Assembly: GCA_013042915.1 (NCBI GenBank)
Contig: JABDPF010000039.1
Coordinates: 1 to 64,000, forward strand
Direction of reading: 5' to 3'
Length of the DNA stretch: 64,000 nucleotides
From: Lysobacterales bacterium
GTDB lineage: Bacteria > Pseudomonadota > Gammaproteobacteria > Xanthomonadales > SZUA-36
Of this stretch, positions 1-64,000 are shown in pieces. The position numbers and the translations under genes were made by a program. Under the pieces are notes generated by a model, which was given only the letters and a program-made list of their open reading frames with translations, did not search any database and had not been told where the DNA came from. Positions within the stretch are counted from its first letter, which is position 1; every line of letters begins with the position of its first letter.

Positions 1-80
1 CAGATACAAATTCACCAGCCACAGAGCAACCGGAACATTCCGCACCTCAATCTTAAGTTACTGTTTTTTATGTTGTTAAA

Positions 81-157
81 TGGCGCGCCCGACAGGATTC
101 GAACCTGTGACCCCTGCCTTCGGAGGGCAGTACTCTATCCAGCTGAGCTACGGGCGC
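81..157 (-). tRNA. tRNA-Arg (anticodon CCG)
   Basis: Read on the minus strand this is a full 77-nt cloverleaf with encoded CCA. The acceptor stem GCGCCCG pairs with CGGGCGC, the anticodon stem CTGCC pairs with GGCAG, and the loop CTCCGAA puts CCG at positions 34-36. The T-loop is TTCGAAT. It decodes CGG arginine codons. A -10-like TACAAT lies about 11 bases upstream (168-173, minus strand). Confidence 0.96.
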
Positions 158-185
158 TCTGAAATTGCATTGTATCCTGTCGGGG

Positions 186-334
186 GACAGGATTATTCCG
201 GGCTTCCTGCCCTTCACCCCTGCGGGGCCGCCTGCGCTGCGCTTCGGCTTCCAAATTTGTTCCCGACAAATTTGTCGAACCTGTGACCCCTGCCTTCGGA
301 GGGCAGTACTCTATCCAGCTGAGCTACGGGCGCT
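186..334 (-). pseudogene. second tRNA-Arg copy, split in the T-loop by an 81-bp insertion
   Basis: Positions 275-334 repeat 60 bp of the intact tRNA-Arg (99-158) without a mismatch: acceptor 5' strand, D arm, anticodon arm with CCG, and T-arm up to the loop. The T-arm then breaks. The plus-strand stretch 186-194 (gacaggatt) matches the other side of the T-loop (91-99), and 195-275 is extra. The 3' acceptor strand and CCA are not recognisable. With no pairing partner for GCGCCCG and an interrupted T-loop it should not mature into a tRNA. A spurious reading frame across this area gives a tRNA-shadow peptide that should not be annotated. Confidence 0.75.
195..275. repeat. 81-bp insertion inside the tRNA-Arg pseudogene
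   Basis: This stretch separates the two halves of the T-loop. It contains an inverted repeat, caaatttg (252-259) and caaatttg (267-274), around cccgac, and a G+C-rich core. It has no room for a gene. Together with the pseudogene and intact tRNA it accounts for most of the gene-free stretch 158-465. It is flanked by tt and cgaa, the middle of the T-loop, so it may be a short repeat that targets tRNA T-loops. That is an inference. Confidence 0.5.
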
Positions 335-465
335 TGTTCTTTTCAAGGTGCCGTAGTTTAGCGGTTTTGGAACGTATCGTAAACGAAACGCCGCTTCCGC
401 AGGATAGGCGCTGCGGCTATAATAATGAGCTTGCCAATACCGATTTCAAACGCCCGGGTACATCC

Positions 466-957
466 ATGAACAACAAACAAGACCACGCCTTCATTCGCCA
501 GTTCAGCGGGGTGATAGCCGCCTTTGTCGTCCTGACCATTGTGTTGATATTCGTGGCCCGGGGTGTTGAACCGGAAGTCGAAGAAGACGGAATATCCAGT
601 CGTGCCGTATTGGCTGAGCAACGGATCGCTCCGGTGGGCGCCGTGCGAAGCGGCGAAACCGGCGCAGCGGCGTTAGCGGAGGCTGCCGCGGCCCTGACGG
701 CGCTGCCCGACGCCGAGGACGTGGTCGTCGATGGCCCCTCCGTTTACAACGGCCTGTGCGCAGCCTGTCACGAGTCTGGAGCGGCGGGCGCACCGATTCG
801 CGGTTCGGCCGACTTGGCCGCCCGGGCGGACGAGCGCGGGCTGGACGGCCTGGTTCAAAACGCGATCAACGGCATCAACGCCATGCCCGCGCGAGGCGGT
901 AACCCGGCACTCACCGACGAGCAGATCCGGGCGTCCGTCGAATACATGCTGCAGTAA
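466..957 (+). CDS. membrane-anchored cytochrome c5 family protein
   Basis: A 163-residue c-type cytochrome. Residues 11-32 form one hydrophobic N-terminal segment that anchors or exports it, followed by an Ala/Glu-rich linker. The haem-binding motif CAACH is at 98-102 and a probable Met ligand is Met140 in AMPARGG, the arrangement of small cytochromes c5 in the periplasm that carry electrons in respiratory chains. The start at 466 was chosen because it begins just before the hydrophobic segment; the frame stays open upstream but runs into the tRNA pseudogene. The downstream nuclease gene begins 3 bases after the stop, so the two are probably co-transcribed. Confidence 0.9.
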   Translation: MNNKQDHAFIRQFSGVIAAFVVLTIVLIFVARGVEPEVEEDGISSRAVLAEQRIAPVGAVRSGETGAAALAEAAAALTALPDAEDVVVDGPSVYNGLCAACHESGAAGAPIRGSADLAARADERGLDGLVQNAINGINAMPARGGNPALTDEQIRASVEYMLQ

Positions 958-960
958 GCA

Positions 961-2721
961 GTGACTGGTTTGACGGCATCCAAATTCTGTGCGCGAGGCC
1001 TGGCGGTAACGCCGGGCCTTTTACTATTTCTGTTGCTGTTGTCGGGGTGCAGGGAAGACACCGCACCCACGGCCATCGCGGGGGACCCGGTGTTGTGCAA
1101 GGCCAAGAGCGTGACCATCGCCAGGGTCCAGGGCAAGGATTGGCGCTCTCCCCTCGAAGGCAGCCAACAATCGGTTGACGGTGTGGTCACGGCCGTCAAG
1201 GAAGACGAGGGGTTTTACCTGGAGGAAGTCGGCGAGACCGAACCGGGCGCCTCGCGAGCGCTATTCGTGGCCACGCCCGAACTGGCGCCCCATGCAGAAC
1301 CCGGCCAGCACTGGTTCGTTACCGGAACGGTGAAGGAGAGGGGCTCATCGCGCGACACGCTGACCAGCGTGGCCGACCTCCAGGCTTTTGCGGTCTGCGC
1401 GGAGGGTCTGCCACTTCCAAACACTTCGGCCACGTTGCCCTTGTCCAGCGTCCAACGCGAAACGCTCGAAGGAATGCGCCTGACATTCGACCAGGATTTT
1501 TTCGTTTCGGACGTTTACCAGCACCACCGGGGAACCGTCTCGCTGAGCATCGGCGAGGACTTACGCTCGGCCACCGAGGATGGCCCGCCGGGTGAAGCGG
1601 CAGCCCGAACCAACCGGGAAAACCGGGAACGTACCTTGGCGACCCACCTGCCAAGTCCGGTCGAAACACCCCTGGCCGTCGGTAGCCGGGCCGGGACTGT
1701 CCTGGGCGTTTTCGGCCACGACGGTCGAAACGCGGTGTTGCTGGCGGAAGACGTCAACAAGCTCGAGCCGCGCAACCCTCCAAAGCCTTTCCCTGCGGCT
1801 GCCGACGGTGATATCCGGGTGGTCATCGCAAACCTGTTGAATTTCTTCAACGGTGACGGCCGCGGCGACGGCTTTCCGGCCGAACGGGGCGCCCGCTCGC
1901 TGGAGGAATTCGAACGGCAACAGGAACGCACCGCCGCGGTCATGGCGCAGCTGAGACCCGACCTCTTGGCGGTGCAGGAACTCGAGAACGACGGTTACGG
2001 CCCGCAAAGCGCTGCAGCCTCCCTGTTGAAGGTTCTCGAGGGAGGCACGCGAGAGGATTACGCCGCCATCGAGGCCCCCGGCGGTGACTACCTGGGCAAC
2101 GACGTCATTTCCGTAGGGCTGTTCTATCGCAAATCCACGCTGGAACCCGTCGGACGGCCGCACACGCTGACCGCCGAGCCGTTTCTCGAGCGCAGCCGCC
2201 AACCCCTCGCGCAGGTTTTTCGGGACCTGGCAAGCGGCGAGACCTTTCTGGTCGCGGTCAATCACCTCAAATCCAAGGGCAGCTGCCCGGACGACGGGCC
2301 CAACCGGAACCGCCGTGACGGCCAGGGATGCTGGAACGTGGTTCGTGCCGAGTCGGTGAACGAACTGCTGCCCTGGTTGAAGGAACTTGCGTCTGCCACG
2401 AGTACGGACAAAGTGCTCGTGGTCGGCGACATGAATGCTTACCGCAGGGAAGACCCGATCGAGCGTTTCCGTGCCGGCGGTTTCACCGAGCTGGTGGAAA
2501 CCCTGTCCGGCTTGCCCCAGTACAGCGTCCGATTTTACGGGCAGGCAGGCACGCTCGACTACGCCTTTGCCTCTCCGGCTCTCGCAGCGCTGGCAAGCCG
2601 GGCCGACATCTGGCCCGTCAACGCCGACTGGCCGCCGCGAATAGATTTGCCACGCCCCTGGTTGCGGATGTCTGACCACGACCCGGTCATCGTCGATTTC
2701 GATTTTCAGAACCGCCCCTGA
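961..2721 (+). CDS. lipoprotein endonuclease/exonuclease/phosphatase (ExeM-like extracellular nuclease)
   Basis: A 586-residue protein with a GTG start. The N-terminus has a lipoprotein signal (LLLLSGC, Cys30), so it should be lipidated and sit in the envelope. An OB-fold-like N-terminal half is followed by an EEP catalytic domain: VQELENDGYG near 338, NHLKSKGSC near 434, GDMNAYRRED near 490 and the terminal SDHDPV near 571, which are the Glu, His, Asp and His-Asp motifs of Mg-dependent DNase I-type nucleases. This order matches ExeM/NucH-type DNases that degrade extracellular DNA. The substrate is inferred from the family. The gene follows the cytochrome c5 gene with almost no gap. Confidence 0.85.
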   Translation: MTGLTASKFCARGLAVTPGLLLFLLLLSGCREDTAPTAIAGDPVLCKAKSVTIARVQGKDWRSPLEGSQQSVDGVVTAVKEDEGFYLEEVGETEPGASRALFVATPELAPHAEPGQHWFVTGTVKERGSSRDTLTSVADLQAFAVCAEGLPLPNTSATLPLSSVQRETLEGMRLTFDQDFFVSDVYQHHRGTVSLSIGEDLRSATEDGPPGEAAARTNRENRERTLATHLPSPVETPLAVGSRAGTVLGVFGHDGRNAVLLAEDVNKLEPRNPPKPFPAAADGDIRVVIANLLNFFNGDGRGDGFPAERGARSLEEFERQQERTAAVMAQLRPDLLAVQELENDGYGPQSAAASLLKVLEGGTREDYAAIEAPGGDYLGNDVISVGLFYRKSTLEPVGRPHTLTAEPFLERSRQPLAQVFRDLASGETFLVAVNHLKSKGSCPDDGPNRNRRDGQGCWNVVRAESVNELLPWLKELASATSTDKVLVVGDMNAYRREDPIERFRAGGFTELVETLSGLPQYSVRFYGQAGTLDYAFASPALAALASRADIWPVNADWPPRIDLPRPWLRMSDHDPVIVDFDFQNRP

Positions 2722-2783
2722 TCTGGCCCGCGAAGGCGGCGCTGCGTTATCATGGGCGCTAACCATCCAGGACGTGCAGGCCG

Positions 2784-3485
2784 ATGTCAGAAGAGCGGAC
2801 AGTGCAGCAACCGGGCGACTTTCCTGACGAGCGCGGGGAGTTTCTTTTGCGGGGGGCCGTCGGACTGATCGAATGCGCCGTGGACCTTCCCGACGCAGGT
2901 GCAGAACGGCAAGGCACGATCATCATTTGTCACCCGCACCCCGAGCACGGCGGCACCATGCACAACAAGGTGGTGACCATCTGCGAGCGCTCGATGCGAG
3001 AACTCGGTCTGCGAACCGTGCGCTTCAATTTCCGGGGCGTGGGTCAAAGTGAAGGCGAATTCGACGACGGCTTTGGTGAGACCGACGACCTGTTCACGGT
3101 TGCCGAGTGGGTGCGCCGCACGCGACCGGACGACTCCCTTTGGTTGGGCGGATTTTCCTTTGGCTCGTACATCACGACCCGTGGCGCCCTGAACCTCGAT
3201 ACCGGCTACCTGATTTCGATCGCGCCTCCGGTCGACCGCTATGCCTTCGACTCCCTGCACCATCCGGAATGCCCGTGGCTGATCGTTCAGGGCGACGAGG
3301 ACGAGGTGGTGAACGTCGAGATGGTCAATAACTGGGCCAGCAAGCTGAAGCCACCGCCCGAACTCGTGATTATGGAAGGGGCCGATCACTTCTTCCACCG
3401 GCGAATCATGGACCTGCGCGGCCTGCTGAAGAACGGCGTGCGCAACCACTTGCCCGAACTCGAACCCGGCGCGGAACCCGGCTGA
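2784..3485 (+). CDS. alpha/beta hydrolase (COG2945-type)
   Basis: A 233-residue cytoplasmic alpha/beta hydrolase. The HPHPEHGGTMHNKVV motif near residue 50 is a hallmark of the COG2945 family. The nucleophile elbow is GGFSFGS, the acid is probably in QGDEDEVV and the catalytic His in GADHFF, giving a complete Ser-Asp-His triad. The natural substrate of this family is not established. It sits 11 bases before zapE on the same strand and may be expressed with it. Confidence 0.85.
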   Translation: MSEERTVQQPGDFPDERGEFLLRGAVGLIECAVDLPDAGAERQGTIIICHPHPEHGGTMHNKVVTICERSMRELGLRTVRFNFRGVGQSEGEFDDGFGETDDLFTVAEWVRRTRPDDSLWLGGFSFGSYITTRGALNLDTGYLISIAPPVDRYAFDSLHHPECPWLIVQGDEDEVVNVEMVNNWASKLKPPPELVIMEGADHFFHRRIMDLRGLLKNGVRNHLPELEPGAEPG

Positions 3486-3496
3486 GTCATCACGAG

Positions 3497-4579
3497 GTGG
3501 TCGAATCCCCGCTTAGCCACTACCGGGCACTGGTCGACCGTGGAACCATCGCCGCCGATCCGGCGCAGTCGGAGATCGCTCACGCGCTGGACCTACTGTG
3601 GCAGAAGCTGCGCCAGCCCCCGCGCCCGAGCCTGATGCGGCGCCTGCATCTCACCGGACCGGATCCATTGAGAGGCCTCTACCTGTGGGGCGCGGTCGGT
3701 CGGGGCAAGACCTGGTTGATGGACCTGTTCTACGAGAGCTTGCCATACGAGGGAAAGACGCGTATCCATTTTCATCGGTTCATGCACAAAGTCCACCGGG
3801 AATTGGCCGAACTGGGCGAGGTCAGTGACCCACTGCCGCGCATCGCTTCGGGCTGGGCGCGGGATATTCGCGTGCTGTGCCTCGACGAGTTCTTCGTCTC
3901 CGACATCGCCGATGCGATGCTCCTGGCCGGGCTGCTCAAGGCCCTGTTCGACCACAACGTCACGCTGGTGACCACCTCGAACGTGGCCCCCGATCTGCTC
4001 TACAAGAATGGACTGCAGAGAGCGAAGTTTCTTCCGGCAATCGAATTGATCAAACAACATACCCGCGTGATGCATCTCGCCGGCAGCACCGATTATCGCC
4101 TCCGCATCCTGGAACAGTCAGAGATCTTCCATTCACCGCTGGATGCAGACGCAGACCGGGTCATGAACCAGGCGTTCGAGCGCATGGCCGCCGAGAGCGA
4201 GATGAATCATGATCTCGAGGTCAACGGCCGGACCTTTCACGCCCGGCGAAGAGGTGACGGCATCATCTGGTTCGAATTCAGCGAGCTGTGCGAAAAACCG
4301 CGCGGCGCCATCGACTACATCGAGATCGCCCGCGCCTTTAATACCGTCGTGGTCAGCAACATGCCCCGTCTGCGCGAGGAAGACGCCAACGCCGCCCGCC
4401 GGTTCATTACGCTGGTAGACGAGTTTTACGACCGCAACGTAAAAATGCTGCTCTCGGCCAACGCGCCCATCAACGAGCTGTATTCCGGCAAGAAGTTGAT
4501 CTTTGAATTCGAACGGACCCGCAGCCGCCTGACCGAAATGCAGTCACACGAGTACCTGGCAAAGCCCCACTTACCCTAG
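3497..4579 (+). CDS. zapE: cell division protein ZapE (AFG1-like ATPase)
   Basis: A 360-residue AFG1/ZapE family P-loop ATPase. Walker A is GAVGRGKTW near residues 66-74, and Walker B is VLCLDEFFVSD near 126-136. The N-terminal SPLSHYRALV and C-terminal region match the family over the usual length of about 360-375 residues. In Escherichia coli ZapE associates with the Z-ring, acts late in division and is needed under low oxygen or heat. The start is GTG at 3497; no strong ribosome site is visible, but a later start would remove conserved N-terminal sequence. It is followed by the tandem hairpin repeats. Confidence 0.93.
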   Translation: MVESPLSHYRALVDRGTIAADPAQSEIAHALDLLWQKLRQPPRPSLMRRLHLTGPDPLRGLYLWGAVGRGKTWLMDLFYESLPYEGKTRIHFHRFMHKVHRELAELGEVSDPLPRIASGWARDIRVLCLDEFFVSDIADAMLLAGLLKALFDHNVTLVTTSNVAPDLLYKNGLQRAKFLPAIELIKQHTRVMHLAGSTDYRLRILEQSEIFHSPLDADADRVMNQAFERMAAESEMNHDLEVNGRTFHARRRGDGIIWFEFSELCEKPRGAIDYIEIARAFNTVVVSNMPRLREEDANAARRFITLVDEFYDRNVKMLLSANAPINELYSGKKLIFEFERTRSRLTEMQSHEYLAKPHLP

Positions 4580-4589
4580 GTCCCCGGAC

Positions 4590-4884
4590 CCCTCACTGGC
4601 CTGTTTTGCGCGAACGGGCGAAAGCATATTCGTATCAGTGCAAGGCGCGCCAGCGACCGCGTAGCACCGCTACGCCGAGCGAGTGCAACGCGGCAATGGC
4701 GCGAATAGGCGCATTCCAGCGAGACCAGGACCCTCACTGGCCTGTGCGGCGCGTGCTGGCGAAGGCATATTCGTTTCAAGACAAGGCGCGCGAGCGAGAG
4801 CGTAGCACCGCTACGCCGAGCGAGTGCAACACCGTATTGAAGCGAATAGGCCGAGTCAGCGCGTGCCGCGCAGGCCAGTGAGGG
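4590..4884. repeat. two tandem units of a palindromic intergenic repeat
   Basis: Two related units start 141 bp apart (4590 and 4731), both opening with ccctcactggcctgt and sharing cgtagcaccgctacg and gagcgagtgcaac. The second unit is closed by the exact inverse of its first 14 bases (4731-4744 against 4871-4884). Inside it tattcgtttcaa (4769-4780) pairs with ttgaagcgaata (4837-4848), and cgtagc with gctacg around acc. It can fold into one hairpin of about 154 nt; the first unit lacks the closing arm. No gene is present. This resembles the intergenic palindromic families of Gammaproteobacteria. Confidence 0.8.
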
Positions 4885-4897
4885 TCCATCAAAAAAG

Positions 4898-4928
4898 AAA
4901 GGGCCGGCAAGGGGTCAACCGGCCCTTT
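4898..4928 (+). terminator. hairpin terminator after the zapE-side repeats
   Basis: aaagggccgg (4898-4907) pairs exactly with ccggcccttt (4919-4928), preceded by a run of A. It can act in either direction, for zapE reading right or bioC reading left. A second hairpin, gagacc-t-ggtg against cacc-ggtctc, lies at 4932-4961. The rest of 4962-5046 shows nothing recognisable. Confidence 0.65.
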
Positions 4929-5046
4929 CGTGAGACCTGGTGCAAGGGGAACACCGGTCTCGAACCGGAATCATCGTAAGGGGGAACGACAATTCCGATT
5001 TGATCGAATCGTTACGTACGTGAACTTAAGCTTGCCCACTTCAATC

Positions 5047-5907
5047 TTAGCCCATGGTGCGCGATTTGAGCAAGGAATCCACCGAAAAAGTCGCGATCTC
5101 GCCACGATCTGTCCGCATCGGCTGGCCCTCGGGCGGGCCGAATGCCGCGCCGTAAAGTATCTCGAACGATAAAGGAACACGGCCCCCGGCGTCTTTGGCA
5201 GGCCAGTGTCGCTCGAGCGACTCGAGTTGTTTCCGGCAACGGGGCCAACCCTCGATCAACAGGCTCGTGCCGGTGGCATCCAACTCTTCGGCCAGGGCGC
5301 TCAGCGAAGGATAGTCCAGCGTGATGCGGTCGACGTCCATGACGGGTTCACGGAACCCGGCGGCCGTCAGCGCATCACCGATCTCCAGTATGTCGGTAAA
5401 GCCGGGAACCGCGCAGTCCATCCCCGCCGCCGTGATGGCCTGGTGCAATTGCTCGAGACTTTCCGGCCCGTAGGTGCTGAACAACAGCATGCCGCCGGGC
5501 CGCAACACGCGGAGAACTTGCCCCAGGAATCGGGACGGGTTCGAGAACCACGGTACAGCCAGATTGGACACGACCAGGTCTACCGAGTGCCGCCGAAACG
5601 GCAGCGCCATGGCATTGGCCTGTATCGGCCGAATCGGCCGGGTCAGCCGCGAACGCTTGGCGGTCCGCGCCAGCATGCCGGCGGAAAGGTCAAGCGCCGC
5701 CACCTGCGACTTGCGAAACGCTTTTTTGAGGGCTGCCGCCCCCGCGCCGGTCCCGCATCCCAGGTCAACAATCGCCTCCGGTTCGTCTCTCTGAAACGCG
5801 ATCCGGTCGAACAATCGCCGCCCGACCTCCTGCTCCAGGGCGGCATGGCGGTCGTACCGGTCGGCGATGCGGTCGCTGGCCATGCGAATGTCGTCGGTTG
5901 GGATCAT
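5047..5907 (-). CDS. bioC: malonyl-ACP O-methyltransferase BioC
   Basis: A 286-residue class I methyltransferase. The SAM-binding motif I VDLGCGTGAG is near residues 47-56, with LDLSAGML after it, then NAMALPF and the conserved DLVVSNLAVPWF block. This layout and length match BioC, which methylates the free carboxyl of malonyl-ACP so that the fatty-acid cycle can build pimeloyl-ACP for biotin. The start has a good AGGAAG ribosome site 5 bases upstream. It faces away from comF, a common neighbour of bio genes in gammaproteobacteria; the other bio genes are not in this window. Confidence 0.85.
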   Translation of the reverse strand: MIPTDDIRMASDRIADRYDRHAALEQEVGRRLFDRIAFQRDEPEAIVDLGCGTGAGAAALKKAFRKSQVAALDLSAGMLARTAKRSRLTRPIRPIQANAMALPFRRHSVDLVVSNLAVPWFSNPSRFLGQVLRVLRPGGMLLFSTYGPESLEQLHQAITAAGMDCAVPGFTDILEIGDALTAAGFREPVMDVDRITLDYPSLSALAEELDATGTSLLIEGWPRCRKQLESLERHWPAKDAGGRVPLSFEILYGAAFGPPEGQPMRTDRGEIATFSVDSLLKSRTMG

Positions 5908-6115
5908 CGGTCTTCCTGGCGGCTTGGTGTGCCTATTGTGCCGCTTGCCGACCGCGAATCAAACCACCGCAAAAGGTGAGTTTTCCTACAGCAACATGAG
6001 GTTTTCGGCGCTCCCTAAAAACAATGCGGACATTTAATGTGGGTGCATGGATCACGAGGGCTCAAAGGGGGAACCACGCGTTTCCAGGCCACCAGGCTGG
6101 CAGGGCGTGCGCCTG

Positions 6116-6829
6116 ATGCAGTCAGCCCTGGACTGGCTTCTGCCCCGGTACTGCCTGATGTGCGGCGGTCGCAGCGGCGAGGAAAACCTCTGCCGGCCCT
6201 GTCAGGAGGACCTCCCTCGACCGGGAAGGGTATGCCGACTTTGCGCACTGGCGCTGGAGGGTGAAAACTGCGGCTGCTGCGGCCGTTGCCTGGTGCAGCC
6301 CCCGCCCTGGAACCGCGTGCTGGCCGCGCTGGAATACGCCTTCCCGGTGGATGTCTTGGTGCAGCGATTCAAGTATTCCCGCAGCCTCGCCTGCGGCGAG
6401 GTGCTGGGCCAGGCGATGGGCCGCGCGGTGGAGGAAGCCGGCTCAACCTCGGCTGATCGTGCCCTTGCGCCCAACCGCATCGTGCCGGTTCCGCTGCACC
6501 GGCTAAGGCTGGCAACGCGCAGTTTCAATCAGTCCGGGGTCGTCGCGACGTACCTGTCCCGACGCACCGGGATTCCTGTCGACTACCGCTTGGTTTCCCG
6601 GGTAAGAAGGACCCATGCGCAATCGGGCCTGGACGCCACGGCGCGCCGCAGAAACACCCGCGGTGCCTTCCACGCCAATGCGCAACGTGCCCATGGCATT
6701 CGGCACGTCGCACTGGTGGACGACGTGATGACAACAGGCGCCACTCTGGAAGCCTGCACGCGCGAGTTGAAGCGCGTCGGTATCGAGCAGGTTTCGCTGT
6801 GGGTGGTGGCGCGCGCACCGCCGCCATGA
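6116..6829 (+). CDS. comF: ComF family amidophosphoribosyltransferase-like protein
   Basis: A protein of about 237 residues from this start. The N-terminus has the ComF cysteine-rich zinc-binding region (CLMCGG, CRPCQ, CRLCA, CGCCGRC), and the C-terminus has a type I phosphoribosyltransferase domain with the PRPP loop VALVDDVMTTGAT. ComF/GntX proteins are linked to DNA uptake and use of DNA as a nutrient; the biochemical reaction is not settled. An in-frame ATG at 6047 would add 23 residues without family similarity; the start at 6116 has AGGG upstream and fits the usual length. It is divergent from bioC. Confidence 0.85.
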   Translation: MQSALDWLLPRYCLMCGGRSGEENLCRPCQEDLPRPGRVCRLCALALEGENCGCCGRCLVQPPPWNRVLAALEYAFPVDVLVQRFKYSRSLACGEVLGQAMGRAVEEAGSTSADRALAPNRIVPVPLHRLRLATRSFNQSGVVATYLSRRTGIPVDYRLVSRVRRTHAQSGLDATARRRNTRGAFHANAQRAHGIRHVALVDDVMTTGATLEACTRELKRVGIEQVSLWVVARAPPP

Positions 6830-6860
6830 GCAGCCTGCCAACCGCTTGGGGTCATCGCGT

Positions 6861-7721
6861 CTATGCGGCCACGATGTAGTGCAGGGCCAGGCCCAGGAAC
6901 AGGAAGAAACCAACCCAATTATTGTTCAGGAATGCCCGGAAGCACGCATCCCGATCGCGACCTCGAACCATGAGCCACTGGCGCAGGAACAGGAGGGCGG
7001 CCATGCCAACGCCGGCAAACCAGGGCCATCCCAGACCAAGCGATGCGCCTGCCGCGCTGAGCATGCCCAGCATGATGACCATCAACACGCCCGTGATGGC
7101 CACGTCGTACGTGCCAAACAGGATCGCGGTCGACTTGATACCGATCGACAGGTCGTCTTCGCGGTCAACCATGGCGTAGAGCGTGTCGTAAATCACGGAC
7201 CAAACGGTGTTGATCGCGAGAAACCACCACGCAATCGGCGCCAGCGCGCCCTGCTCAGCCGCGAACGCCATCGGTATTCCCCAGCCGAACGCGATACCCA
7301 GCACTACCTGGGGCAGGTGGGTGACGCGCTTGAAGAAAGGGTAGCTGGCCGCCAGCGCGGCACCGACAAAGGCCAACTTGATGGTTAGCGCGTTGGTCAT
7401 CAGCACCAGTCCAAAGGCCAGCAGCAGCAGCACTGAAAACAGGCGCAAGGCCTGAGCGAGCGTCAATTCACCCGCCGCCAGGGGTCGGCAGCGGGTGCGC
7501 TCGACGTGCGGGTCGAAGTCGCGGTCGGCGATGTCGTTCATCACGCAGCCGGCCGCGCGCATGATCACGACACCCGCGGTGAAAATCAGGACATTTTTAA
7601 CCGTCGGCCGGCCATCTCCTGCCAATAACAGCGCCCACCATGTCGGCCACAGCAACAGCAGTGTGCCGATCGGCTTGTCGAAGCGCATCAGGCGCCAGTA
7701 GGCGTTCCACCGAATGGTCAT
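6861..7721 (-). CDS. ubiA: 4-hydroxybenzoate octaprenyltransferase UbiA
   Basis: A 286-residue polytopic membrane prenyltransferase. The first Asp-rich motif NDIADRDFD lies near residue 62 and the second is YDTLYAMVDREDD, both needed for Mg-prenyl-diphosphate binding. The N-terminal RFDKPIGTLLLLWPTWWAL is typical of UbiA. It attaches the polyprenyl tail to 4-hydroxybenzoate in the inner membrane, the first membrane step of ubiquinone synthesis. No ubiC is adjacent. It is divergent from tatD with a short shared upstream region. Confidence 0.95.
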   Translation of the reverse strand: MTIRWNAYWRLMRFDKPIGTLLLLWPTWWALLLAGDGRPTVKNVLIFTAGVVIMRAAGCVMNDIADRDFDPHVERTRCRPLAAGELTLAQALRLFSVLLLLAFGLVLMTNALTIKLAFVGAALAASYPFFKRVTHLPQVVLGIAFGWGIPMAFAAEQGALAPIAWWFLAINTVWSVIYDTLYAMVDREDDLSIGIKSTAILFGTYDVAITGVLMVIMLGMLSAAGASLGLGWPWFAGVGMAALLFLRQWLMVRGRDRDACFRAFLNNNWVGFFLFLGLALHYIVAA

Positions 7722-7834
7722 CGAGGCGTATCCAAGGCCCGGGTGTCGTTATTCTGACGACTTGGCGCGCGAGTGCAACCCGGCCAGCGCAAGAAATCCG
7801 CTACAATGCGCGCAAATTTTTGCGGAGCCGCACC

Positions 7835-8629
7835 ATGGAACTGATCGACATCGGCTGCAACCTGACCCACGACTCGTTCGACGACGACCTCGAATCCGTG
7901 CTCGAGAAAGCGCGCACGGCGGGTGTGGCGCAATTCATCGTTACGGGCGCCAGCCACGAGGGAAGCCAGAAGGCCTACGAAATGGCAACAGCGTTTCCCG
8001 GCGAAATTTACTCCACCGCTGGCGTTCATCCGCACCGGGCCGATACCTTCGAAGAGGCCACCGAGGCGCTGGTGCGCGAACTGGCACGCCACGACCAGGT
8101 GGTCGCGATTGGAGAAACCGGCCTCGATTACTTCCGCGATTTCTCACCGCGTGATGTGCAGAAGGGGGTCTTACGCCGCCACATAGAGATTGCCGCCGAG
8201 ACGGGATTGCCGATGTTTTTGCATCTGCGCGACGCGCACGAAGATTTTCACGGGATATTGAGTGATGCCCGCGACAGGCTGACAGACGTCGTCGTGCATT
8301 GCTTTACCGGCAGCCGCGACGAGTTGCGAGCCTACATCGAACTCGATTGCCATATCGGCATCACGGGCTGGATTTGCGACGAGCGCCGCGGCACCCACAT
8401 GAAAGAATACCTCTCGGATATCCCCGCGGACCGCTTGATGATTGAAACGGATGCGCCGTATCTCAAGCCGCGCAACCTGCGTCCGCTGGTCAAGTCACAC
8501 CGTAACGAGCCGCGCTTCCTGCCCTGGATTCTCGGCACCCTGGCCGCCGCACGCAACGAACACCCCGAGTGGCTGGCTGAGCGGACCACTGAAAACGCCC
8601 GCCGATTTTTCCGCATTCCCCGCAATTAA
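7835..8629 (+). CDS. tatD: 3'-5' ssDNA/RNA exonuclease TatD
   Basis: A 264-residue TIM-barrel metal-dependent hydrolase. Motifs in order are DIGCNLTHDSF, GVHPH, AIGETGLDY, HLRDAHEDF, VVHCFTGSRDEL, GITGWICDERRG and ETDAPYL. They follow true TatD of E. coli rather than the YcfH or YjjV paralogues. TatD is a Mg-dependent 3'-5' exonuclease implicated in repair of oxidative DNA damage. The start at 7835 begins directly at the first metal-binding motif; the longer open frame upstream has no family similarity. Confidence 0.92.
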   Translation: MELIDIGCNLTHDSFDDDLESVLEKARTAGVAQFIVTGASHEGSQKAYEMATAFPGEIYSTAGVHPHRADTFEEATEALVRELARHDQVVAIGETGLDYFRDFSPRDVQKGVLRRHIEIAAETGLPMFLHLRDAHEDFHGILSDARDRLTDVVVHCFTGSRDELRAYIELDCHIGITGWICDERRGTHMKEYLSDIPADRLMIETDAPYLKPRNLRPLVKSHRNEPRFLPWILGTLAAARNEHPEWLAERTTENARRFFRIPRN

Positions 8630-8662
8630 AGATGCAGGAACCTCTGTGCGCTGAAACCCGGG

Positions 8663-9832
8663 TCAGACGACGGCTGCCGTAAGTAGTGCCAGTCGCTTGT
8701 GCTGTAGCTTGAGACTGGCCTCGAGTTCCCGGTAACGGGCCGTCAACCCGGCCGTTTCGGTTTCGAATCGCTCGGCCAGTTTCAGCTTTTGCTGCTGCAT
8801 TCGGTCCACCTGCAGTTGCATGCGCTCGCGTTGCAGCATCTGCCACTCTTTCACGATCTCGGCGAACTGCGCGTACTCGAAATCGAACTGCGCACGGATC
8901 CGGGCACTCACGCCGGGCTGTTCCAGTTTACGCGCAGCCTCCTTGAATTCCATGTCGAGGCGAGCGCGCATGACCTTGAAAGCCGAGGCGCGCTTGCGGT
9001 CGCCAGCCAGCCCCAGAAGGGCACACACCGATATGAACCACTTGTTGATGTCCAGGTGCCACCAGCGGATACCGCAGCGGTAGTCGCTCTGAAACAGGTG
9101 GTGATAGTTGTGGTAACCCTCACCATAGGTAACCAGCGCCAACAGGTGATTGTCGCGGGCAGAATTCTGGTCGGTGTAGGGGCGACTTCCCCAGATATGG
9201 GCGAGGGAGTTGATGAAGAACGTCACGTGGTGGCTGACCACCAGGCGCAGCACCCCTGCCAGCAGGAACATCCCCAGTATGTCACCCGTCAACCAGCCCA
9301 GAAACAGCGGCAAGGCCACGTTCGTCGCCAGAACCAGCAAGCCGTAGTGTCGATGCTGCCATGCGCAGACCGGATTTTTTTCGAGGTCTTGGACGACGGA
9401 ATAGTCGACCTCTCCGCTCGGGTAGTCCTTCAACATCCAGCCGACGTGCGCGAACCAGAAGCCGCGGCCGATGGAATAGGGATCCTTGTCGTTGTCATCC
9501 ACGTCACGATGGTGAACGCGGTGGCGGGCGGACCAGACAATGATGCTGTTTTGCAGCGCCATGCCCCCCATGACGGCCAGAAAGACCTGCAGGGCCGGAT
9601 GGGCTGCGTAGGTGCGGTGAGACCACAGGCGGTGATAGCCGCTGCCGATGCCGATGCCGTTCAACACGACGAGCAGGGCAAACCCAATCCAACTCCAGGC
9701 GTTGTAACCGTGCGCGAGGCCGTACCAGGGCACGACGGTGACGGCAAGCACAAAGGTGCCGATCAGCACGGCGCTGACGGGCCAATTGATGAGGGCGTTT
9801 TCTTTATCGTTCATTCGATTCGAAGGTGTCAT
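8663..9832 (-). CDS. acyl-CoA (delta-9 type) fatty acid desaturase
   Basis: A 389-residue membrane desaturase. The three histidine boxes of the di-iron site are HRLWSH, HRVHH and HNYHH, with hydrophobic segments around them, as in stearoyl-CoA type desaturases. It should introduce a cis double bond into acyl chains using oxygen, adjusting membrane fluidity. Beyond the catalytic domain, from about residue 300, there is a charged, Glu/Lys/Gln-rich tail of about 90 residues that looks coiled-coil and is longer than in simple family members. A second Met at residue 7 is an alternative start. Confidence 0.9.
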   Translation of the reverse strand: MTPSNRMNDKENALINWPVSAVLIGTFVLAVTVVPWYGLAHGYNAWSWIGFALLVVLNGIGIGSGYHRLWSHRTYAAHPALQVFLAVMGGMALQNSIIVWSARHRVHHRDVDDNDKDPYSIGRGFWFAHVGWMLKDYPSGEVDYSVVQDLEKNPVCAWQHRHYGLLVLATNVALPLFLGWLTGDILGMFLLAGVLRLVVSHHVTFFINSLAHIWGSRPYTDQNSARDNHLLALVTYGEGYHNYHHLFQSDYRCGIRWWHLDINKWFISVCALLGLAGDRKRASAFKVMRARLDMEFKEAARKLEQPGVSARIRAQFDFEYAQFAEIVKEWQMLQRERMQLQVDRMQQQKLKLAERFETETAGLTARYRELEASLKLQHKRLALLTAAVV

Positions 9833-9947
9833 TTCTGAATATAGGGGAACACTGGAGGCGATTATTTCACAGTCAGAGGTTCGGTTACGACCGCTTCCTC
9901 GTCGAACCGTTCAACTCCGCCCGGCACGTCGAGGATACAGGCTTCGT

Positions 9948-10721
9948 TCAGCTCCGCAGTCCCGTGCCGCGGTGCAGTAACACCAGGCACCACATAAAGA
10001 GCAGGGCGCCGGCGGTGATGATGACCCCGTAGGTCATGGTCAGGCTGACGTCCGAGACGCCGAGCATCCCCAGGCGAAAGCCATTGACCATGTACAGGAT
10101 CGGGTTGAACACCGAAACGTTCTGCCAGAATTCAGGCAGTAAGGAAATCGTGTAGAACACGCCGCCCAGGTAGGTCAGCGGCGCCAGCACGAAGGTCGGG
10201 ATGATCGCGATGTCGTCGAATTTCTGGGCGAAGATCGCGTTCACCATGCCCGCCAGCGCAAAAACGATCGCGGTCAGGATAAGCACCGACACCATGATCA
10301 ACGGATTTTGCACCTCGATTCGTGTGAAAAACAGGGAAACCGCCATGACCACGGCGCCAACCAACAACCCGCGCGTCAGCGCGCCGGTGACGTAACCGGC
10401 CAGGATGATCCAATTGGGCAGCGGCGAAATCAGCAGTTCCTCGATGTGCATGCCGAACTTGTCGCCGAAGAACGACGACACCATGTTGCCGTAGGAGTTG
10501 GTGATCACCGACATGATCACCAGCCCCGGCACGATGTATTGCATATAGGTGAAACCGTCCATTTGGCCTATCCGGCGCCCGATCAGTTCACCGAAAATAA
10601 TGAAATAGAGCGTCATCGTGATGGCCGGCGGCACGATGGTTTGACCCCAGATACGCAGAATGCGGGTCACTTCCTTGCGCACGATGGTCTTGTAGCCGAT
10701 CCAGAAGTTCCGTTCGCTCAT
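9948..10721 (-). CDS. yadH: ABC-2 type transport permease YadH
   Basis: A 257-residue inner-membrane permease with about six hydrophobic segments and an ABC2 membrane domain. The sequences YMQYIVPGLVIMSVITNSYGN and LISPLPNWIILAGYV are typical of YadH. Its start overlaps the stop of the ATPase gene by 4 bases, so the two are translationally coupled and form one exporter. The substrate of YadGH is not established. Confidence 0.88.
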   Translation of the reverse strand: MSERNFWIGYKTIVRKEVTRILRIWGQTIVPPAITMTLYFIIFGELIGRRIGQMDGFTYMQYIVPGLVIMSVITNSYGNMVSSFFGDKFGMHIEELLISPLPNWIILAGYVTGALTRGLLVGAVVMAVSLFFTRIEVQNPLIMVSVLILTAIVFALAGMVNAIFAQKFDDIAIIPTFVLAPLTYLGGVFYTISLLPEFWQNVSVFNPILYMVNGFRLGMLGVSDVSLTMTYGVIITAGALLFMWCLVLLHRGTGLRS

Positions 10722-11653
10722 GGCGTTGACTCCGACTGCAAGGCGCCTTTTTCCACCAGGCCGAGGAACAACTCCTCGAGGCGATTGGCTTTGTTGCGCA
10801 TACTCAGCACGTGCACTCCCTGGCCGTCGAGCTCGGCGAACAGGTTGTTGAGCGATTTTTTCTTCGGCAGTGAGGCCTCGAGCGTGGTGTCGTCAATCTT
10901 GACGATGTCCATCCCCTCTAGTTGCGGGCAGTCACGGATCGGTTCCCGCAGATCCAGGACGAATGTTTCAATGTCCAGCGTGGCCAGCAGGGATTTCATG
11001 TCGGTGTTCTGGACGATCTCGCCATGATCGATGATCGCGATATTGCGGCAGAGATTCTCGGCTTCTTCCAGGTAGTGCGTGGTCAGTATGACCGTGGTGC
11101 CCCCCTCGTTGATGCCGCGTACGAACTCCCACATCGAGCGGCGGATCTCGATGTCCACACCGGCGGTGGGCTCATCCAGGATCAGCAGGCGTGGCTCGTT
11201 CATCATCGCACGCGCGATCATCAGGCGGCGCTTCATACCACCCGACAGGGTTCTCGAGACTTTGTCCGCCTTGTCCCACAGGTTGAGTTGCTTGAGGTAC
11301 TTTTCTCCCCGCTCAAGCGCCACGTTGCGAGGGATGCCGTAATACCCCGCCTGGTTGACCACGATATCAAGCGGTTTTTCGAACTGGTTGAAATTGAGTT
11401 CCTGCGGCACGAGGCCGATGTACGACATCGCTTTCGACCGCTCGGTCCGAACACTGGTGCCGAAGACGCGCGCATCGCCCGAGGTGGTGTTGACGAGCGA
11501 GGAAATAATGCCGATCAGGGTTGATTTGCCCGCGCCATTGGGGCCCAGCAGGGCAAAGAAGTCGCCCTCCGCCACGGTCAGCGAGACGCCTTTGAGCGCT
11601 TCCACGCCGTTCTTGTATGTTTTTCTCAGATCGCTGACTTCGAGCGCATGCAT
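10718..11653 (-). CDS. yadG: ABC transporter ATP-binding protein YadG
   Basis: A 311-residue ATPase that pairs with the YadH permease. Walker A is GPNGAGKST, the signature is TLSGGMKRRL, and Walker B is LLILDEPTAGVD. IGIISSLVNTTSG and QAGYYGIPRN identify the YadG subgroup, and the C-terminal extension is present. The ATG at 11653 was preferred to an upstream GTG because the ABC domain begins right after it. The region upstream is shared with the divergent peptidase gene. Confidence 0.9.
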   Translation of the reverse strand: MHALEVSDLRKTYKNGVEALKGVSLTVAEGDFFALLGPNGAGKSTLIGIISSLVNTTSGDARVFGTSVRTERSKAMSYIGLVPQELNFNQFEKPLDIVVNQAGYYGIPRNVALERGEKYLKQLNLWDKADKVSRTLSGGMKRRLMIARAMMNEPRLLILDEPTAGVDIEIRRSMWEFVRGINEGGTTVILTTHYLEEAENLCRNIAIIDHGEIVQNTDMKSLLATLDIETFVLDLREPIRDCPQLEGMDIVKIDDTTLEASLPKKKSLNNLFAELDGQGVHVLSMRNKANRLEELFLGLVEKGALQSESTP

Positions 11654-11742
11654 CCGCACAATGTGGAGCAGTCGGCCGCGAAAATCAATGACCACTCACC
11701 TATGGACTCCGCCATCGATTGCGCCTATGGTTTCGGATCGCA

Positions 11743-13224
11743 ATGAAAACGACACGATTCATGACATTCAGAGCTCTTCTTTCTGTTGGTCTTCTCCTGT
11801 TGGCCCCATCCGTGCTGGCCCAGGAGGAGAGCGACTCGAGCGGCCTCGGGCTTGAAACCTGTGAACTGCTGGTGCCCGGCACGCCCCTCTCCACGATGGG
11901 CGAGTGCGGCTGGCTGCAACGCCCGGAGGATCCCGCCAAACCCGGCGGCCGGCAAATCGATATTCGCGTGGCACGCATCCCGGCGCGGGGACGCGAAGCT
12001 GAACCGGACCCGATCGTCTTTTTCGCCGGCGGACCGGGACAGGCGGCTACCGAGTCGTGGCCGATCGTGGCGGGTGCGCTGCGCAAGGCCACTGAAAACC
12101 GCGACGTGCTGCTGGTCGACCAGCGCGGCACCGGCCAATCCAATCCGCTGAAGTGCCCGCAGATCGAACTGGAAGAGGCCCTGCAGGCCGATTGGGAAGC
12201 CCTCGCACCGATGACCGAAGCGTGCCTGGAATCGCTCGACGGCGATCCCCGTTTTTACACCACGACCATCGCGATGTACGACATCGACGCCGCGCGCGAG
12301 GCGCTGGGTTACGAACAAGTGAATCTCTACGGCGGCTCCTACGGTACGCGCGCGGCCCAGGTCTACTACCGCCTGTTTCCCGATCGCGTGCGCAGCATCA
12401 TCCTGGACGGCGTCGTGCCCCAGGGCCTGGGACTGGGCACCGAGCACGCCGTCAAGTTGGACCAGGCCATCTACAAGGTGCTCGACGGCTGCGAGGCGGA
12501 CCCGGTGTGCGCGGAGAAATTCCCGAACACGGCGGACAAGCTGCGCGAATTGATCTCGACCATCGACGCTGAACCCGTCGAGGTCACGGTGGAACACCCG
12601 ACCACCGGCAAGCCCTTTGCGCTGACCTTCAACCGCGAAGTGCTCTCATCGGCGTTGCGGTTTTTAAGCTATTCGCCGGAAACCCAGGCCATGTTGCCGA
12701 TGCTGATCCACGAGGCGGCCACGCAGCGTCGCTTCGACCGCCTGGCCAGCCAGATGCTGATCACCGCGACAGGCCTGCAGCAAAGCATTGCCCAAGGCAT
12801 GGAAATGTCGGTAATGTGCGCCGAGGATTTTCCCCTTTTTCCTCGCGATCCCCAGCCCAATGACACCCTGCTCGGTACGCTGATGGAACGCGTTACCCAG
12901 ATCCAGTGCAGCGTCTGGCCGAAAGGGTCGGTACCCGAAGGATTCAACGACCCGGTCGGCGGAGATGCGCCCGTCTTGCTGTTGTCCGGGGAATACGACC
13001 CCGTCACTCCGCCCGAGTATGCTGAGCAGGTCGCGGTCCATTTTGATGACGCCACCCACCTGGTCGCGCCGGGCCAGGCTCACATCGTGGCGACCCGAGG
13101 CTGCATCGGCGACCTGGCCTCGCAGTTCATCGTGGAGGCGAGCGCTGCCAATCTCGAAACGGAATGCCTGTCGAACCTGAAGCCTTCACCGTTTTTCATT
13201 TCGCTGACGGGGCCGTCACCATGA
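11743..13224 (+). CDS. secreted S33-family alpha/beta hydrolase (TAP-like peptidase)
   Basis: A 493-residue exported hydrolase. A cleavable signal peptide ends near residue 23 (APSVLA). The oxyanion motif FFAGGPGQAA is followed by VDQRGTGQSNPL, the nucleophile GGSYGT, then the C-terminal TAP-like region with GEYDPVTPPEYA (Asp) and APGQAH (His). These are the features of tripeptidyl or prolyl aminopeptidases of family S33 acting in the periplasm. Its stop overlaps the start of the following ABC ATPase (ATGA), so it is the first gene of that operon. Substrate is inferred only from the family. Confidence 0.87.
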   Translation: MKTTRFMTFRALLSVGLLLLAPSVLAQEESDSSGLGLETCELLVPGTPLSTMGECGWLQRPEDPAKPGGRQIDIRVARIPARGREAEPDPIVFFAGGPGQAATESWPIVAGALRKATENRDVLLVDQRGTGQSNPLKCPQIELEEALQADWEALAPMTEACLESLDGDPRFYTTTIAMYDIDAAREALGYEQVNLYGGSYGTRAAQVYYRLFPDRVRSIILDGVVPQGLGLGTEHAVKLDQAIYKVLDGCEADPVCAEKFPNTADKLRELISTIDAEPVEVTVEHPTTGKPFALTFNREVLSSALRFLSYSPETQAMLPMLIHEAATQRRFDRLASQMLITATGLQQSIAQGMEMSVMCAEDFPLFPRDPQPNDTLLGTLMERVTQIQCSVWPKGSVPEGFNDPVGGDAPVLLLSGEYDPVTPPEYAEQVAVHFDDATHLVAPGQAHIVATRGCIGDLASQFIVEASAANLETECLSNLKPSPFFISLTGPSP

Positions 13225-13955
13225 TCGTGGTAAAAAACCTCTACAAATCGTTTGGCGAAGTGAAAGCCGTCAGGGGGGTCTCCTTCGAAGCGCAGGACGG
13301 CCAGATCACCGGATTGCTGGGCCCTAACGGTGCCGGCAAGACAACCACCTTGCGTATGCTGTATTCACTGCTGCCCCCCGATTCCGGGGAAATCCTGATC
13401 GACGGGCTCGACCCAAGCAGGGACGCGATGGAAATCAAGCGAACCCTGGGCGTCGTACCCGACAGCCGCGGGCTCTACACGCGGCTCTCGGCGCGCGAAA
13501 ACATCGAGTACTACGGTCGCCTGCACGGCATGAGCAGCCCGCAGATCAACGAGCGGGTCGATGAACTGACCGACACGCTGGACATGGGCGACTTCATCGA
13601 CCGCCGAACCGAGGGGTTTTCCCAGGGTCAGCGCGTAAAGGTCGCGATTGCCCGCGCGATGATCCATCGGCCCCAAACCGTGTTGATGGACGAACCCAGC
13701 AACGGCCTCGACGTGATGAGCACGCGCGCTTTGCGTGAATACGTGCGCAGCCTGAGATCGGCGGGTCACTCGGTCGTTCTTTCCACCCACATCATGCAGG
13801 AGGTCGCCGCGCTGTGTGATCGCATCGTCATCATCGCCAAGGGCGAGGTGGCGGCGGATGGCACGGCGGCCGAATTGCTCGAACGGGCAGGCTGCGACTC
13901 CCTGGAGGACGCCTTCGTCAAACTGATCGGTAGCGAGGAGGGCCTGCTGGCATGA
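13221..13955 (+). CDS. NatA-like ABC transporter ATP-binding protein
   Basis: A 244-residue ATPase with Walker A GPNGAGKTT, signature FSQGQRVKVAIA and Walker B TVLMDEPSNGLD. The sequence is closest in style to NatA, the ATPase of the NatAB sodium-exporting ABC system of Bacillus. The ATG overlaps the stop of the peptidase gene and its own stop overlaps the permease start (ATGA both times), so three genes are coupled. Whether it exports sodium, a peptide or a small molecule cannot be read from the sequence. Confidence 0.87.
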   Translation: MIVVKNLYKSFGEVKAVRGVSFEAQDGQITGLLGPNGAGKTTTLRMLYSLLPPDSGEILIDGLDPSRDAMEIKRTLGVVPDSRGLYTRLSARENIEYYGRLHGMSSPQINERVDELTDTLDMGDFIDRRTEGFSQGQRVKVAIARAMIHRPQTVLMDEPSNGLDVMSTRALREYVRSLRSAGHSVVLSTHIMQEVAALCDRIVIIAKGEVAADGTAAELLERAGCDSLEDAFVKLIGSEEGLLA

Positions 13956-15130
13956 GTGGATTGCTGACCGTCTTCAAGAAGGAAGTACGCGAGAACATTC
14001 GCGACCGGCGCGCGCTGTTCAACTCGTTGTTGCTCGGCCCCCTGCTGTTTCCATTGCTTTTCGTGGGCCTCATGTGGTTTCTCGAGTCTGCGGAACGCGA
14101 ACGGCAGGCGCAGACCCTGGAGTTGCCGGTCATCGGCGCCGAGTATGCACCCAGCCTGATTCGCTTCCTGGAGCAGCAGGGTGCCGTGATCGAAACCGAA
14201 CCCGAAAACCCGGAAGACCTCGTTCGCAGCCAGGAGGAACAGGTCATCCTGCGAATCCTGCCCGAGTTCCCCGAAAAATGGGCGGCAGGCCTGCCCGCCC
14301 CGGTCGAGGTGATATCTGACCCTTCCCGGCAGGAATCGAATGCCGCCATTATGCGGGTGAAACGGTTGCTCTCCGCGTACGGCTCGCAGATCGCTTCCCT
14401 GCGGCTGCAATTGCGCGGGATTTCACCACAGTTGGCCTCGCCGATCATGATCAAGGACGTGGACCTGTCCACGCCCAAGAGCCGGGCGATTTTGGCCGTG
14501 ATCTTCCTGCCTTACGTGCTGATGATCACCGCCTTCACGGGCGCCACCCACCTGGCCATGGATACCACGGCGGGCGAAAAGGAACGCAAGTCGCTGGAGC
14601 CGCTGCTGATCAACCCGGTGCCCCGCTGGGAGATCATGACCGGCAAGATGATCACCACCACCGTGTTCGCGATGGCCTCGCTGGCGCTGACCCTCGTGTC
14701 GTTCCGAATCGTGTTGCCTTATCTGCCGGTCGGGGCGTTCGGCATGGACCTGACGCTTGGCCTCAACACGCTGCTGAAAATCCTGTTCGTCATCTCCCCG
14801 GTGGCCATACTGGCGGCGGCGCTGCTCACCCTGCTGGCGTCGTTCGCGAAATCCTATCGCGAGGCGCAAAGCTACATGGGGCTCGTGATCCTGATCCCGA
14901 TGATCCCCAGCCTGATTTTCATGGCCAACCCGATCAAGGCCGAGGCCTGGATGATGTCGGTTCCGCTGTTCTCGCAAAACCTTCTGATCGGTGAGATCAT
15001 CCGTGACGAGGCCGTACCGCTTGCCTGGTATGGGATGTCCATCGCCAGCACCCTGGTCATCGGCCTTGTTTTGGCCGCGATGGCGGCCACCCTCTACAAC
15101 CGGCCCAAGCTGATCTTCGGCAGCGGCTGA
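13952..15130 (+). CDS. NatB-like ABC transporter permease
   Basis: A 392-residue ABC-2 type permease. One N-terminal membrane segment (residues about 26-46) is followed by a large extracytoplasmic domain of about 120 residues, then a cluster of five or so membrane segments from about residue 175. The MDTTAGEKERKSLEPLL motif between them is typical of NatB-type permeases. Overlap with the ATPase gene by 4 bases shows that they form one transporter. Confidence 0.87.
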   Translation: MSGLLTVFKKEVRENIRDRRALFNSLLLGPLLFPLLFVGLMWFLESAERERQAQTLELPVIGAEYAPSLIRFLEQQGAVIETEPENPEDLVRSQEEQVILRILPEFPEKWAAGLPAPVEVISDPSRQESNAAIMRVKRLLSAYGSQIASLRLQLRGISPQLASPIMIKDVDLSTPKSRAILAVIFLPYVLMITAFTGATHLAMDTTAGEKERKSLEPLLINPVPRWEIMTGKMITTTVFAMASLALTLVSFRIVLPYLPVGAFGMDLTLGLNTLLKILFVISPVAILAAALLTLLASFAKSYREAQSYMGLVILIPMIPSLIFMANPIKAEAWMMSVPLFSQNLLIGEIIRDEAVPLAWYGMSIASTLVIGLVLAAMAATLYNRPKLIFGSG

Positions 15131-15150
15131 GAAAAGAAACGGAGTACACC

Positions 15151-15690
15151 ATGCGAATCAAAATCCTGGCCGTACTGGCGATCCTGGCCCTTATCGCCGC
15201 CGTGGCGGCGCCGTTGACCGCGGGCGACACCCCCGAGGCAGGCAGCGACGCACCGGCCTTCAAGCTGCAGGACCAGAACGGGGACTGGCACGACCTGGCT
15301 GACTACCGAGGCCAGTGGCTGGCGATCTATTTCTACCCCAAGAACGACACACCGGGTTGCACGACCGAGGCCTGCAATTTCCGTGACAACATCTACGCGT
15401 TCAAGGCCATCGGCGCCAACGTCGTCGGGGTCAGCGTCGACGATGTCGAGTCACACCGTGAATTTGCCGACAAGTACAAGCTGCCGTTTATCCTGTTGGC
15501 CGACGAAGGCGGGGAGATGGCTCAGTCCTACGGCGTATTGCGCGATTGGAAACTGACGCAGATCGCCGCCCGCCAGTCGTTTATCGTGGCGCCGGACGGC
15601 ACCATCGCAAAGCACTATGAAAAAGTCGATCCGGACACCCACACCCAGGAAGTTCTGGAAGATCTAAAAACCCTGATGCAATCAGGTTAG
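15151..15690 (+). CDS. exported peroxiredoxin (thioredoxin peroxidase, BCP type)
   Basis: A 179-residue peroxiredoxin with an N-terminal signal peptide (about 23 residues), which is unusual because most BCP/PrxQ proteins are cytoplasmic. The active site is PKNDTPGCTTEAC, with peroxidatic Cys and a second Cys five residues on, the PrxQ-type resolving position. It should reduce peroxides in the periplasm. It lies 20 bases after the NatB-like gene behind a GGAG ribosome site, so it may be the last gene of the peptidase-ABC operon. Confidence 0.9.
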   Translation: MRIKILAVLAILALIAAVAAPLTAGDTPEAGSDAPAFKLQDQNGDWHDLADYRGQWLAIYFYPKNDTPGCTTEACNFRDNIYAFKAIGANVVGVSVDDVESHREFADKYKLPFILLADEGGEMAQSYGVLRDWKLTQIAARQSFIVAPDGTIAKHYEKVDPDTHTQEVLEDLKTLMQSG

Positions 15691-15735
15691 AACACGATCG
15701 CAAAACCGATCGCGACGATCCCGCGTCCCGCCGGA

Positions 15736-17340
15736 TCAATCCTCCGGCATCAAGGGAAGGCGTTTCGAGCCCGCGCCTCCTTGCTCGGCCCCGCGGGCCT
15801 CGGTCACGATGTTTCGGACGTCCTCCAGCAACTGCCTGGCGTCGTACACGATGCCATTCTTAATGGTGTACCTGACCCCGCCGACCCGAGTCGGCCGGTT
15901 GGCGTCGACCAGGCGAAAATGCCCGGTGCCGTAAAGCGTCTTGAAATTGGCGAGCGGGTTGTGGGCGGTCACGACGAGGTCGGCACGCTTGCCGGGGCGT
16001 ATCGATCCGGTCTCGCCGTCGAGGCCCAGTACTTCTGCGCCGTGGAACGTGGCGGCACGGATGACCTCTAGCGGGTGGAATCCTGCTTCCTGCAGCAGTT
16101 CGAGTTCCCGTATGTAGCCAAATCCGTACAGCTTCCAGATGTACCCCGAGTCGGAGCCCGTGGTGACCCGGCCGCCGTGATTCTTGAAATCGTTGACGAA
16201 CGCCATCCATTTGCGGAAATTGTTCTTCCAGGCGATCTCGTCAGCCGTTGTCCAGTCGAACCAGTATGAGCCGTGGGCTTTTCGTGAAGGCTGAAAGAAC
16301 GCCCACAGCGAGGGATGGGCGTAATCCTGTTGCCAGTCGGCGTTCATTTCCCGCATCAGGTCCCGGCTGGCTTCGTAAATCGTGAGGGTCGGGTTAATCG
16401 TAAAGTCGAGCGCGATCAACTCGTCGCGCACGGCGTTCCACTTCGTCGAACCCGGCTCCGCCGCCTGCGCCCAGAGCCGGCCGGCTTCGCCGAAACGGTG
16501 TTGCTCGTCGCTGTAGTTGTAGTCGGAAGGGTAGTCCTGGATGCTGCGGTCTTCGAACAACGCTTCGGGCAGACCGTACCAGTGTTCCATGCTTCCCAGG
16601 CCCGCCCGGGCCGAGTGCAGAACGTTCCAGCGGGCCACGCTCAGCTGGGCATGATGCATCATCGAACCCAGGCCCTGCTTTCTTGCCTCGTCCAGTGCGG
16701 CGGTCATGACCTCTGGCGGCGCTCCGAAAAACTTGATGCCGGCTGCGCCTCGGCGGGCAATCTCCCGGACCCATTCACGCGCCGCGTCGGCAGTGACGAT
16801 CGGTGCCTCGCGACCCATGCCAAAGCCGACATAGGGCACTATGCGCGGCGCCGTGATCTCGTTGCGCTCGCTGCGGCGCTGATGCGCACTGACCCACTCC
16901 AGACCGTTGAAACTGCCGGGTTCGCGGATCGTGGTGATCCCGTGCGCCAGCCAAAGCTTGGCCGCGTACTCGGCCGGTACGCCCTGGGCGTCGCCCCCGA
17001 AATGGGCGTGCAGGTCGACAAAGCCGGGCAGGAGGTAGTGGCCCTGAAGTTCGAGCACCGTGTCGCCATCCCCGGCGGAGGGACGCCCCTCCTCGTCGAT
17101 GGGCACGCCCGGGTAGCCCACGTTGTGCAGGGACGCGATTTTTCCGCCCTCGATCACGACATCCATCGGACCGATCGGAGGGGAGCCTTCACCGTTGATG
17201 ACCGTCACTCCTCTCAGCAGGAGGCGTTCGTAGGGACCCTCACCGCGTTGCCTGTCCGGGGCGGCCTGTGGGGCCGCCAGAACATCGAGGCTCAAGATCA
17301 CCAGCAGGATCGGAAGCAGCCCATTGATTATTTTTTGCAC
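15736..17340 (-). CDS. exported amidohydrolase family protein
   Basis: A protein of about 534 residues of the imidazolonepropionase-like amidohydrolase group. The N-terminus is a signal peptide. The metal-binding motif is DLHAHFG near residue 115, GAAGIKFFG may supply the catalytic Lys region, MMHHAQ gives a further His, and TGSDSGY contains the metal Asp. Such exported amidohydrolases often act on peptides or cyclic amides; the substrate is unknown. The GTG at 17340 was chosen for its short signal sequence; a TTG at 17361 is the alternative, without a ribosome site. Confidence 0.82.
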   Translation of the reverse strand: MQKIINGLLPILLVILSLDVLAAPQAAPDRQRGEGPYERLLLRGVTVINGEGSPPIGPMDVVIEGGKIASLHNVGYPGVPIDEEGRPSAGDGDTVLELQGHYLLPGFVDLHAHFGGDAQGVPAEYAAKLWLAHGITTIREPGSFNGLEWVSAHQRRSERNEITAPRIVPYVGFGMGREAPIVTADAAREWVREIARRGAAGIKFFGAPPEVMTAALDEARKQGLGSMMHHAQLSVARWNVLHSARAGLGSMEHWYGLPEALFEDRSIQDYPSDYNYSDEQHRFGEAGRLWAQAAEPGSTKWNAVRDELIALDFTINPTLTIYEASRDLMREMNADWQQDYAHPSLWAFFQPSRKAHGSYWFDWTTADEIAWKNNFRKWMAFVNDFKNHGGRVTTGSDSGYIWKLYGFGYIRELELLQEAGFHPLEVIRAATFHGAEVLGLDGETGSIRPGKRADLVVTAHNPLANFKTLYGTGHFRLVDANRPTRVGGVRYTIKNGIVYDARQLLEDVRNIVTEARGAEQGGAGSKRLPLMPED

Positions 17341-17354
17341 TGTTTTTCTCGCGC

Positions 17355-17382
17355 TTTGCAAAATCCGGTGCTACAGTATAAG
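17355..17382 (+). promoter_or_regulatory. predicted promoter of the CDGSH gene
   Basis: TTTGCA (17355-17360) and TATAAG (17377-17382) are separated by 16 bases, giving a plausible housekeeping promoter reading right towards the CDGSH gene. It overlaps the start region of the divergent amidohydrolase. Confidence 0.5.
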
Positions 17383-17384
17383 CG

Positions 17385-17401
17385 AGGAAAATGATTTTCC
17401 T
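17385..17401. promoter_or_regulatory. 17-bp perfect palindrome, Fur-box-like operator
   Basis: AGGAAAAT-G-ATTTTCCT is an exact inverted repeat with a one-base centre, placed just after the -10 element where a repressor would block transcription. It agrees with the 7-1-7 Fur consensus (tGATAAT-G-ATTATCa) at 11 of 15 positions. Control of an iron-sulfur protein gene by Fur is plausible; this is inference. Confidence 0.5.
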
Positions 17402-17415
17402 GGAGGACAACCATC

Positions 17416-18042
17416 ATGGATGATGCTCGCAAATCAGCGGCTGCCGCCGCACTTCGCCCCGATCCGGACGCGAAACCTGTCAGTGATGAGAGCACCGAGT
17501 CGTTCGTCGCGTTCATGGACGACACCGCCCCGCAGGGTGGAAAAGAAAAAGATCTCACAACGTCTGGCCGAGCCCTGGACCGATGGTTCCGGGAACGTCA
17601 GAAACACCAGGGCGCACCGCGCTTGCTGGAGATCCCAAACGAAACGATGATCACGAACGGGGGGCCGTTGCGCATCACCGGCAACATCACCCTGGTCGAC
17701 GAAGACGGATCGGTGCGCTACGCCAATCATCTTACGCTGTGCCGATGCGGCCATTCCCGGTCCAAGCCGACTTGCGATGAGGGCCACCTGGACCGCGAAT
17801 TCCTGCATTCGGGAAAAATTTCCGCCGTATCGGATATCGCGGCTTCCAACCGGCCCAGCAAGATCACGATCTCGCTCATCAAGGATGGTCCGATCACGTT
17901 CCGGGGTCGCATGAAGCTGCACAACCAATTCAGCCAGGAAGTCGTAAAAATGAGGGGCTCCCTGTGCCGCTGTGGTCAATCCGCCAGCAAACCCTTCTGC
18001 GACGGATCTCACGAGCGCACGGGTTTCAAGTCGGGCCGGTAG
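17416..18042 (+). CDS. CDGSH iron-sulfur domain protein with two CDGSH motifs
   Basis: A 208-residue soluble protein with two zinc-finger-CDGSH type [2Fe-2S] motifs: CRCGHSRSKPTCDEGH near 108-123 and CRCGQSASKPFCDGSH near 183-198. In each the three Cys and one His ligands are present; the first has an extra-acidic CDEGH form. The first 75 residues are charged and not recognised. A GGAG ribosome site precedes the start. Function in bacteria is thought to be redox or Fe-S related, not established. Confidence 0.9.
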   Translation: MDDARKSAAAAALRPDPDAKPVSDESTESFVAFMDDTAPQGGKEKDLTTSGRALDRWFRERQKHQGAPRLLEIPNETMITNGGPLRITGNITLVDEDGSVRYANHLTLCRCGHSRSKPTCDEGHLDREFLHSGKISAVSDIAASNRPSKITISLIKDGPITFRGRMKLHNQFSQEVVKMRGSLCRCGQSASKPFCDGSHERTGFKSGR

Positions 18043-18158
18043 GGAGCCCTATCGCCGGCATCATCGGTTCAATCAAGTAAAGAGGAGTCTCGCTACCCTG
18101 ACCCCTTGGTTTTGTGAGTTGATTGCTAAACAAGGTGCTTACGCGGCACAATTCGCCC

Positions 18159-18512
18159 ATGGACCTGTTTCGCGTATTCCAGATCGAGGCGGCACACTAC
18201 CTGCCCAATGTTCCCGAAGGCCACAAGTGCCGCCGTATGCACGGCCACTCTTTCAGAATTGAAGTTCATGTCAGCGGCCCGGTGGGCGAGGAAAGCGGCT
18301 GGGTAATGGACTTTGCCGACCTCAAACGCGCGTTCAAGCCGTTGTTCGATCGCCTCGATCACTATTGTCTGAACGATATCGAGGAACTGGAAAACCCGAC
18401 CAGCGAAAATCTTGCCCGCTGGATATGGAAGCGCCTGGCGCCCGAATTACCCGGACTGTCGAAAGTCGTGGTCCAGGAGACCTGCAACGCCGGCTGCATT
18501 TATACCGGCTGA
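18159..18512 (+). CDS. queD: 6-carboxytetrahydropterin synthase QueD family protein
   Basis: A 117-residue PTPS/QueD family enzyme. The zinc ligands are His in EAAHYLP and the pair in MHGHSF; the catalytic Cys is in [18 protein letters not shown] and the C-terminal [13 protein letters not shown] match QueD. It converts 7,8-dihydroneopterin triphosphate to 6-carboxytetrahydropterin for queuosine. Start at 18159 was chosen because it begins at the conserved fold. No other que genes are adjacent and no preQ1 motif was noticed upstream. Confidence 0.9.
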
Positions 18513-18581
18513 ACGCCAGCCAGCGCAACCATTCGTGAGGGTTTTTGGGTTTTGTTCACGCCAATTGAAAACGCTTCGTTG

Positions 18582-18623
18582 CTGATGCAAGTCAATTACC
18601 GGCCCGGGCAGCCTTCGTAAACT
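18582..18623 (+). promoter_or_regulatory. FNR-type site and -10 element upstream of a candidate sRNA
   Basis: CTGATGCAAGTCAA (18582-18595) resembles the FNR/ANR box TTGAT-N4-ATCAA with one change per half. A -10-like TAAACT lies at 18618-18623, which puts the predicted start near 18630, about 41.5 bases from the site centre. This is the class II activating distance for FNR. Confidence 0.5.
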
Positions 18624-18629
18624 ACATCC

Positions 18630-18730
18630 GTCGATAGGGCAAAACACCGTCTTATCGAAGGAACACGATTGTGTGAAGACTCTCCAAGTCTCAAGATTTA
18701 GGCCGAACGCTAGTTCGGCCTTCTTTTTTG
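18630..18730 (+). ncRNA. candidate FNR-activated small RNA of about 100 nt
   Basis: Between queD and hemN there is no gene, but 18630-18730 has the parts of an independent small RNA. There is a first hairpin CGATAGGGC against GTCTTATCG (18632-18657, with G-U pairs), a second hairpin AGACT-CTCCA-AGTCT (18677... to 18691) whose loop carries CUCC that could pair with a Shine-Dalgarno sequence, and an 8-bp GC-rich terminator followed by TTCTTTTTT. The FNR-type promoter lies in front. It is similar in concept to FnrS, but I see no sequence similarity. Exact ends are estimates. Confidence 0.5.
18701..18730 (+). terminator. intrinsic terminator of the candidate sRNA
   Basis: GGCCGAAC-GCTA-GTTCGGCC followed by TTCTTTTTT is a textbook Rho-independent terminator. 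It stands 91 bases before the hemN FNR box, so it isolates the upstream transcript from hemN. Confidence 0.85.
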
Positions 18731-18820
18731 GTCATCGGAAATTATTGAGTAATCGGTGGCTTACAATTACTGCAAAATGACGAATTAATTGCCCGAAGTC
18801 ATTTTGGATGGGGCCGGGCT

Positions 18821-18834
18821 TTGACGCGAGTCAA
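18821..18834 (+). promoter_or_regulatory. FNR/ANR box of hemN
   Basis: TTGACGCGAGTCAA is a perfect palindrome with TTGAC/GTCAA half-sites, close to the FNR box. A TTTAGT -10 element at 18855-18860 gives a start near 18867, about 40 bases from the site centre, the class II activator position. The gene three steps on is fnr itself. Confidence 0.75.
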
Positions 18835-18891
18835 TTTTGCCACCCTTTTCATGGTTTAGTCTTTGCAGCACTCAGAATGTGGAAACCTTCA

Positions 18892-20283
18892 ATGGAACAA
18901 CGAGTAGAATTCAACACCGAACTGATCAAACGGTACGATGTGGCCGGCCCCCGGTACACCTCTTACCCGACCGCCGTTCAGTTCATGGAAGGTTTCGACG
19001 CGGAAGCTTATCGTCGCCACACGGCGGCCAGCAACAACGAGTTGATCCCCAAGCCGCTGTCGCTGTACGTGCATCTCCCGTTCTGCAAGTCACTTTGCTA
19101 CTACTGCGGTTGCATGAAGAAAGTCACGCGCCACACGCACCAGGCGGACCATTACCTGGGCCTGCTCGAGCGCGAAGTCGAACTGCAGGGAGAACTCTTT
19201 GACCAGGACCGCGAAGTCGTGCAACTGCACTTCGGTGGCGGCACACCCACGTTCCACGACGACGATCAGCTACGAGGCCTGGTGGGGCGTCTTGGGCGGC
19301 ATTTCGCACTGAGTGGCGACGAAACGCGCGAGTTCTCGATTGAAGTCGATCCGCGCACCGTGGGCACCGAGCGCCTGGGCGCACTGGCCGAGATGGGCTT
19401 CAACCGGATCAGCCTGGGCATCCAGGATATCGACCCGGCCGTGCAGGAGGCGGTCAACCGCATCCAGGACACCCGCTCCACGCTGGACATGATCGAGGGC
19501 TCCCGCAAACTGGGCTTCAACTCGGTATCTGTCGACCTGATCTACGGCCTGCCGCTGCAGACGGTGGAGGGCTTTACCGAGACCATCGATACCGTGGTCG
19601 GGGCGCGCCCGAATCGCCTGGCGGTCTACAACTATGCGCACCTGCCCCATATCTTCAGAGCGCAGCGCATGATCGACGCTGCCGACATCCCGTCGCCGGA
19701 GACCAAGCTGCAGTTGATGGAGCTCACCATCAGCAGGCTGATCGACGCCGGTTACGTCTACATCGGGATGGACCACTTCGCTCTTCCGGACGACGAGCTC
19801 ACGATCGCCCAGCGCGAAGGCGGCCTGCAACGCAACTTCCAGGGCTATTCCACCCGCCGCGAATGCGATCTCGTCGGCCTGGGTGTCAGCTCCATCGGCA
19901 AGGTAGGCGATTGTTACGCGCAGAACATCAAGGACATCCAGACCTGGCAAGCGACCGTCGCCGAGGGCAAATTGCCCATCTGGCGAGGGATCAGCCTCAA
20001 CACTGAAGACCGTATGCGGCGCCGGGTCATCGAATCGATCATGTGTCATGGAGAATTGCGGTTCGAGAATATCGAGTCGATGTTTGCGATTGATTTTCCT
20101 GATCATTTCGCCCGCGAGCTACACGACCTCGAGCAGATGGAAGCCGATGGCCTGCTCGAAATGAGCGGAGACGCCATCCGGGTGACGCCACCGGGACGGC
20201 TGTTGCTTCGCAACATCGCTATGGTGTTTGACGAATACCTGCAAGAGCAGGCGAACACGCCCCGATTCTCGCGCGTGATCTGA
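18892..20283 (+). CDS. hemN: oxygen-independent coproporphyrinogen III oxidase HemN
   Basis: A 463-residue radical-SAM enzyme. The cluster motif CKSLCYYCGC is near residues 65-74, followed by HFGGGTPT and the EVDPRT strand, and the C-terminal HemN domain is complete. It converts coproporphyrinogen III to protoporphyrinogen IX without oxygen, so it is needed for haem in anoxia. The start ATG at 18892 begins with the family N-terminus; an in-frame upstream ATG would place coding sequence over the FNR box and promoter. Ended by the terminator at 20291 and followed by fnr. Confidence 0.96.
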   Translation: MEQRVEFNTELIKRYDVAGPRYTSYPTAVQFMEGFDAEAYRRHTAASNNELIPKPLSLYVHLPFCKSLCYYCGCMKKVTRHTHQADHYLGLLEREVELQGELFDQDREVVQLHFGGGTPTFHDDDQLRGLVGRLGRHFALSGDETREFSIEVDPRTVGTERLGALAEMGFNRISLGIQDIDPAVQEAVNRIQDTRSTLDMIEGSRKLGFNSVSVDLIYGLPLQTVEGFTETIDTVVGARPNRLAVYNYAHLPHIFRAQRMIDAADIPSPETKLQLMELTISRLIDAGYVYIGMDHFALPDDELTIAQREGGLQRNFQGYSTRRECDLVGLGVSSIGKVGDCYAQNIKDIQTWQATVAEGKLPIWRGISLNTEDRMRRRVIESIMCHGELRFENIESMFAIDFPDHFARELHDLEQMEADGLLEMSGDAIRVTPPGRLLLRNIAMVFDEYLQEQANTPRFSRVI

Positions 20284-20290
20284 ATGTGAA

Positions 20291-20321
20291 CCGGGGGCGG
20301 CGGACAGCCGCCCCCGGCTTT
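20291..20321 (+). terminator. hemN terminator
   Basis: CCGGGGGCGG pairs with CCGCCCCCGG around a short loop (20291-20317), followed by CTTTAAAT. It lies 7 bases after the hemN stop. The T-run is weak but the stem is very stable. Confidence 0.7.
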
Positions 20322-20479
20322 AAATAAACTCGTTTTCCGAGCCCCCTTTTTTCGTCTGAATTTCCTGCAAAAGCAGGTAATCCCTGCTAGAATTGAACCC
20401 GCAAAGGGAATCTTTTTTTGTGAACTAGCTAGAACCAATATACGTAGTTCTACTCATGCGCCCGAGAGGTCCCCTGCAA

Positions 20480-20502
20480 TATAATTCATTTAAAAGCATC
20501 AA
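20480..20502 (+). promoter_or_regulatory. fnr promoter -10 with a possible FNR half-site
   Basis: A consensus TATAAT stands at 20480-20485, with the predicted start near 20491. TTTAAAAGCATCAA at 20489-20502 has a perfect right FNR half (ATCAA) but a poor left half, and overlaps the start point, where binding would repress. Autoregulation is possible but weakly supported. Confidence 0.4.
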
Positions 20503-20520
20503 TACCTTGGAGAGTGCACG

Positions 20521-21264
20521 ATGGAAAGCTCCCTCAGAGTCGCCAACATCCGTGATTACCGTCGCGAACCGTCGCGTTCGCAAGTAGCCTGCAGCCGTTG
20601 CGCCCTGGGTGAACTCTGCCTTCCAAGAGGCCTGACACCCGATGAAACCGAGCGTTTCGAACAGATCGTTCATCGTTCTCGGCCCATCCAACCGGGCGAA
20701 CACCTGTTTCGCGCGGGAGACGAGTTCCGCTCGGTCGCGTCCGTGCGCACCGGTTGCTTCAAGAGCTACGTGATCGATCACGAAGGCCAGGAACAGGTTC
20801 TCGGCTTCCACCTGCCCGGTGAGATCATTGGCCTCGACGCCATCCATTCCTGTAAGCACGTGGCCAACGTGGTGGCATTGGACACCAGCGCAGTGTGTGG
20901 CCTCACGTTCGATACGGTTACCGGTATGGCACGCCACATGCCGGAATTGCAGAACGAGTTGTTCCGGGTGATGAGCCAGCGCATCAGTGAGTTGGAGACG
21001 ATCGCGGGCGACCTCAGCGCGGATGAGCGCATCGCGATGTTCCTGCTGTCGTTGTCTGAACGATTTGCACGACGCGGTTACTCCGACAAGGAATTCATCC
21101 TGGCCATGTCACGGCGCGACATAGCCAGCTACCTGCGACTTGCCACCGAGACCGTCAGCCGCGTGCTGGCCCGGTTCCAGAAAGCCGGCGTGGTCAAGGT
21201 CGATCGGAAGCAGGTGCAGATCCTGGATATCCAGGAATTGAAGGTGATCGCGCGAAAGTCCTGA
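20521..21264 (+). CDS. fnr: anaerobic transcriptional regulator FNR (ANR)
   Basis: A 247-residue Crp/Fnr family regulator. The N-terminal CSRCALGELC gives the C-x2-C-x5-C spacing of FNR cluster ligands, and a further Cys in TSAVC matches the fourth ligand, so the protein should carry an oxygen-labile [4Fe-4S] cluster. The C-terminal helix-turn-helix has ETVSRVLARFQ, with the Glu, Ser and Arg that read the TTGAT half-site. It activates genes when oxygen is low. Its clear local target is hemN. A short spacer with a strong -10 separates it from hemN. Confidence 0.95.
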   Translation: MESSLRVANIRDYRREPSRSQVACSRCALGELCLPRGLTPDETERFEQIVHRSRPIQPGEHLFRAGDEFRSVASVRTGCFKSYVIDHEGQEQVLGFHLPGEIIGLDAIHSCKHVANVVALDTSAVCGLTFDTVTGMARHMPELQNELFRVMSQRISELETIAGDLSADERIAMFLLSLSERFARRGYSDKEFILAMSRRDIASYLRLATETVSRVLARFQKAGVVKVDRKQVQILDIQELKVIARKS

Positions 21265-21282
21265 CCATCGCGGACCGACGAG

Positions 21283-21312
21283 AAAAAGCCCGGTTGCAGC
21301 CGGGCTTTTTTA
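21283..21312. terminator. bidirectional terminator between fnr and slyD
   Basis: AAAAAGCCCGG-TTGCA-CCGGGCTTTTTT has runs of A before and T after the stem, so it can terminate fnr from the left and slyD from the right. Confidence 0.85.
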
Positions 21313-21318
21313 ATTTCC

Positions 21319-21801
21319 TCAGTGGTTTACGCCGCCCGGCCCGTGCACGTGACCATGGTCGATTTCTTCCTGGGTGGCATCGCGCAGATCCTTTATTTCC
21401 ACGTCGAAGGTCAGCGCCTGACCGGCCAGCGGGTGATTGGCGTCGACGTCCACGTTGAAGCGACCCACCTTGACGATCACTGCCTGTATCGGTCCTGCCT
21501 TGGTCTGCAACTCGACGAACTGTCCGGCCTTGAGCTTTCGGGCGTTGGGGAAATGCTTGGCCGGAATGCGCTGGACATTGTTCGGATTCCGCTCACCGTA
21601 AGCCTCGACGGGCTCGACGGTCACCTCAAACGCGTCGCCGATGTCTCTGCCCGCCATCGCCTTTTCAAGTCCGGGCACGATATTGCGGTATCCGTGCAGG
21701 TACGTTACCGGATCGCCCTTGCGGGACGACTCGATTTCTTCGCCGTCGCTGTTACGCAGGCTGTAGTGGAACGTGACGACTTTGCGGTCTTCTATGGTCA
21801 T
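21319..21801 (-). CDS. slyD: FKBP-type peptidyl-prolyl isomerase, SlyD-like
   Basis: A 160-residue SlyD-type isomerase with an FKBP domain (VTFHYSLRNSDGEEIESS, YLHGYRNIVPGLEKAM) and the inserted chaperone flap domain in the middle (PNNVQRIPAKHFP). The long His-rich metal tail of E. coli SlyD is reduced to GHVHGPGGVNH. It accelerates prolyl isomerisation and acts as a folding chaperone in the cytoplasm. The start at 21801 begins at the conserved fold; the upstream in-frame part overlaps the neighbouring gene. Confidence 0.88.
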   Translation of the reverse strand: MTIEDRKVVTFHYSLRNSDGEEIESSRKGDPVTYLHGYRNIVPGLEKAMAGRDIGDAFEVTVEPVEAYGERNPNNVQRIPAKHFPNARKLKAGQFVELQTKAGPIQAVIVKVGRFNVDVDANHPLAGQALTFDVEIKDLRDATQEEIDHGHVHGPGGVNH

Positions 21802-21808
21802 GTTCGGT

Positions 21809-22270
21809 TCACTTCTCTGGTTCCACGGGCTCCGGCGCCCCGGTCTCGACGGTGATGGTGATGCGCTCCGACAGGACCGGAGGATCGTGGGGGACATGCC
21901 GATAATCCGCCAGCAACAGCTGCAGGGTGTGCACCCCTTCGCTCAATTGAAGCTCGGTTTCAGACTGCCCCTTGCCAAAATGGATGATTTGATCGGTTGC
22001 CGGTAGAGGCTGGTCCAGCCTCGGCAGTTCCTCGATGTCGATCAACAGGTGATGATGCCCGGTGTTTTCGATTTCCACTCCGGCCGGCGCCACGCCCATG
22101 CCCGCGATGCTGAAGCGGACCGTGAATACCGGTGGCACCACGCTGCCGTCCTGCACGTTGGAGAAACCCACCGCCGCTCCCTCTGCGGAGGGGGTGCGTT
22201 TCAGTTCCTTATCGGCCCATGCGCTGCTCAGCAGCAACGCGCTTATCAAAACAATTGCCCATTTTTTCAT
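21809..22270 (-). CDS. exported DUF4399 family protein
   Basis: A 153-residue periplasmic protein: signal peptide to about residue 19 (SSAWA), then a DUF4399 domain with VGFSNVQDGSVVPPVFTV, the GHHHLLID motif and IHFGKGQSETELQL. The His cluster GHHHL suggests metal binding. The function is not known. It lies 7 bases upstream of slyD on the same strand, so the two are probably co-transcribed. Confidence 0.88.
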   Translation of the reverse strand: MKKWAIVLISALLLSSAWADKELKRTPSAEGAAVGFSNVQDGSVVPPVFTVRFSIAGMGVAPAGVEIENTGHHHLLIDIEELPRLDQPLPATDQIIHFGKGQSETELQLSEGVHTLQLLLADYRHVPHDPPVLSERITITVETGAPEPVEPEK

Positions 22271-22324
22271 CGTATTCCGACCTCGTCACCAGCCTGGGAT
22301 TATGTACCGAACCCATCGGCTTCG

Positions 22325-24097
22325 CTACCCTTCGGCAACCGTCATCCAATGCTCGACCTCGCCTTCGAGTACGTCCAGCGGCACCGAACCGAGCGAGAGG
22401 ATGAAGTCGTGAAACGCGCGCAGATCGAATGAATCGCCCAGCGCAGCCTCCGCCTTGCTGCGCAATTCCCTGATCGTGTATTCACCAAGCTTGTAGCTCA
22501 GTGCTTGGGCCGGCCAGGAAATGTAGCGGTCTATTTCGGTATTCACTTCGTGCAGCGACAGGGCGGTGTTCGAAGCCAAATAATCCACCGCCTGCTCGCG
22601 GGTCCAGCCCCTGGCGTGGATGCCGGTGTCGATGACCAGGCGGCACGCGCGCCACATATCGTAGGTCAACCGGCCAAAGTGCTCGTAGGGAGTCTCGTAG
22701 ATACCCATTTCCACACCCAGCTTCTCCGCATACAACGCCCATCCTTCACCGTAGGCCGATATGTAGTCGAAACGACGGAACGGCGGCCGCTCGGATTGCT
22801 CCTTGGCCAGCGCGCCCTGGGTGTGATGGCCAGGCGCGGCCTCGTGCAGGGTCAATGCAGGAATGGCGTAAAGGGGCCGGCTTCGCAAGGCATGCGTGTT
22901 GACCCAGTAATAACCGCCCCAGTGCGCGCCAAGAGGGGCGCCGACGTAGCGCCCAGCCGTATAGAAAGGCGCGATCTCGTCGGGCACCGGCGCCACGCCA
23001 TAGGGCTGGCGTGGCAGCTGCCCGATCACCGACGGCAGCCGCCCGTCGATTTTCTTTGCGTAGTAGGAAGCGAACGCCAGCAACTCCTTCGCCGACTTGG
23101 CATAAAACTGCGGATCCGTGCGCAGAAACTCCAGGAATGCGGCGAAATCCCCTTCAAACCCGACCTCGGCGATGATCGCCTCCATCTCCGCCCGAATGCG
23201 CGCCACTTCCGACAGGCCGAGATCGTGGATTCGTTGCGGCGACCAGTCCACGGTGGCAAAGCGCCGTATCTGCGCCTGGTAGAAGCGCTCGCCATTGGGC
23301 AGGTCAAACGCGCCGAGGCTGTCACGCGCCCCCGGTCGATACGCCTCCTCGAAGAAGTCGTGCAGTCGCTGATAGGCCGGAATCACGTCCCGCGCGATGG
23401 CGTTCCGGGCCGTTTCGAGCAAAGCGGCGCGCGCACCGGCCTCCACCGATTCCGGAAGGTTCGTAAAAGGCGCGTAGAAGGGGCTGTCCTCGACGGTTTC
23501 GACGATTTGCGCGGTGATCGGCCCGTCACGGCCCACCATGATGATCTTCGGCTGGGTGATGCCCCTCTCCAGGCCCTGGCGCATCAGGGCGATGTACTGG
23601 TCCATCACCTCCGGCAATTCGTGCAGCCGGGAGAGGTAGTTCCGGTAGTCCTCGAGGGTTTCGAACTGGGTGTCCGCCGGCAGGCGGGCCCAGGCCATGT
23701 AAAACCCCCAGTCGCTGTTGAACGGCAGCAGGTAGGCTCCCGTCTCGTATTCGGCGATGAAGTTGTCGATCTGGCGACGGTAGATCCGGAAATCGATGCA
23801 GGTCTCCCGGTCCATGCGCTCGCAGGACAGGCGGCCGAGCTCGGCCCGGATGTCTCCCCAAAACCGGTGACGCCGCACCTGGTCCTTCTCGCCGACCCGG
23901 CCAAGGCGCCCCGCCTGCCCCCCGTGACCGGCAAGGGTCGCCAGCATCGGAAATTCTTGCAGGCGGAAGTCCCATTCCTTCTGATAGATGGCGCGGAAAG
24001 CCTTGCCGTCGTCCGCCTCGTCCGCCAGCAGCGGCGCAAAGGACCATGCGGCGAAGAGCGCGATCAACGCCAGGCAGTAGCGCAGGTTTCTGTTCAT
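22325..24097 (-). CDS. exported DUF885 family metallopeptidase-like protein
   Basis: A 590-residue secreted DUF885 protein. Signal peptide to about residue 24, then a long alpha-helical domain. The LTLHEAAPGHHTQG motif near residue 416 is an HExxxH-like zinc site and YGEGWALYAEKLG supplies the third ligand region; both are the landmarks of DUF885, which is related to peptidases. It probably degrades peptides in the periplasm. The start at 24097 is at the signal peptide; the longer open frame upstream is not conserved. Confidence 0.87.
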   Translation of the reverse strand: MNRNLRYCLALIALFAAWSFAPLLADEADDGKAFRAIYQKEWDFRLQEFPMLATLAGHGGQAGRLGRVGEKDQVRRHRFWGDIRAELGRLSCERMDRETCIDFRIYRRQIDNFIAEYETGAYLLPFNSDWGFYMAWARLPADTQFETLEDYRNYLSRLHELPEVMDQYIALMRQGLERGITQPKIIMVGRDGPITAQIVETVEDSPFYAPFTNLPESVEAGARAALLETARNAIARDVIPAYQRLHDFFEEAYRPGARDSLGAFDLPNGERFYQAQIRRFATVDWSPQRIHDLGLSEVARIRAEMEAIIAEVGFEGDFAAFLEFLRTDPQFYAKSAKELLAFASYYAKKIDGRLPSVIGQLPRQPYGVAPVPDEIAPFYTAGRYVGAPLGAHWGGYYWVNTHALRSRPLYAIPALTLHEAAPGHHTQGALAKEQSERPPFRRFDYISAYGEGWALYAEKLGVEMGIYETPYEHFGRLTYDMWRACRLVIDTGIHARGWTREQAVDYLASNTALSLHEVNTEIDRYISWPAQALSYKLGEYTIRELRSKAEAALGDSFDLRAFHDFILSLGSVPLDVLEGEVEHWMTVAEG

Positions 24098-24167
24098 CTG
24101 GGTTTGCTGTCCTCTCACCAGGCCGTCCGAGGGTTGAATTCGGTCAGCGTAAAGCGGTCGTGGGCGA

Positions 24168-25184
24168 TCACGTGACGATGAAGCCCTGCCAGAACGGGTC
24201 ATCGGTCGGGTCTACGGTGATCGCGTTGTGACCATACACCCGGGCCCAACCCTCGATACTTGGCACAATGGCCGGGTAATCGCCCAAAATAAGGCTCTGT
24301 TCGACGCGCCCCTCGAAGCGGCTTCCGATATAGCTTTCGTGGACGAAGCGGGTGCCCACCTCCAACTCGCCGCGTGCCGCCAGTTGCGCCATCCGCGCGG
24401 ACGTGCCGGTGCCGCAGGGCGAGCGATCAATCGCGGCATCGCCGTAAAACACGGCATTTCGCGCGTCCGCACCGGAGGCGAGCGGTTTGCCGGTCCACAT
24501 AACGTGCCGCATGTGGGATAGCCGGTCGTCATCGGGGTGGGAGAACCGATAGCGCGCGTTGACCCGCTCGCGAACGATGGGGCTGAGGCGAACGACGTCG
24601 GCCGCGGTCAGGGAGGACAGGTCCGGATAACCCGGCTGTGGCTCCACGATGGCGTAGAAATTGCCGCCGTAGGCCACGTCGAACATTAATCGACCACCGA
24701 GTTCCGGCATGTCGATCTCCAGTCCTTCCGAGTGCAGGAAAGACGGCACGTTTATCAACCTGACCGACTTGACCTTTCGCCCTTGCTGGCGGTATTCGAC
24801 ATCCACCCGCCCCGCCGGCGTTTCCAGCGACAGGCGCCCCGGCTGCCGCGGCTCAACCAGTCCGTTCTCGATCGCGATGGTGACGATACCCATCGTTCCG
24901 TGCCCGCACATGGGAAGACAGCCAGACGTCTCGATGAACAGCACGCCGATATCGCAATCGTCGCGCTTCGTGGGGTACAGGAATCCACCGGACATCATGG
25001 CGTGCCCGCGCGGCTCGTACATCAGCGCGGTTCGAATCCAGTCGTACTCGGCCACGAAGTGCTGTTGCCTGTCGAGCATCGAATCGCCCTGCAGGGTTGG
25101 AGCGCCCCGGTACACGAGCCGTACGGGATTGCCGCAGGTGTGCGCGTCGATGCAGTGAAACGTGGTCGGTTCGGTGGGGGTCAT
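24168..25184 (-). CDS. 4-hydroxyproline 2-epimerase (proline racemase family)
   Basis: A 338-residue proline racemase fold enzyme with both catalytic cysteines: MCGHGT near residue 92 and SPCGTGT near 250. Having Cys at both places means proton transfer from both faces, so epimerase rather than the Cys/Thr trans-3-hydroxyproline dehydratase. It would turn trans-4-hydroxy-L-proline into cis-4-hydroxy-D-proline, the first step of hydroxyproline breakdown. The start overlaps the regulator stop by 4 bases. The neighbouring DapA-like gene fits a later step. Proline racemase is the less likely alternative. Confidence 0.85.
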   Translation of the reverse strand: MTPTEPTTFHCIDAHTCGNPVRLVYRGAPTLQGDSMLDRQQHFVAEYDWIRTALMYEPRGHAMMSGGFLYPTKRDDCDIGVLFIETSGCLPMCGHGTMGIVTIAIENGLVEPRQPGRLSLETPAGRVDVEYRQQGRKVKSVRLINVPSFLHSEGLEIDMPELGGRLMFDVAYGGNFYAIVEPQPGYPDLSSLTAADVVRLSPIVRERVNARYRFSHPDDDRLSHMRHVMWTGKPLASGADARNAVFYGDAAIDRSPCGTGTSARMAQLAARGELEVGTRFVHESYIGSRFEGRVEQSLILGDYPAIVPSIEGWARVYGHNAITVDPTDDPFWQGFIVT

Positions 25185-25831
25185 TCGATTTCTGCCGCCA
25201 GTCGCTCGTTGAGGGCGATGACCGTGTCGGAGGCCTTTTGGGCGCCAACAGAGTCGCGCCGGGCGATCAGGCGAATCATCGCCGAGTGCGCCGCAATCGC
25301 GTCCGCCAGCCGCAGCCGGTGTCGGCTTGCGTACCAGAACCGCCGGCAATGCGTGCGCAGGGGCGCCACCGCGGCGGCGGCAAACCGGTTGCCGGCGCAT
25401 TCGTCAAGCCGACGATCAGTTTCTCTGTCGAGTTTCAAAAAGGTCTCGAAATCCTCGTGCGACGTTGCCAGCGTGCGTGCGATCTTCGAGAGCCGGCTGC
25501 GCTGGTCGTCCCGCGCGTTCAGCGCCGCCAGCCGAACCACCAAACGCTCGAGACCTTTGCGTACTTCCAGGATTTGCAGCAACTCGGTTCGCTCGATCGG
25601 AACGATCAGCAGGCCCTTCCTTGGCATGACGCGGATCAGGTCCTGCTGCGCCAGGCGCTGTATCGCTTCCCGGACGGGCGTTCGGCCCATCCCGAGGCGC
25701 TCGATCAGGTAGCCCTCCGAGACGACAGAGCCCGGCGCCAGTTCCAGCGTGACCAGCTGCCGCTCCAGCAAATCGAAAGCGTGCTCGGCCTGGCTGGCCG
25801 GACGCGGTCTGCTGTCGCTGCCCGGGCTCAT
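25181..25831 (-). CDS. GntR family transcriptional regulator (FadR/FCD type)
   Basis: A 216-residue regulator: winged helix at about residues 15-80 with VVSEGYLIERLGMGRTPVRE, the standard GntR recognition region, and an all-helical FCD ligand domain with the conserved Asp and His residues. It sits between the DapA-like gene and the epimerase gene in one overlapping transcript. It probably represses this cluster with a hydroxyproline-pathway intermediate as inducer. The palindrome at 26772 is the candidate operator. Confidence 0.88.
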   Translation of the reverse strand: MSPGSDSRPRPASQAEHAFDLLERQLVTLELAPGSVVSEGYLIERLGMGRTPVREAIQRLAQQDLIRVMPRKGLLIVPIERTELLQILEVRKGLERLVVRLAALNARDDQRSRLSKIARTLATSHEDFETFLKLDRETDRRLDECAGNRFAAAAVAPLRTHCRRFWYASRHRLRLADAIAAHSAMIRLIARRDSVGAQKASDTVIALNERLAAEIE

Positions 25832-25834
25832 GTG

Positions 25835-26737
25835 TCAGTCGATCTGCGGGCGATGTTCAAGTGCCTCGGCCAGGATGGCCTCGACGCGTGTGGCCTCGGC
25901 CTCTGCCAGCTGCATGCGCGGAGCGCGCACCTTGGCGCTACCCACGCCGACCAAGGCCTCGACCAGCTTGATCTGCTGTACGAACTTGGGGCCGACGTCG
26001 AGATGCAGCAGCGGCAGGAACCAGTCATACAGATCGCGAGCCTCGTTCCATCGGCCGGCCATGCACAGTTCCCACAAGCGCACGGTCTCACGCGGAAAAG
26101 CGACCACCAGGCCCGCTACCCAGCCGACCGCGCCCAACGCGAAGCACTCGAATGCCAGGTCGTCGACGCCGCAAAACAGGGCAAAGCGATCGCCGCACAG
26201 CCGGCGGATATCTCCAAACCTGCGGGTATCGGCAGCCGACTCCTTAATGGCCTCGAATTTCGGGTTGTCACCCAGCCGCGCAAAATCCTCCGGTGTCAGG
26301 TCGGTACCGTAAGCAATGGGATTGTTGTACAGCATGATGGGGCCATTCGAGGCAGCCGCGACATCCGACAGGTAAGCCATGGTTTCACGGCGGTCACTGG
26401 CGTATCGCATCGGAGGCAGCAACATGAAGCCGTCGGCGCCGGCGTCCGCCGCCGCGCCCGCAAAAAACCTGGCCTTGCGCGTGGACGATTCGGCGATACA
26501 GGCCACCAGGGGGCGATCCCGGCGGTCCTGCTCCGCCATGAATCGCACGATATCGAGTTTCTCGTCCATGGAAAGGGTCGAGTTCTCGCCCAGGGAGCCG
26601 AGCACGATCAGGCCGTGCACGCCGGCTTCGAGCTGAAATTCCAGGTGCCGCGCCATGCTGTCCCAATCGATTTCGCCGTTGGCGTTGAATTTCGTCGTCA
26701 GGGCAGGGAAGACGCCGCGCCAGTCGATTTTTTGCAT
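25835..26737 (-). CDS. DapA/NAL family aldolase-lyase, probable pyrroline-4-hydroxy-2-carboxylate deaminase
   Basis: A 300-residue TIM-barrel enzyme of the dihydrodipicolinate synthase / N-acetylneuraminate lyase family. The Schiff-base Lys is in KFEAIKES, the Tyr in YNNPIAYG, and the nucleotide-like GSLGENSTL loop is in place of the DapA GTTGE. Given the epimerase gene, the likely role is LhpC-type deaminase, turning pyrroline-4-hydroxy-2-carboxylate into 2-oxoglutarate semialdehyde. It is not expected to be the housekeeping DapA. It heads the operon, 3 bases before the regulator gene. Confidence 0.78.
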   Translation of the reverse strand: MQKIDWRGVFPALTTKFNANGEIDWDSMARHLEFQLEAGVHGLIVLGSLGENSTLSMDEKLDIVRFMAEQDRRDRPLVACIAESSTRKARFFAGAAADAGADGFMLLPPMRYASDRRETMAYLSDVAAASNGPIMLYNNPIAYGTDLTPEDFARLGDNPKFEAIKESAADTRRFGDIRRLCGDRFALFCGVDDLAFECFALGAVGWVAGLVVAFPRETVRLWELCMAGRWNEARDLYDWFLPLLHLDVGPKFVQQIKLVEALVGVGSAKVRAPRMQLAEAEATRVEAILAEALEHRPQID

Positions 26738-26771
26738 TGAAGTTTTATTCCGGGCTGGGGTGATAAATCGA

Positions 26772-26781
26772 TGATATATCA
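26772..26781. promoter_or_regulatory. palindromic operator overlapping the hydroxyproline operon promoter
   Basis: TGATATATCA is an exact 10-bp palindrome. On the minus strand TTTACA, 17 bases and TATCAT form a promoter, and the palindrome covers the -10 region, where the encoded GntR repressor would block it. Confidence 0.5.
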
Positions 26782-26817
26782 GTGTTCGAGAACTGTAAAC
26801 GCGTGGGCCCCAAAACA

Positions 26818-26845
26818 AAAACCCCCGGCGCCGGCCGGAGGTTTT
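26818..26845 (-). terminator. terminator of the DUF4097 gene
   Basis: AAAACCCCCGG pairs with CCGGAGGTTTT with one mismatch; reading left the stem is followed by a T-rich run. It ends the gene whose stop is at 26868. Confidence 0.65.
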
Positions 26846-26867
26846 CGTGCACGCACCGGGTCAGGGG

Positions 26868-27629
26868 TCAGTGCTTTTTGATTCGAATCGAACCGTTCAC
26901 GGTGTCGAGTGACACGCTGGCGTCGCCCTCACCGATCGTTCCGTTCAGATCGCGCCCTACGAACCCCTTGTCGGCTTTCAGCCCAAAATCGTCGGCATCG
27001 ATACTGCCATTGACCGTTTCCGCCACGACCCGGGCGCTGGCGTTGGCCGGCAGATGGATGGTGATGGCGCCGTTGACGGTGTCCGCCTTCACCCGCTGAC
27101 CGTCACCGAGCTCGTCGAACCGCGCGCGGATGCTGCCGTTGACCGTCTCCAGTTCAACGTCCGACATCACGCCGCTTGTCTCGACCGTTCCGTTGACCGT
27201 ACCCGCCATGACTTCGCCGATGACCGATTCGATCGTCACGTCACCATTGACCGTCTCGATGCTGTCCAGGTCAACGTCGGCCGGCACGACCAACTCATAG
27301 GAAACACTGCCACTGCTGTCGTTTCCCCAGTTGAACCAGCCGCCCTTGCTGTCCGGGTGGTCGGTTTCAATGCGGATGTAATCCTCGCTGGCATCGATCA
27401 CGATCTCGAGGTCATCCATGTACTCTTGTTTACCGGCACGCTTATGGGCGACGATGGTCACCGTGCTGCCCGAATCACCGACAACATCGATATCGCCGTT
27501 GATGTTCTCCAGGCTGATTCGGGCGCCCGTATTCACTTCGAATTCGAATTTCTCGGTTTGCCGGACATCGGCGATCGCCGTGGTGGTCACGATTAAGGTC
27601 AACACCGCCAGAATTTGAACTTTCATCAT
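26868..27629 (-). CDS. exported DUF4097-type beta-helix protein
   Basis: A 253-residue exported protein with a signal peptide to about residue 20. The rest is built of short imperfect repeats ending in TVNGx (for example ETVNGDV, GTVNGTV, ETVNGSI, DTVNGAI), spaced by roughly 18-25 residues, as expected for a right-handed parallel beta-helix of the DUF4097/DUF2807 group. The biological role of these is unclear, often annotated as adhesin or in envelope stress clusters. GAGG lies 6 bases before the ATG at 27629. Confidence 0.83.
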   Translation of the reverse strand: MMKVQILAVLTLIVTTTAIADVRQTEKFEFEVNTGARISLENINGDIDVVGDSGSTVTIVAHKRAGKQEYMDDLEIVIDASEDYIRIETDHPDSKGGWFNWGNDSSGSVSYELVVPADVDLDSIETVNGDVTIESVIGEVMAGTVNGTVETSGVMSDVELETVNGSIRARFDELGDGQRVKADTVNGAITIHLPANASARVVAETVNGSIDADDFGLKADKGFVGRDLNGTIGEGDASVSLDTVNGSIRIKKH

Positions 27630-27733
27630 TACGATCCTCAAAAATTTTTTCCATTGTTCCCGAAGATTGGACGCAGGAAAAGTCTCGCGGGTTTAAGCCG
27701 AAAGACGTCCAGCCATCAAATCAAGCCGACACC

Positions 27734-27762
27734 TTGCATGCCGGCCTAAATGCGAGTAGCAT
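27734..27762 (+). promoter_or_regulatory. his operon promoter
   Basis: TTGCAT (27734-27739), a 17-base spacer and TAGCAT (27757-27762) predict a start near 27769, directly at the operator palindrome. Confidence 0.55.
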
Positions 27763-27768
27763 TACAAC

Positions 27769-27786
27769 GTATTAACGCATTAATAC
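27769..27786. promoter_or_regulatory. palindromic operator at the head of the his operon
   Basis: GTATTAA-CGCA-TTAATAC is a perfect 18-bp inverted repeat, 10 bases before the start of the TrpR-like gene and on the predicted transcription start. The position fits repression by the encoded regulator. Confidence 0.7.
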
Positions 27787-27795
27787 AGTAGAACG

Positions 27796-28119
27796 ATGAA
27801 GCAACACGATTTTACCCAGAAAAACGAGCTCAAGGCCGCGGCAAGAACCCTGTCAGAGGCGCTGGTATCGCTCGACTCCCCGACCGAGGCACGGGCTTTT
27901 CTCGAGGACCTCTGCACGCCGGCGGAACTCGAGGCCATGGTCGATCGTTGGCGCGTGGCCCAGTTGCTGGATCAGGGACTCTCGTATCGTGATATCCGCG
28001 ACCTGACGAGCGTCAGCGTGACGACGATCGGGCGGGTCGCCCGCTTCATTGAACAAGGAACCGGCGGCTATCGCACCGCGCTGAATCGCATCGAACAAAA
28101 CGAAGAATCCAAGGAATGA
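27796..28119 (+). CDS. TrpR/YerC-YecD family regulator of histidine biosynthesis (HisR-like)
   Basis: A 107-residue TrpR-superfamily protein. The helix-turn-helix covers about residues 65-90 (GLSYRDIRDLTSVSVTTIGRV), and the N-terminal helices form the usual dimer core. It is one base from hisG and so co-transcribed with the his genes. TrpR-like proteins in this place have been predicted to repress his genes, with histidine or a related compound as corepressor. The palindrome at 27769-27786 is the probable operator. Direct evidence is lacking in sequence alone. Confidence 0.8.
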   Translation: MKQHDFTQKNELKAAARTLSEALVSLDSPTEARAFLEDLCTPAELEAMVDRWRVAQLLDQGLSYRDIRDLTSVSVTTIGRVARFIEQGTGGYRTALNRIEQNEESKE

Positions 28120-28120
28120 A

Positions 28121-29014
28121 ATGAACAACGAAAACCAGGCCCGCTTGCGGGTCGCCATCCAGAAATCCGGACGCCTGTCCGAACAGTCTCAGGAAGTGCT
28201 GAAGAATTGCGGGCTGCGTTTTGCGCGCAGCAAGGACAAGCTGTTCTGGTACGGCCGGGACTTTCCGGTAGACCTGTTGCTGGTCCGGGACGACGACATT
28301 CCGCGCTTGCTGCTCGACGGCGTCTGCGAACTCGGCATCGTGGGCGAGAATATCGCTTGGGAAGTGATGCTCGACCGGGGACGGGAAGATGGCCTGGAGC
28401 GGTTGAGCCCGCTCGGGTTCGGTCATTGCCGCCTGTCGATCGCAGTGCCCGAACAGTCCGGCATCACGGACATCAAGGAGCTCGACGGTGTGCGGGTCGC
28501 CACCAGCTACCCCGCGCTGACCCACAACTTGCTTCAGAAATCAGGTGTGGAGGCCGAAATATCGGAATTGTCCGGCGCCGTGGAAATCGCCCCCAGCATG
28601 GGCACTGCGGACGCGATATCGGACCTCGTGTCCACCGGCACCACCCTGCGGGCGAACCACCTCAAGGAGTTGCAGGTGCTGTTTCGCAGCGAGGCCGCCT
28701 TGTACAGCCGTACCGGCGACCTCGGCAGAGAAAAGCAGGCACTCATTGACCTGCTGATTTCCCGCCTCAACGGGGTGATGCAGGCCCGCGCCAGCAAATA
28801 CGTCATGCTCCATGCTCCAAAGGACGCCCTGGAAAAAATCACGGAACTGCTACCGGGGGTCGAGTATCCGTCGGTCATGCCGCTCGAGGGTTCGGACCGA
28901 ATCGCGGTGCACGCGGTGTGCGGAGAGACGGTTTTCTGGGAACACCTCGAAGCCCTCAAGGCGGCCGGCGCCTCGGCCATCCTGGTGCTGCCGGTCGAGA
29001 AGATGCTGGCCTGA
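28121..29014 (+). CDS. hisG: ATP phosphoribosyltransferase, long form
   Basis: A 297-residue HisG of the long type, with a C-terminal regulatory ACT-like domain (SVMPLEGSDRIAVHAV), which allows histidine feedback inhibition without HisZ. Catalytic features are RLRVAIQKSGRL, GIVGEN and the PRPP-binding segment APSMGTADAISDLVSTGTTL. It joins ATP and PRPP to start histidine synthesis. First enzyme gene of the operon. Confidence 0.97.
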   Translation: MNNENQARLRVAIQKSGRLSEQSQEVLKNCGLRFARSKDKLFWYGRDFPVDLLLVRDDDIPRLLLDGVCELGIVGENIAWEVMLDRGREDGLERLSPLGFGHCRLSIAVPEQSGITDIKELDGVRVATSYPALTHNLLQKSGVEAEISELSGAVEIAPSMGTADAISDLVSTGTTLRANHLKELQVLFRSEAALYSRTGDLGREKQALIDLLISRLNGVMQARASKYVMLHAPKDALEKITELLPGVEYPSVMPLEGSDRIAVHAVCGETVFWEHLEALKAAGASAILVLPVEKMLA

Positions 29015-29025
29015 AGGAGTTGGTG

Positions 29026-30327
29026 ATGTTTGCAAACATCCAGAGAATCGTCTGGGCCGAATTGAGTGACCGGGAACGCAAGGCGGCCCTCGAGCGCCCG
29101 GGCTTCGATCTTACTGACCTGGCGGCCAACGTGGCCATCATCATCGCCCGTATCCGCGAGGGCGGCGACACGGCCCTGGGGCAACTCACTGCGGAACTGG
29201 ACGGAGCAGGCGTCTCGTCGATCGAGGTCGCTCCATCCGAGCTGGAATCGGCCTCTTCGCGGCTCGATCCCGCCCTGCGGGCGGCCATTGACGACGCTGC
29301 CGGTCGAATACGCGCTTTCCACGCGGCTGACCTGCCGGTCGACACGCGGGTGGAGACCGCACCCGGCCTGGTCTGCGAAGCGCGCTACCAGGCCCTGAGC
29401 CCCGTTGGTCTTTACATCCCCGGTGGCAGCGCGCCTCTGGTCTCCACGGTCATGATGCTGGCGATCCCGGCGGTCCTGGCCGGTTGCCGGGACATCGTCA
29501 TGTGCTCACCGCCCGGACGGAACGGTGAAATTGCCGACGAGGTACTCGCTGCGGCCAGCTTGTGCGGTGTAACCCGCGTGTTTCGGGCCGGCGGCGCCCA
29601 GGCCATCGCGGCGATGGCCTACGGTACGGAAACGGTGCCCCGCTGCGCCAAGATATTCGGGCCGGGCAATACCTGGGTGACCGAAGCCAAGCAGCAGGTA
29701 TCGCGGGACCCCGCCGGGGCCGCCATCGACATGCCGGCCGGACCCTCGGAGGTCTTGGTGATCGCCGACGCGGACGCACATCCCGAGCACGTCGCGTGGG
29801 ATCTGATGTCACAGGCCGAACACGGACCAGATTCGCAGGCCATCCTGGTCACCGACGACGGAACGCTGGGTGCGGCGGTCATCGCCTGCATCAACGACCT
29901 TGCACCCGCTCAACCGCGTGCCGACATTCTCGAGAAGTCACTGGCAGCCTGCCGCGTCATCCACGTGGACACCATGGATCAGGCCATCGATGTATCGAAT
30001 ACGTATGCGCCCGAGCACCTGATCATCAATACCCGGGGGGCCGCCAGGCTTGCCGAACAGGTTCGAAATGCCGGCTCGGTATTCATCGGGCCGTGGACCC
30101 CGGAATCGCTGGGCGACTATTGCTCGGGCACCAACCACGTTCTGCCCACGTACGGCTGGGCGCGGTCCCACGGCGCGCTCGGTACCGGGGATTTCATGCG
30201 ACGCATGACCTTCCAGCAGGCAACCCGGGACGGTCTCGCCGTTGTCGGCCCGAGCGCCAAGAGCCTGGCGGAAGTCGAGGGTCTGGAAGCACATCGAATG
30301 GCGGTCATTGCAAGGCTGAGGACATGA
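29026..30327 (+). CDS. hisD: histidinol dehydrogenase
   Basis: A 433-residue HisD. Motifs include GLYIPGGSAPLVSTVMML, the AGGAQAIAAMAYGTETVP block, FGPGNTWVTEAK and the C-terminal region with SEHIHVDT-like zinc ligands. It oxidises L-histidinol to histidine in two NAD-dependent steps, the last of the pathway. The ATG at 29026 follows hisG by 11 bases with an AAGGAG ribosome site; longer frames upstream lie inside hisG. Confidence 0.97.
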   Translation: MFANIQRIVWAELSDRERKAALERPGFDLTDLAANVAIIIARIREGGDTALGQLTAELDGAGVSSIEVAPSELESASSRLDPALRAAIDDAAGRIRAFHAADLPVDTRVETAPGLVCEARYQALSPVGLYIPGGSAPLVSTVMMLAIPAVLAGCRDIVMCSPPGRNGEIADEVLAAASLCGVTRVFRAGGAQAIAAMAYGTETVPRCAKIFGPGNTWVTEAKQQVSRDPAGAAIDMPAGPSEVLVIADADAHPEHVAWDLMSQAEHGPDSQAILVTDDGTLGAAVIACINDLAPAQPRADILEKSLAACRVIHVDTMDQAIDVSNTYAPEHLIINTRGAARLAEQVRNAGSVFIGPWTPESLGDYCSGTNHVLPTYGWARSHGALGTGDFMRRMTFQQATRDGLAVVGPSAKSLAEVEGLEAHRMAVIARLRT

Positions 30328-31397
30328 CCATCGAGAACCTGGCGCGGGCGGAAATCGTCGCCATGAAGCCGTATTCTTCGGCCCGCAAGGAGGCGCCGGG
30401 CAAGGGTATCCTGCTGAATGCCAACGAAGCGCCGTGGTCCTTGCTCGAAAGCGCGATGGCGCTGAACCGTTACCCCGATCCGCAACCAGAGCGGCTGGTG
30501 CAGCGCTTGGCAGCGCTTTACGGCACGGAACCGCAGAACGTGCTGGTCACGCGGGGCAGCGACGAGGGAATCGACCTGCTCACGCGCGTTTTCTGCCGGG
30601 CCGGTCAGGATGCCATACTGCAAACGCCCCCCGCTTTCGGTATGTATCGCATCGCGGCGCAAACGCAGGGTGCAAGCGTGGTCTCGGTACCGCGTGACTC
30701 GAAGACCTTCACGCTCGACGAGGCCGGCGTACTCGATGCGCTGAAAGACGATCCCCGCATCAAGCTGGTCTACCTGACCTCGCCATCGAACCCGACCGGC
30801 GACGTGGTGACATCGGCTTTCCTCGATAGCGTGCTGGAAACGGCCGAGGGTCGCGCGCTGGTGGTTGTCGACGAGGCCTACGCGGAATTCTCGAACCACC
30901 CCTCCTTCGTCCCGGCCGTCGGTAAAAACGAGCACCTGGTTGTGCTGCGAACCCTGTCCAAGGCCTGGGCTTCGGCCGGCCTGCGCTGCGGGACGGTGAT
31001 CGCCCAACCATCGGTCATCAGCCTGTTGCGGCGGATCATCGCGCCCTATCCACTGCCCTCGCCCGTGGTCTCGCTGGCGCTGGCGATGCTCGATGAGGGG
31101 GTGATCGAAAAGCAGGGCGATTTGCTTCGGCAACTTCGTCATAACAAGGGTATATTGCTCGGCATGCTCGAAGCCCGATCTTTCGTGCGCGGGGTGGTCC
31201 CAGGCGAGGCGAACTTCGTGCTGATCCGGGTCGACGACGCGGAAGCGTTGCTCGGGTTCTGCGCCCGCCGTGACGTGATATTGCGCGGCTTTCCAGCCGA
31301 TCCGGCCCTGCAGAATTGTATCCGGATTTCAGTCGGTTCAACGGACGACCTCGCCCAGTTGAAAGCCGCATTCGATGCGTGGGAAAAACGCCTATGA
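30324..31397 (+). CDS. hisC: histidinol-phosphate aminotransferase
   Basis: A 357-residue PLP enzyme of fold type I. The start overlaps the hisD stop (ATGA). Features are LNANEAPW, the GSDEGIDLL cofactor loop, the LTSPSNPTGD motif, DEAYAEFS with the PLP-binding Asp/Tyr, and the Schiff-base Lys in RTLSKAWASAGLRCG. It transfers an amino group from glutamate to imidazole acetol phosphate. Confidence 0.96.
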   Translation: MTIENLARAEIVAMKPYSSARKEAPGKGILLNANEAPWSLLESAMALNRYPDPQPERLVQRLAALYGTEPQNVLVTRGSDEGIDLLTRVFCRAGQDAILQTPPAFGMYRIAAQTQGASVVSVPRDSKTFTLDEAGVLDALKDDPRIKLVYLTSPSNPTGDVVTSAFLDSVLETAEGRALVVVDEAYAEFSNHPSFVPAVGKNEHLVVLRTLSKAWASAGLRCGTVIAQPSVISLLRRIIAPYPLPSPVVSLALAMLDEGVIEKQGDLLRQLRHNKGILLGMLEARSFVRGVVPGEANFVLIRVDDAEALLGFCARRDVILRGFPADPALQNCIRISVGSTDDLAQLKAAFDAWEKRL

Positions 31398-32467
31398 ATC
31401 AGAAAAAAAGACGCATCCTGTTCATCGACCGCGACGGCACCCTGATCGCCGAGCCGCCCGACGAGCAGGTCGACTCGCTGGAGAAACTCGATTTCGTACC
31501 GGGCGTCATCCCGGCATTGCTTCAACTCAGGGACGCGGGTTACGAATTCGTGATCGTCAGCAACCAGGACGGGCTCGGAACCGACTCCTATCCCACCGAA
31601 GACTTCGAGGGGCCACAGAACAAAATGCTCGACCTGTTCGCCTCGCAGGGTATCGAGTTCAGCGATGTGCTGATCGATGAACATTTCGAGCACGACCCGT
31701 CTCCGAACCGCAAGCCGGGCATCGGCATGGTGCTCCCCTACCTCAAGTCCGGTGAATTGGACCTGGTCGACAGCTGGGTGATCGGCGATCGTGAAACCGA
31801 CCTGGAGCTGGCCGACAACATGGGCATCGGCGGACTCCGACTGGGAGACGGCCACGAGACCTGGCAAAGCATCGGCCATCGTTTACTCAACCGGCCGCGC
31901 CAGGCAAGCGTGCGGCGCAACACCAATGAAACCGACATACGGGTGTTCGTCGACCTGGACGCAACGGGCGACAACCAGATCGATACCGGCATCGGCTTCT
32001 TCGACCACATGCTCGACCAGCTGGCCTCCCACGGCGGGTTCTTGCTGGAACTGAACTGCAAAGGCGACCTTGAAATCGACGAGCACCACACGGTCGAAGA
32101 CTGTGCACTCGCCCTTGGCGAGGCGCTGAACCGGGCCCTGGGGGACCGCCGCGGAATCGGCCGTTACGGCTTCCTGTTGCCTATGGACGAATCGCTGGCG
32201 CAGGTCGCCATCGACCTCTCCGGCCGCCCTGCCGTGGTATTCGAGGCCGACTTCAAGCGGGATTCGGTGGGCGCGCTGTCCACCGAGATGGTCAGGCATT
32301 TCTTTGTCTCGCTGGCCCAATCCCTCGGCGCAGCGGTGCACGTTTCCGTTCGCGGCGAAAACACGCACCACATGATCGAGGCGATATTCAAGGGTGCAGG
32401 TCGGGCGCTGAGGCCCGCTCTCGAAAAACAGGGACACCAGATGCCCAGCACCAAGGGAGTTCTCTGA
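31394..32467 (+). CDS. hisB: bifunctional histidinol-phosphatase / imidazoleglycerol-phosphate dehydratase
   Basis: A 357-residue fusion. Residues 1-165 form the HAD phosphatase (FIDRDGTLIAEPPDEQ, IGDRETDL), and the rest is the IGP dehydratase with GIGFFDHMLDQLASHGG, DEHHTVED and the C-terminal RGENTHHMIEAIFKG manganese ligands. It catalyses steps six and eight of the pathway. The fused form is typical of Gammaproteobacteria such as Enterobacteria and Xanthomonadales. The start overlaps hisC. Confidence 0.97.
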   Translation: MNQKKRRILFIDRDGTLIAEPPDEQVDSLEKLDFVPGVIPALLQLRDAGYEFVIVSNQDGLGTDSYPTEDFEGPQNKMLDLFASQGIEFSDVLIDEHFEHDPSPNRKPGIGMVLPYLKSGELDLVDSWVIGDRETDLELADNMGIGGLRLGDGHETWQSIGHRLLNRPRQASVRRNTNETDIRVFVDLDATGDNQIDTGIGFFDHMLDQLASHGGFLLELNCKGDLEIDEHHTVEDCALALGEALNRALGDRRGIGRYGFLLPMDESLAQVAIDLSGRPAVVFEADFKRDSVGALSTEMVRHFFVSLAQSLGAAVHVSVRGENTHHMIEAIFKGAGRALRPALEKQGHQMPSTKGVL

Positions 32468-33069
32468 TGTCCCTGGCGGTCGTCGACAGCGGCGGTGCAA
32501 ACATCGCGTCGGTACTTCACGCGCTGGGCCGGCTGGGTGTCGAGCCGACGTTTACCCATGATGCCGCAACCATTCGCGCAGCTGATCGCGTGATTCTTCC
32601 CGGCGTGGGGGCAGCCGGTAACGCAATGGACGTGTTGCGCCGGCACGGCCTCGTAGATACCTTGCGTGCGTTGCGACAACCGGTGCTGGGGATCTGCCTG
32701 GGAATGCAACTGCTGTTCGAATCTTCCGAGGAAGACAACGCAGACCTGCTCGGTCTCATACCCGCTCGACTGCGGCGGTTGAAAGACCGGCCGGACCTGC
32801 GAGTGCCGCACATGGGCTGGAACGCGATCGAAACCACTCGAGACGATCCGTTGACTCGCGGACTCGATGACAAGTGGTTCTACTTCGTGCATTCTTACGC
32901 GGCGCCAACGGGCGACTGGACCCTTGCCAGCAGCGTGCATGGACAGACGTTCAGCGCCGTGGTCAGGCGCGGCAATTTCAGTGGTGCCCAGTTCCACCCC
33001 GAACGATCCGCAAGCGCCGGCGCCCGTTTGCTGCGTAATTTCCTGGAGGGCAGCCCTGATGAGTTTTGA
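32467..33069 (+). CDS. hisH: imidazole glycerol phosphate synthase, glutaminase subunit
   Basis: A 200-residue class I glutamine amidotransferase. The nucleophile Cys is in GICLGMQLLFESSEE, and the His-Glu pair is in FSGAQFHPERS. It feeds ammonia to HisF. The start shares one base with the hisB stop (TGATG), and the gene overlaps hisA by 11 bases. Confidence 0.97.
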   Translation: MSLAVVDSGGANIASVLHALGRLGVEPTFTHDAATIRAADRVILPGVGAAGNAMDVLRRHGLVDTLRALRQPVLGICLGMQLLFESSEEDNADLLGLIPARLRRLKDRPDLRVPHMGWNAIETTRDDPLTRGLDDKWFYFVHSYAAPTGDWTLASSVHGQTFSAVVRRGNFSGAQFHPERSASAGARLLRNFLEGSPDEF

Positions 33070-33799
33070 GATCATTCCCGCCATCGACCTTTTGGATGGA
33101 TCCTGCGTTCGGCTCCTGCACGGCGATTTCGACCAGTGCAAGGTCTACGACCTCGATGCGAACCGGCTTGCCATGAGCTACGCCGAGCAAGGCGCCGGAT
33201 GGCTGCACGTCGTGGACCTGGCGGCCTCCCGTGATGGCGCCAAAGCCGATATCCGCCCGCTGCTGCGCCTGTTGGAGACGGCTCCACAGGCCGTGCAGAC
33301 CGGCGGTGGCGTGCGCGACCGCAACGACGTCCGGCTCAGGCTGGAAGCCGGTGCCGATCGCGTGGTGGTGGGCAGCATCTGCGCCGGCGAACCCGAGCGG
33401 TTTGCCGGCTGGCTCGAAGACATCGGCCCCGAGCGGCTGGTGGCCGCGCTCGACGTTCAAATCGACGAGTTGGGCACACCCTGGCCGCGCACCCACGGCT
33501 GGACCCGCGACGCCGGCCACGACCTGTGGCAATTGCTGGCCTTCCTTTCGGACAAGGGACTCAAGCACGTGCTGTGCACCGACATCAGCAAGGACGGCGC
33601 CATGAGAGGACCCAACGTCGAGCTGTACCGCACGGTCTCTGAGCGCTACCCGGAGCTGGAAGTACAGGCCTCCGGTGGCGTCAGCGGACTCAAGGACCTG
33701 GGCGAGCTGTCACGGAGCGGCGCAGCTTCCGCCATCACCGGCAAGGCCCTGCTCGAAGGCGCCTTCACCGTTGCCGAAGCCCTGGAATACCTGAGATGA
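33059..33799 (+). CDS. hisA: ProFAR isomerase (HisA)
   Basis: A 246-residue TIM barrel with the catalytic Asp pair: Asp in PAIDLLDG and Asp in [23 protein letters not shown] and the final [10 protein letters not shown] phosphate loops are present. It isomerises ProFAR to PRFAR. The ATG at 33059 overlaps the end of hisH; the region upstream in frame lies inside hisH. Confidence 0.97.
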
Positions 33800-34575
33800 G
33801 CCGCTCGGTCGCCCGCCGGCTGGTTCCCTGCCTGGATGTCCGCGACGGACAGGTGGTCAAGGGTGTCCAGTTCCGCAACCACCGGATCATGGGCGAAATT
33901 GTCGATCTTGCCGCGCGTTACCGCGACGAGGGGGCCGACGAGCTCGTGTTTTACGACATCACCGCGAGCCCCGAGGGGCGCAGCGTGGATGTGAACTGGG
34001 TTCGGCGGGTGTCGCAGACGATCGATATTCCTTTCTGTGTCGCCGGCGGTATCCGCAGTGTCGAGGCGGCCGGACGAGTGCTGTCTCAGGGCGCCGATAA
34101 AATTTCGATCAATACGCCGGCCATCGAGAATCCTCAACTGATCGACGACCTGGTGCGCGCCTTTGGCAGCCAGTGCGTGGTGATCGGCGTCGACTCCATT
34201 GCAGAAAACGGGGCATACACGGTGCGTTCGCATACCGGTACGCCCGACCAGATGCGCAGCCCCGGCCGGGAGACGCTGGCCTGGCTGGACGAGGTGGTCG
34301 GGCGCGGTGCAGGCGAGATCGTGCTCAACTGCATGTCCGCCGACGGCACCCGCGCCGGCTACGACATCGACCAGTTGGCCGCGGCCCGTGAGGTCTTGCC
34401 GGTTCCACTGGTCGCCTCGGGCGGCGCGGGCGACATCGCCCACTTTATCGACGTCTTCAGACAGGCCGACGTCGACGCGGCGCTGGCCGCCACCGTTTTC
34501 CATTCGGGGCAGATTCCCATACCGGAACTCAAGCAATCGCTGGCCGAGGCCGGCATCGAGGTGCGACCATGCTGA
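33796..34575 (+). CDS. hisF: imidazole glycerol phosphate synthase, cyclase subunit
   Basis: A 259-residue TIM barrel with [19 protein letters not shown], the catalytic Asp in LDV and the second in NCMSADGT, plus VASGGAGDI. It cyclises PRFAR with ammonia from HisH. Overlaps hisA by 4 bases (ATGA) and hisIE by 7. Confidence 0.97.
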
Positions 34576-35198
34576 TTCGAGACTCTCGCCAAATAAACGC
34601 CGTCGACTGGGACAAGATGTCGGGCCTGGTGCCCGCCGTGGTCCAGGATTCATTCGACGGGCGTGTACTGATGCTGGGCTACATGAACCGCGAAGCTTTG
34701 TCGATGACCTTGGATACGGGCCGGGTCACGTTTTGGAGCCGCAGCCGGGACGAACTCTGGACCAAGGGCGCCACGTCCGGCCACGCGCTGGACATGGTGG
34801 CGATTCACGCCGACTGCGATAACGATGCCTTGCTCGTCATGGCCCACCCCTCGGGCCCGACGTGCCACCAGGGCACCGATACCTGCTTTGACGGTCTCGA
34901 AGAACGAACCGCCCCGGGGATTTCGTTCCTGGCCGAGTTGGAGCGGGTGGTCGCACAACGCTACGAGGACCGCCCCGAGGGCAGCTATACCACGACGCTG
35001 TTTGACGCGGGGGTCAAGCGGATCGCCCAGAAGGTCGGGGAGGAAGGGGTGGAAACCGCCCTGGCCGCCGTCGCCGGCGACTACACAGAGCTCGAAAACG
35101 AGGCCGCGGACCTGCTGTTCCACCTGCTGGTCCTGCTGCGCGATTGCGGATTGACCCTCTCGGACGTCACCGGCACGCTCGAATCTCGCCATGGCTGA
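34569..35198 (+). CDS. hisI: bifunctional phosphoribosyl-AMP cyclohydrolase / phosphoribosyl-ATP pyrophosphohydrolase
   Basis: A 209-residue HisIE fusion. The N-terminal HisI domain has [27 protein letters not shown] and the zinc Cys residues in CDNDALL and CHQGTDTC. The C-terminal HisE domain has the [12 protein letters not shown] helix with acidic residues for Mg. It carries steps two and three of the pathway and ends the operon. The 64 bases after it hold only a weak inverted repeat, no clear terminator. Confidence 0.97.
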
Positions 35199-35262
35199 AC
35201 GCCATCAAGGAAATCTGGTCCGACCCCCGCAAGGAGGGGCCGGCAAGCGATAAGCTCGCCGA

Positions 35263-36513
35263 TCAATCCGACTGCAGGGCCAGCACCGGGTCCAGCCGGG
35301 CTGCGGAAATGGCCGGGTATACACCAAAGCCGACCGCGATCGACACGCATACCAGGACAGCCACCAGGATGACCCAGATCGACCAGGCCACTGCCCAGCC
35401 GGCAAAGGCCGCGATCACGTAAGCCAGCAATACTCCGAGCAAAACGCCGAAGGCCGCGCCGATCAGGGCGATTACGCTGGCCTCGACCAGGAACTGGCGG
35501 ATGATGTCGGTTTCCTTCGCACCCACCGCGCGCAACAGCCCGATTTCGGACTTACGCTCCATCACGCTGGCCAGCATGATGTTCATGATGCCGATACCGC
35601 CGACCAGCAGTGAAATGCCCGCCACGGCCGACATCACGATCGCAAAAATCCGCTGCGTCTTGCGATGCTGCTCCATCAGGCGCGCCGGCACGATGACTTC
35701 GAAATCGTTTTGTCCGCCGTGACGCCGCTCCAGTAATTGCTCGACCGCGGGCGCACCCTGGGCCGGGTCGATGCTGCCATCCAGCCGCAGTTTCAACTCG
35801 TCCAACTCCGAGGCCAACGGCTCGCGCTTCAAGCGAGCCAGCCCGGTCTCCAACGGCAGGTAGATATGCGATGACTCGCCACCCACTTCACGCCCCTGGA
35901 ACTGGTTTTCCGCCAGTTGCCGGTCGCGAAGCACACCGACGATCTGCAGCCACAGGTGGTTCACCTTGACCTGGTTTCCGACCGCGCCACCGTTCGGGAA
36001 GAGATCGCGCGCCGCAGCGCTACCCAACACGGCGACCTGGGCAAAGGTGCGGTTCTCATCCGCCTGGAATACCCGTCCCATGCCGGCGTCCAGGCTGGAG
36101 AGCTCGAAGTAGTCCGGGCTGACAGCGAAGACGGTGGAGCGGCTCGAACCTTCACGAGAGAAAAGCGACCAGGTGCGAAACCGCAGGCTGCCCGCCCAAC
36201 CGGTGACGAACGGCAGCGTGCGGGTCAGTGACTCGGCGTCCCGAATACTCAGTCCCGCGGAATGCTTGCGCACTTCGTTCAGGGCCTCGCGGTCCAGGTC
36301 GCGCGCCTCGACGATCAGGTTGTTGAGTCCCATCCCCTCGATCATCTCCAGCGCCTGTCGCTTGCCGCCCTCGCTGACCGCCAGCATCGCGATCACGGCA
36401 CCCACGCCGAACACCATGCCAAGCAGGGTGAGCGCGGTCCGCATGCGATGGTGCACCAGTTGCCCCAACGCCTGGCGGACATCGAGGGTGAGGTTCGCGA
36501 GGTGTTGCCGCAT
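35263..36513 (-). CDS. MacB-type (FtsX fold) ABC transporter permease
   Basis: A 416-residue permease: N-terminal membrane segment at about 27-47, a periplasmic MacB-core domain of about 220 residues, then three FtsX-type membrane segments in the last 130 residues (ISLLVGGIGIMNIML, SEIGLLRAVGA). Mechanotransmission transporters of this type do not move substrate across the inner membrane but push it through an envelope duct. It is the last gene of an operon with one ATPase and three adaptors. No outer-membrane TolC-like gene lies near. Cargo is unknown. Confidence 0.87.
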   Translation of the reverse strand: MRQHLANLTLDVRQALGQLVHHRMRTALTLLGMVFGVGAVIAMLAVSEGGKRQALEMIEGMGLNNLIVEARDLDREALNEVRKHSAGLSIRDAESLTRTLPFVTGWAGSLRFRTWSLFSREGSSRSTVFAVSPDYFELSSLDAGMGRVFQADENRTFAQVAVLGSAAARDLFPNGGAVGNQVKVNHLWLQIVGVLRDRQLAENQFQGREVGGESSHIYLPLETGLARLKREPLASELDELKLRLDGSIDPAQGAPAVEQLLERRHGGQNDFEVIVPARLMEQHRKTQRIFAIVMSAVAGISLLVGGIGIMNIMLASVMERKSEIGLLRAVGAKETDIIRQFLVEASVIALIGAAFGVLLGVLLAYVIAAFAGWAVAWSIWVILVAVLVCVSIAVGFGVYPAISAARLDPVLALQSD

Positions 36514-37730
36514 CAGGATTCGCCCGCGGGCGCCGCCAGGCTGATCCGGTCGCCCGGCTCGAGGCCGGAGATGATTTCGACAAGGTCGGGGCTGCGCTGG
36601 CCGACCTCCACGTCCAGCCGCTCGGGATCACTCCCGTTAACGCGGTAGACGTACGCGGCCTGGTTTTCGCCGAACACGGCCTGGCTGGGCACGACGATGC
36701 CGCGTTCGATCGTACCCGTGACGATCTCTGCCCGCAGTCGACTGCCGACCCGCATCATTCGCGGATCCACCTCGTCGATGTCCGCCTCGACGCGAAAAAA
36801 TTTCTGGGGATCGCGTCGATCGCGCGGGCTGGCCACCGGCGAGACGGTTGCGACCCTCGCGTCGAATTCCTGGTCTGCCGCCGAATCCAGGCGGAACCGC
36901 ACAAGCTGTCCCGGTGAGAGCCCCACGGCGTCAGATTCGGGCACGAACAGGCGCAAGCGCACCATTCCCCGAACCGGCAACATGCCGATGGGCATGCCGG
37001 CGTGTACCGTGCGGCCCTTACGCATTTTGCCGCCCCAACCCGTGCGTGCATAGACGAAGGTTCCGTCGGCCGGGCTTTTCAGTTCCATCAACGACAGGGC
37101 GGACTCCTGCTTTTCCAGCTTGGACAGCTCACCCTGGCGCTCGGCCAGGATCAGATTCTGCTCTGCTTGCGTGCGTTGATCCAGGGTTTCGAATTGCCAA
37201 TCGAGAAAGGAAGATTCGGCATCCAGGAAGTCGATGTCGGCCAGGATGTCGATCAGCTCGTTGCGGCTGAACAGTTGCTCATCTGCGCCTTCGAACGCCT
37301 CTGAGATATCGCGCTCGCCCTCCACGCGGTCCGATTCGTGGTCGATGCGGGTGGCTTCGAGCTTACCCGTGCGCTCGGTGCCGGCCAGCCTGAATTCCGA
37401 TTTGGCTACGTTCAACGCGGACGCCTCGCGATCCAGGCGTACCTGCACGTCATCAAAGCGCGCAATGACTTCGCCCTTCTTGACCTCGGAGAATTCCGGG
37501 GCCAGCCAGACCACGTTGAATTCCATACGGATATCACTGGGCAGAGAGATCGGCAGCGCCTCGGACGCGATGACCTCGCCATCGGCGATCACGCTGAACT
37601 CGGTGCTCTGGCGCTCGACTTCGAGCACCGGAACCTCCACCGCAGCGGGGCCGCAGGCGGTGGTCAATATCAAAAAGGCGAAAATGACCGCCGAGAAGCG
37701 CCCCGCCCGCAGAGCTGGAACATTCTTCAT
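36513..37730 (-). CDS. lipoprotein periplasmic adaptor (HlyD/RND-type), third of three
   Basis: A 405-residue membrane fusion protein. The N-terminus is a lipoprotein signal with LILTTAC, so it is anchored by lipid. A barrel/lipoyl part (residues about 50-110) is followed by a long helical hairpin (about 110-230) and beta barrels; the VVPSQAVFGENQAAYVYRV segment near the end is typical of RND/MacA adaptors. Its start overlaps the upstream adaptor by 4 bases and its stop meets the permease start. The start at 37730 gives the lipobox. Confidence 0.84.
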   Translation of the reverse strand: MKNVPALRAGRFSAVIFAFLILTTACGPAAVEVPVLEVERQSTEFSVIADGEVIASEALPISLPSDIRMEFNVVWLAPEFSEVKKGEVIARFDDVQVRLDREASALNVAKSEFRLAGTERTGKLEATRIDHESDRVEGERDISEAFEGADEQLFSRNELIDILADIDFLDAESSFLDWQFETLDQRTQAEQNLILAERQGELSKLEKQESALSLMELKSPADGTFVYARTGWGGKMRKGRTVHAGMPIGMLPVRGMVRLRLFVPESDAVGLSPGQLVRFRLDSAADQEFDARVATVSPVASPRDRRDPQKFFRVEADIDEVDPRMMRVGSRLRAEIVTGTIERGIVVPSQAVFGENQAAYVYRVNGSDPERLDVEVGQRSPDLVEIISGLEPGDRISLAAPAGES

Positions 37731-38875
37731 AAAGCAACCTCCTGGCCGGCCTCGAGACCGTCTTCGACGATATGCATGCCGGCGCCCGCCACCTGACCGA
37801 GCGTCACCGGCTTCCATTCACCGTCACGCAGCGTGACACCTGGCCGACCTTCGCGGTACTTGAGGGCGCTGTCCGGCACGGCCAGGGCGTCCCGGCGTTG
37901 GTCGACCACGATCTCGAGTTGAGCCGACATGCCCGGCCGCAACTGCGCGATGATGTCGGTGGGAAGAGAGACCGTCACGTCACGCACCATCGCCTGGGAG
38001 TATTGCGACTGTCGCCGGACGACCGCGCCGACGTCGATCACTGCGCCCTCGAGCGCGCTGGCGCCGGCCGCGTCGATGGTCATCGTCGCCCGTTGGCCGA
38101 GAGCAATCCGGTTGGCCGCGAACTCCGGCACCTCGGCCTGGATGACCAGGTCGTTCTCGTCCGCGAGTTCCACCACGATCATTCCGGGATTGACCTGCTC
38201 GTTGATGTCCAGCTTTTGCCCTTCGCGGTTGGTGCCAACGATAACCAGGCCGGCTCGGGGTGCCGTGATGGTGAACGCCTCCAACTCGCGCTGGGCCCCG
38301 GTAAGTTCACTTTCCAGGCGCCGTATGTCCGCCTCCAGCTCCGACTGTTTGGATTGTCGGACACGCGCGACGAGATCGATACGCTGCTGTTCACGCTCGT
38401 ACACCGCTTGCGCGATATCGCGTTCCTCGATCAATTTTCTGTACTCAAGACTGGCAAACAAATCGACATCCCCGGCAGCCTTGCGGGCCGCCTTCTCTGC
38501 TGCGCTGCGGGCCGCTGCAAGCCGGACTTTTCCGTCCTCGATTTCCTGGGCCTGGGCCTCTTCCAGGGACTCGAGCTCGGAACGCTTGGCATTGAGTTCA
38601 GCGCTGAGCGTTCGAATTCGATCATCGGTGGCGCTGCCGTCGAATCGAGCCAGCACGTCGCCCTCTTTCACGCGCGAGCCTTCCTGGGCAAGCTGGGTAA
38701 GCGCAATGCGCCACCGGCGATTCGGCGGGGGGCCGAAACGCAGCGAGTCGGCGGAAGCCACCATGCCGCTGGCGGCGACCGTGATCGGCTGGTCCTGTGC
38801 TTCGACCAGATACCACTGCTGGGCCGAGGCCATTGCAGGAGCAAGCAATAACGCAATCAGGATCAACCGTGTCAT
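37727..38875 (-). CDS. exported periplasmic adaptor (HlyD/RND-type), second of three
   Basis: A 382-residue exported adaptor with a short signal peptide (APAMASA). A lipoyl half-motif (EGSRVKEGDVLARFDG) is followed by a predicted coiled-coil hairpin of about 130 residues, the second lipoyl half (APRAGLVIVG), and beta-barrel segments. It overlaps its neighbours by 4 bases on both sides, so it is translated together with them. Its closest role is as envelope adaptor of the ABC exporter. Confidence 0.83.
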   Translation of the reverse strand: MTRLILIALLLAPAMASAQQWYLVEAQDQPITVAASGMVASADSLRFGPPPNRRWRIALTQLAQEGSRVKEGDVLARFDGSATDDRIRTLSAELNAKRSELESLEEAQAQEIEDGKVRLAAARSAAEKAARKAAGDVDLFASLEYRKLIEERDIAQAVYEREQQRIDLVARVRQSKQSELEADIRRLESELTGAQRELEAFTITAPRAGLVIVGTNREGQKLDINEQVNPGMIVVELADENDLVIQAEVPEFAANRIALGQRATMTIDAAGASALEGAVIDVGAVVRRQSQYSQAMVRDVTVSLPTDIIAQLRPGMSAQLEIVVDQRRDALAVPDSALKYREGRPGVTLRDGEWKPVTLGQVAGAGMHIVEDGLEAGQEVAL

Positions 38876-39831
38876 TCGCCCGCCTCGTCTTCAAGCACCC
38901 TGCCCATCACGCTCATCCCGGGTGCGATACCCGCTGGCACTTCATCGATGGGACGGGCGTACGCTTCGAAATAGCCGCCATCGCCCCAGTCCTCTTTCTC
39001 CTCCGCCTGGCTCGAGGTCCAGGTGATCTCGGCGTCGAACGGCGGCAGGCCCTGGGCATCGGTGGTGACTTGAACCCGGCGACCCAGCTGAACACCAAGG
39101 AAATCCGCCTCGTGCACCCAGAAACGCAGTTGCAGGTCTTCTTGGCTGGCGACCGAAGCGATGTGAAAACTGGCGTAAAGCGTTTCACCCGGAAACACTT
39201 TGCGTCCGGTCCACGGGTTTTCACCGTAAATCACGAAACCGGGCTTTTCAGCGCGCATCTCGGTTGATCCGAGCGCGTCGCTGATGCGCTGGTATAGCGA
39301 TTCCGCCTTGCTGATTTCAAGCGCCGTTTCCGCTTCGACGTCGCGCGACTCGGCTTGCCGGTTCAACACCTCGGCCTGTGCCCTCACCAGCGCCTTTTCA
39401 GCGGTCTCGAGGGTCAGCTGGTAACGCTCGTAGTCAAGCTGGGGAATGGTCGATGCGGGAATCACGGCATCCAGTTTCGCCAGGCGCACGGACGACTCGG
39501 CCTGGGCCAGCGCGGTTTCGGCATCGAGCAGCAGGAGCTTCAATTCGTCGATGCGACGAGCTGCGGAAAGTCGGGTCTTCTCGAGATCGGTTCGTGTCTG
39601 CTCTTCCTGCGCGACCAGGTCGCCCGGCTCGATACGCACGACGAGGTCACTCACATCCACTTCGCTGCCCTCGGGCGCCATCCAGGCGATCTGCCGCTGC
39701 CATGAGCCGGGCAGGGACGGCATCTCGATGGTTTGGCCGCTGATGTCTTCGACCACGCCCGTCAGCAGGGGGCCGGCGAACACCGATCCCGACAAGAGAA
39801 AGCAGGCAAGCAAGCTAGTTGAGCGAGTCAT
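38872..39831 (-). CDS. exported periplasmic adaptor (HlyD/RND-type), first of three
   Basis: A 319-residue exported adaptor, the shortest of the three. After a signal peptide (SGSVFA), residues 25-75 hold a lipoyl-like half (APEGSEVDVSDLVVRIEPGD). A heptad-like, Glu/Leu/Ala-rich helical hairpin covers about 80-190, and a beta part follows. The second lipoyl half is degenerate. Overlap with the ATPase gene is 17 bases. It may be an accessory subunit, since one adaptor type is normally enough for MacB. Confidence 0.8.
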   Translation of the reverse strand: MTRSTSLLACFLLSGSVFAGPLLTGVVEDISGQTIEMPSLPGSWQRQIAWMAPEGSEVDVSDLVVRIEPGDLVAQEEQTRTDLEKTRLSAARRIDELKLLLLDAETALAQAESSVRLAKLDAVIPASTIPQLDYERYQLTLETAEKALVRAQAEVLNRQAESRDVEAETALEISKAESLYQRISDALGSTEMRAEKPGFVIYGENPWTGRKVFPGETLYASFHIASVASQEDLQLRFWVHEADFLGVQLGRRVQVTTDAQGLPPFDAEITWTSSQAEEKEDWGDGGYFEAYARPIDEVPAGIAPGMSVMGRVLEDEAGE

Positions 39832-40489
39832 CTTCGATTTTCCCGTCGCGCATGCGGATCAGCCGTCGCGCGTACGTTGCGATTTCGTCTTCGTGGGTGA
39901 CCATCAGGATGGTCTGGCCACCGCGGTTCAGCTCAGTAAAGAGCTCCATGATTTCGTCTGAAGTCTTGCTGTCGAGGTTGCCGGTCGGCTCATCAGCCAG
40001 CAACAAGGGCGGCTGGTTGACCAATGACCGGGCAATCGCAACGCGCTGACGCTGGCCGCCGGACAATTGGTTGGGTTTGTGATGCAACCGGTCGTCCAGC
40101 CCCAGGCGGGTCAGCAAATGCTCGGCGTGCTGCCGCGCTTGAAGCAGGTCCGTATTGCTGTAACGCAGCGGCAGCATCACGTTCTCCACCGCAGTCAGTC
40201 GCGGCAAAAGGTGGAAGCTCTGGAACACGAACCCGATGTGCACGTTTCGAATGCGGGACAATTCAGCATCGTCCAGCAACTCCACCTCCTGCTCGAGCAG
40301 GCGGTAGCGGCCGTCGTCGGGCGTGTCGAGGCAGCCCAGAATATTCATCAGCGTCGACTTGCCGGAACCCGACGGACCCATCACGGCCACGAAGTCGCCT
40401 TCGTCGATCGCGAGGTCCACGCTGTCCAGGGCGTGAACCCAGCTGTCGCCCACGTGAAAGCGTCGGCAAAGATTGTCGGTGCGAATCAT
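39815..40489 (-). CDS. MacB/LolD-type ABC transporter ATP-binding protein
   Basis: A 224-residue ATPase with Walker A GPSGSGKST, Q-loop GFVFQSFHLLPRLTAVENV, signature LSGGQRQRVAIARSL and Walker B LLLADEPTGNLDS. These are the hallmarks of the MacB/LolD/FtsE group that works with FtsX-type permeases. It is the first gene of the five-gene operon on the minus strand. Confidence 0.92.
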   Translation of the reverse strand: MIRTDNLCRRFHVGDSWVHALDSVDLAIDEGDFVAVMGPSGSGKSTLMNILGCLDTPDDGRYRLLEQEVELLDDAELSRIRNVHIGFVFQSFHLLPRLTAVENVMLPLRYSNTDLLQARQHAEHLLTRLGLDDRLHHKPNQLSGGQRQRVAIARSLVNQPPLLLADEPTGNLDSKTSDEIMELFTELNRGGQTILMVTHEDEIATYARRLIRMRDGKIEDDSLN

Positions 40490-40495
40490 CCGGCT

Positions 40496-41881
40496 TTACA
40501 GACCCGCAAGATCGAGGACGGTCCCCGGCGTGGGCTGGTGTACGTGAGCCCCGTTGCGCCGGTGCAGGTAATCTGCGAAAGCTTGTTGCGAATCGGGTTC
40601 CCCGTGCACCAGGTAGACCGGTGGCCGGTTTTTGATGTTCTCGTACCAGCGCGCCAGGTCATCCTGGTCGCCGTGTGCGGACAGGCCACCAACGGTGTGA
40701 ACCGAGGCCTTGACCGGGATGGTCTGCCCGTGAATCCGAACCGACTCTTCCTTGTTTACCAGGCGCCTGCCCAGTGATCCACGGGCTTGATAACCCGTGA
40801 TGAGGACCTGGGTCTCTTCCCGGTCCAGATTGCGTTTCAGATGGTGCACGATGCGGCCGCCATTGCACATTCCGCTACCTGCGATCACGATCGCTCCCGA
40901 CCGGATGCGGTTGATGGCCATCGATTCTTCCGTGCGGCGGCTCAGGGTCAGGTTGGGCAACAGCGGCATGCCGCCGTTTTCCAGCCGCAGCCGGGTGGCT
41001 TCCTCGTCGTAGAGATTGTGGTTTTCCCAGTAGACCTTGGACGCCTCGATCGCCATGGGGCTGTCCAGGAACACCCGGTAACGCGCCAGATCCCATTCGT
41101 CGTAGTGCTTGCCAAGTTGATAAAGAATTTCCTGGCTGCGTCCGATCGAAAAGGCCGGAATCAGGATGTTGCCCTTGCGGCTGCGCGGCGCGGTGAAAAT
41201 GTTGCCGAGTTCGGCAATGGTTTCGCTGCGCTCGCGATGGTTGCGCCCGCCGTAGGTGCTTTCCATGAGCACGACGTCGGCCTCGTCGATCGGGTCGGGG
41301 TCACGCAAGATGGGCGTGTCGTACTGGCCGAGGTCGCCTGAAAAAACGATCTTTCGCTCGTCACCGCCTTCTCTTGCCCAGACCTCAACCACGCAGGAAC
41401 CCAGAATGTGGCCGGCATCGGCGAAGCGCACCCGAACGCCCGGCACGACATCGAACGTTTTCCGATAGCGACGGCCCTGCATCTGGCGGATCACGTTTTC
41501 GCCGTCTTCCCGGGTGAAGAGGGGCTTGATGCGTTTGCCTGACTTCCGACTGCGGTACTCCGCGTCACGCTCCGCCAGGTGGGCGGCATCGGCCAGCAGG
41601 ATGGTGGTCAGCTCACAGCTTGCCTGATGGGCGAAAACCGGCCCGCGGAAACCGCGCCTGACCAGCAGCGGCAGGCGGCCACAGTGATCCAGGTGGGCGT
41701 GGCTCAATACTACAGCGTCGATTCGGGATGCCTCAAAAGGGAACGGATCCCGATTGCGTTCCTCGTCTTTCCGGCTGCCCTGTATCATCCCGCAATCGAG
41801 CAGTATCTTGCGCCCGTCCACGTGCAGGATGTGGCATGAGCCGGTGACTTCCGCTGCAGCGCCGAAAAATTCAAGTTTCAT
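40496..41881 (-). CDS. metallo-beta-lactamase fold beta-CASP RNA exonuclease-like protein
   Basis: A 461-residue MBL/beta-CASP protein. Zinc-site motifs are SHAHLDHCGRLP near residue 59, AGHILGS near 155 and FSGDLG. The beta-CASP region has FSIGRSQEIL and the RMMM-RNase domain ends with YQARGSLGR and VGGLSAHGDQDDL. These features match RNA-processing exonucleases of the YsiA/CPSF73-like group. The target RNA is unknown. It sits 6 bases from the ABC ATPase start on the same strand, so it could be read into the exporter operon. Confidence 0.87.
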   Translation of the reverse strand: MKLEFFGAAAEVTGSCHILHVDGRKILLDCGMIQGSRKDEERNRDPFPFEASRIDAVVLSHAHLDHCGRLPLLVRRGFRGPVFAHQASCELTTILLADAAHLAERDAEYRSRKSGKRIKPLFTREDGENVIRQMQGRRYRKTFDVVPGVRVRFADAGHILGSCVVEVWAREGGDERKIVFSGDLGQYDTPILRDPDPIDEADVVLMESTYGGRNHRERSETIAELGNIFTAPRSRKGNILIPAFSIGRSQEILYQLGKHYDEWDLARYRVFLDSPMAIEASKVYWENHNLYDEEATRLRLENGGMPLLPNLTLSRRTEESMAINRIRSGAIVIAGSGMCNGGRIVHHLKRNLDREETQVLITGYQARGSLGRRLVNKEESVRIHGQTIPVKASVHTVGGLSAHGDQDDLARWYENIKNRPPVYLVHGEPDSQQAFADYLHRRNGAHVHQPTPGTVLDLAGL

Positions 41882-41962
41882 GGACGTGAGCCTGTTAAAC
41901 GCAATCCATCATTATAATGCAGCGGCGTGATGGGGCCGTGAAGATACAGGCTTTCCGGATGG

Positions 41963-41996
41963 AAAAAAATAGCCGCGGGACGCAGGCCCCGCGGCT
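41963..41996 (-). terminator. terminator of the peptide transporter gene
   Basis: AGCCGCGGG pairs with CCCGCGGCT (41971-41996). Reading left the stem is followed by a run of T (the A run at 41963-41969), a clear intrinsic terminator. It separates the POT transporter from the beta-CASP gene. Confidence 0.85.
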
Positions 41997-42021
41997 TTAT
42001 TGCAGCGTGTCAATGGACGGT

Positions 42022-43752
42022 TTACTTCACACCGTGCATCAGCTTGTTGATCAGCGGAGCGACCACAAGGTACACCACACCAAAGGCGAGACCGATCAGG
42101 AACAGCATCCAGTAGGTGTCGGAATACTGGCCGATCGTCGCACCAATCGCGGGGCCGTGCTCGCCACCGCCGCTGCCACCCGAGGCGATCGCCGCGATCA
42201 GGCCGGCCACGTATTGCGCCATCGCGACGGACAGGAACCAACCGCCCATCGCCATGCCGGTTTCTTTTTCGGCGGCCAGCTTGGTTACCATCGACAGGCC
42301 GATCGGCGACAGGCAGAGCTCGCCGGTAGTATGCAACAGATAGGTCAGGGCCAGGAAAATCCACGGCACCAGGCCCGCCGCATTCTGAAAATTGGCGATC
42401 GCGAATACCAGCACGTAAAAGCCCAGCGCAACCTGTATCAATCCAAGCGCGAACTTGCGCGGGATCGACGGGTTCATATTGCGCTTGTCAAGCCAGGGCC
42501 ACAGCGCTGCGAACGCCGGCGCGAACAGCAGAATGTACAACGGATTGAGCGACTGGAAGATACCAAATCCGCCGTTAGCCCACTCCTCGCCGCTGAAGCT
42601 GAGAATCGGGATGAAGCTCTGGATCGGTGCGACGAACTCCCGCGCAAAGAAATTCAGAGAACTGCCAGCCTGCTCGAACAGCGCCCAAAAGCAGGCATTG
42701 GCCACGAACAGGATGACCATCGCAATGTAGCGCTGGACCTGGACCTTGTCTCCCACCCGGAGTTGCCTGACCATGAACACGATCGCGGCCAAAACGACCA
42801 CCAGACACCAGGCCAGCAGGGGCACCTGGTCAAAGGCGTTGGCCCGGATGTGGTCAAGGAAGCCCACGCCCTCGGCACCCTGGTACATCATCAGCTGAAG
42901 TACGGCCCAAAGGGCTGTTCCGCCCACCACGGTCAAGGCTGCGGCCTTGTAGGAACTGGAGAAGAAGTACAGGATGACGAACGCCATGATGTTGAGCAGC
43001 AGAATTCCCAGAATGCTGCTCTCGGACAGGAGGAAATAAACGCCGATCGACATCAGCAGCGCGCCAATGCCGACAAGGAAAAACATTCCCCAGCCTTCCT
43101 TGCCCTCGGCGGGTCGTCCCACGGGTCCGAGCGAGCGCTTGGCAACCTCCAGGAACAGCGTGGACAGCACCATGCCGATCGCTGCGGCGAAGAAACCCCA
43201 CTTCATGCCGAACTGCACACCGATCCAGGACGCGGTGATGAACGGCGCGATAAAGGCGCCGAGATTGATCGACATGTAGAACACGGTGAATCCGGAATCG
43301 CGACGCACGTCACCCGGCTCGTACAGCTTGCCGATCATCGTCGAGATGTTCGGCTTGAACAGGCCATTGCCGGCGACAATCAGCGACAGGCCGACCAGGA
43401 ACCAGGTCAGGTCCTCCACCAGTAACACGAACAGGCCGGCTGACATGATGATGGCGCCCAACAGGATCGAACGCTGGTAGCCCAGCACGTGATCGGCGAT
43501 GTAGCCGCCCAGAATGCCGGTGGCATAAACCATCGCCGTGTAGCCGCCATAGACCAGGCTGGCCTGAGCATTGGCCTGCTCGCCGAGGTGGCCGAAAAAG
43601 GTGGTGGCGACGTAGACGGCCAGCAGTGCGCGCATGCCGTAGAACGAAAAGCGTTCCCACATCTCCACGTTGGAAAGCTGCCAGAGTGCCTTTGGGTGCC
43701 CCATGAACTCCCCGGGCGGAATGGCCGGACGGCCAGTGTTTTCGCTGTTCAC
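42022..43752 (-). CDS. proton-dependent oligopeptide transporter (POT/PTR family)
   Basis: A 576-residue POT transporter with 12-14 membrane segments. The PTR2 signature is EMWERFSFYGMRALL near residues 31-45, and FYMSINLGAFIAP is the second family signature. It imports di- and tripeptides with protons. The start is a GTG at 43752 with GGAG 8 bases before; a downstream ATG at residue 17 is the alternative. The product fits with the M20 peptidase gene that diverges from it: uptake and cleavage of small peptides. Confidence 0.92.
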   Translation of the reverse strand: MNSENTGRPAIPPGEFMGHPKALWQLSNVEMWERFSFYGMRALLAVYVATTFFGHLGEQANAQASLVYGGYTAMVYATGILGGYIADHVLGYQRSILLGAIIMSAGLFVLLVEDLTWFLVGLSLIVAGNGLFKPNISTMIGKLYEPGDVRRDSGFTVFYMSINLGAFIAPFITASWIGVQFGMKWGFFAAAIGMVLSTLFLEVAKRSLGPVGRPAEGKEGWGMFFLVGIGALLMSIGVYFLLSESSILGILLLNIMAFVILYFFSSSYKAAALTVVGGTALWAVLQLMMYQGAEGVGFLDHIRANAFDQVPLLAWCLVVVLAAIVFMVRQLRVGDKVQVQRYIAMVILFVANACFWALFEQAGSSLNFFAREFVAPIQSFIPILSFSGEEWANGGFGIFQSLNPLYILLFAPAFAALWPWLDKRNMNPSIPRKFALGLIQVALGFYVLVFAIANFQNAAGLVPWIFLALTYLLHTTGELCLSPIGLSMVTKLAAEKETGMAMGGWFLSVAMAQYVAGLIAAIASGGSGGGEHGPAIGATIGQYSDTYWMLFLIGLAFGVVYLVVAPLINKLMHGVK

Positions 43753-44060
43753 TCGTTGTCTCCGAGTTTGGTTTGAGGTGGCGCAAGCATACCAGACACA
43801 CTGGTGACTCGCTTTCACAGGGATCAACGTCGTTGACTTCCATCCGCCGCGTATCCTCGATACCGGCCGCACTGGCGCTCACCCCCCGCCAGCAACCGCT
43901 CGACAGGTCGCACGTCCCTGTATCGCTTGGATTCGTACATCCTGTATTCATTCATTCCTGCACCCGTGCAACCAGGTGATCGGTCTCATGACGCAGTGGT
44001 TGCTTCCGCCAGAGCTACGATGGCTATAATGTCGGCAAATTCCTATTACGAGGTTTATCC
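43753..44060. other. intergenic region between the divergent peptide transporter and peptidase genes
   Basis: No gene is seen in these 308 bases. It holds both promoters. For the M20 gene a perfect TATAAT stands at 44025-44030, with TTGCTT 19 bases upstream. I see no operator that I recognise. Confidence 0.5.
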
Positions 44061-45470
44061 ATGAACCAGCAGTCCGTTCAGTCTTTTGTCGATGAGAAGT
44101 GGGACGACGAGATCGTTCCCGAGCTCGTCGAGTACATCCGGATTCCCGCCAAGTCACCCGCCTTCGATCCCGATTGGGACAAGAACGGATACGTCGAGCA
44201 GGCCACACAGCACGTCTACAGATGGTGCGCTGCCCAGGAGATCGAAGGAATGCAGTGTGAGGTCGTGCGCTTGCCCGGCCGCACTCCGTTGATCTTCATG
44301 GAGATTCCGGGCGAAGGCGACGACACGGTCCTGATGTACGGACACCTCGACAAACAGCCGGAAATGTCCGGCTGGGCCGATGATCTCGGTCCGTGGAAGC
44401 CCGTCATCAAGGACGGCAAGCTCTACGGCCGGGGCGGCGCCGACGACGGCTACGCCGCGTACGCCTCGCTGACGGCGCTGATGGCGTTGCAGCGCGAAGG
44501 GATTCCCCATGCCCGCTGTGTTGTGATGATCGAAGCGTGCGAAGAGTCTGGCAGCTTCGACCTGCCGCACTACATCGAGCACCTCAGCGACCGCATCGGC
44601 ACACCCTCGCTGGTCGTCTGCCTGGATTCAGGCGCCGGTAATTACGAGCAGGTCTGGCTGACGGTTTCGCTGCGCGGCATGTGCTCGGGCACCCTGCGCG
44701 CGGATGTCCTCCACGAGGGCGTGCACTCGGGCTATGCATCCGGCTTCGTGCCGTCGAGTTTCCGCGTGCTGCGGCAGCTGGTCAGCCGGCTCGAAGACGA
44801 ATCCAACGGCCAGGTTCTGCCCGAATACCTGCACGCCGAAATTCCCGATCAACGCCAGCGCCAGACCCAACGCATGGCGGATGCACTGGGTGATTCAATT
44901 GCCGAAGCCTATCCGCTCTGTGAGGGTGTTCATCCGCAAGCCGACAGTACGTACGAACGCGTCCTCAACCGGACCTGGCGCGCCGCGCTCTCGGTAACCG
45001 GCGCCGACGGCCTGCCGCCGTTGGGATCCGCGGGCAACGTATTGCGCCCTCACACGTCACTGAAACTCTCGATGCGCCTTCCGCCCACCACCGACGGGGA
45101 AGAGGCAACCCGCCGAATGAAAGAAACGCTCGAGGCCGACCCACCGAACAACGCGGTGGTGAGCTTCGAGGCTGACCATGCCGCGACGGGCTGGAACGCC
45201 CCCGACATCGCGCCCTGGCTGGACGCCTCCCTGCAAGCCGCATCACAGGCGGCGTTCGGCAAAGACGCCATGTACATGGGAGAGGGGGGAACCATCCCCT
45301 TCATGGCCATGCTGGGCGAATCCTTCCCGCAGGCACAATTCATGATCACCGGTGTGCTCGGACCAAAGTCCAATGCGCATGGCCCGAACGAATTCCTGCA
45401 CATCCCTTATGCCAAGAAGCTGACAACCTGCGTGGCGCAGGTGCTGGCCGACCACCACGTTCGCGAGTAG
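44061..45470 (+). CDS. M20 family metallopeptidase (dipeptidase)
   Basis: A 469-residue M20 peptidase. Metal-site motifs are YGHLDKQPE (His and Asp), GRGGADDGYA (bridging Asp) and EACEESGS (general base Glu plus metal Glu), then LDSGAGN and the C-terminal His in SNAHGPNEF. The architecture with dimerisation lid matches the CNDP/carnosinase-like M20 subgroup. It should split dipeptides or tripeptides in the cytoplasm. An ACGAGG ribosome site precedes the start. Divergent from the peptide transporter gene. Confidence 0.9.
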   Translation: MNQQSVQSFVDEKWDDEIVPELVEYIRIPAKSPAFDPDWDKNGYVEQATQHVYRWCAAQEIEGMQCEVVRLPGRTPLIFMEIPGEGDDTVLMYGHLDKQPEMSGWADDLGPWKPVIKDGKLYGRGGADDGYAAYASLTALMALQREGIPHARCVVMIEACEESGSFDLPHYIEHLSDRIGTPSLVVCLDSGAGNYEQVWLTVSLRGMCSGTLRADVLHEGVHSGYASGFVPSSFRVLRQLVSRLEDESNGQVLPEYLHAEIPDQRQRQTQRMADALGDSIAEAYPLCEGVHPQADSTYERVLNRTWRAALSVTGADGLPPLGSAGNVLRPHTSLKLSMRLPPTTDGEEATRRMKETLEADPPNNAVVSFEADHAATGWNAPDIAPWLDASLQAASQAAFGKDAMYMGEGGTIPFMAMLGESFPQAQFMITGVLGPKSNAHGPNEFLHIPYAKKLTTCVAQVLADHHVRE

Positions 45471-45510
45471 GGCTGAGTGCCCAAATAGGAGCCGCACTCA
45501 CGGCAGGGGT

Positions 45511-46425
45511 TCAATCGGCGCAGTGCTCGGCCTGGTGACACGGCACATCGCTGCCGCTGCGCTCCATCTGGATCGTCGGATGGCGGATGCCGAAGCGGTG
45601 CTCGAGAACCTCAGCCACTTGCGCCAGAAACTCGTCACCCTCGGGAAACGTGTCCATCACCATGTGGGCCGTCAGCGCCGTGTCGGTTGTGCTCAGCGGC
45701 CAGATATGGAGGTCATGGATGGTGCTGACCCCCGGCAATCCCACCAGGTACGAGCGTACTGCCTCCGGGTCGACCGTTCGCGGAACCGCGTCGAAGGCCA
45801 GGTTGGTGGAATCACGCAATAATCCCCAGGTGGACAGGAAAATGGCGCCGGCAATCGCCAGGCTGATCACCGGGTCGATCCAGTTCCAGCCGTAAAAAAT
45901 GATCAGCAGGCCGGAGACCACCACGCCCAGGGAGATCCCGGCGTCGGCCGCCATGTGCAAAAACGCCCCGCGGATGTTGAGGTCATCGTCTTTGCCGGAA
46001 AAAAAGAACAAGGCGGTGGCCGTGTTGATGAGGACGCCGATGCCGGCGACGATGACGATCGTACGGCCGACCGGTTCGGCCGGCGTAAACAGGCGGTTGA
46101 CCGCCTCCCAGCCGATTGCTCCCACCGCACCCATCAGGATCAGGCCGCTGAACATCGATGCGATGATGGTGGCGCGAGAATAGCCGTAGGTCCGTCGTGT
46201 GGACGGTTTTTTCTTTGCCAGTGCCGCGGCGCCCCAGGCCAGCAACAGGCCGAGCACGTCGCTCAGGTTGTGACCCGCGTCGGTCAGCAGGGCCAGAGAA
46301 TTGGAGAGAAATCCAAAAACGGCCTCGACGACAACGAAGCCCATGTTCAGCACGACGGCCGCCGCGAACGCACGGTTGTAGTCCGGCGGCGCGTGGTGAT
46401 GATGGTGATTGACCTCGCGGTTCAT
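45511..46425 (-). CDS. cation diffusion facilitator (CDF) metal exporter
   Basis: A 304-residue CDF protein. The N-terminus is His-rich (NHHHHHAPPDYN), and six membrane segments follow with the metal-site motif LTDAGHNLSDV in segment two and HMAADAGISLGV in segment five. The cytoplasmic C-terminal domain is present (STIHDLHIWPLST). CDFs of the CzcD/ZitB subgroup export Zn(II), Co(II) or Cd(II) against protons. The gene lies 18 bases after the GDT1 gene on the same strand. Confidence 0.92.
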   Translation of the reverse strand: MNREVNHHHHHAPPDYNRAFAAAVVLNMGFVVVEAVFGFLSNSLALLTDAGHNLSDVLGLLLAWGAAALAKKKPSTRRTYGYSRATIIASMFSGLILMGAVGAIGWEAVNRLFTPAEPVGRTIVIVAGIGVLINTATALFFFSGKDDDLNIRGAFLHMAADAGISLGVVVSGLLIIFYGWNWIDPVISLAIAGAIFLSTWGLLRDSTNLAFDAVPRTVDPEAVRSYLVGLPGVSTIHDLHIWPLSTTDTALTAHMVMDTFPEGDEFLAQVAEVLEHRFGIRHPTIQMERSGSDVPCHQAEHCAD

Positions 46426-46443
46426 CGATCGTGGCTCTCTACG

Positions 46444-46731
46444 TCAGGACGTGCTCGATATTCCATGGTAGAGGGTCCAGGCACCGATCACCATGAACCC
46501 GAGTCCGGCGATCACCGACATTGCCTTCACGTTGATGAACTGGGCAAGCAGGCTGCCGGCCAGTACCCCGATCGCGCTGGTCAACACCAGTGCCGAAGCG
46601 GAGCCAAAAAAAACGGTCCATTTACTGACGTTCCTGTCGGCCGCGAACAGCAGGGTGACCAACTGGGTCTTGTCCGCCATTTCCGCAATGAAGACTCCGG
46701 CGAAGACGGTGATCAGAAGTTTCCATTCCAT
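46444..46731 (-). CDS. single-domain TMEM165/GDT1 (UPF0016) family protein
   Basis: A 95-residue membrane protein with three predicted segments. It contains one family motif, EMADKTQ near residue 17, where the eukaryotic proteins have two copies. One-domain bacterial members must pair to form a transporter; members such as MneA in Vibrio export Mn(II). Together with the adjacent CDF gene it looks like a metal-export pair. No Mn-riboswitch (yybP-ykoY) motif was noticed upstream. Confidence 0.85.
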   Translation of the reverse strand: MEWKLLITVFAGVFIAEMADKTQLVTLLFAADRNVSKWTVFFGSASALVLTSAIGVLAGSLLAQFINVKAMSVIAGLGFMVIGAWTLYHGISSTS

Positions 46732-46884
46732 GCTTGATATTCCGCAACTGAACCGGCGAAGAGTGTATCAGTTACGTCCGATCTTCTTTAAAATTGACCC
46801 GTTACCTTCCCGCCGCCCGGCACGCTGAATCGAACCCTCCGGAGTCGCTCAGCCGGGCCGCACACACAAGACAGGAAGAAAAGA

Positions 46885-47805
46885 ATGAACAGGACCCCCA
46901 GAATCTGGTTCAACGGAAAATTACGCGAATCGGCGGAATGCACTGTGCATATCGCAAGCCACGCATTGCACTACGGTTCCTCCGTGTTCGAGGGCATCCG
47001 GGCATACGACACGCCGGCAGGCACGATGATCATGCGCGGCACGGACCACATGAAACGGCTTGAGTACTCGGCCAGGGTCTATCGCATGCCGATGGATTAC
47101 AGCGTCGATGAACTGCACGATGCGATGCGCGAAACCGTTCGGGACAGCGAGCTCGCAAGCGCGTACATCCGCCCCATCATTTCCCGGGGTAACTGCGGAC
47201 TCGGCGTCATCCCCAAGGACATGAGCGTGGTCGACACTGCGATCATGGTTGCACCGTGGGGCGCGTACCTCGGCGAGGACGGGGTCAAGAACGGCATCAA
47301 GGCCTGCATCACTTCCTGGAGCCGGCTGGCTCCCAATACGATGCCGCCCGGCGTCAAGGCGGGGGGTAACTATCTCTCCAGCCAATTGATCGGTCTCGAG
47401 GCAAGGGACCGTGGATTCACCGAGGGTATCGGCCTCGGCGTCGACGGCCTGCTCAGCGAGGGCGCGGGTGAAAATATCTTCCTGGTCAAGAAAGGCTGCC
47501 TGATCACGCCGCCGGCTTCGGCCATGATCCTGAGCGGCATCACGCGCGACGCGGTGATCACTCTGGCTGCCGAAACCGGTATCGAGACCATCGAGCAGAC
47601 CATCTCGCGCGAGCAGATGTACGCCGCTGACGAAATCTTCATGACCGGTACAGCGGCCGAGGTTACCCCGGTGCGCCAGGTCGACCACATGGTGATCGGC
47701 AACGGCGGCTGCGGCCCGGTGACCCGCCAGCTACAGGAAGCCTATTTCGGCCTCTTCAATGGCCAGACGGAGGATCGCTGGGGCTGGCTGGAGCCGATCG
47801 ACTGA
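46885..47805 (+). CDS. ilvE: branched-chain amino acid aminotransferase
   Basis: A 306-residue class IV aminotransferase. The PLP Lys is in PPGVKAGGNYLSS, with EGAGENIFLV, GTAAEVTPV and the N-terminal HALHYGSSVFEGIRAY matching IlvE. It makes the last step of Leu, Ile and Val synthesis, or the first step of their breakdown. AGGAAG lies before the start. No other ilv gene is nearby. Confidence 0.95.
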   Translation: MNRTPRIWFNGKLRESAECTVHIASHALHYGSSVFEGIRAYDTPAGTMIMRGTDHMKRLEYSARVYRMPMDYSVDELHDAMRETVRDSELASAYIRPIISRGNCGLGVIPKDMSVVDTAIMVAPWGAYLGEDGVKNGIKACITSWSRLAPNTMPPGVKAGGNYLSSQLIGLEARDRGFTEGIGLGVDGLLSEGAGENIFLVKKGCLITPPASAMILSGITRDAVITLAAETGIETIEQTISREQMYAADEIFMTGTAAEVTPVRQVDHMVIGNGGCGPVTRQLQEAYFGLFNGQTEDRWGWLEPID

Positions 47806-47817
47806 AAAGGGCAGGGC

Positions 47818-47878
47818 GGTGACAATATTTGTCACCCGGGTGACGCGTAGCGGCAACTCATCGGGTTGCCGCCGTCAC
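47818..47878 (+). promoter_or_regulatory. overlapping palindromes upstream of a sigma-54 promoter
   Basis: GGTGACAATATTTGTCACC (47818-47836) is an inverted repeat with a TAT centre. GTCACCCGGGTGAC (47831-47844) is a perfect palindrome overlapping it. A hairpin GTGACG...CGTCAC with inner GCGGCAAC/GTTGCCGC follows (47840-47878). They lie about 65-125 bases before the sigma-54 -24 element, the range for enhancer-binding proteins. A role as ilvE terminator is less likely because no T-run follows. Confidence 0.45.
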
Positions 47879-47941
47879 GATAATCCAAGTAAAAAAATCT
47901 TTCTTGTTGTTTTCTATGGTTTTACTGCCCTAAAAGCGAAG

Positions 47942-47958
47942 TGGCATCGTTCTTGCTT
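47942..47958 (+). promoter_or_regulatory. sigma-54 promoter (-24/-12)
   Basis: TGGCATCGTTCTTGCTT has GG and GC exactly 10 bases apart (47943-47944 and 47955-47956), and nine of the key TGGCAc-N5-TTGCw positions are present. The predicted start is 47968. Confidence 0.65.
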
Positions 47959-47967
47959 TATAAAGGA

Positions 47968-48056
47968 TGATAGACACTAACTGACTGGTAGCAGTTAGCG
48001 GGAAGAACCGGGGCCCTGCCCCTCTTTGCCCAATCAGGCCCCCGGTTCCCCCTTTT
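47968..48056 (+). ncRNA. candidate sigma-54-dependent small RNA of about 88 nt
   Basis: A sigma-54 promoter is followed within 90 bases by a hairpin CTAACTG-ACTGGTAG-CAGTTAG (47977-47998), a linker with CGGGAAG and a terminator stem GAACCGGGG/CCCCGGTTC with a loop that carries CCCCUC. No open frame with ribosome site lies in it. It is independent of ilvE (T-run and palindromes before) and of truC (a second terminator after). GlmY/GlmZ and CrcZ show that sigma-54 sRNAs exist, but I see no similarity to them. Confidence 0.5.
48005..48056 (+). terminator. terminator of the candidate sigma-54 RNA
   Basis: GAACCGGGG (48005-48013) pairs with CCCCGGTTC (48040-48048), with a further CCTG/CAGG pairing inside, followed by CCCCTTTTATC. 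The T-run is short, so efficiency is uncertain. Confidence 0.6.
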
Positions 48057-48345
48057 ATCGCTAAGTTTCAAGGGTATGGATACAGGCAGCGCGCCAGGGA
48101 CGGCAACTTTCTTCCTTCCGTGCTGCAACAAATTTGATTTCAAGTCGGTTCGAATCCGGGCGGCAGGCGCGACTCCTCTCTCCGCGCCTGCCTCCCGGTG
48201 ACGACATGCAGGGGGACAGCGAGAAGCAGCCGGAGCCTTCGGGGTGAACCGCACCGGCCGACAAAGGCGTTCGACGCACTGCAAGACCGGGGCGGACGAA
48301 TACCCAACGAGAAGTGTTGAACCCGGCATCGGCCGGGTTTTTTTT
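48057..48345 (+). other. gene-free structured region ending in a terminator
   Basis: No plausible gene. The main feature is a hairpin GGCAGGCGCG/CGCGCCTGCC (48062... corrected: 48162-48171 and 48183-48192) whose 11-base loop ACTCCTCTCTC is complementary to Shine-Dalgarno sequences. A second hairpin GCCGG/CCGGC follows near 48230-48265. It is closed by the strong terminator at 48320-48345. A separate structured RNA, or the leader of truC, is possible; its own promoter is not evident. Confidence 0.35.
48320..48345 (+). terminator. strong intrinsic terminator before truC
   Basis: AACCCGGC-ATCG-GCCGGGTT followed by eight T. It is only 15 bases before the truC start, so it ends an upstream transcript or attenuates truC. 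Confidence 0.85.
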
Positions 48346-48359
48346 CGTACAATCCGCAC

Positions 48360-49100
48360 ATGCACCGCCCCGTTCTTTCGAGCGACGACGTTCTCTACCG
48401 CGACGACCATCTGCTGGTGGTCAACAAACCGGCCGGTGTGCCGGTGCACGGCAGCCGGATGCTGGAAGGACGGCCGGAAACCCTGTTGGCAATGACCCGG
48501 GAATTGACCGGGCGGCTGGTCCACCCTGTGCATCGTCTCGACCGACCTGCCTCGGGCGCAATCCTGCTCGCCATCGACCGGACCGGACTGGCTGCGATGA
48601 GCAGCGCGTTCGAAAAACGAGAAGTGGAAAAACGCTACCTGGCCGTCGCGCGGGGCTGGACCGGGGCAGCGGGTCGCGTCGATTATGCCCTTTTGCCCCC
48701 TCGAGACGAGCGCCGACCCGGCAGCGAGCCTCGCAACGCCTCCACCCACTACAGCCGCCTGGCGACACTGGAACTCCCCTTCGCCGTGGCGCCTTACGCC
48801 ACCGCGCGTTACAGCTTGCTGGAATTGAACCCGGAAACCGGAAGACGACACCAGATCCGGCGCCACATGAAACACATCAGCCATCCCCTGGTAGGTGATA
48901 CGACCTACGGCAAGGGAGAACACAACCGTGTGTTCCGCGAGCAGTTTCAGAGCGCGCGCCTGTTGCTGCACAGCCGATCTTTGGCGTTTCACCACCCGTC
49001 TGGAGGTGAGTGGATCGAGGTGACGGCGCCGCTGGACCCGGCGTTCGACCGGGTGGCACGCGCTTTTGGATGGTCAGCGGGACTTAAGGCACACTCTTGA
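48360..49100 (+). CDS. truC: tRNA pseudouridine synthase TruC (RluA family)
   Basis: A 246-residue RluA-family pseudouridine synthase without an S4 domain. The catalytic Asp is in HRLDRPASGAIL near residue 60, and the C-terminal HQIRRHMKHISHPLVGDTTYG is the typical RluA block. The subgroup with this N-terminus and length is TruC, which modifies U65 of tRNA-Ile and tRNA-Asp. The last 17 bases overlap the end of the convergent NYN gene. Confidence 0.88.
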   Translation: MHRPVLSSDDVLYRDDHLLVVNKPAGVPVHGSRMLEGRPETLLAMTRELTGRLVHPVHRLDRPASGAILLAIDRTGLAAMSSAFEKREVEKRYLAVARGWTGAAGRVDYALLPPRDERRPGSEPRNASTHYSRLATLELPFAVAPYATARYSLLELNPETGRRHQIRRHMKHISHPLVGDTTYGKGEHNRVFREQFQSARLLLHSRSLAFHHPSGGEWIEVTAPLDPAFDRVARAFGWSAGLKAHS

Positions 49101-49887
49101 TGATGTAACCGCCTGATTTTTCGTCGTGCTCAAGGATCAGCATCTTTCGTGCCTGCATTTCTTCGAGCATCTTTCCGAATGACCGGAAACCGTGGTAGCT
49201 CTCGTTGAAGCCGGGCTTGCGGCGCTTGAGCGCCTGCTTGACCATCGAACCCCAGATGATGTCTTCGTCCCCGCGCTCGGAAACCAGATCGTCGATGGTC
49301 TCCAGAACCTGTTCGAACGCCTTCTCGGCGCGGCGCGCCTGGCGGGTGTTTCGACTTTGCTCTTCGGCTTCCTCTTTCTTGGTCGGTCGCTTTTTCTTAG
49401 GCTTGCGGCGTTCCGCAATGCGGATCAGGTCGTCGTAGTAGATGAATTCGTCGCAGTTCGCGATCAACAGGTCGGAGGTCGAGTTTTTCACCCCCACGCC
49501 GATGACCAGCTTGTTGTTTTCCCGAAGCTTGGACACCAGCGGCGAGAAATCCGAATCCCCGGAGATGATGACGAACGTGTCGACGTGCTCTTTCGTGTAG
49601 CAAAGATCCAGCGCATCAACCACCATGCGGATGTCTGCCGAGTTCTTGCCCGACTGGCGCACATGAGGGATTTCGATCAATTCGAAGGAGGCCTCGTGCA
49701 TATTCGCTTTGAAACCCTTGTACCTCTCCCAGTCGCAGTAAGCCTTCTTGACCACGATGTTGCCTTTGACGAGGAGCCGCTCGAGCACCTCGTTGATTTC
49801 GAAGCGAGCGTAATTTGCATCACGAACGCCGAGCGCAATGTTTTCAAAATCACAGAAAAGGGCGAGATTCTTGGTGCCGTTGGCCAT
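49084..49887 (-). CDS. NYN domain protein with C-terminal OST-HTH/LOTUS domain
   Basis: A 267-residue protein. Residues 8-150 are a NYN (PIN-like) nuclease domain with the acidic residues Asp in FCDFENIALG, Asp in NSADIRMVVDAL and the GDSDF motif. A basic, Lys/Glu-rich linker with KKKRPTKKEEAEE follows near 170-190. The C-terminal 75 residues resemble an OST-HTH/LOTUS domain, which binds RNA (G-quadruplex RNA in some cases). It is a candidate RNA-cleaving protein. Its biological target is not known. Confidence 0.86.
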   Translation of the reverse strand: MANGTKNLALFCDFENIALGVRDANYARFEINEVLERLLVKGNIVVKKAYCDWERYKGFKANMHEASFELIEIPHVRQSGKNSADIRMVVDALDLCYTKEHVDTFVIISGDSDFSPLVSKLRENNKLVIGVGVKNSTSDLLIANCDEFIYYDDLIRIAERRKPKKKRPTKKEEAEEQSRNTRQARRAEKAFEQVLETIDDLVSERGDEDIIWGSMVKQALKRRKPGFNESYHGFRSFGKMLEEMQARKMLILEHDEKSGGYIIKSVP

Positions 49888-49970
49888 AAGGACTGTCTGT
49901 CTTGGGGTAACTCAATATTTTAAGCGATCCGCCACGAACATGTCGTGCCTTTTACCGTTATCATGCTGCG

Positions 49971-50966
49971 ATGCAGGCAGCCTCCGTTGACACGACCCCT
50001 TACTACCGTCTCGATCCGGACCGCGTTCTCCAGTCCGTCGAATCGGCGGGGTTTCTGTGCGATGGGCGGTTGCTGCCGCTGAACAGCTATGAGAACCGCG
50101 TTTACCAAGTCGGTATAGAAGATGCCGCACCGCTGATCGTGAAGTTCTATCGACCCGGCCGCTGGAGCGACGCCGAGATCCTCGAAGAGCACGCCTTCTC
50201 TTTGGAGCTCGATTCGGCGGAGATTCCGCTGGTCCCGCCCCTTCTCGTCGAGGACCGGAGCTTGCTGCGCCACGATGGATTCCGATTCACCCTGTTTCGT
50301 CGGCAAGGCGGCCACGCACCCGAACTGGAAGACCGCGAAACCCGGCTGTGGCTGGGGCGGTTCATCGGGCGGATTCACGCGGTCGGTCGGCTGCGACCTT
50401 TCCGGGACCGTCCGGCACTCACACCCGAATCCTTCGGACAGGCATCCATCGAAACGCTGCTGAACGACCAGTGGATTCCACCCCACCTCGAAACCGCCTT
50501 TGAGAGCCTGGCCGCGGACCTGATGGGCCACGTTCGTAACGCTTTTGAACGTGTCGGAGATTTCCGCTCTATCCGCCTGCACGGCGACCTTCACCCGGGT
50601 AACCTGCTGTGGCGAGACGGTCCGTTCTTTGTCGACCTCGACGACTGTCGCTCGGGTCCGGCCGTTCAGGACCTGTGGATGCTGCTCTCTGGCGAGCGCT
50701 TCGAAATGGCGTCACAACTGGCTGATGTGCTCCAAGGGTATCGCCAGTTCTGTGATTTCGAACTCTGCGAACTGGGCCTGATCGAACCCCTTCGCACCCT
50801 TCGGATGCTGCACCATGCCGCCTGGCTGGCCCGGCGCTGGGAGGATCCGGCCTTTCCTGCCGCGTTCCCGTGGTTCGGCGAGGCGCGCTTCTGGGAAGAC
50901 CTCGTTCTCGGACTTCGTGAGCAACTCTCCGCTCTGCAGGAACCGCCGCTGGAACTACCGCTATGA
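49971..50966 (+). CDS. srkA: stress response kinase SrkA (YihE)
   Basis: A 331-residue kinase-like protein of the APH/choline-kinase fold. The ATP-lobe has NRVYQVG and the Lys in PLIVKFYRPGRW, the catalytic loop is LHGDLHPGNLLW and the metal Asp is in FVDLDDCR. SrkA phosphorylates proteins on Ser/Thr and reduces programmed death under stress in E. coli. Its stop overlaps the start of the acetyltransferase gene (ATGA). Confidence 0.92.
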   Translation: MQAASVDTTPYYRLDPDRVLQSVESAGFLCDGRLLPLNSYENRVYQVGIEDAAPLIVKFYRPGRWSDAEILEEHAFSLELDSAEIPLVPPLLVEDRSLLRHDGFRFTLFRRQGGHAPELEDRETRLWLGRFIGRIHAVGRLRPFRDRPALTPESFGQASIETLLNDQWIPPHLETAFESLAADLMGHVRNAFERVGDFRSIRLHGDLHPGNLLWRDGPFFVDLDDCRSGPAVQDLWMLLSGERFEMASQLADVLQGYRQFCDFELCELGLIEPLRTLRMLHHAAWLARRWEDPAFPAAFPWFGEARFWEDLVLGLREQLSALQEPPLELPL

Positions 50967-51502
50967 AACCGTCCGCTGATTGTCTTCGAACCGACCGCCT
51001 GCGTCTCGACCGCCTGACCGCGTCCGATGCGCCCTTGATGCTCTCGGTTTGGAATGACCCCGCGTTTATGCGATTCGTCGGGGACCGAGGCATTCGCACC
51101 GAGCAAGAGGCCCTGGATGCCCTGCATACGGGCGCGCTGAAACTGTGGACCGATTTCGGTATTGGCCCTTATCGGGTGACCGTTAAAGGAACCGGAGAGG
51201 TTATCGGCATCTGCGGCCTGTTCAAGCGGGACAATCTAGACACGCCGGATATCGGCTACGGATTGCTGCCGGTTTTCTGCGGGCGAGGATACGCCCTGGA
51301 AGCGGCACGGGCGGTGCGTGACCATGCCCAGGATTCGATGGGGCTGCGCCGGCTGGTCGCCATCGTCTCACCGAACAACAGCCGATCCATTCGCTTGCTC
51401 GAAAAACTGGGAATGACCCTCGAAGGCCCGGTTCGCATGCCGGGTGAGGACGAAGACATCCTGCTATACGAAATGACCTTCGGAGAACGCGACGTTCAGT
51501 AG
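50963..51502 (+). CDS. GNAT family N-acetyltransferase (RimJ/RimL type)
   Basis: A 179-residue acetyltransferase with the RimJ-type N-terminal LRTDRLRLDRLT and the acetyl-CoA loop GYGLLPVFCGRGYALEAARA, then SPNNSRSIRLLEKLGM. It may acetylate an N-terminal amino group or a small molecule; the substrate is unclear. It is coupled to srkA by a 4-base overlap and its end overlaps slyX by 7 bases, convergent. Confidence 0.9.
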   Translation: MKPSADCLRTDRLRLDRLTASDAPLMLSVWNDPAFMRFVGDRGIRTEQEALDALHTGALKLWTDFGIGPYRVTVKGTGEVIGICGLFKRDNLDTPDIGYGLLPVFCGRGYALEAARAVRDHAQDSMGLRRLVAIVSPNNSRSIRLLEKLGMTLEGPVRMPGEDEDILLYEMTFGERDVQ

Positions 51503-51717
51503 TGCGGCGGGGGCTCGTATGACTCGGCGGCTGCGGACGAGTTGCTGGCGGCCACCTCAGCGATCTTCGCTTCCAACGCCGCCAGGCGCCGGCCCAACCG
51601 AACGAGTTCCTGATCCTGGCGTGCGACGATCTCGTTGAGACTCTCGATCACGTCGTCCTGGAAGGCCAGGCGGCTTTCGAGTTCATCGAGCCGGGTGGAG
51701 TCCGTCGTGTCGTTCAT
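51496..51717 (-). CDS. slyX: SlyX family protein
   Basis: A 73-residue coiled-coil protein with repeated Leu/Glu heptads from residue 8 to 55 and the C-terminal PPHY that is typical of SlyX. Its function is not known. The ATG at 51717 overlaps the VOC gene stop by 4 bases, so both are on one transcript. The upstream in-frame extension has no similarity. Confidence 0.9.
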   Translation of the reverse strand: MNDTTDSTRLDELESRLAFQDDVIESLNEIVARQDQELVRLGRRLAALEAKIAEVAASNSSAAAESYEPPPHY

Positions 51718-52115
51718 TTGGACTCCGGAGGCTCCCACAGTTCGACTCGATGTCCATCCGGGTCGACGAACCAACCGAACCGTCCAAAGTCGTGTTCCTC
51801 GCGCTCTTCGAGCACGCTGGCGCCACCGGCTTCGGCGTTGGCCAAGGCGGCGTCCAGATCATCCACCACGAGGTTGATCATGTAGGCCTGGCCCGATGCG
51901 CCGAAGTACTCCGTGGCCGCTTCAAAAGCACTCCATACGGTGAATGAGCCACGCGGCATTTCCAGGGGCGAGAAGCTCGAGCCGCGGGTTTCACCCCAGG
52001 CTTCGACCTCGAAACCGAGGTGCTCCGCGTACCATTCCCCCAGTTTCGCGGGGTCTTTGGAGCGGAAGAAGATTCCACCCACCCCCAGCGCCCGACCTTT
52101 TTTTTCGTCACCCAT
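51714..52115 (-). CDS. VOC (glyoxalase/bleomycin resistance) superfamily protein
   Basis: A 133-residue VOC protein with two beta-alpha-beta units: FFRSKDPAKLGEWYAEHLGF and the C-terminal GRFGWFVDPDGHRVELWEP. The terminal Glu in VELWEP is a usual metal ligand. The reaction cannot be inferred. The start at 52115 is the only one followed by family sequence. It precedes slyX on the same transcript. Confidence 0.87.
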   Translation of the reverse strand: MGDEKKGRALGVGGIFFRSKDPAKLGEWYAEHLGFEVEAWGETRGSSFSPLEMPRGSFTVWSAFEAATEYFGASGQAYMINLVVDDLDAALANAEAGGASVLEEREEHDFGRFGWFVDPDGHRVELWEPPESK

Positions 52116-52222
52116 TGGCTGCCTCCCGTGTTGCCGGCATGGTACCGCATCGACAACCCGACTTGTGGGGTTTTCGACGGGACGGTAGGCTTCCTGCATG
52201 CTCACGCAGCGCGGATAATCGT

Positions 52223-53779
52223 ATGCTCCAGACCCAACCTCGCCAGTTCCGACCGTTCGTCTTGCTCGGCCTGCTCTGGCTCGCTGGCTGCGCCAGCCTG
52301 CCCGACGACCTGCAGCAGGAATACAGCCGAGGCTGGGACAGGCCCGGGGAAACCCTGCTGGGCTCAATCATCGCGGAGGCAGCGCCGGACGATCCGTCGC
52401 TGTCGGGTGTCGAACTGCTGTCCGAACCGGAACAGGCTTTTCGCACGCGGTTTGCCATCGCCCGCCTGGCCGAGAAAACCCTCGACCTGCAGTACTACCT
52501 TTGGAAAGGCGACCTGGCCGGCCAGTTGCTGATCTGGCGCGCCCTGGAAGCCGCGGACCGCGGCGTGCGGGTGCGCTTCCTGATCGACGATATTTACCAT
52601 AGCGGCCGAGATGACCTGTACGCACTGCTCGACAGCCATCCGCATTTCGAGGTGCGCCTGTTCAACCCGATGGCCAACCGGGGCGCCGGGCGCTATTTCA
52701 ATTACGCGCTGAACCGCAAGCACCTCAACCACCGAATGCACAACAAGATTTTCCTGGCGGACAATGCCGTCGCTGTGCTGGGCGGCCGCAATATCGGCAA
52801 CGATTATTTCGGCATCGACACCAACGCGAATTTCTTTGACCTCGACGTGCTCGCCACCGGCCAAGCGGCCCGGGAGGCGGGTCACGCCTTCGATGAGTAT
52901 TGGAACAGCCGCTACGCCGTTCCGATCACCGTGCTCGATGACAGGGTTCTCACGCCCGATGACCTGCAGGAAGCCCGTGGACGGCTGCAGCAGGCTATCG
53001 AACGCGTGGTGGAACTGCCCTACCACGTACACCTGGACCCGGACGATACCATCGACAAGCTGCGCGAATGGCGAGACCAACTGTCGTGGGTCGAAGCCCA
53101 CGTCGTGGTCGACCCGCTGGAGCGCTTCGAAGGACAGGGGCGTTCAGCCATCGTGGAGTTCAACGAGCATCACATAGCGGACATCGACGAGCAGTTCATG
53201 GCGCAGTCGGCTTACCTGATCCCCTCTCGCGAGGGCCTGGATCACATGAAGGAACTGGTCGACCGGGGCGTCCGGGTGCGCCTGCTGACGAACTCGCTGC
53301 AGTCCAACAACCACATCAGCGCGCATTCGGGCTATATGAAGTACCGCAAGGAGATCCTGCGGGCGGGTGCAGAACTGTACGAACTGAGACCAGATGCGGC
53401 GTTGAGGGAGCACTTCCGCGCCAACGAAAAGAACCACGAGGTCCCGGCGGGCATCCACACCAAGTCTTTTATCCTCGACGAAGACCAGGCGCTGATCGGC
53501 TCGTTCAATTTCGACCCACGCTCACGCGACCTGAATTCCGAAATCGGGCTTGTGATCAATGATGCCGAGTTCGCCCGCGAGGTGATGGCCGTCATGGAGA
53601 AAGACTTCCATCCGGAAAACAGTTACCGGCTGTTTCTCGACGAGAGCGAGAACCTGCGCTGGGAGATCATCAACCCGGACGGAAGCAAAACGATTTACAC
53701 CCGCGACCCCGGCGCCCCCTGGTGGCGCCGCGCAACGGCCCGTTTCCTCTCCTGGCTGCCCATCGAGGGCGACCTGTAG
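52223..53779 (+). CDS. phospholipase D / cardiolipin synthase ClsC-like lipoprotein
   Basis: A 518-residue protein with a lipoprotein signal (LLWLAGCASLP, Cys near 23) and two phospholipase D motifs: HNKIFLADN near residue 174 with GGRNIGNDYF, and HTKSFILDEDQ near 412 with GSFNFDPRS. The pair of HxKxxxxD motifs and length match ClsC (YmdC) which makes cardiolipin from phosphatidylglycerol plus phosphatidylethanolamine. The start at 52223 gives the signal; the longer frame upstream is not conserved. The stop codon is the first part of a REP-like sequence. Confidence 0.86.
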   Translation: MLQTQPRQFRPFVLLGLLWLAGCASLPDDLQQEYSRGWDRPGETLLGSIIAEAAPDDPSLSGVELLSEPEQAFRTRFAIARLAEKTLDLQYYLWKGDLAGQLLIWRALEAADRGVRVRFLIDDIYHSGRDDLYALLDSHPHFEVRLFNPMANRGAGRYFNYALNRKHLNHRMHNKIFLADNAVAVLGGRNIGNDYFGIDTNANFFDLDVLATGQAAREAGHAFDEYWNSRYAVPITVLDDRVLTPDDLQEARGRLQQAIERVVELPYHVHLDPDDTIDKLREWRDQLSWVEAHVVVDPLERFEGQGRSAIVEFNEHHIADIDEQFMAQSAYLIPSREGLDHMKELVDRGVRVRLLTNSLQSNNHISAHSGYMKYRKEILRAGAELYELRPDAALREHFRANEKNHEVPAGIHTKSFILDEDQALIGSFNFDPRSRDLNSEIGLVINDAEFAREVMAVMEKDFHPENSYRLFLDESENLRWEIINPDGSKTIYTRDPGAPWWRRATARFLSWLPIEGDL

Positions 53780-53800
53780 GAGCGACGCAAGTCGCGAAAG
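53775..53800. repeat. REP-like palindrome overlapping the clsC-like stop
   Basis: TGTAGGAGCGACGCAAGTCGCGA contains the hairpin GCGAC-GCAA-GTCGC. This is the layout of REP elements common in Xanthomonadales and pseudomonads (GTAGGAGCGnnnnnnnnCGC). It begins inside the gene: the stop codon TAG is part of it. Family identity is recognised from memory. Confidence 0.6.
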
Positions 53801-53865
53801 TCATTTCGGTTCAAGACATATTCTAGACTGACGGCAGAGTAGCTCGTCACGTTGAGTTCTTAACC

Positions 53866-53988
53866 CGGCCGGGGCTTCGTGTACCCCCTTCAAGGGGACG
53901 CTCCCTGGCGGGCACTTCCATGTGGCGCTCGGTCTGAGCCCGTCCAGGGCTCATACGCCCCTCGAAGGGGGTACACGAATCTCCGGCC
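53866..53988. repeat. long inverted-repeat element between convergent genes
   Basis: CGTGTACCCCCTTC (53878-53891) is the exact inverse of 53964-53977, and the flanks extend the imperfect stem to the outer GGCC pairs. The loop contains a second hairpin GAGCCC-GTCCA-GGGCTC. It lies between clsC-like and metF, which converge, so it may be a bidirectional terminator or a mobile palindromic unit. The rest of 53801-54078 holds nothing recognised. Confidence 0.65.
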
Positions 53989-54078
53989 TGGAGCTCATCT
54001 TTGAGAGGCGACCTGTTGAGGAAATCAAACTAGGCCGTGGTGCGACCGGGTTCAAGGAACCATAGTTGAAGCGCCAGG

Positions 54079-54918
54079 TCAGACGGGATTCAACCGCTGC
54101 CAGAGCTCCTTGCTCGCCTGGGCGCGGTTCAGGGTGTAGATGTGAAGCCCGGGCGCGCCGCCCTCCAGCAGGCGCTCGCACAGGCGGGTGACCACCTCCA
54201 GGCCGAAGGCGTGGATCGCTTCGGTATCTTCGCCGAAACCTTTCAGCCTGCGACGGATCCACTGCGGTATCTCGGCCCCGCACATTTGTGAAAAACGCGC
54301 AAGCTGGCGATAGTTAGTGATCGGCATGACGCCGGGGGTGATCGGGATGTCGATGCCGGACCGCCGTGCATCGTCGACGAAACTGAAATACGAATCGACG
54401 TTGTAGAAATACTGCGTAACGGCCCCGTCGGCGCCGGCTTCTACTTTTTGTTTGAAGAACAGCAGTTCCGAGGCGGGCGACTCCGACTCCGGGTGGAATT
54501 CCGGGTAACAGGCCACCTCGATGTGGAATGCGCTGCCGAATTCACGGCGGATGAAAGCGACCAGTTCGTTCGCATGGTCGAACGGACCGGTATTGCCGAC
54601 GCCCTCGGGCCGGTCGCCGCGCAACACGACCAGTCGGTCGATGCCTTTTTCGTGGTAATCGGCCAGCAGGGTGCGAAGCATTTCCTCGCTCTGCGCCATG
54701 CAGGAAATGTGGGGCGCAACCGGCACGGCCGTCTGGGCCGCGAGATCCAGGACCGTTTCGCGTGTCGACTCCAGGGTGGAACCACCGGCGCCGAAAGTCA
54801 CCGACAGATAGCTCGGATCCAGCGGCGCGAGTTCACGCCAGGTCGCGTCGAGGACGCGTTGCTGCGTCTCGGTCCGCGGCGGGAAAAACTCGAAGGATAT
54901 GTTCGGCTTGGCAGCCAT
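54079..54918 (-). CDS. metF: methylenetetrahydrofolate reductase
   Basis: A 279-residue flavoprotein TIM barrel with SFEFFPPRTE, VTFGAGGST and the FAD-binding LRGDRPEG, then ITPGVMPITNY. It reduces 5,10-methylene-THF to 5-methyl-THF, the methyl donor for methionine. It is the last of metK-ahcY-metF, separated from ahcY by 64 bases with a stable hairpin. Confidence 0.96.
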   Translation of the reverse strand: MAAKPNISFEFFPPRTETQQRVLDATWRELAPLDPSYLSVTFGAGGSTLESTRETVLDLAAQTAVPVAPHISCMAQSEEMLRTLLADYHEKGIDRLVVLRGDRPEGVGNTGPFDHANELVAFIRREFGSAFHIEVACYPEFHPESESPASELLFFKQKVEAGADGAVTQYFYNVDSYFSFVDDARRSGIDIPITPGVMPITNYRQLARFSQMCGAEIPQWIRRRLKGFGEDTEAIHAFGLEVVTRLCERLLEGGAPGLHIYTLNRAQASKELWQRLNPV

Positions 54919-54938
54919 CTGGGCGTCCTGCTCTTAGC

Positions 54939-54970
54939 GCACGGAAGGCCCGCAATCGGGCCTTCCGTGC
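54939..54970 (-). terminator. hairpin between ahcY and metF
   Basis: GCACGGAAGGCCCG (54939-54952) pairs without mismatch to 54957-54970 around CAAT. No T-run follows in either direction, so it may be an RNA stabiliser or weak terminator rather than a full stop before metF. Confidence 0.5.
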
Positions 54971-54982
54971 CTTTGGCCGGCT

Positions 54983-56413
54983 TCAGTAGCGGTAGTGGTC
55001 GGGCTTGTAGGGGCCTTCCACGGCCACGCCGATGTAGTCCGCCTGCTTCTTGCTGAGCTCGGTCAGCGAAGCGCCGATGCGATCGAGGTGCAGGACAGCG
55101 ACTTTCTCGTCCAGGTGCTTGGGCAGCACGTAGACTTGGTTGTCGTACTCGTCACCGTTGATCCACAACTCCATCTGCGCCAGCACCTGGTTGGTAAAGG
55201 AGGCGGACATCACGAAGCTTGGATGGCCGGTCGCACAACCCAGGTTCACCAGGCGACCCTCGGCCAGCAGGATGATGCGTTTGCCGTCGGGGAAGATCAC
55301 CTGGTCCACCTGTGGCTTGACGTTCTCCCAGTCGTATTTCTTGAGGCTGGCCACGTCGATTTCGTTGTCGAAGTGACCGATGTTGCAGACGATCGCCTGG
55401 TGCTTCATCGCGGCCATGTGATCATGATCGATCACGTGGTAATTACCCGTCGCGGTCACAAAGATATCTGCCAGGGGCGCGGCTTGCTCCAGCGTGACCA
55501 CGCGGAAACCCTCCATCGCGGCCTGCAGGGCGCAGATCGGGTCGATTTCCGTAATCCAGACGGTGGCGCCCAGGCCCTTGAGTGATTGCGCGCAGCCTTT
55601 GCCTACGTCCCCGTAACCGGCGACGACGGCAATCTTGCCCGCCACCATCACGTCGGTGGCGCGCTTGATGCCGTCAACCAGCGACTCGCGGCAACCGTAG
55701 AGGTTGTCGAACTTGGACTTCGTGACCGAATCGTTCACGTTGATGGCCGGAAACGGCAACTCGCCGGTCTTCGCCATGGTGTAGAGACGCTTGACGCCGG
55801 TCGTAGTTTCCTCGGTGACCCCCTGAATCTGTGACAGCGCCTTGCTGTACCAGCCTGGACGGGTGTCCAGCCGCTTGCGGATCGAGTTGAACAGGGCGAC
55901 CTCTTCCTCGCTCTCCGGGTTGTCCAAAACCGAGATGTCGTGCTCGGCCTTGGCGCCGAGATAGAGCAGCAGGGTAGCGTCGCCGCCGTCGTCGAGAATC
56001 ATGTTCGCGAAGTCTTCGTCCTTGTCACCCGGACCCCAGTTGAATACCTGATGCGTGAACTCCCAGTACTCCTCCAGCGATTCACCCTTGAAGGCAAACA
56101 CCGGGGTGCCACCCGCGGCGATGGCCGCAGCCGCGTGGTCCTGCGTGGAGTAAATGTTGCAGGAGGCCCAGCGCACATCGGCGCCGAGGTCGGCCAGGGT
56201 CTCAATCAGCATGGCCGTCTGGATGGTCATGTGCAGGCTGCCGGCGATGCGGGCGCCCTTCAGGGGTTGCTGGCCGCGGTATTCCTCGCGCAGCGCCATC
56301 AGGCCGGGCATCTCGGTCTCGGCAATGGCGATTTCCTTACGGCCGAACTCGGCCTGGCCTATGTCGGCGACGTGGTAGTCGTTTGTCTTCAGCTTCTCGA
56401 TTACAGCGCTCAT
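54983..56413 (-). CDS. ahcY: adenosylhomocysteinase
   Basis: A 476-residue S-adenosylhomocysteine hydrolase. The NAD-binding motif is [16 protein letters not shown], with [12 protein letters not shown] and the final [19 protein letters not shown]. It splits SAH to homocysteine and adenosine, preventing inhibition of methyltransferases. The start lies 25 bases from the metK stop. No SAH riboswitch fits in this short gap. Confidence 0.97.
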
Positions 56414-56438
56414 GATAATTCTCCAATTCTCGTAAGGG

Positions 56439-57602
<1,164 letters not shown>

Positions 57603-57661
57603 GGCACTCTTTCCTCTCTTCACGGACCCACTGTCGCGTGGGCCTGACTCAACTCAACAAG

Positions 57662-57690
57662 AAAAAACACCGCTCCTTCGAAGCAGTGTT
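57662..57690 (-). terminator. attenuator-like intrinsic terminator in the metK leader
   Basis: On the minus strand AACACTGCTTC pairs with GGAGCGGTGTT around GAA (11 bp) and is followed by TTTT. It sits about 60 bases before the metK start, between the divergent promoters, so it must act inside the metK leader. Confidence 0.8.
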
Positions 57691-57740
57691 CTGTGGCGTT
57701 ATCTCGCCATACACATCTTTCAATCAAGATATGAAGATAT
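57662..57740 (-). promoter_or_regulatory. metK 5' leader with three stacked hairpins (candidate attenuator/riboswitch)
   Basis: Reading left from about 57740: hairpin 1 CATATCTT-GATTGA-AAGATGTG (57112... as plus-strand 57712-57733), hairpin 2 TGGCG-AGATAA-CGCCA (57694-57709), then the terminator hairpin (57666-57690) with T-run. A -10-like element lies just upstream (57740-57755). Three successive helices ending in a terminator ahead of metK suggest regulated read-through, sensing SAM or a related signal. It does not look like the SAM or SAH riboswitch consensus I know. Confidence 0.45.
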
Positions 57741-57884
57741 AGTCTATACGAAGCCTTTTGAGAACGCAATTCCCGGCATATTTCGAACCAGGGGTGCGAT
57801 CTCATGACCAAGATGCTGGTGGGAAGGCTCCATAAACCCTAAAATTGCCTGCTATTGCGTTGCGGCACACAGCGAGAAAGGAAC

Positions 57885-59387
57885 ATGCATAGAACCCTTG
57901 CACAGGCACTCGTGGACAACTTCCTGGGGAATGCAGCCAGCTGGTACAAGCTGACCATCATCATCTTCCTGATCGCCAACCCCATCGTGCTGGCCGTGGC
58001 CGGGCCCTTCATCGCCGGGTGGCTGCTGGTCGGAGAGTTCATCTTCTGCCTGGCAATGGCGCTCAAATGTTACCCTCTGCAACCCGGTGGGTTGCTGGCG
58101 ATGCAGGCCGTGATTCTGAACTTGACGTCGCCGGGTACCGTCTTCCACGAGGCGGAGAATAATTTCGAAGTCATCATGCTGCTGATTTTCATGGTGGCCG
58201 GTATCTTTTTCCTCAAGGAACTGCTGCTCTACATCTTCACCAAGATCATGATCCGGGTGAAATCCAAGGTCCTGCTCTCGCTGATGTTTTCATTTGCGGC
58301 CGCGGTTCTGTCGGCATTCCTGGACGCACTGACCGTAACCGCCGTGATCATCGCGGTGGCGGCAGGGCTGTTCGGCATCTACCACAAGGTCACGTCGGGC
58401 AAAGGCTTTGACGACGACCACGATCACGCCGACGATTCGGGCATCGGTACCGAAACCCGAACCGATCTGGAGCAATTTCGCGCGTTCCTTCGTAACCTGA
58501 TGATGCACGGTGCGGTCGGAACGGCCCTGGGCGGCGTGTGCACCCTGGTGGGCGAGCCGCAGAACTTGCTGATTGGCGAGGTCGTCGGCTGGGAATTCAT
58601 CGAGTTTTTCGTGCGCGTGGCGCCTGTGAGCATGCCGGTGCTGGTCGTCGGACTGCTGACCTGCGTGGCCGTCGAGAAATTCAAAATTCTCAGCTACGGC
58701 ACCGAGATGCCAACGGCGGCGCGCCGGATTCTCGAAGAATACGACCGGCTCGAGGACGAGAAGCGCACACCGCAGCAGAAAGCGGCCCTGATCGTGCAGG
58801 CGCTGGTTGCCCTGTTCCTGGTCGTGGCGCTGGCCCTGCACTGGGCAGAAGTTGGCCTGATCGGTCTCGCGGTGATCGTGCTGGCGACCACCTTTACCGG
58901 CATCATCGAGGAGCACCGCCTGGGCCACGCGTTTGAGGAGGCGCTGCCGTTTACCGCCCTGCTGGTGGTGTTTTTCGCCATCGTGGGCGTGATCCACGAC
59001 CAGCACCTGTTCCTGCCGGTCATCAACTTCGTGTTCTCGCTGGACCAGGAAATGCAGGTGCCCGTGTTCTTCATGGCAAACGGTGTGCTCTCCGCCATTT
59101 CGGACAACGTGTTCGTGGCAACCGTGTACATCAACGAGGTTTATGCTGCGTTCGAGGCGGGCAACATCAGCCGCCAGCACTTCGAAGAATTGACGGTGGC
59201 CATTAACACCGGAACGAATATTCCATCGGTGGCTACACCCAATGGCCAGGCGGCATTCCTGTTCCTGCTGACCTCCGCGCTAGCGCCGGTCATCCGCCTG
59301 GGCTACGGACGAATGGTGCTGCTGGCCCTGCCGTACACGATCACGATGACCATCGCCGGCCTGCTGGCCACGATTTACCTGCTGTAA
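57885..59387 (+). CDS. nhaB: Na+/H+ antiporter NhaB
   Basis: A 500-residue, 12-segment membrane protein. NhaB features are the N-terminal [35 protein letters not shown], the loop with [27 protein letters not shown] and the final [18 protein letters not shown]. It exports Na+ in exchange for H+, important for salt tolerance. AGAAAGGAAC is the ribosome site of the ATG at 57885. Confidence 0.95.
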
Positions 59388-59397
59388 AGCGGGCTGC

Positions 59398-59817
59398 TTA
59401 CCAGCTACCGCTGTTCTCCATCGAGGCCCAGGGCTCGGTGGGGGACAGCGCCTCGCCCTTTTGCAACAACTCGATCGAGATCCCGTCGGGCGACCGTACG
59501 AAGGCCATGCGACCGTCTCGCGGTGGCCGGTTGATGGTGACCCCACCGTCGGCGAGGCGCTGGCAAGTGGCGTAGATATCGTCCACCCGGTAGGCCAGGT
59601 GGCCGAAGTTCCGCCCACCCCCGTAGTCCTCGGGATCCCAGTTGTAGGTGAGCTCGACCTGGGCGTCCTCGTCACCCGGTGCGGCGAGAAACACGAGGGT
59701 AAAGCGGCCTTGCGGCACATCTTTTCGCCGGACCTCGTCCAGACCGAGCAATTCGGTGTAGAAACGGAGGGATTTGTCAAGGTCGCTGACGCGGACCATG
59801 GTGTGCAGGTATTTCAT
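59398..59817 (-). CDS. gloA: lactoylglutathione lyase (glyoxalase I)
   Basis: A 139-residue VOC enzyme. Metal ligands are His in KYLHTMVRV, Glu in VELTYNW, His in FGHLAYRV and Glu in ISIELL. It turns the methylglyoxal-glutathione adduct into lactoylglutathione; lacking the long loops it is of the Ni/Co type as in E. coli. The ATG at 59817 follows GGAGAAGC. Confidence 0.94.
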
Positions 59818-59867
59818 CCAGCTTCTCCGAGGGTTACGATGAGGCAAACCGTAACACGAAAATAGCC

Positions 59868-60299
59868 ATGAACGATCCTTCTCCCGGACCGCGCGCACGC
59901 CTCTTTCGCGAGTCAGCCATCCTGCAACTCAAACTGATTGCCGACGGCTTTCGCGACGCACTGCTGATTCCAGTTTCAATCATAGCGACCCTGTTCGGGC
60001 TGTTGCGGGGCGGCGAGGATTGCGATGAGGAATTCCAGCGTGTCATCAAGCTGGGGCGACGAAGCGAGCGCTGGATCAACCTGTTTGGGCAACAAAAGCC
60101 TCTAGGCCGCCAGGGCGGCTCGGCTGGACAGATGGACAGCATCATCGACCAGGTGGAGACGGTGGTCACCGAGCAGTACCGCAAAGGCAGGAGCAACGCG
60201 GAAGCGCGAAAGGCGGTACGCGATGCCATGGATGCGTCACGAGACGACCAGGCGACACCACCATCGGGGGAAACCCGACCGCCGATGACGGATCAGTAG
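59868..60299 (+). CDS. hypothetical membrane protein
   Basis: A 143-residue protein that I do not recognise. One hydrophobic stretch (residues about 31-48, [17 protein letters not shown]) suggests a membrane anchor. The middle is acidic/basic helical ([12 protein letters not shown]), and the tail is rich in Pro, Ser and charged residues. It overlaps the convergent CBS gene by 7 bases. Codon use is like the neighbours, so a real gene is likely. Confidence 0.7.
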
Positions 60300-60727
60300 T
60301 TGCCGGCGATGTAACCGGAGAGTTGCTCTACCTCGGCCTCTTTCTGGAGCAACAGGTGTTTGACCAGGTCCCCCTGCGAGACGATACCGACCATTTCTTC
60401 TTCGTCCATGATTACGAGATGGCGGCAACGACGCTCGGTCATCGTACCCATCGCGTCACGGCTGGACTCCTCCGGGGTGGCGGTAATCAGGGGTGAGGAC
60501 ATCACCTCGCTGATGGCCGTGTCGGTCGAGGACCGCCCTTCCAGGGCAATCTTTCGAAGGTAGTCGCGCTCGGTGAAGATCCCGATTGCCTTGTCGTTTT
60601 CGACGGCGACGACCGCGCCGATGTTCGCGTTGGACATCTTCTGGATCGCGTCTCGCACGGTGCTGTCACAGCTTACCGTGACGACACTACCGCCTTTTCT
60701 CTCCAGTACTTCGCTCAGGGTAGACAT
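60293..60727 (-). CDS. CBS domain pair protein
   Basis: A 144-residue cytoplasmic protein of two CBS motifs (AIQKMSNANIGAVVAVEND and AMGTMTERRCRHLVIMDEEEMVGIVSQGDLV). CBS pairs bind adenosine nucleotides such as AMP, ATP or SAM. As a stand-alone protein its role is regulation of an unknown partner. The end has a short Glu-rich helix. Confidence 0.88.
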   Translation of the reverse strand: MSTLSEVLERKGGSVVTVSCDSTVRDAIQKMSNANIGAVVAVENDKAIGIFTERDYLRKIALEGRSSTDTAISEVMSSPLITATPEESSRDAMGTMTERRCRHLVIMDEEEMVGIVSQGDLVKHLLLQKEAEVEQLSGYIAGNY

Positions 60728-60813
60728 CTTATTCTCCGCGCTGATGGCTTCGTTTCATTCTAGCGGTCCACGCGGATAAATAAAGCCCGTGAGCACCGTG
60801 GGACAATGTTTAA

Positions 60814-61101
60814 TCAGTCTTCCTTTCGGGAAACGACCTTGTATTCGGCGTCGATCACGCTGCCGTCGCCTTGGTCCCTGCTCTCTTCATCCGACGACAT
60901 CCTGCCCGAAGCCTCGAGCTTTCGGCGCAGCCACCAGAAGCGCAACTGGATCAGCACGAAGGCGACCAGCCCCACCGACAGCGCGACGGCCAGCAGAACG
61001 AAGCCGAAGAAGAACGCGCCGACAAGGGCCAGCAAGCCAAACAGCCCGGTCAACAGGCGCATCAGCGGGTTCATCGGCGGCGGTCCGATTTGATACTGCA
61101 T
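60814..61101 (-). CDS. small membrane protein of unknown function
   Basis: A 95-residue protein with a hydrophobic helical hairpin (residues about 14-56, rich in Leu, Val, Phe, Gly), then a basic WWLRRKLEASG and an acidic tail. AGGAG lies 6 bases before the ATG. It follows the SLC13 transporter gene by 9 bases, so it may be a small partner of that transporter. No family recognised. Confidence 0.7.
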   Translation of the reverse strand: MQYQIGPPPMNPLMRLLTGLFGLLALVGAFFFGFVLLAVALSVGLVAFVLIQLRFWWLRRKLEASGRMSSDEESRDQGDGSVIDAEYKVVSRKED

Positions 61102-61110
61102 CGCGTTCTC

Positions 61111-62949
61111 CTAAAAAACCAGGTTGACCATGGTCAGCATGACCACGATAAAGATTACGCTCATCGGGGTGCCTACCCGGATAAAATCGGCCACCCGGTA
61201 GCCGCCCGGCCCCATGATCAACGCGTTGACCTGGTGTGTCGGCAGGATGAACGCGTTCGAGGTTGAGAGCGCCACGATCAATGCGTACATGGTCGGACTG
61301 GCGCCGGTGGCCAGGGCAATACTGACCGCGATCGGCACCAGAATCGTCGTGGCACCCACGTTTGACATGACCAGGCTGAACACCGTGGCCAGCACGGCCA
61401 GCGCGACCTGGATGGCCAATTCCGGAACGTCACCGAGCACCACCATGATCTCCTGCGCAATCCAGGCAGCGGTGCTGGTGCGCTCCATCGCCAGGCCCAA
61501 GGGAATCAGGCTGGCCAGCAGGAAGACCGTCTTCCAACTCACGGACTCATAGGCCTCGTCGATGTTCAATACACCGCTCAACACCATGCCCATTGCGCCA
61601 ACCAGCAGCGAGACCGACAGGCGAAAGTCACTGAAGATAACAAGACTCATCGAGATGGCGAAGAACAGCAGCGCCCAACCGACCTTCTGCGGCCGCTGTT
61701 CTTCCTTGGGGATGTCGGTTGCCACCACGAAGTCACGTTCCTGGCTGACCGTGGACAGGTCTCTCCAGGTGCTGTGCGACACCAGACAATCGCCGGTTTC
61801 CAGTTCGATATCGCGCACGCTGTCGATGATCGCGTCGCCCCGCCGGTTGACGGCGAGCACGCTGATCCCGTACCGGGTTCTCAAGCGCGCCTCCCCGATC
61901 GTCTGTCCAACCAGCCGGGAGCCCGGCGGAATCACAACTTCTGATATGCCCGCCCGGCTCGGGTTGAAGAGGGCGCCGAACGTCCGGAGCCGCGGCTGAA
62001 CGCGGCATTCGTTGTCCAGAGCGAAGCGGCCCACGATCTCGCGAGTGCCCATCACCCCCAGGATCGTGCCGACCCAGATCATTTCGTCCGAGGGCGGCGC
62101 GAGGCGAGGCTTGTCCGTGTTGCGAATGGCCAGTAGCAGGGGCCCCCCTTCCATCTTCTCTGCATCGGCCACCGTCATGCCCACCAGGGGGCTGTCCACG
62201 GTGACCAGCAATTCGAAAAGGTCTCCCTCGATGCCGTAGACGTCCGCGAAGTATGCCTTGGTCTTGGCCGGCGCGCCGGTGGCCCGTTCGCGCGGCTTGG
62301 GCAGCAACAGGCTACCGACTGTCAGGAAATACAGGATGCCGGCGATGAGGAGCACGAAACCGACCGGGGTAACCGAGAACAGGTGAAAAGGCTCCAGCGT
62401 CGGCACGCCCGGCGGCAAGGTCTCGTTGGCGTTTAAAATCAGGTCGTTCAGCAGGATCAGCGGTGATGAGCCGACCATGGTCAATGTGCCGCCAAGGATC
62501 GCGCAGGTACCCATGGGCATCAGCAGCCTCGACAGGGGAATTTCGGTTCGCGAGGAAATGCGCGACATCACGGGCAGGAACAATGCGGTGGCGCCAACGT
62601 TCTGCATGATGCCGGAGATCAGTCCGACCGTTCCCGAAACCAGCGGAACGATCCGTCCCACCGTTTTGCCCCCGACCTTGAGTATCCACCTCGAGACGAC
62701 GGTCATGGCCCCGGTTCGGTCCAGTCCTGCACCCAGGATCATCACAGCGATGATGGAGATCACCGCGTTGGAGGCGAACCCGTTGAACAGGTCGCGCGAG
62801 GGAACCAGGCCGAGCAGGCCGATGGCCACCATGACCAGGATGGCCGCGATGTCGACGCGCACCAGTTCCGAGACGAACAGGCCGATGGTGGCGCTGAGCA
62901 CAATCAACACCAACACCATTTCCTGGGTTAGCTGGATGCCTCCCTCCAT
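61111..62949 (-). CDS. SLC13-family permease with two RCK_C (TrkA-C) domains
   Basis: A 612-residue transporter, with membrane bundles at about 10-215 and 400-612 and two central RCK_C domains at about 225-395 (VDSPLVGMTVADAEKMEG and PPGSRLVGQTIGEARLRTRYG). The membrane halves have the DASS motifs GTCAILGGTLTMVGSSP and the C-terminal NVGATTILVP. It carries dicarboxylates, sulfate or similar anions with Na+; the RCK_C domains would sense a ligand. The ATG at 62949 follows AGGAG. Confidence 0.9.
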   Translation of the reverse strand: MEGGIQLTQEMVLVLIVLSATIGLFVSELVRVDIAAILVMVAIGLLGLVPSRDLFNGFASNAVISIIAVMILGAGLDRTGAMTVVSRWILKVGGKTVGRIVPLVSGTVGLISGIMQNVGATALFLPVMSRISSRTEIPLSRLLMPMGTCAILGGTLTMVGSSPLILLNDLILNANETLPPGVPTLEPFHLFSVTPVGFVLLIAGILYFLTVGSLLLPKPRERATGAPAKTKAYFADVYGIEGDLFELLVTVDSPLVGMTVADAEKMEGGPLLLAIRNTDKPRLAPPSDEMIWVGTILGVMGTREIVGRFALDNECRVQPRLRTFGALFNPSRAGISEVVIPPGSRLVGQTIGEARLRTRYGISVLAVNRRGDAIIDSVRDIELETGDCLVSHSTWRDLSTVSQERDFVVATDIPKEEQRPQKVGWALLFFAISMSLVIFSDFRLSVSLLVGAMGMVLSGVLNIDEAYESVSWKTVFLLASLIPLGLAMERTSTAAWIAQEIMVVLGDVPELAIQVALAVLATVFSLVMSNVGATTILVPIAVSIALATGASPTMYALIVALSTSNAFILPTHQVNALIMGPGGYRVADFIRVGTPMSVIFIVVMLTMVNLVF

Positions 62950-62953
62950 CACT

Positions 62954-63691
62954 TCACTCCTGACCGGCCTGCGGGGTTCGCCGGTAGACCAAATCAGCTA
63001 CTTTGTGGCCCAGTCGTTCACCGCGGCGCTCGTACTTGGTGGGCGGCCGCCACCCGGGCCTGACGACGTATTGCCCCGTTGGCGACAGGTTCTCAAATTC
63101 AGGCACCGACTGCATCACCTCCAGCATGAACTCGGCGTATGGCGCCCAATCCGTTGCCAGGTGCAGCAGCCCACCGGCCTTTATTTTTGCCGAGAGCAGC
63201 CTGACGAATTCCGGCTGAATGATCCGCCGTTTGTGATGACGTTTTTTGGGCCACGGATCGGGAAAGTAGATGCGCACCCCTTCGAGCGCGTCGTCGGCCA
63301 CTCGGGTTCCGAGGAACTCGACGGCGTCCTGACAGGCGATACGGACGTTCTCAAGGGAATGTTCCTCGATTTTCAACAGCAGCCGGCCCACCCCGGGAGG
63401 GTGGACCTCGACCCCGATGAAGTTCCTTTCGGGCTCCGCCCGGGCCATCCTCCAGGTCGCTTCACCGTTGCCGAACCCGATCTCCATCACGACCGGGTGA
63501 CCGTTGCCGAACAGGATCGAAAACTCGATAAGCCCGGTGCCCGGCTCCACCCCGTAACGCGGGAACAACTCGTCCAGGGCACGCTTCTGACCCTCGGTCA
63601 CGCGGCCCGCTCGCAGCACATAGCTGCGCACGGTCCGCGCGTGGCGCGCTTTCTTCTGATCCGGGGGCTCTCTGGAAGCGCGTTTGTCCAT
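62954..63691 (-). CDS. trmB: tRNA (guanine46-N7)-methyltransferase
   Basis: A 245-residue class I methyltransferase. The SAM loop is MEIGFGNGEATWRMA, with EVHPPGVGRLL, the conserved YFPDPWPKKRHHKRR, and TDWAPYAEFML. These match TrmB, which makes m7G46 in many tRNAs. The start at 63691 was preferred to an upstream TTG. Its stop lies 4 bases from the SLC13 start, so they share a transcript. Confidence 0.95.
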   Translation of the reverse strand: MDKRASREPPDQKKARHARTVRSYVLRAGRVTEGQKRALDELFPRYGVEPGTGLIEFSILFGNGHPVVMEIGFGNGEATWRMARAEPERNFIGVEVHPPGVGRLLLKIEEHSLENVRIACQDAVEFLGTRVADDALEGVRIYFPDPWPKKRHHKRRIIQPEFVRLLSAKIKAGGLLHLATDWAPYAEFMLEVMQSVPEFENLSPTGQYVVRPGWRPPTKYERRGERLGHKVADLVYRRTPQAGQE

Positions 63692-63752
63692 GGTCGGGCA
63701 TTGTATCAAGCACTACTTGAAAAATATCCCGCCAACGCCCAATCTGGAAATC

Positions 63753-64000
63753 ATGACAGCACTTTCCGAACAGACGACCGGATATCTCGAGCGACAGATG
63801 CTGATTGCCATGCCGGGCATGCTGGACGACAATTTCACCGGCAGCGTGACCCTCTTGTGCCAGCATAATGACGAAGGCGCGATCGGAATAACCGTCAACC
63901 GATTATCGGATTTCACGCTGGGGGAAATCTTCACCCAACTGCAACTGGAGTGCAGTGATGAGGCCGTGCGTACCTTACCGGTGCTCGAAGGCGGCCCCGT
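63753..64000 (+). CDS. YqgE/AlgH family protein, 5' part
   Basis: 82 codons from an ATG at 63753 run off the end of the window without stop. The sequence with YLERQMLIAMPGMLDDNF, VTLLCQHNDEGAIGITVNR and VLEGGP is the characteristic start of the UPF0301 (YqgE/AlgH) family. Its function is unknown; in pseudomonads it is named after alginate regulation. The usual neighbours (ruvX/yqgF) would lie downstream. Confidence 0.88.
   Translation, partial: MTALSEQTTGYLERQMLIAMPGMLDDNFTGSVTLLCQHNDEGAIGITVNRLSDFTLGEIFTQLQLECSDEAVRTLPVLEGGP

Follow-up and report, generated by a model that had tools for sequence, protein, structure and literature searches.

What is transcribed from the DNA that follows ilvE in this bacterium, and what switches it on? 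The initial annotation had placed a sigma-54-dependent small RNA here, and the upstream gene is ilvE as it had said (Table 1). In the window, the whole stretch of 64,000 nucleotides analyzed, the exact pattern TGGCAYN5TTGCW has a single match, the annotated -24/-12 element, 0.15 matches being expected by chance. Taken alone, the promoter of this sequence is only mildly unusual; the case for a sigma-54 small RNA is made by conservation, the element being kept in all aligned RNA copies. In the reading that we favor, at a probability of roughly 70%, the region would encode a non-coding RNA transcribed from a sigma-54 promoter under the activator PilR, carrying two conserved hairpins as its 5' module, and acting in trans through its loops. 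Two adjoining tRNA-Arg (CCG) genes lie elsewhere in the window (81-157 and 258-333, minus strand).

Table 1. Features of the RNA locus, in positions of the window
Feature	Positions	Strand	Support or remark
ilvE, branched-chain aminotransferase, upstream neighbor	46885..47805	+	above-threshold NCBIfam match (ilvE_I, 392 bits)
Enhancer (upstream activating sequence), apparent PilR site, TGACAATATTTGTCA-CCCGGG-TGAC-N7-GGC	47820..47855	+	pattern search
AT-rich mid element TTTCTTGTTGTTTT, possible IHF-type bend site	47900..47913	+	weak in several copies
Sigma-54 -24/-12 promoter TGGCATCGTTCTTGCT	47942..47957	+	kept in all RNA copies
P2 hairpin, perfect 7 bp, CTAACTG-ACTGGTAG-CAGTTAG	47977..47998	+	invariant TGGTAGC
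P3 GC-rich hairpin, CU-rich loop GCCCCUCUUUGCCCAAU at 48018-48034	48000..48052	+	covariation; model R1, 96.7 bits
UUUUAU run after P3, possible early 3' end	48053..48058	+	this genome only
Degenerate 3' domain (three hairpins in relatives)	48176..48315	+	12/26 consensus pairs kept
Intrinsic terminator AACCCGGC-ATCG-GCCGGGTT-T6, 3' end of long transcript	48319..48345	+	8/8 pairs

A covariance model (R1) built on hairpins P2 and P3 was used to search 39 genomes of the family to which the bacterium belongs, and 15 RNA copies were found in 12 of them, spread over 7 of the 14 genera. The carriers form a group within the uncultured Lysobacterales. Homologues in this family, several with the promoter, were also returned when relatives were searched at the DNA level. 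The other genomes of a 299-genome sample of the order and of a 369-genome sample of the class (about 630 together) yielded no copy, nor did the viral contigs searched. Two of the 12 exact-pattern matches in genome contigs, from Halomonas and Gelidibacter, were set aside as seemingly due to chance, on taxonomy alone. Rfam gave no gathering-level match at this locus and none on the RNA at E<=1 across 14 loci; sub-threshold matches in a 700-bp stretch of the window fall off the RNA or are to a Dictyostelium snoRNA (E 1.7). Beside the RNA locus of five relatives, the cspA thermoregulator RNA (RF01766) is matched below threshold, at 50-61 bits against a cut-off of 78 (L010 679-1123, L013 1885-2274, L009 1734-2135, L011 1859-2253, L008 1819-2171; none in the window).

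Eleven orthologous RNA copies have common flanks behind ilvE, and about 550-630 bp of the ilvE region can be aligned in orthologous loci. Extra copies reside at other loci, one more in genome G005 and two more in G011, and keep the enhancer. The third G011 copy is diverged (L113 on G011:C156, 1694-1768, minus strand, 40 bits), and has an enhancer and a -24/-12 box of its own. These extra copies, which adjoin unrelated genes, speak against the notion that the locus makes no separate RNA, and that the hairpins are merely a strong pair or the read-through leader of the pseudouridine synthase gene. This gene does start on the same strand only 15 bp past the terminator, at 48360, but the terminator that intervenes is strong, and we regard this as the least probable of the alternatives weighed.

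The perfect 7-bp hairpin of the initial annotation is present (P2 in Table 1), its 3' strand and loop (TGGTAGC) showing no variation among copies. The G-rich stretch described as a linker between the two hairpins is there too, but as the 5' arm of P3 rather than as a separate element. P2 lies 15-21 nt from the TTG of the -12 box in the 14 aligned copies. The sequence folds more stably than its dinucleotide shuffles, with z-scores of -2.6 for the first 109 nt and -2.9 for the full transcript. Covariation in relatives, which had been suggested as a check on the hairpins, was found: nine pairs of the P2 and P3 stems, seven of them in P3, have changed on both sides among the 14 copies, and compensatory cells number 25 against 9.9 in shuffles, none of 500 shuffles reaching 25. 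When the partner was slid by 1-3 columns as a control, pairing dropped from 88% to 33-56%. An enclosing helix, P1, is unsupported, since permuted flanks do as well (2802 of 20000).

Where the RNA ends is a question with two possible answers. P3 had been annotated as a terminator, with the 3' end at 48056. The hairpin is conserved as such, but a terminator function is not: five of the eight bases after P3 are T in the window, against 0-3 in 13 relatives, and a stronger terminator follows at 48319-48345. In the relatives the RNA would be read through to this later terminator (AACCCGGC-n4-GCCGGGTTTTTT), which lies 328-445 nt from the promoter, the distance being some 200 nt in a short copy. The terminator scan admits loops only up to 8 nt, so that the P3 loop, CU-rich and 16-17 nt long, is beyond its reach. 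P3 is better described as a conserved structural module, its role as a terminator being doubtful. Between P3 and the later terminator the relatives have a second structured domain, the three hairpins of which show compensatory changes as well. This domain retains 20-26 of the 26 consensus pairs in most relatives, 13 in L025 and 12 in the window, where mean identity is 0.40; the 5' module, at 0.80, is as conserved as that of any other copy. Because the UUUUAU run follows P3 here and the downstream half has decayed, the short form may hold in this genome, and an RNA of about 90 nt may be its working form. Yet the later terminator is intact in the window despite the decayed domain; an end after P3 would give an RNA of about 90 nt, an end at 48345 one of about 380 nt, and both are possible.

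A coding role was also considered. No open frame had been noted in the annotated RNA, and the 62-67-aa frame of relatives is indeed absent from the window. This frame, ending in ...ARMLGGQAKTIMRLGGSMR, is found in phase in seven relatives (L020-L024, L019 and L026), and is broken in five. The transcript could accordingly be the messenger for a protein of about 66 aa (...RPHISLKARMLGGQAKTIMRLGGSMR), the hairpins serving as a structured 5' leader, or an RNA of dual function: 7 of 12 orthologues have an open frame from GTCATGGA to a common stop, a GGAG lies ahead of it, and third positions show a mild excess (126 against 95 and 75). Against this, codon changes are mostly non-synonymous (145, against 52 synonymous), the covarying hairpins are formed by the same bases, and the product has no Pfam match; L019 and L024 have lost the start codon while keeping the surrounding GTCAnnGAnGAC. 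The frame being broken in the window, in four orthologues (L025, L027, L029 and L030) and in all extra copies, a small protein cannot be the common function. It is possible in part of the clade; as an account of the locus, it appears rather improbable. GTCAnnGAnGAC, at about +115 of the RNA in L020-L031, is kept even without its ATG, and may form a small hairpin whose loop contains GGA, or may be a DNA site.

Some GGA motifs, such as CAUGGAUGA at about +115 in relatives, would fit a CsrB- or RsmY-like sponge for CsrA/RsmA. This is very improbable, the frequency of GGA being at shuffle level in 11 of the 12 copies tested, and the P2 and P3 loops being devoid of it. A CrcZ-like A-rich decoy for Hfq was rejected as well: AANAANAA motifs number 0 in the window copy and 1-3 in three copies only, mostly at chance level.

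A non-coding RNA remains the preferred reading, and its regulation may be approached from the DNA ahead of the promoter. The enhancer consists of four half-sites, TGAC-N7-GTCA-N6/7-TGAC-N7-GAC, one every 11 bp or so. Searched as TGACA-N6-GTCA-N5..9-GAC, it occurs once in the window, 0.05 matches being expected, and ahead of all 15 RNA copies; its start is 121-125 bp from the -24 box (about 122 bp) in 13 of the 14 copies measured. Earlier models of the enhancer, with N4 or N6 spacing, were discarded because they matched unrelated palindromes. With the promoter conserved, the enhancer at a fixed distance from it, rpoN present in 38 of the 39 genomes of the family (in that of the window, PF04552 at E 2e-62) and a covarying structure, the annotated sigma-54-dependent small RNA gene is supported.

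A TATCYTAYTGTTTT element lies between enhancer and -24 box in both RNA and pilA promoters (L144-L167). Its best match ends 28 nt before the -24 box in 11 of 14 RNA copies, and a similar AT-rich element is found 16-18 nt before it in many pilA promoters, the positions being about one helical turn apart. The element is perhaps an IHF site. Another conserved double palindrome, TGACATNAATGTCA-N5-TGACAATATTGTCC, occurs in six genomes (G000:C8:22247-22279, G011, G012, G022, G026 and G030).

The same enhancer pattern, TGACATTTATTGTCACAACCTGAC..., followed by a -24/-12 box, TGGCATAGGATTTGC, is found upstream of pilA in the genome of the window (G000), between pilR and pilB, and pilA of G004 and G022 is likewise preceded by both. 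TGAC-N7-GTCA is also present ahead of pilA in nine relatives in which the RNA was not detected, which assigns the site to the regulator of pilin, with the RNA sharing it; the enhancer appears to be an older property of pilin control. PilS, PilR, PilA and PilB are encoded in one cluster of the window's genome, the kinase having the PilS membrane domain (PF25323, 6TM_PilS), PilR a receiver, an AAA+ and a Fis HTH domain. In Xanthomonas and Xylella, members of the same order, pilA is driven by PilR and RpoN (PMC8657755, PMC3224663). Since the enhancer is common to the RNA and to the pilA gene beside pilS-pilR, the RNA most likely belongs to the PilR/sigma-54 regulon of type IV pili; it is from the common sites that we infer PilR to be the protein bound. 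A central metabolic role, as suggested initially, does not fit the enhancer shared with pilA, which points to pili.

The RNA and pilA might instead answer together to an activator other than PilR, seven PF00158 matches marking further NtrC-type regulators in the genome. Regulators besides PilR also act on pilA promoters in several proteobacteria. On the other side, the site is upstream of pilA in all genomes examined, and pilA adjoins pilR in the window's genome and in several relatives. In Xylella, moreover, NtrC and PilR are the sole activators of this type, and the pilA1 promoter is sigma-54-dependent (PMC3224663). A different activator is therefore unlikely. Comparison among genomes shows the promoter, the enhancer, the structure of the RNA and the presence of the same enhancer at pilA.

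With PilR as activator, the RNA would be made as follows. PilR, the response regulator paired with PilS, is of the NtrC type, and this two-component system drives pilA as well. Phosphorylated PilR would bind the four half-sites, and looping of the DNA would allow the -24/-12 promoter to open. RNA polymerase carrying sigma-54 is expected to start the RNA near 47968. Activity of PilS/PilR would thereby raise pilA and the RNA together; because a sigma-54 promoter and an apparent PilR site form a switch of the same kind as that of pilA, the RNA is probably a novel regulator whose production accompanies that of pili. The 5' module would present the two nearly invariant loops of P2 and P3, followed in relatives by the second structured domain and the terminator.

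We infer that the RNA is produced and acts in trans, its loops pairing with other transcripts and adjusting other genes during pilus production. The CCCCUCUUU loop resembles an anti-Shine-Dalgarno sequence, and contacts with targets are predicted through loops ACUGGUAG and CCCCUCUUUGCCCAA. Exact complements of 11 nt of the P3 loop (TTGGGCAAAGA), searched in 12 genomes, identified no conserved gene among matches outside the RNA genes. The pilA mRNA, in which UACCAGGAGGG faces both loops, is not convincing as a target: among 158 background starts it ranks 18-94 with the P2 loop and 25-94 with that of P3.

Three known RNAs invite comparison. GlmY of enterobacteria, driven by sigma-54 and GlrR, has a sigma-54 promoter and enhancer half-sites of TGTC/GACA type; the GlrR site is TGTC-N10-GACA, and the RNA described here differs in spacing and orientation of half-sites, and has no Rfam match. 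CrcZ and CrcY of Pseudomonas (sigma-54 and CbrB) are similarly stand-alone small RNAs under a two-component NtrC-type activator (PMC8657755), with copies at more than one locus, but activator and site differ, and AANAANAA repeats are missing here in 9 of 12 copies. The Qrr RNAs of Vibrio (sigma-54 and LuxO/SypG) also depend on an NtrC-type activator, and sometimes occur in several copies per genome (PMC10162802); they have no sequence or Rfam similarity to this RNA, the enhancer of which is common to pilA. In its transcription the RNA is, as far as these comparisons tell, like CrcZ, Qrr and GlmY; in sequence and structure it matches none of them. The closest promoter is that of PilR-regulated pilA (Xanthomonas, Xylella, Pseudomonas), for which pilA of the window's family served as the comparison. 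It shares the enhancer, the -24/-12 box and perhaps the mid element, but its product is a pilin mRNA, whereas the RNA lacks a conserved coding frame; the enhancer of pilA is about 99 bp from the -24 box rather than 122.

No PilR-dependent small RNA was found in the literature searched, the "PilR" RNA of Synechocystis being a clash of names. The odds seem even that the PilS/PilR regulon has here its first small RNA, one of a new family that extends the regulon, by means of two invariant loops, to post-transcriptional control beyond the pilus, with a minimal form of about 90 nt in the lineage of the window. Known sigma-54 small RNAs are outputs of nitrogen, carbon, quorum or cell-wall signaling. 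The rule for the enhancer, half-sites every 11 bp or so, provides a PilR motif that can be tested in genomes of Lysobacterales. The type IV pilus system senses surfaces and the level of pilin; a PilR-driven RNA, if true, would add to it a post-transcriptional arm.
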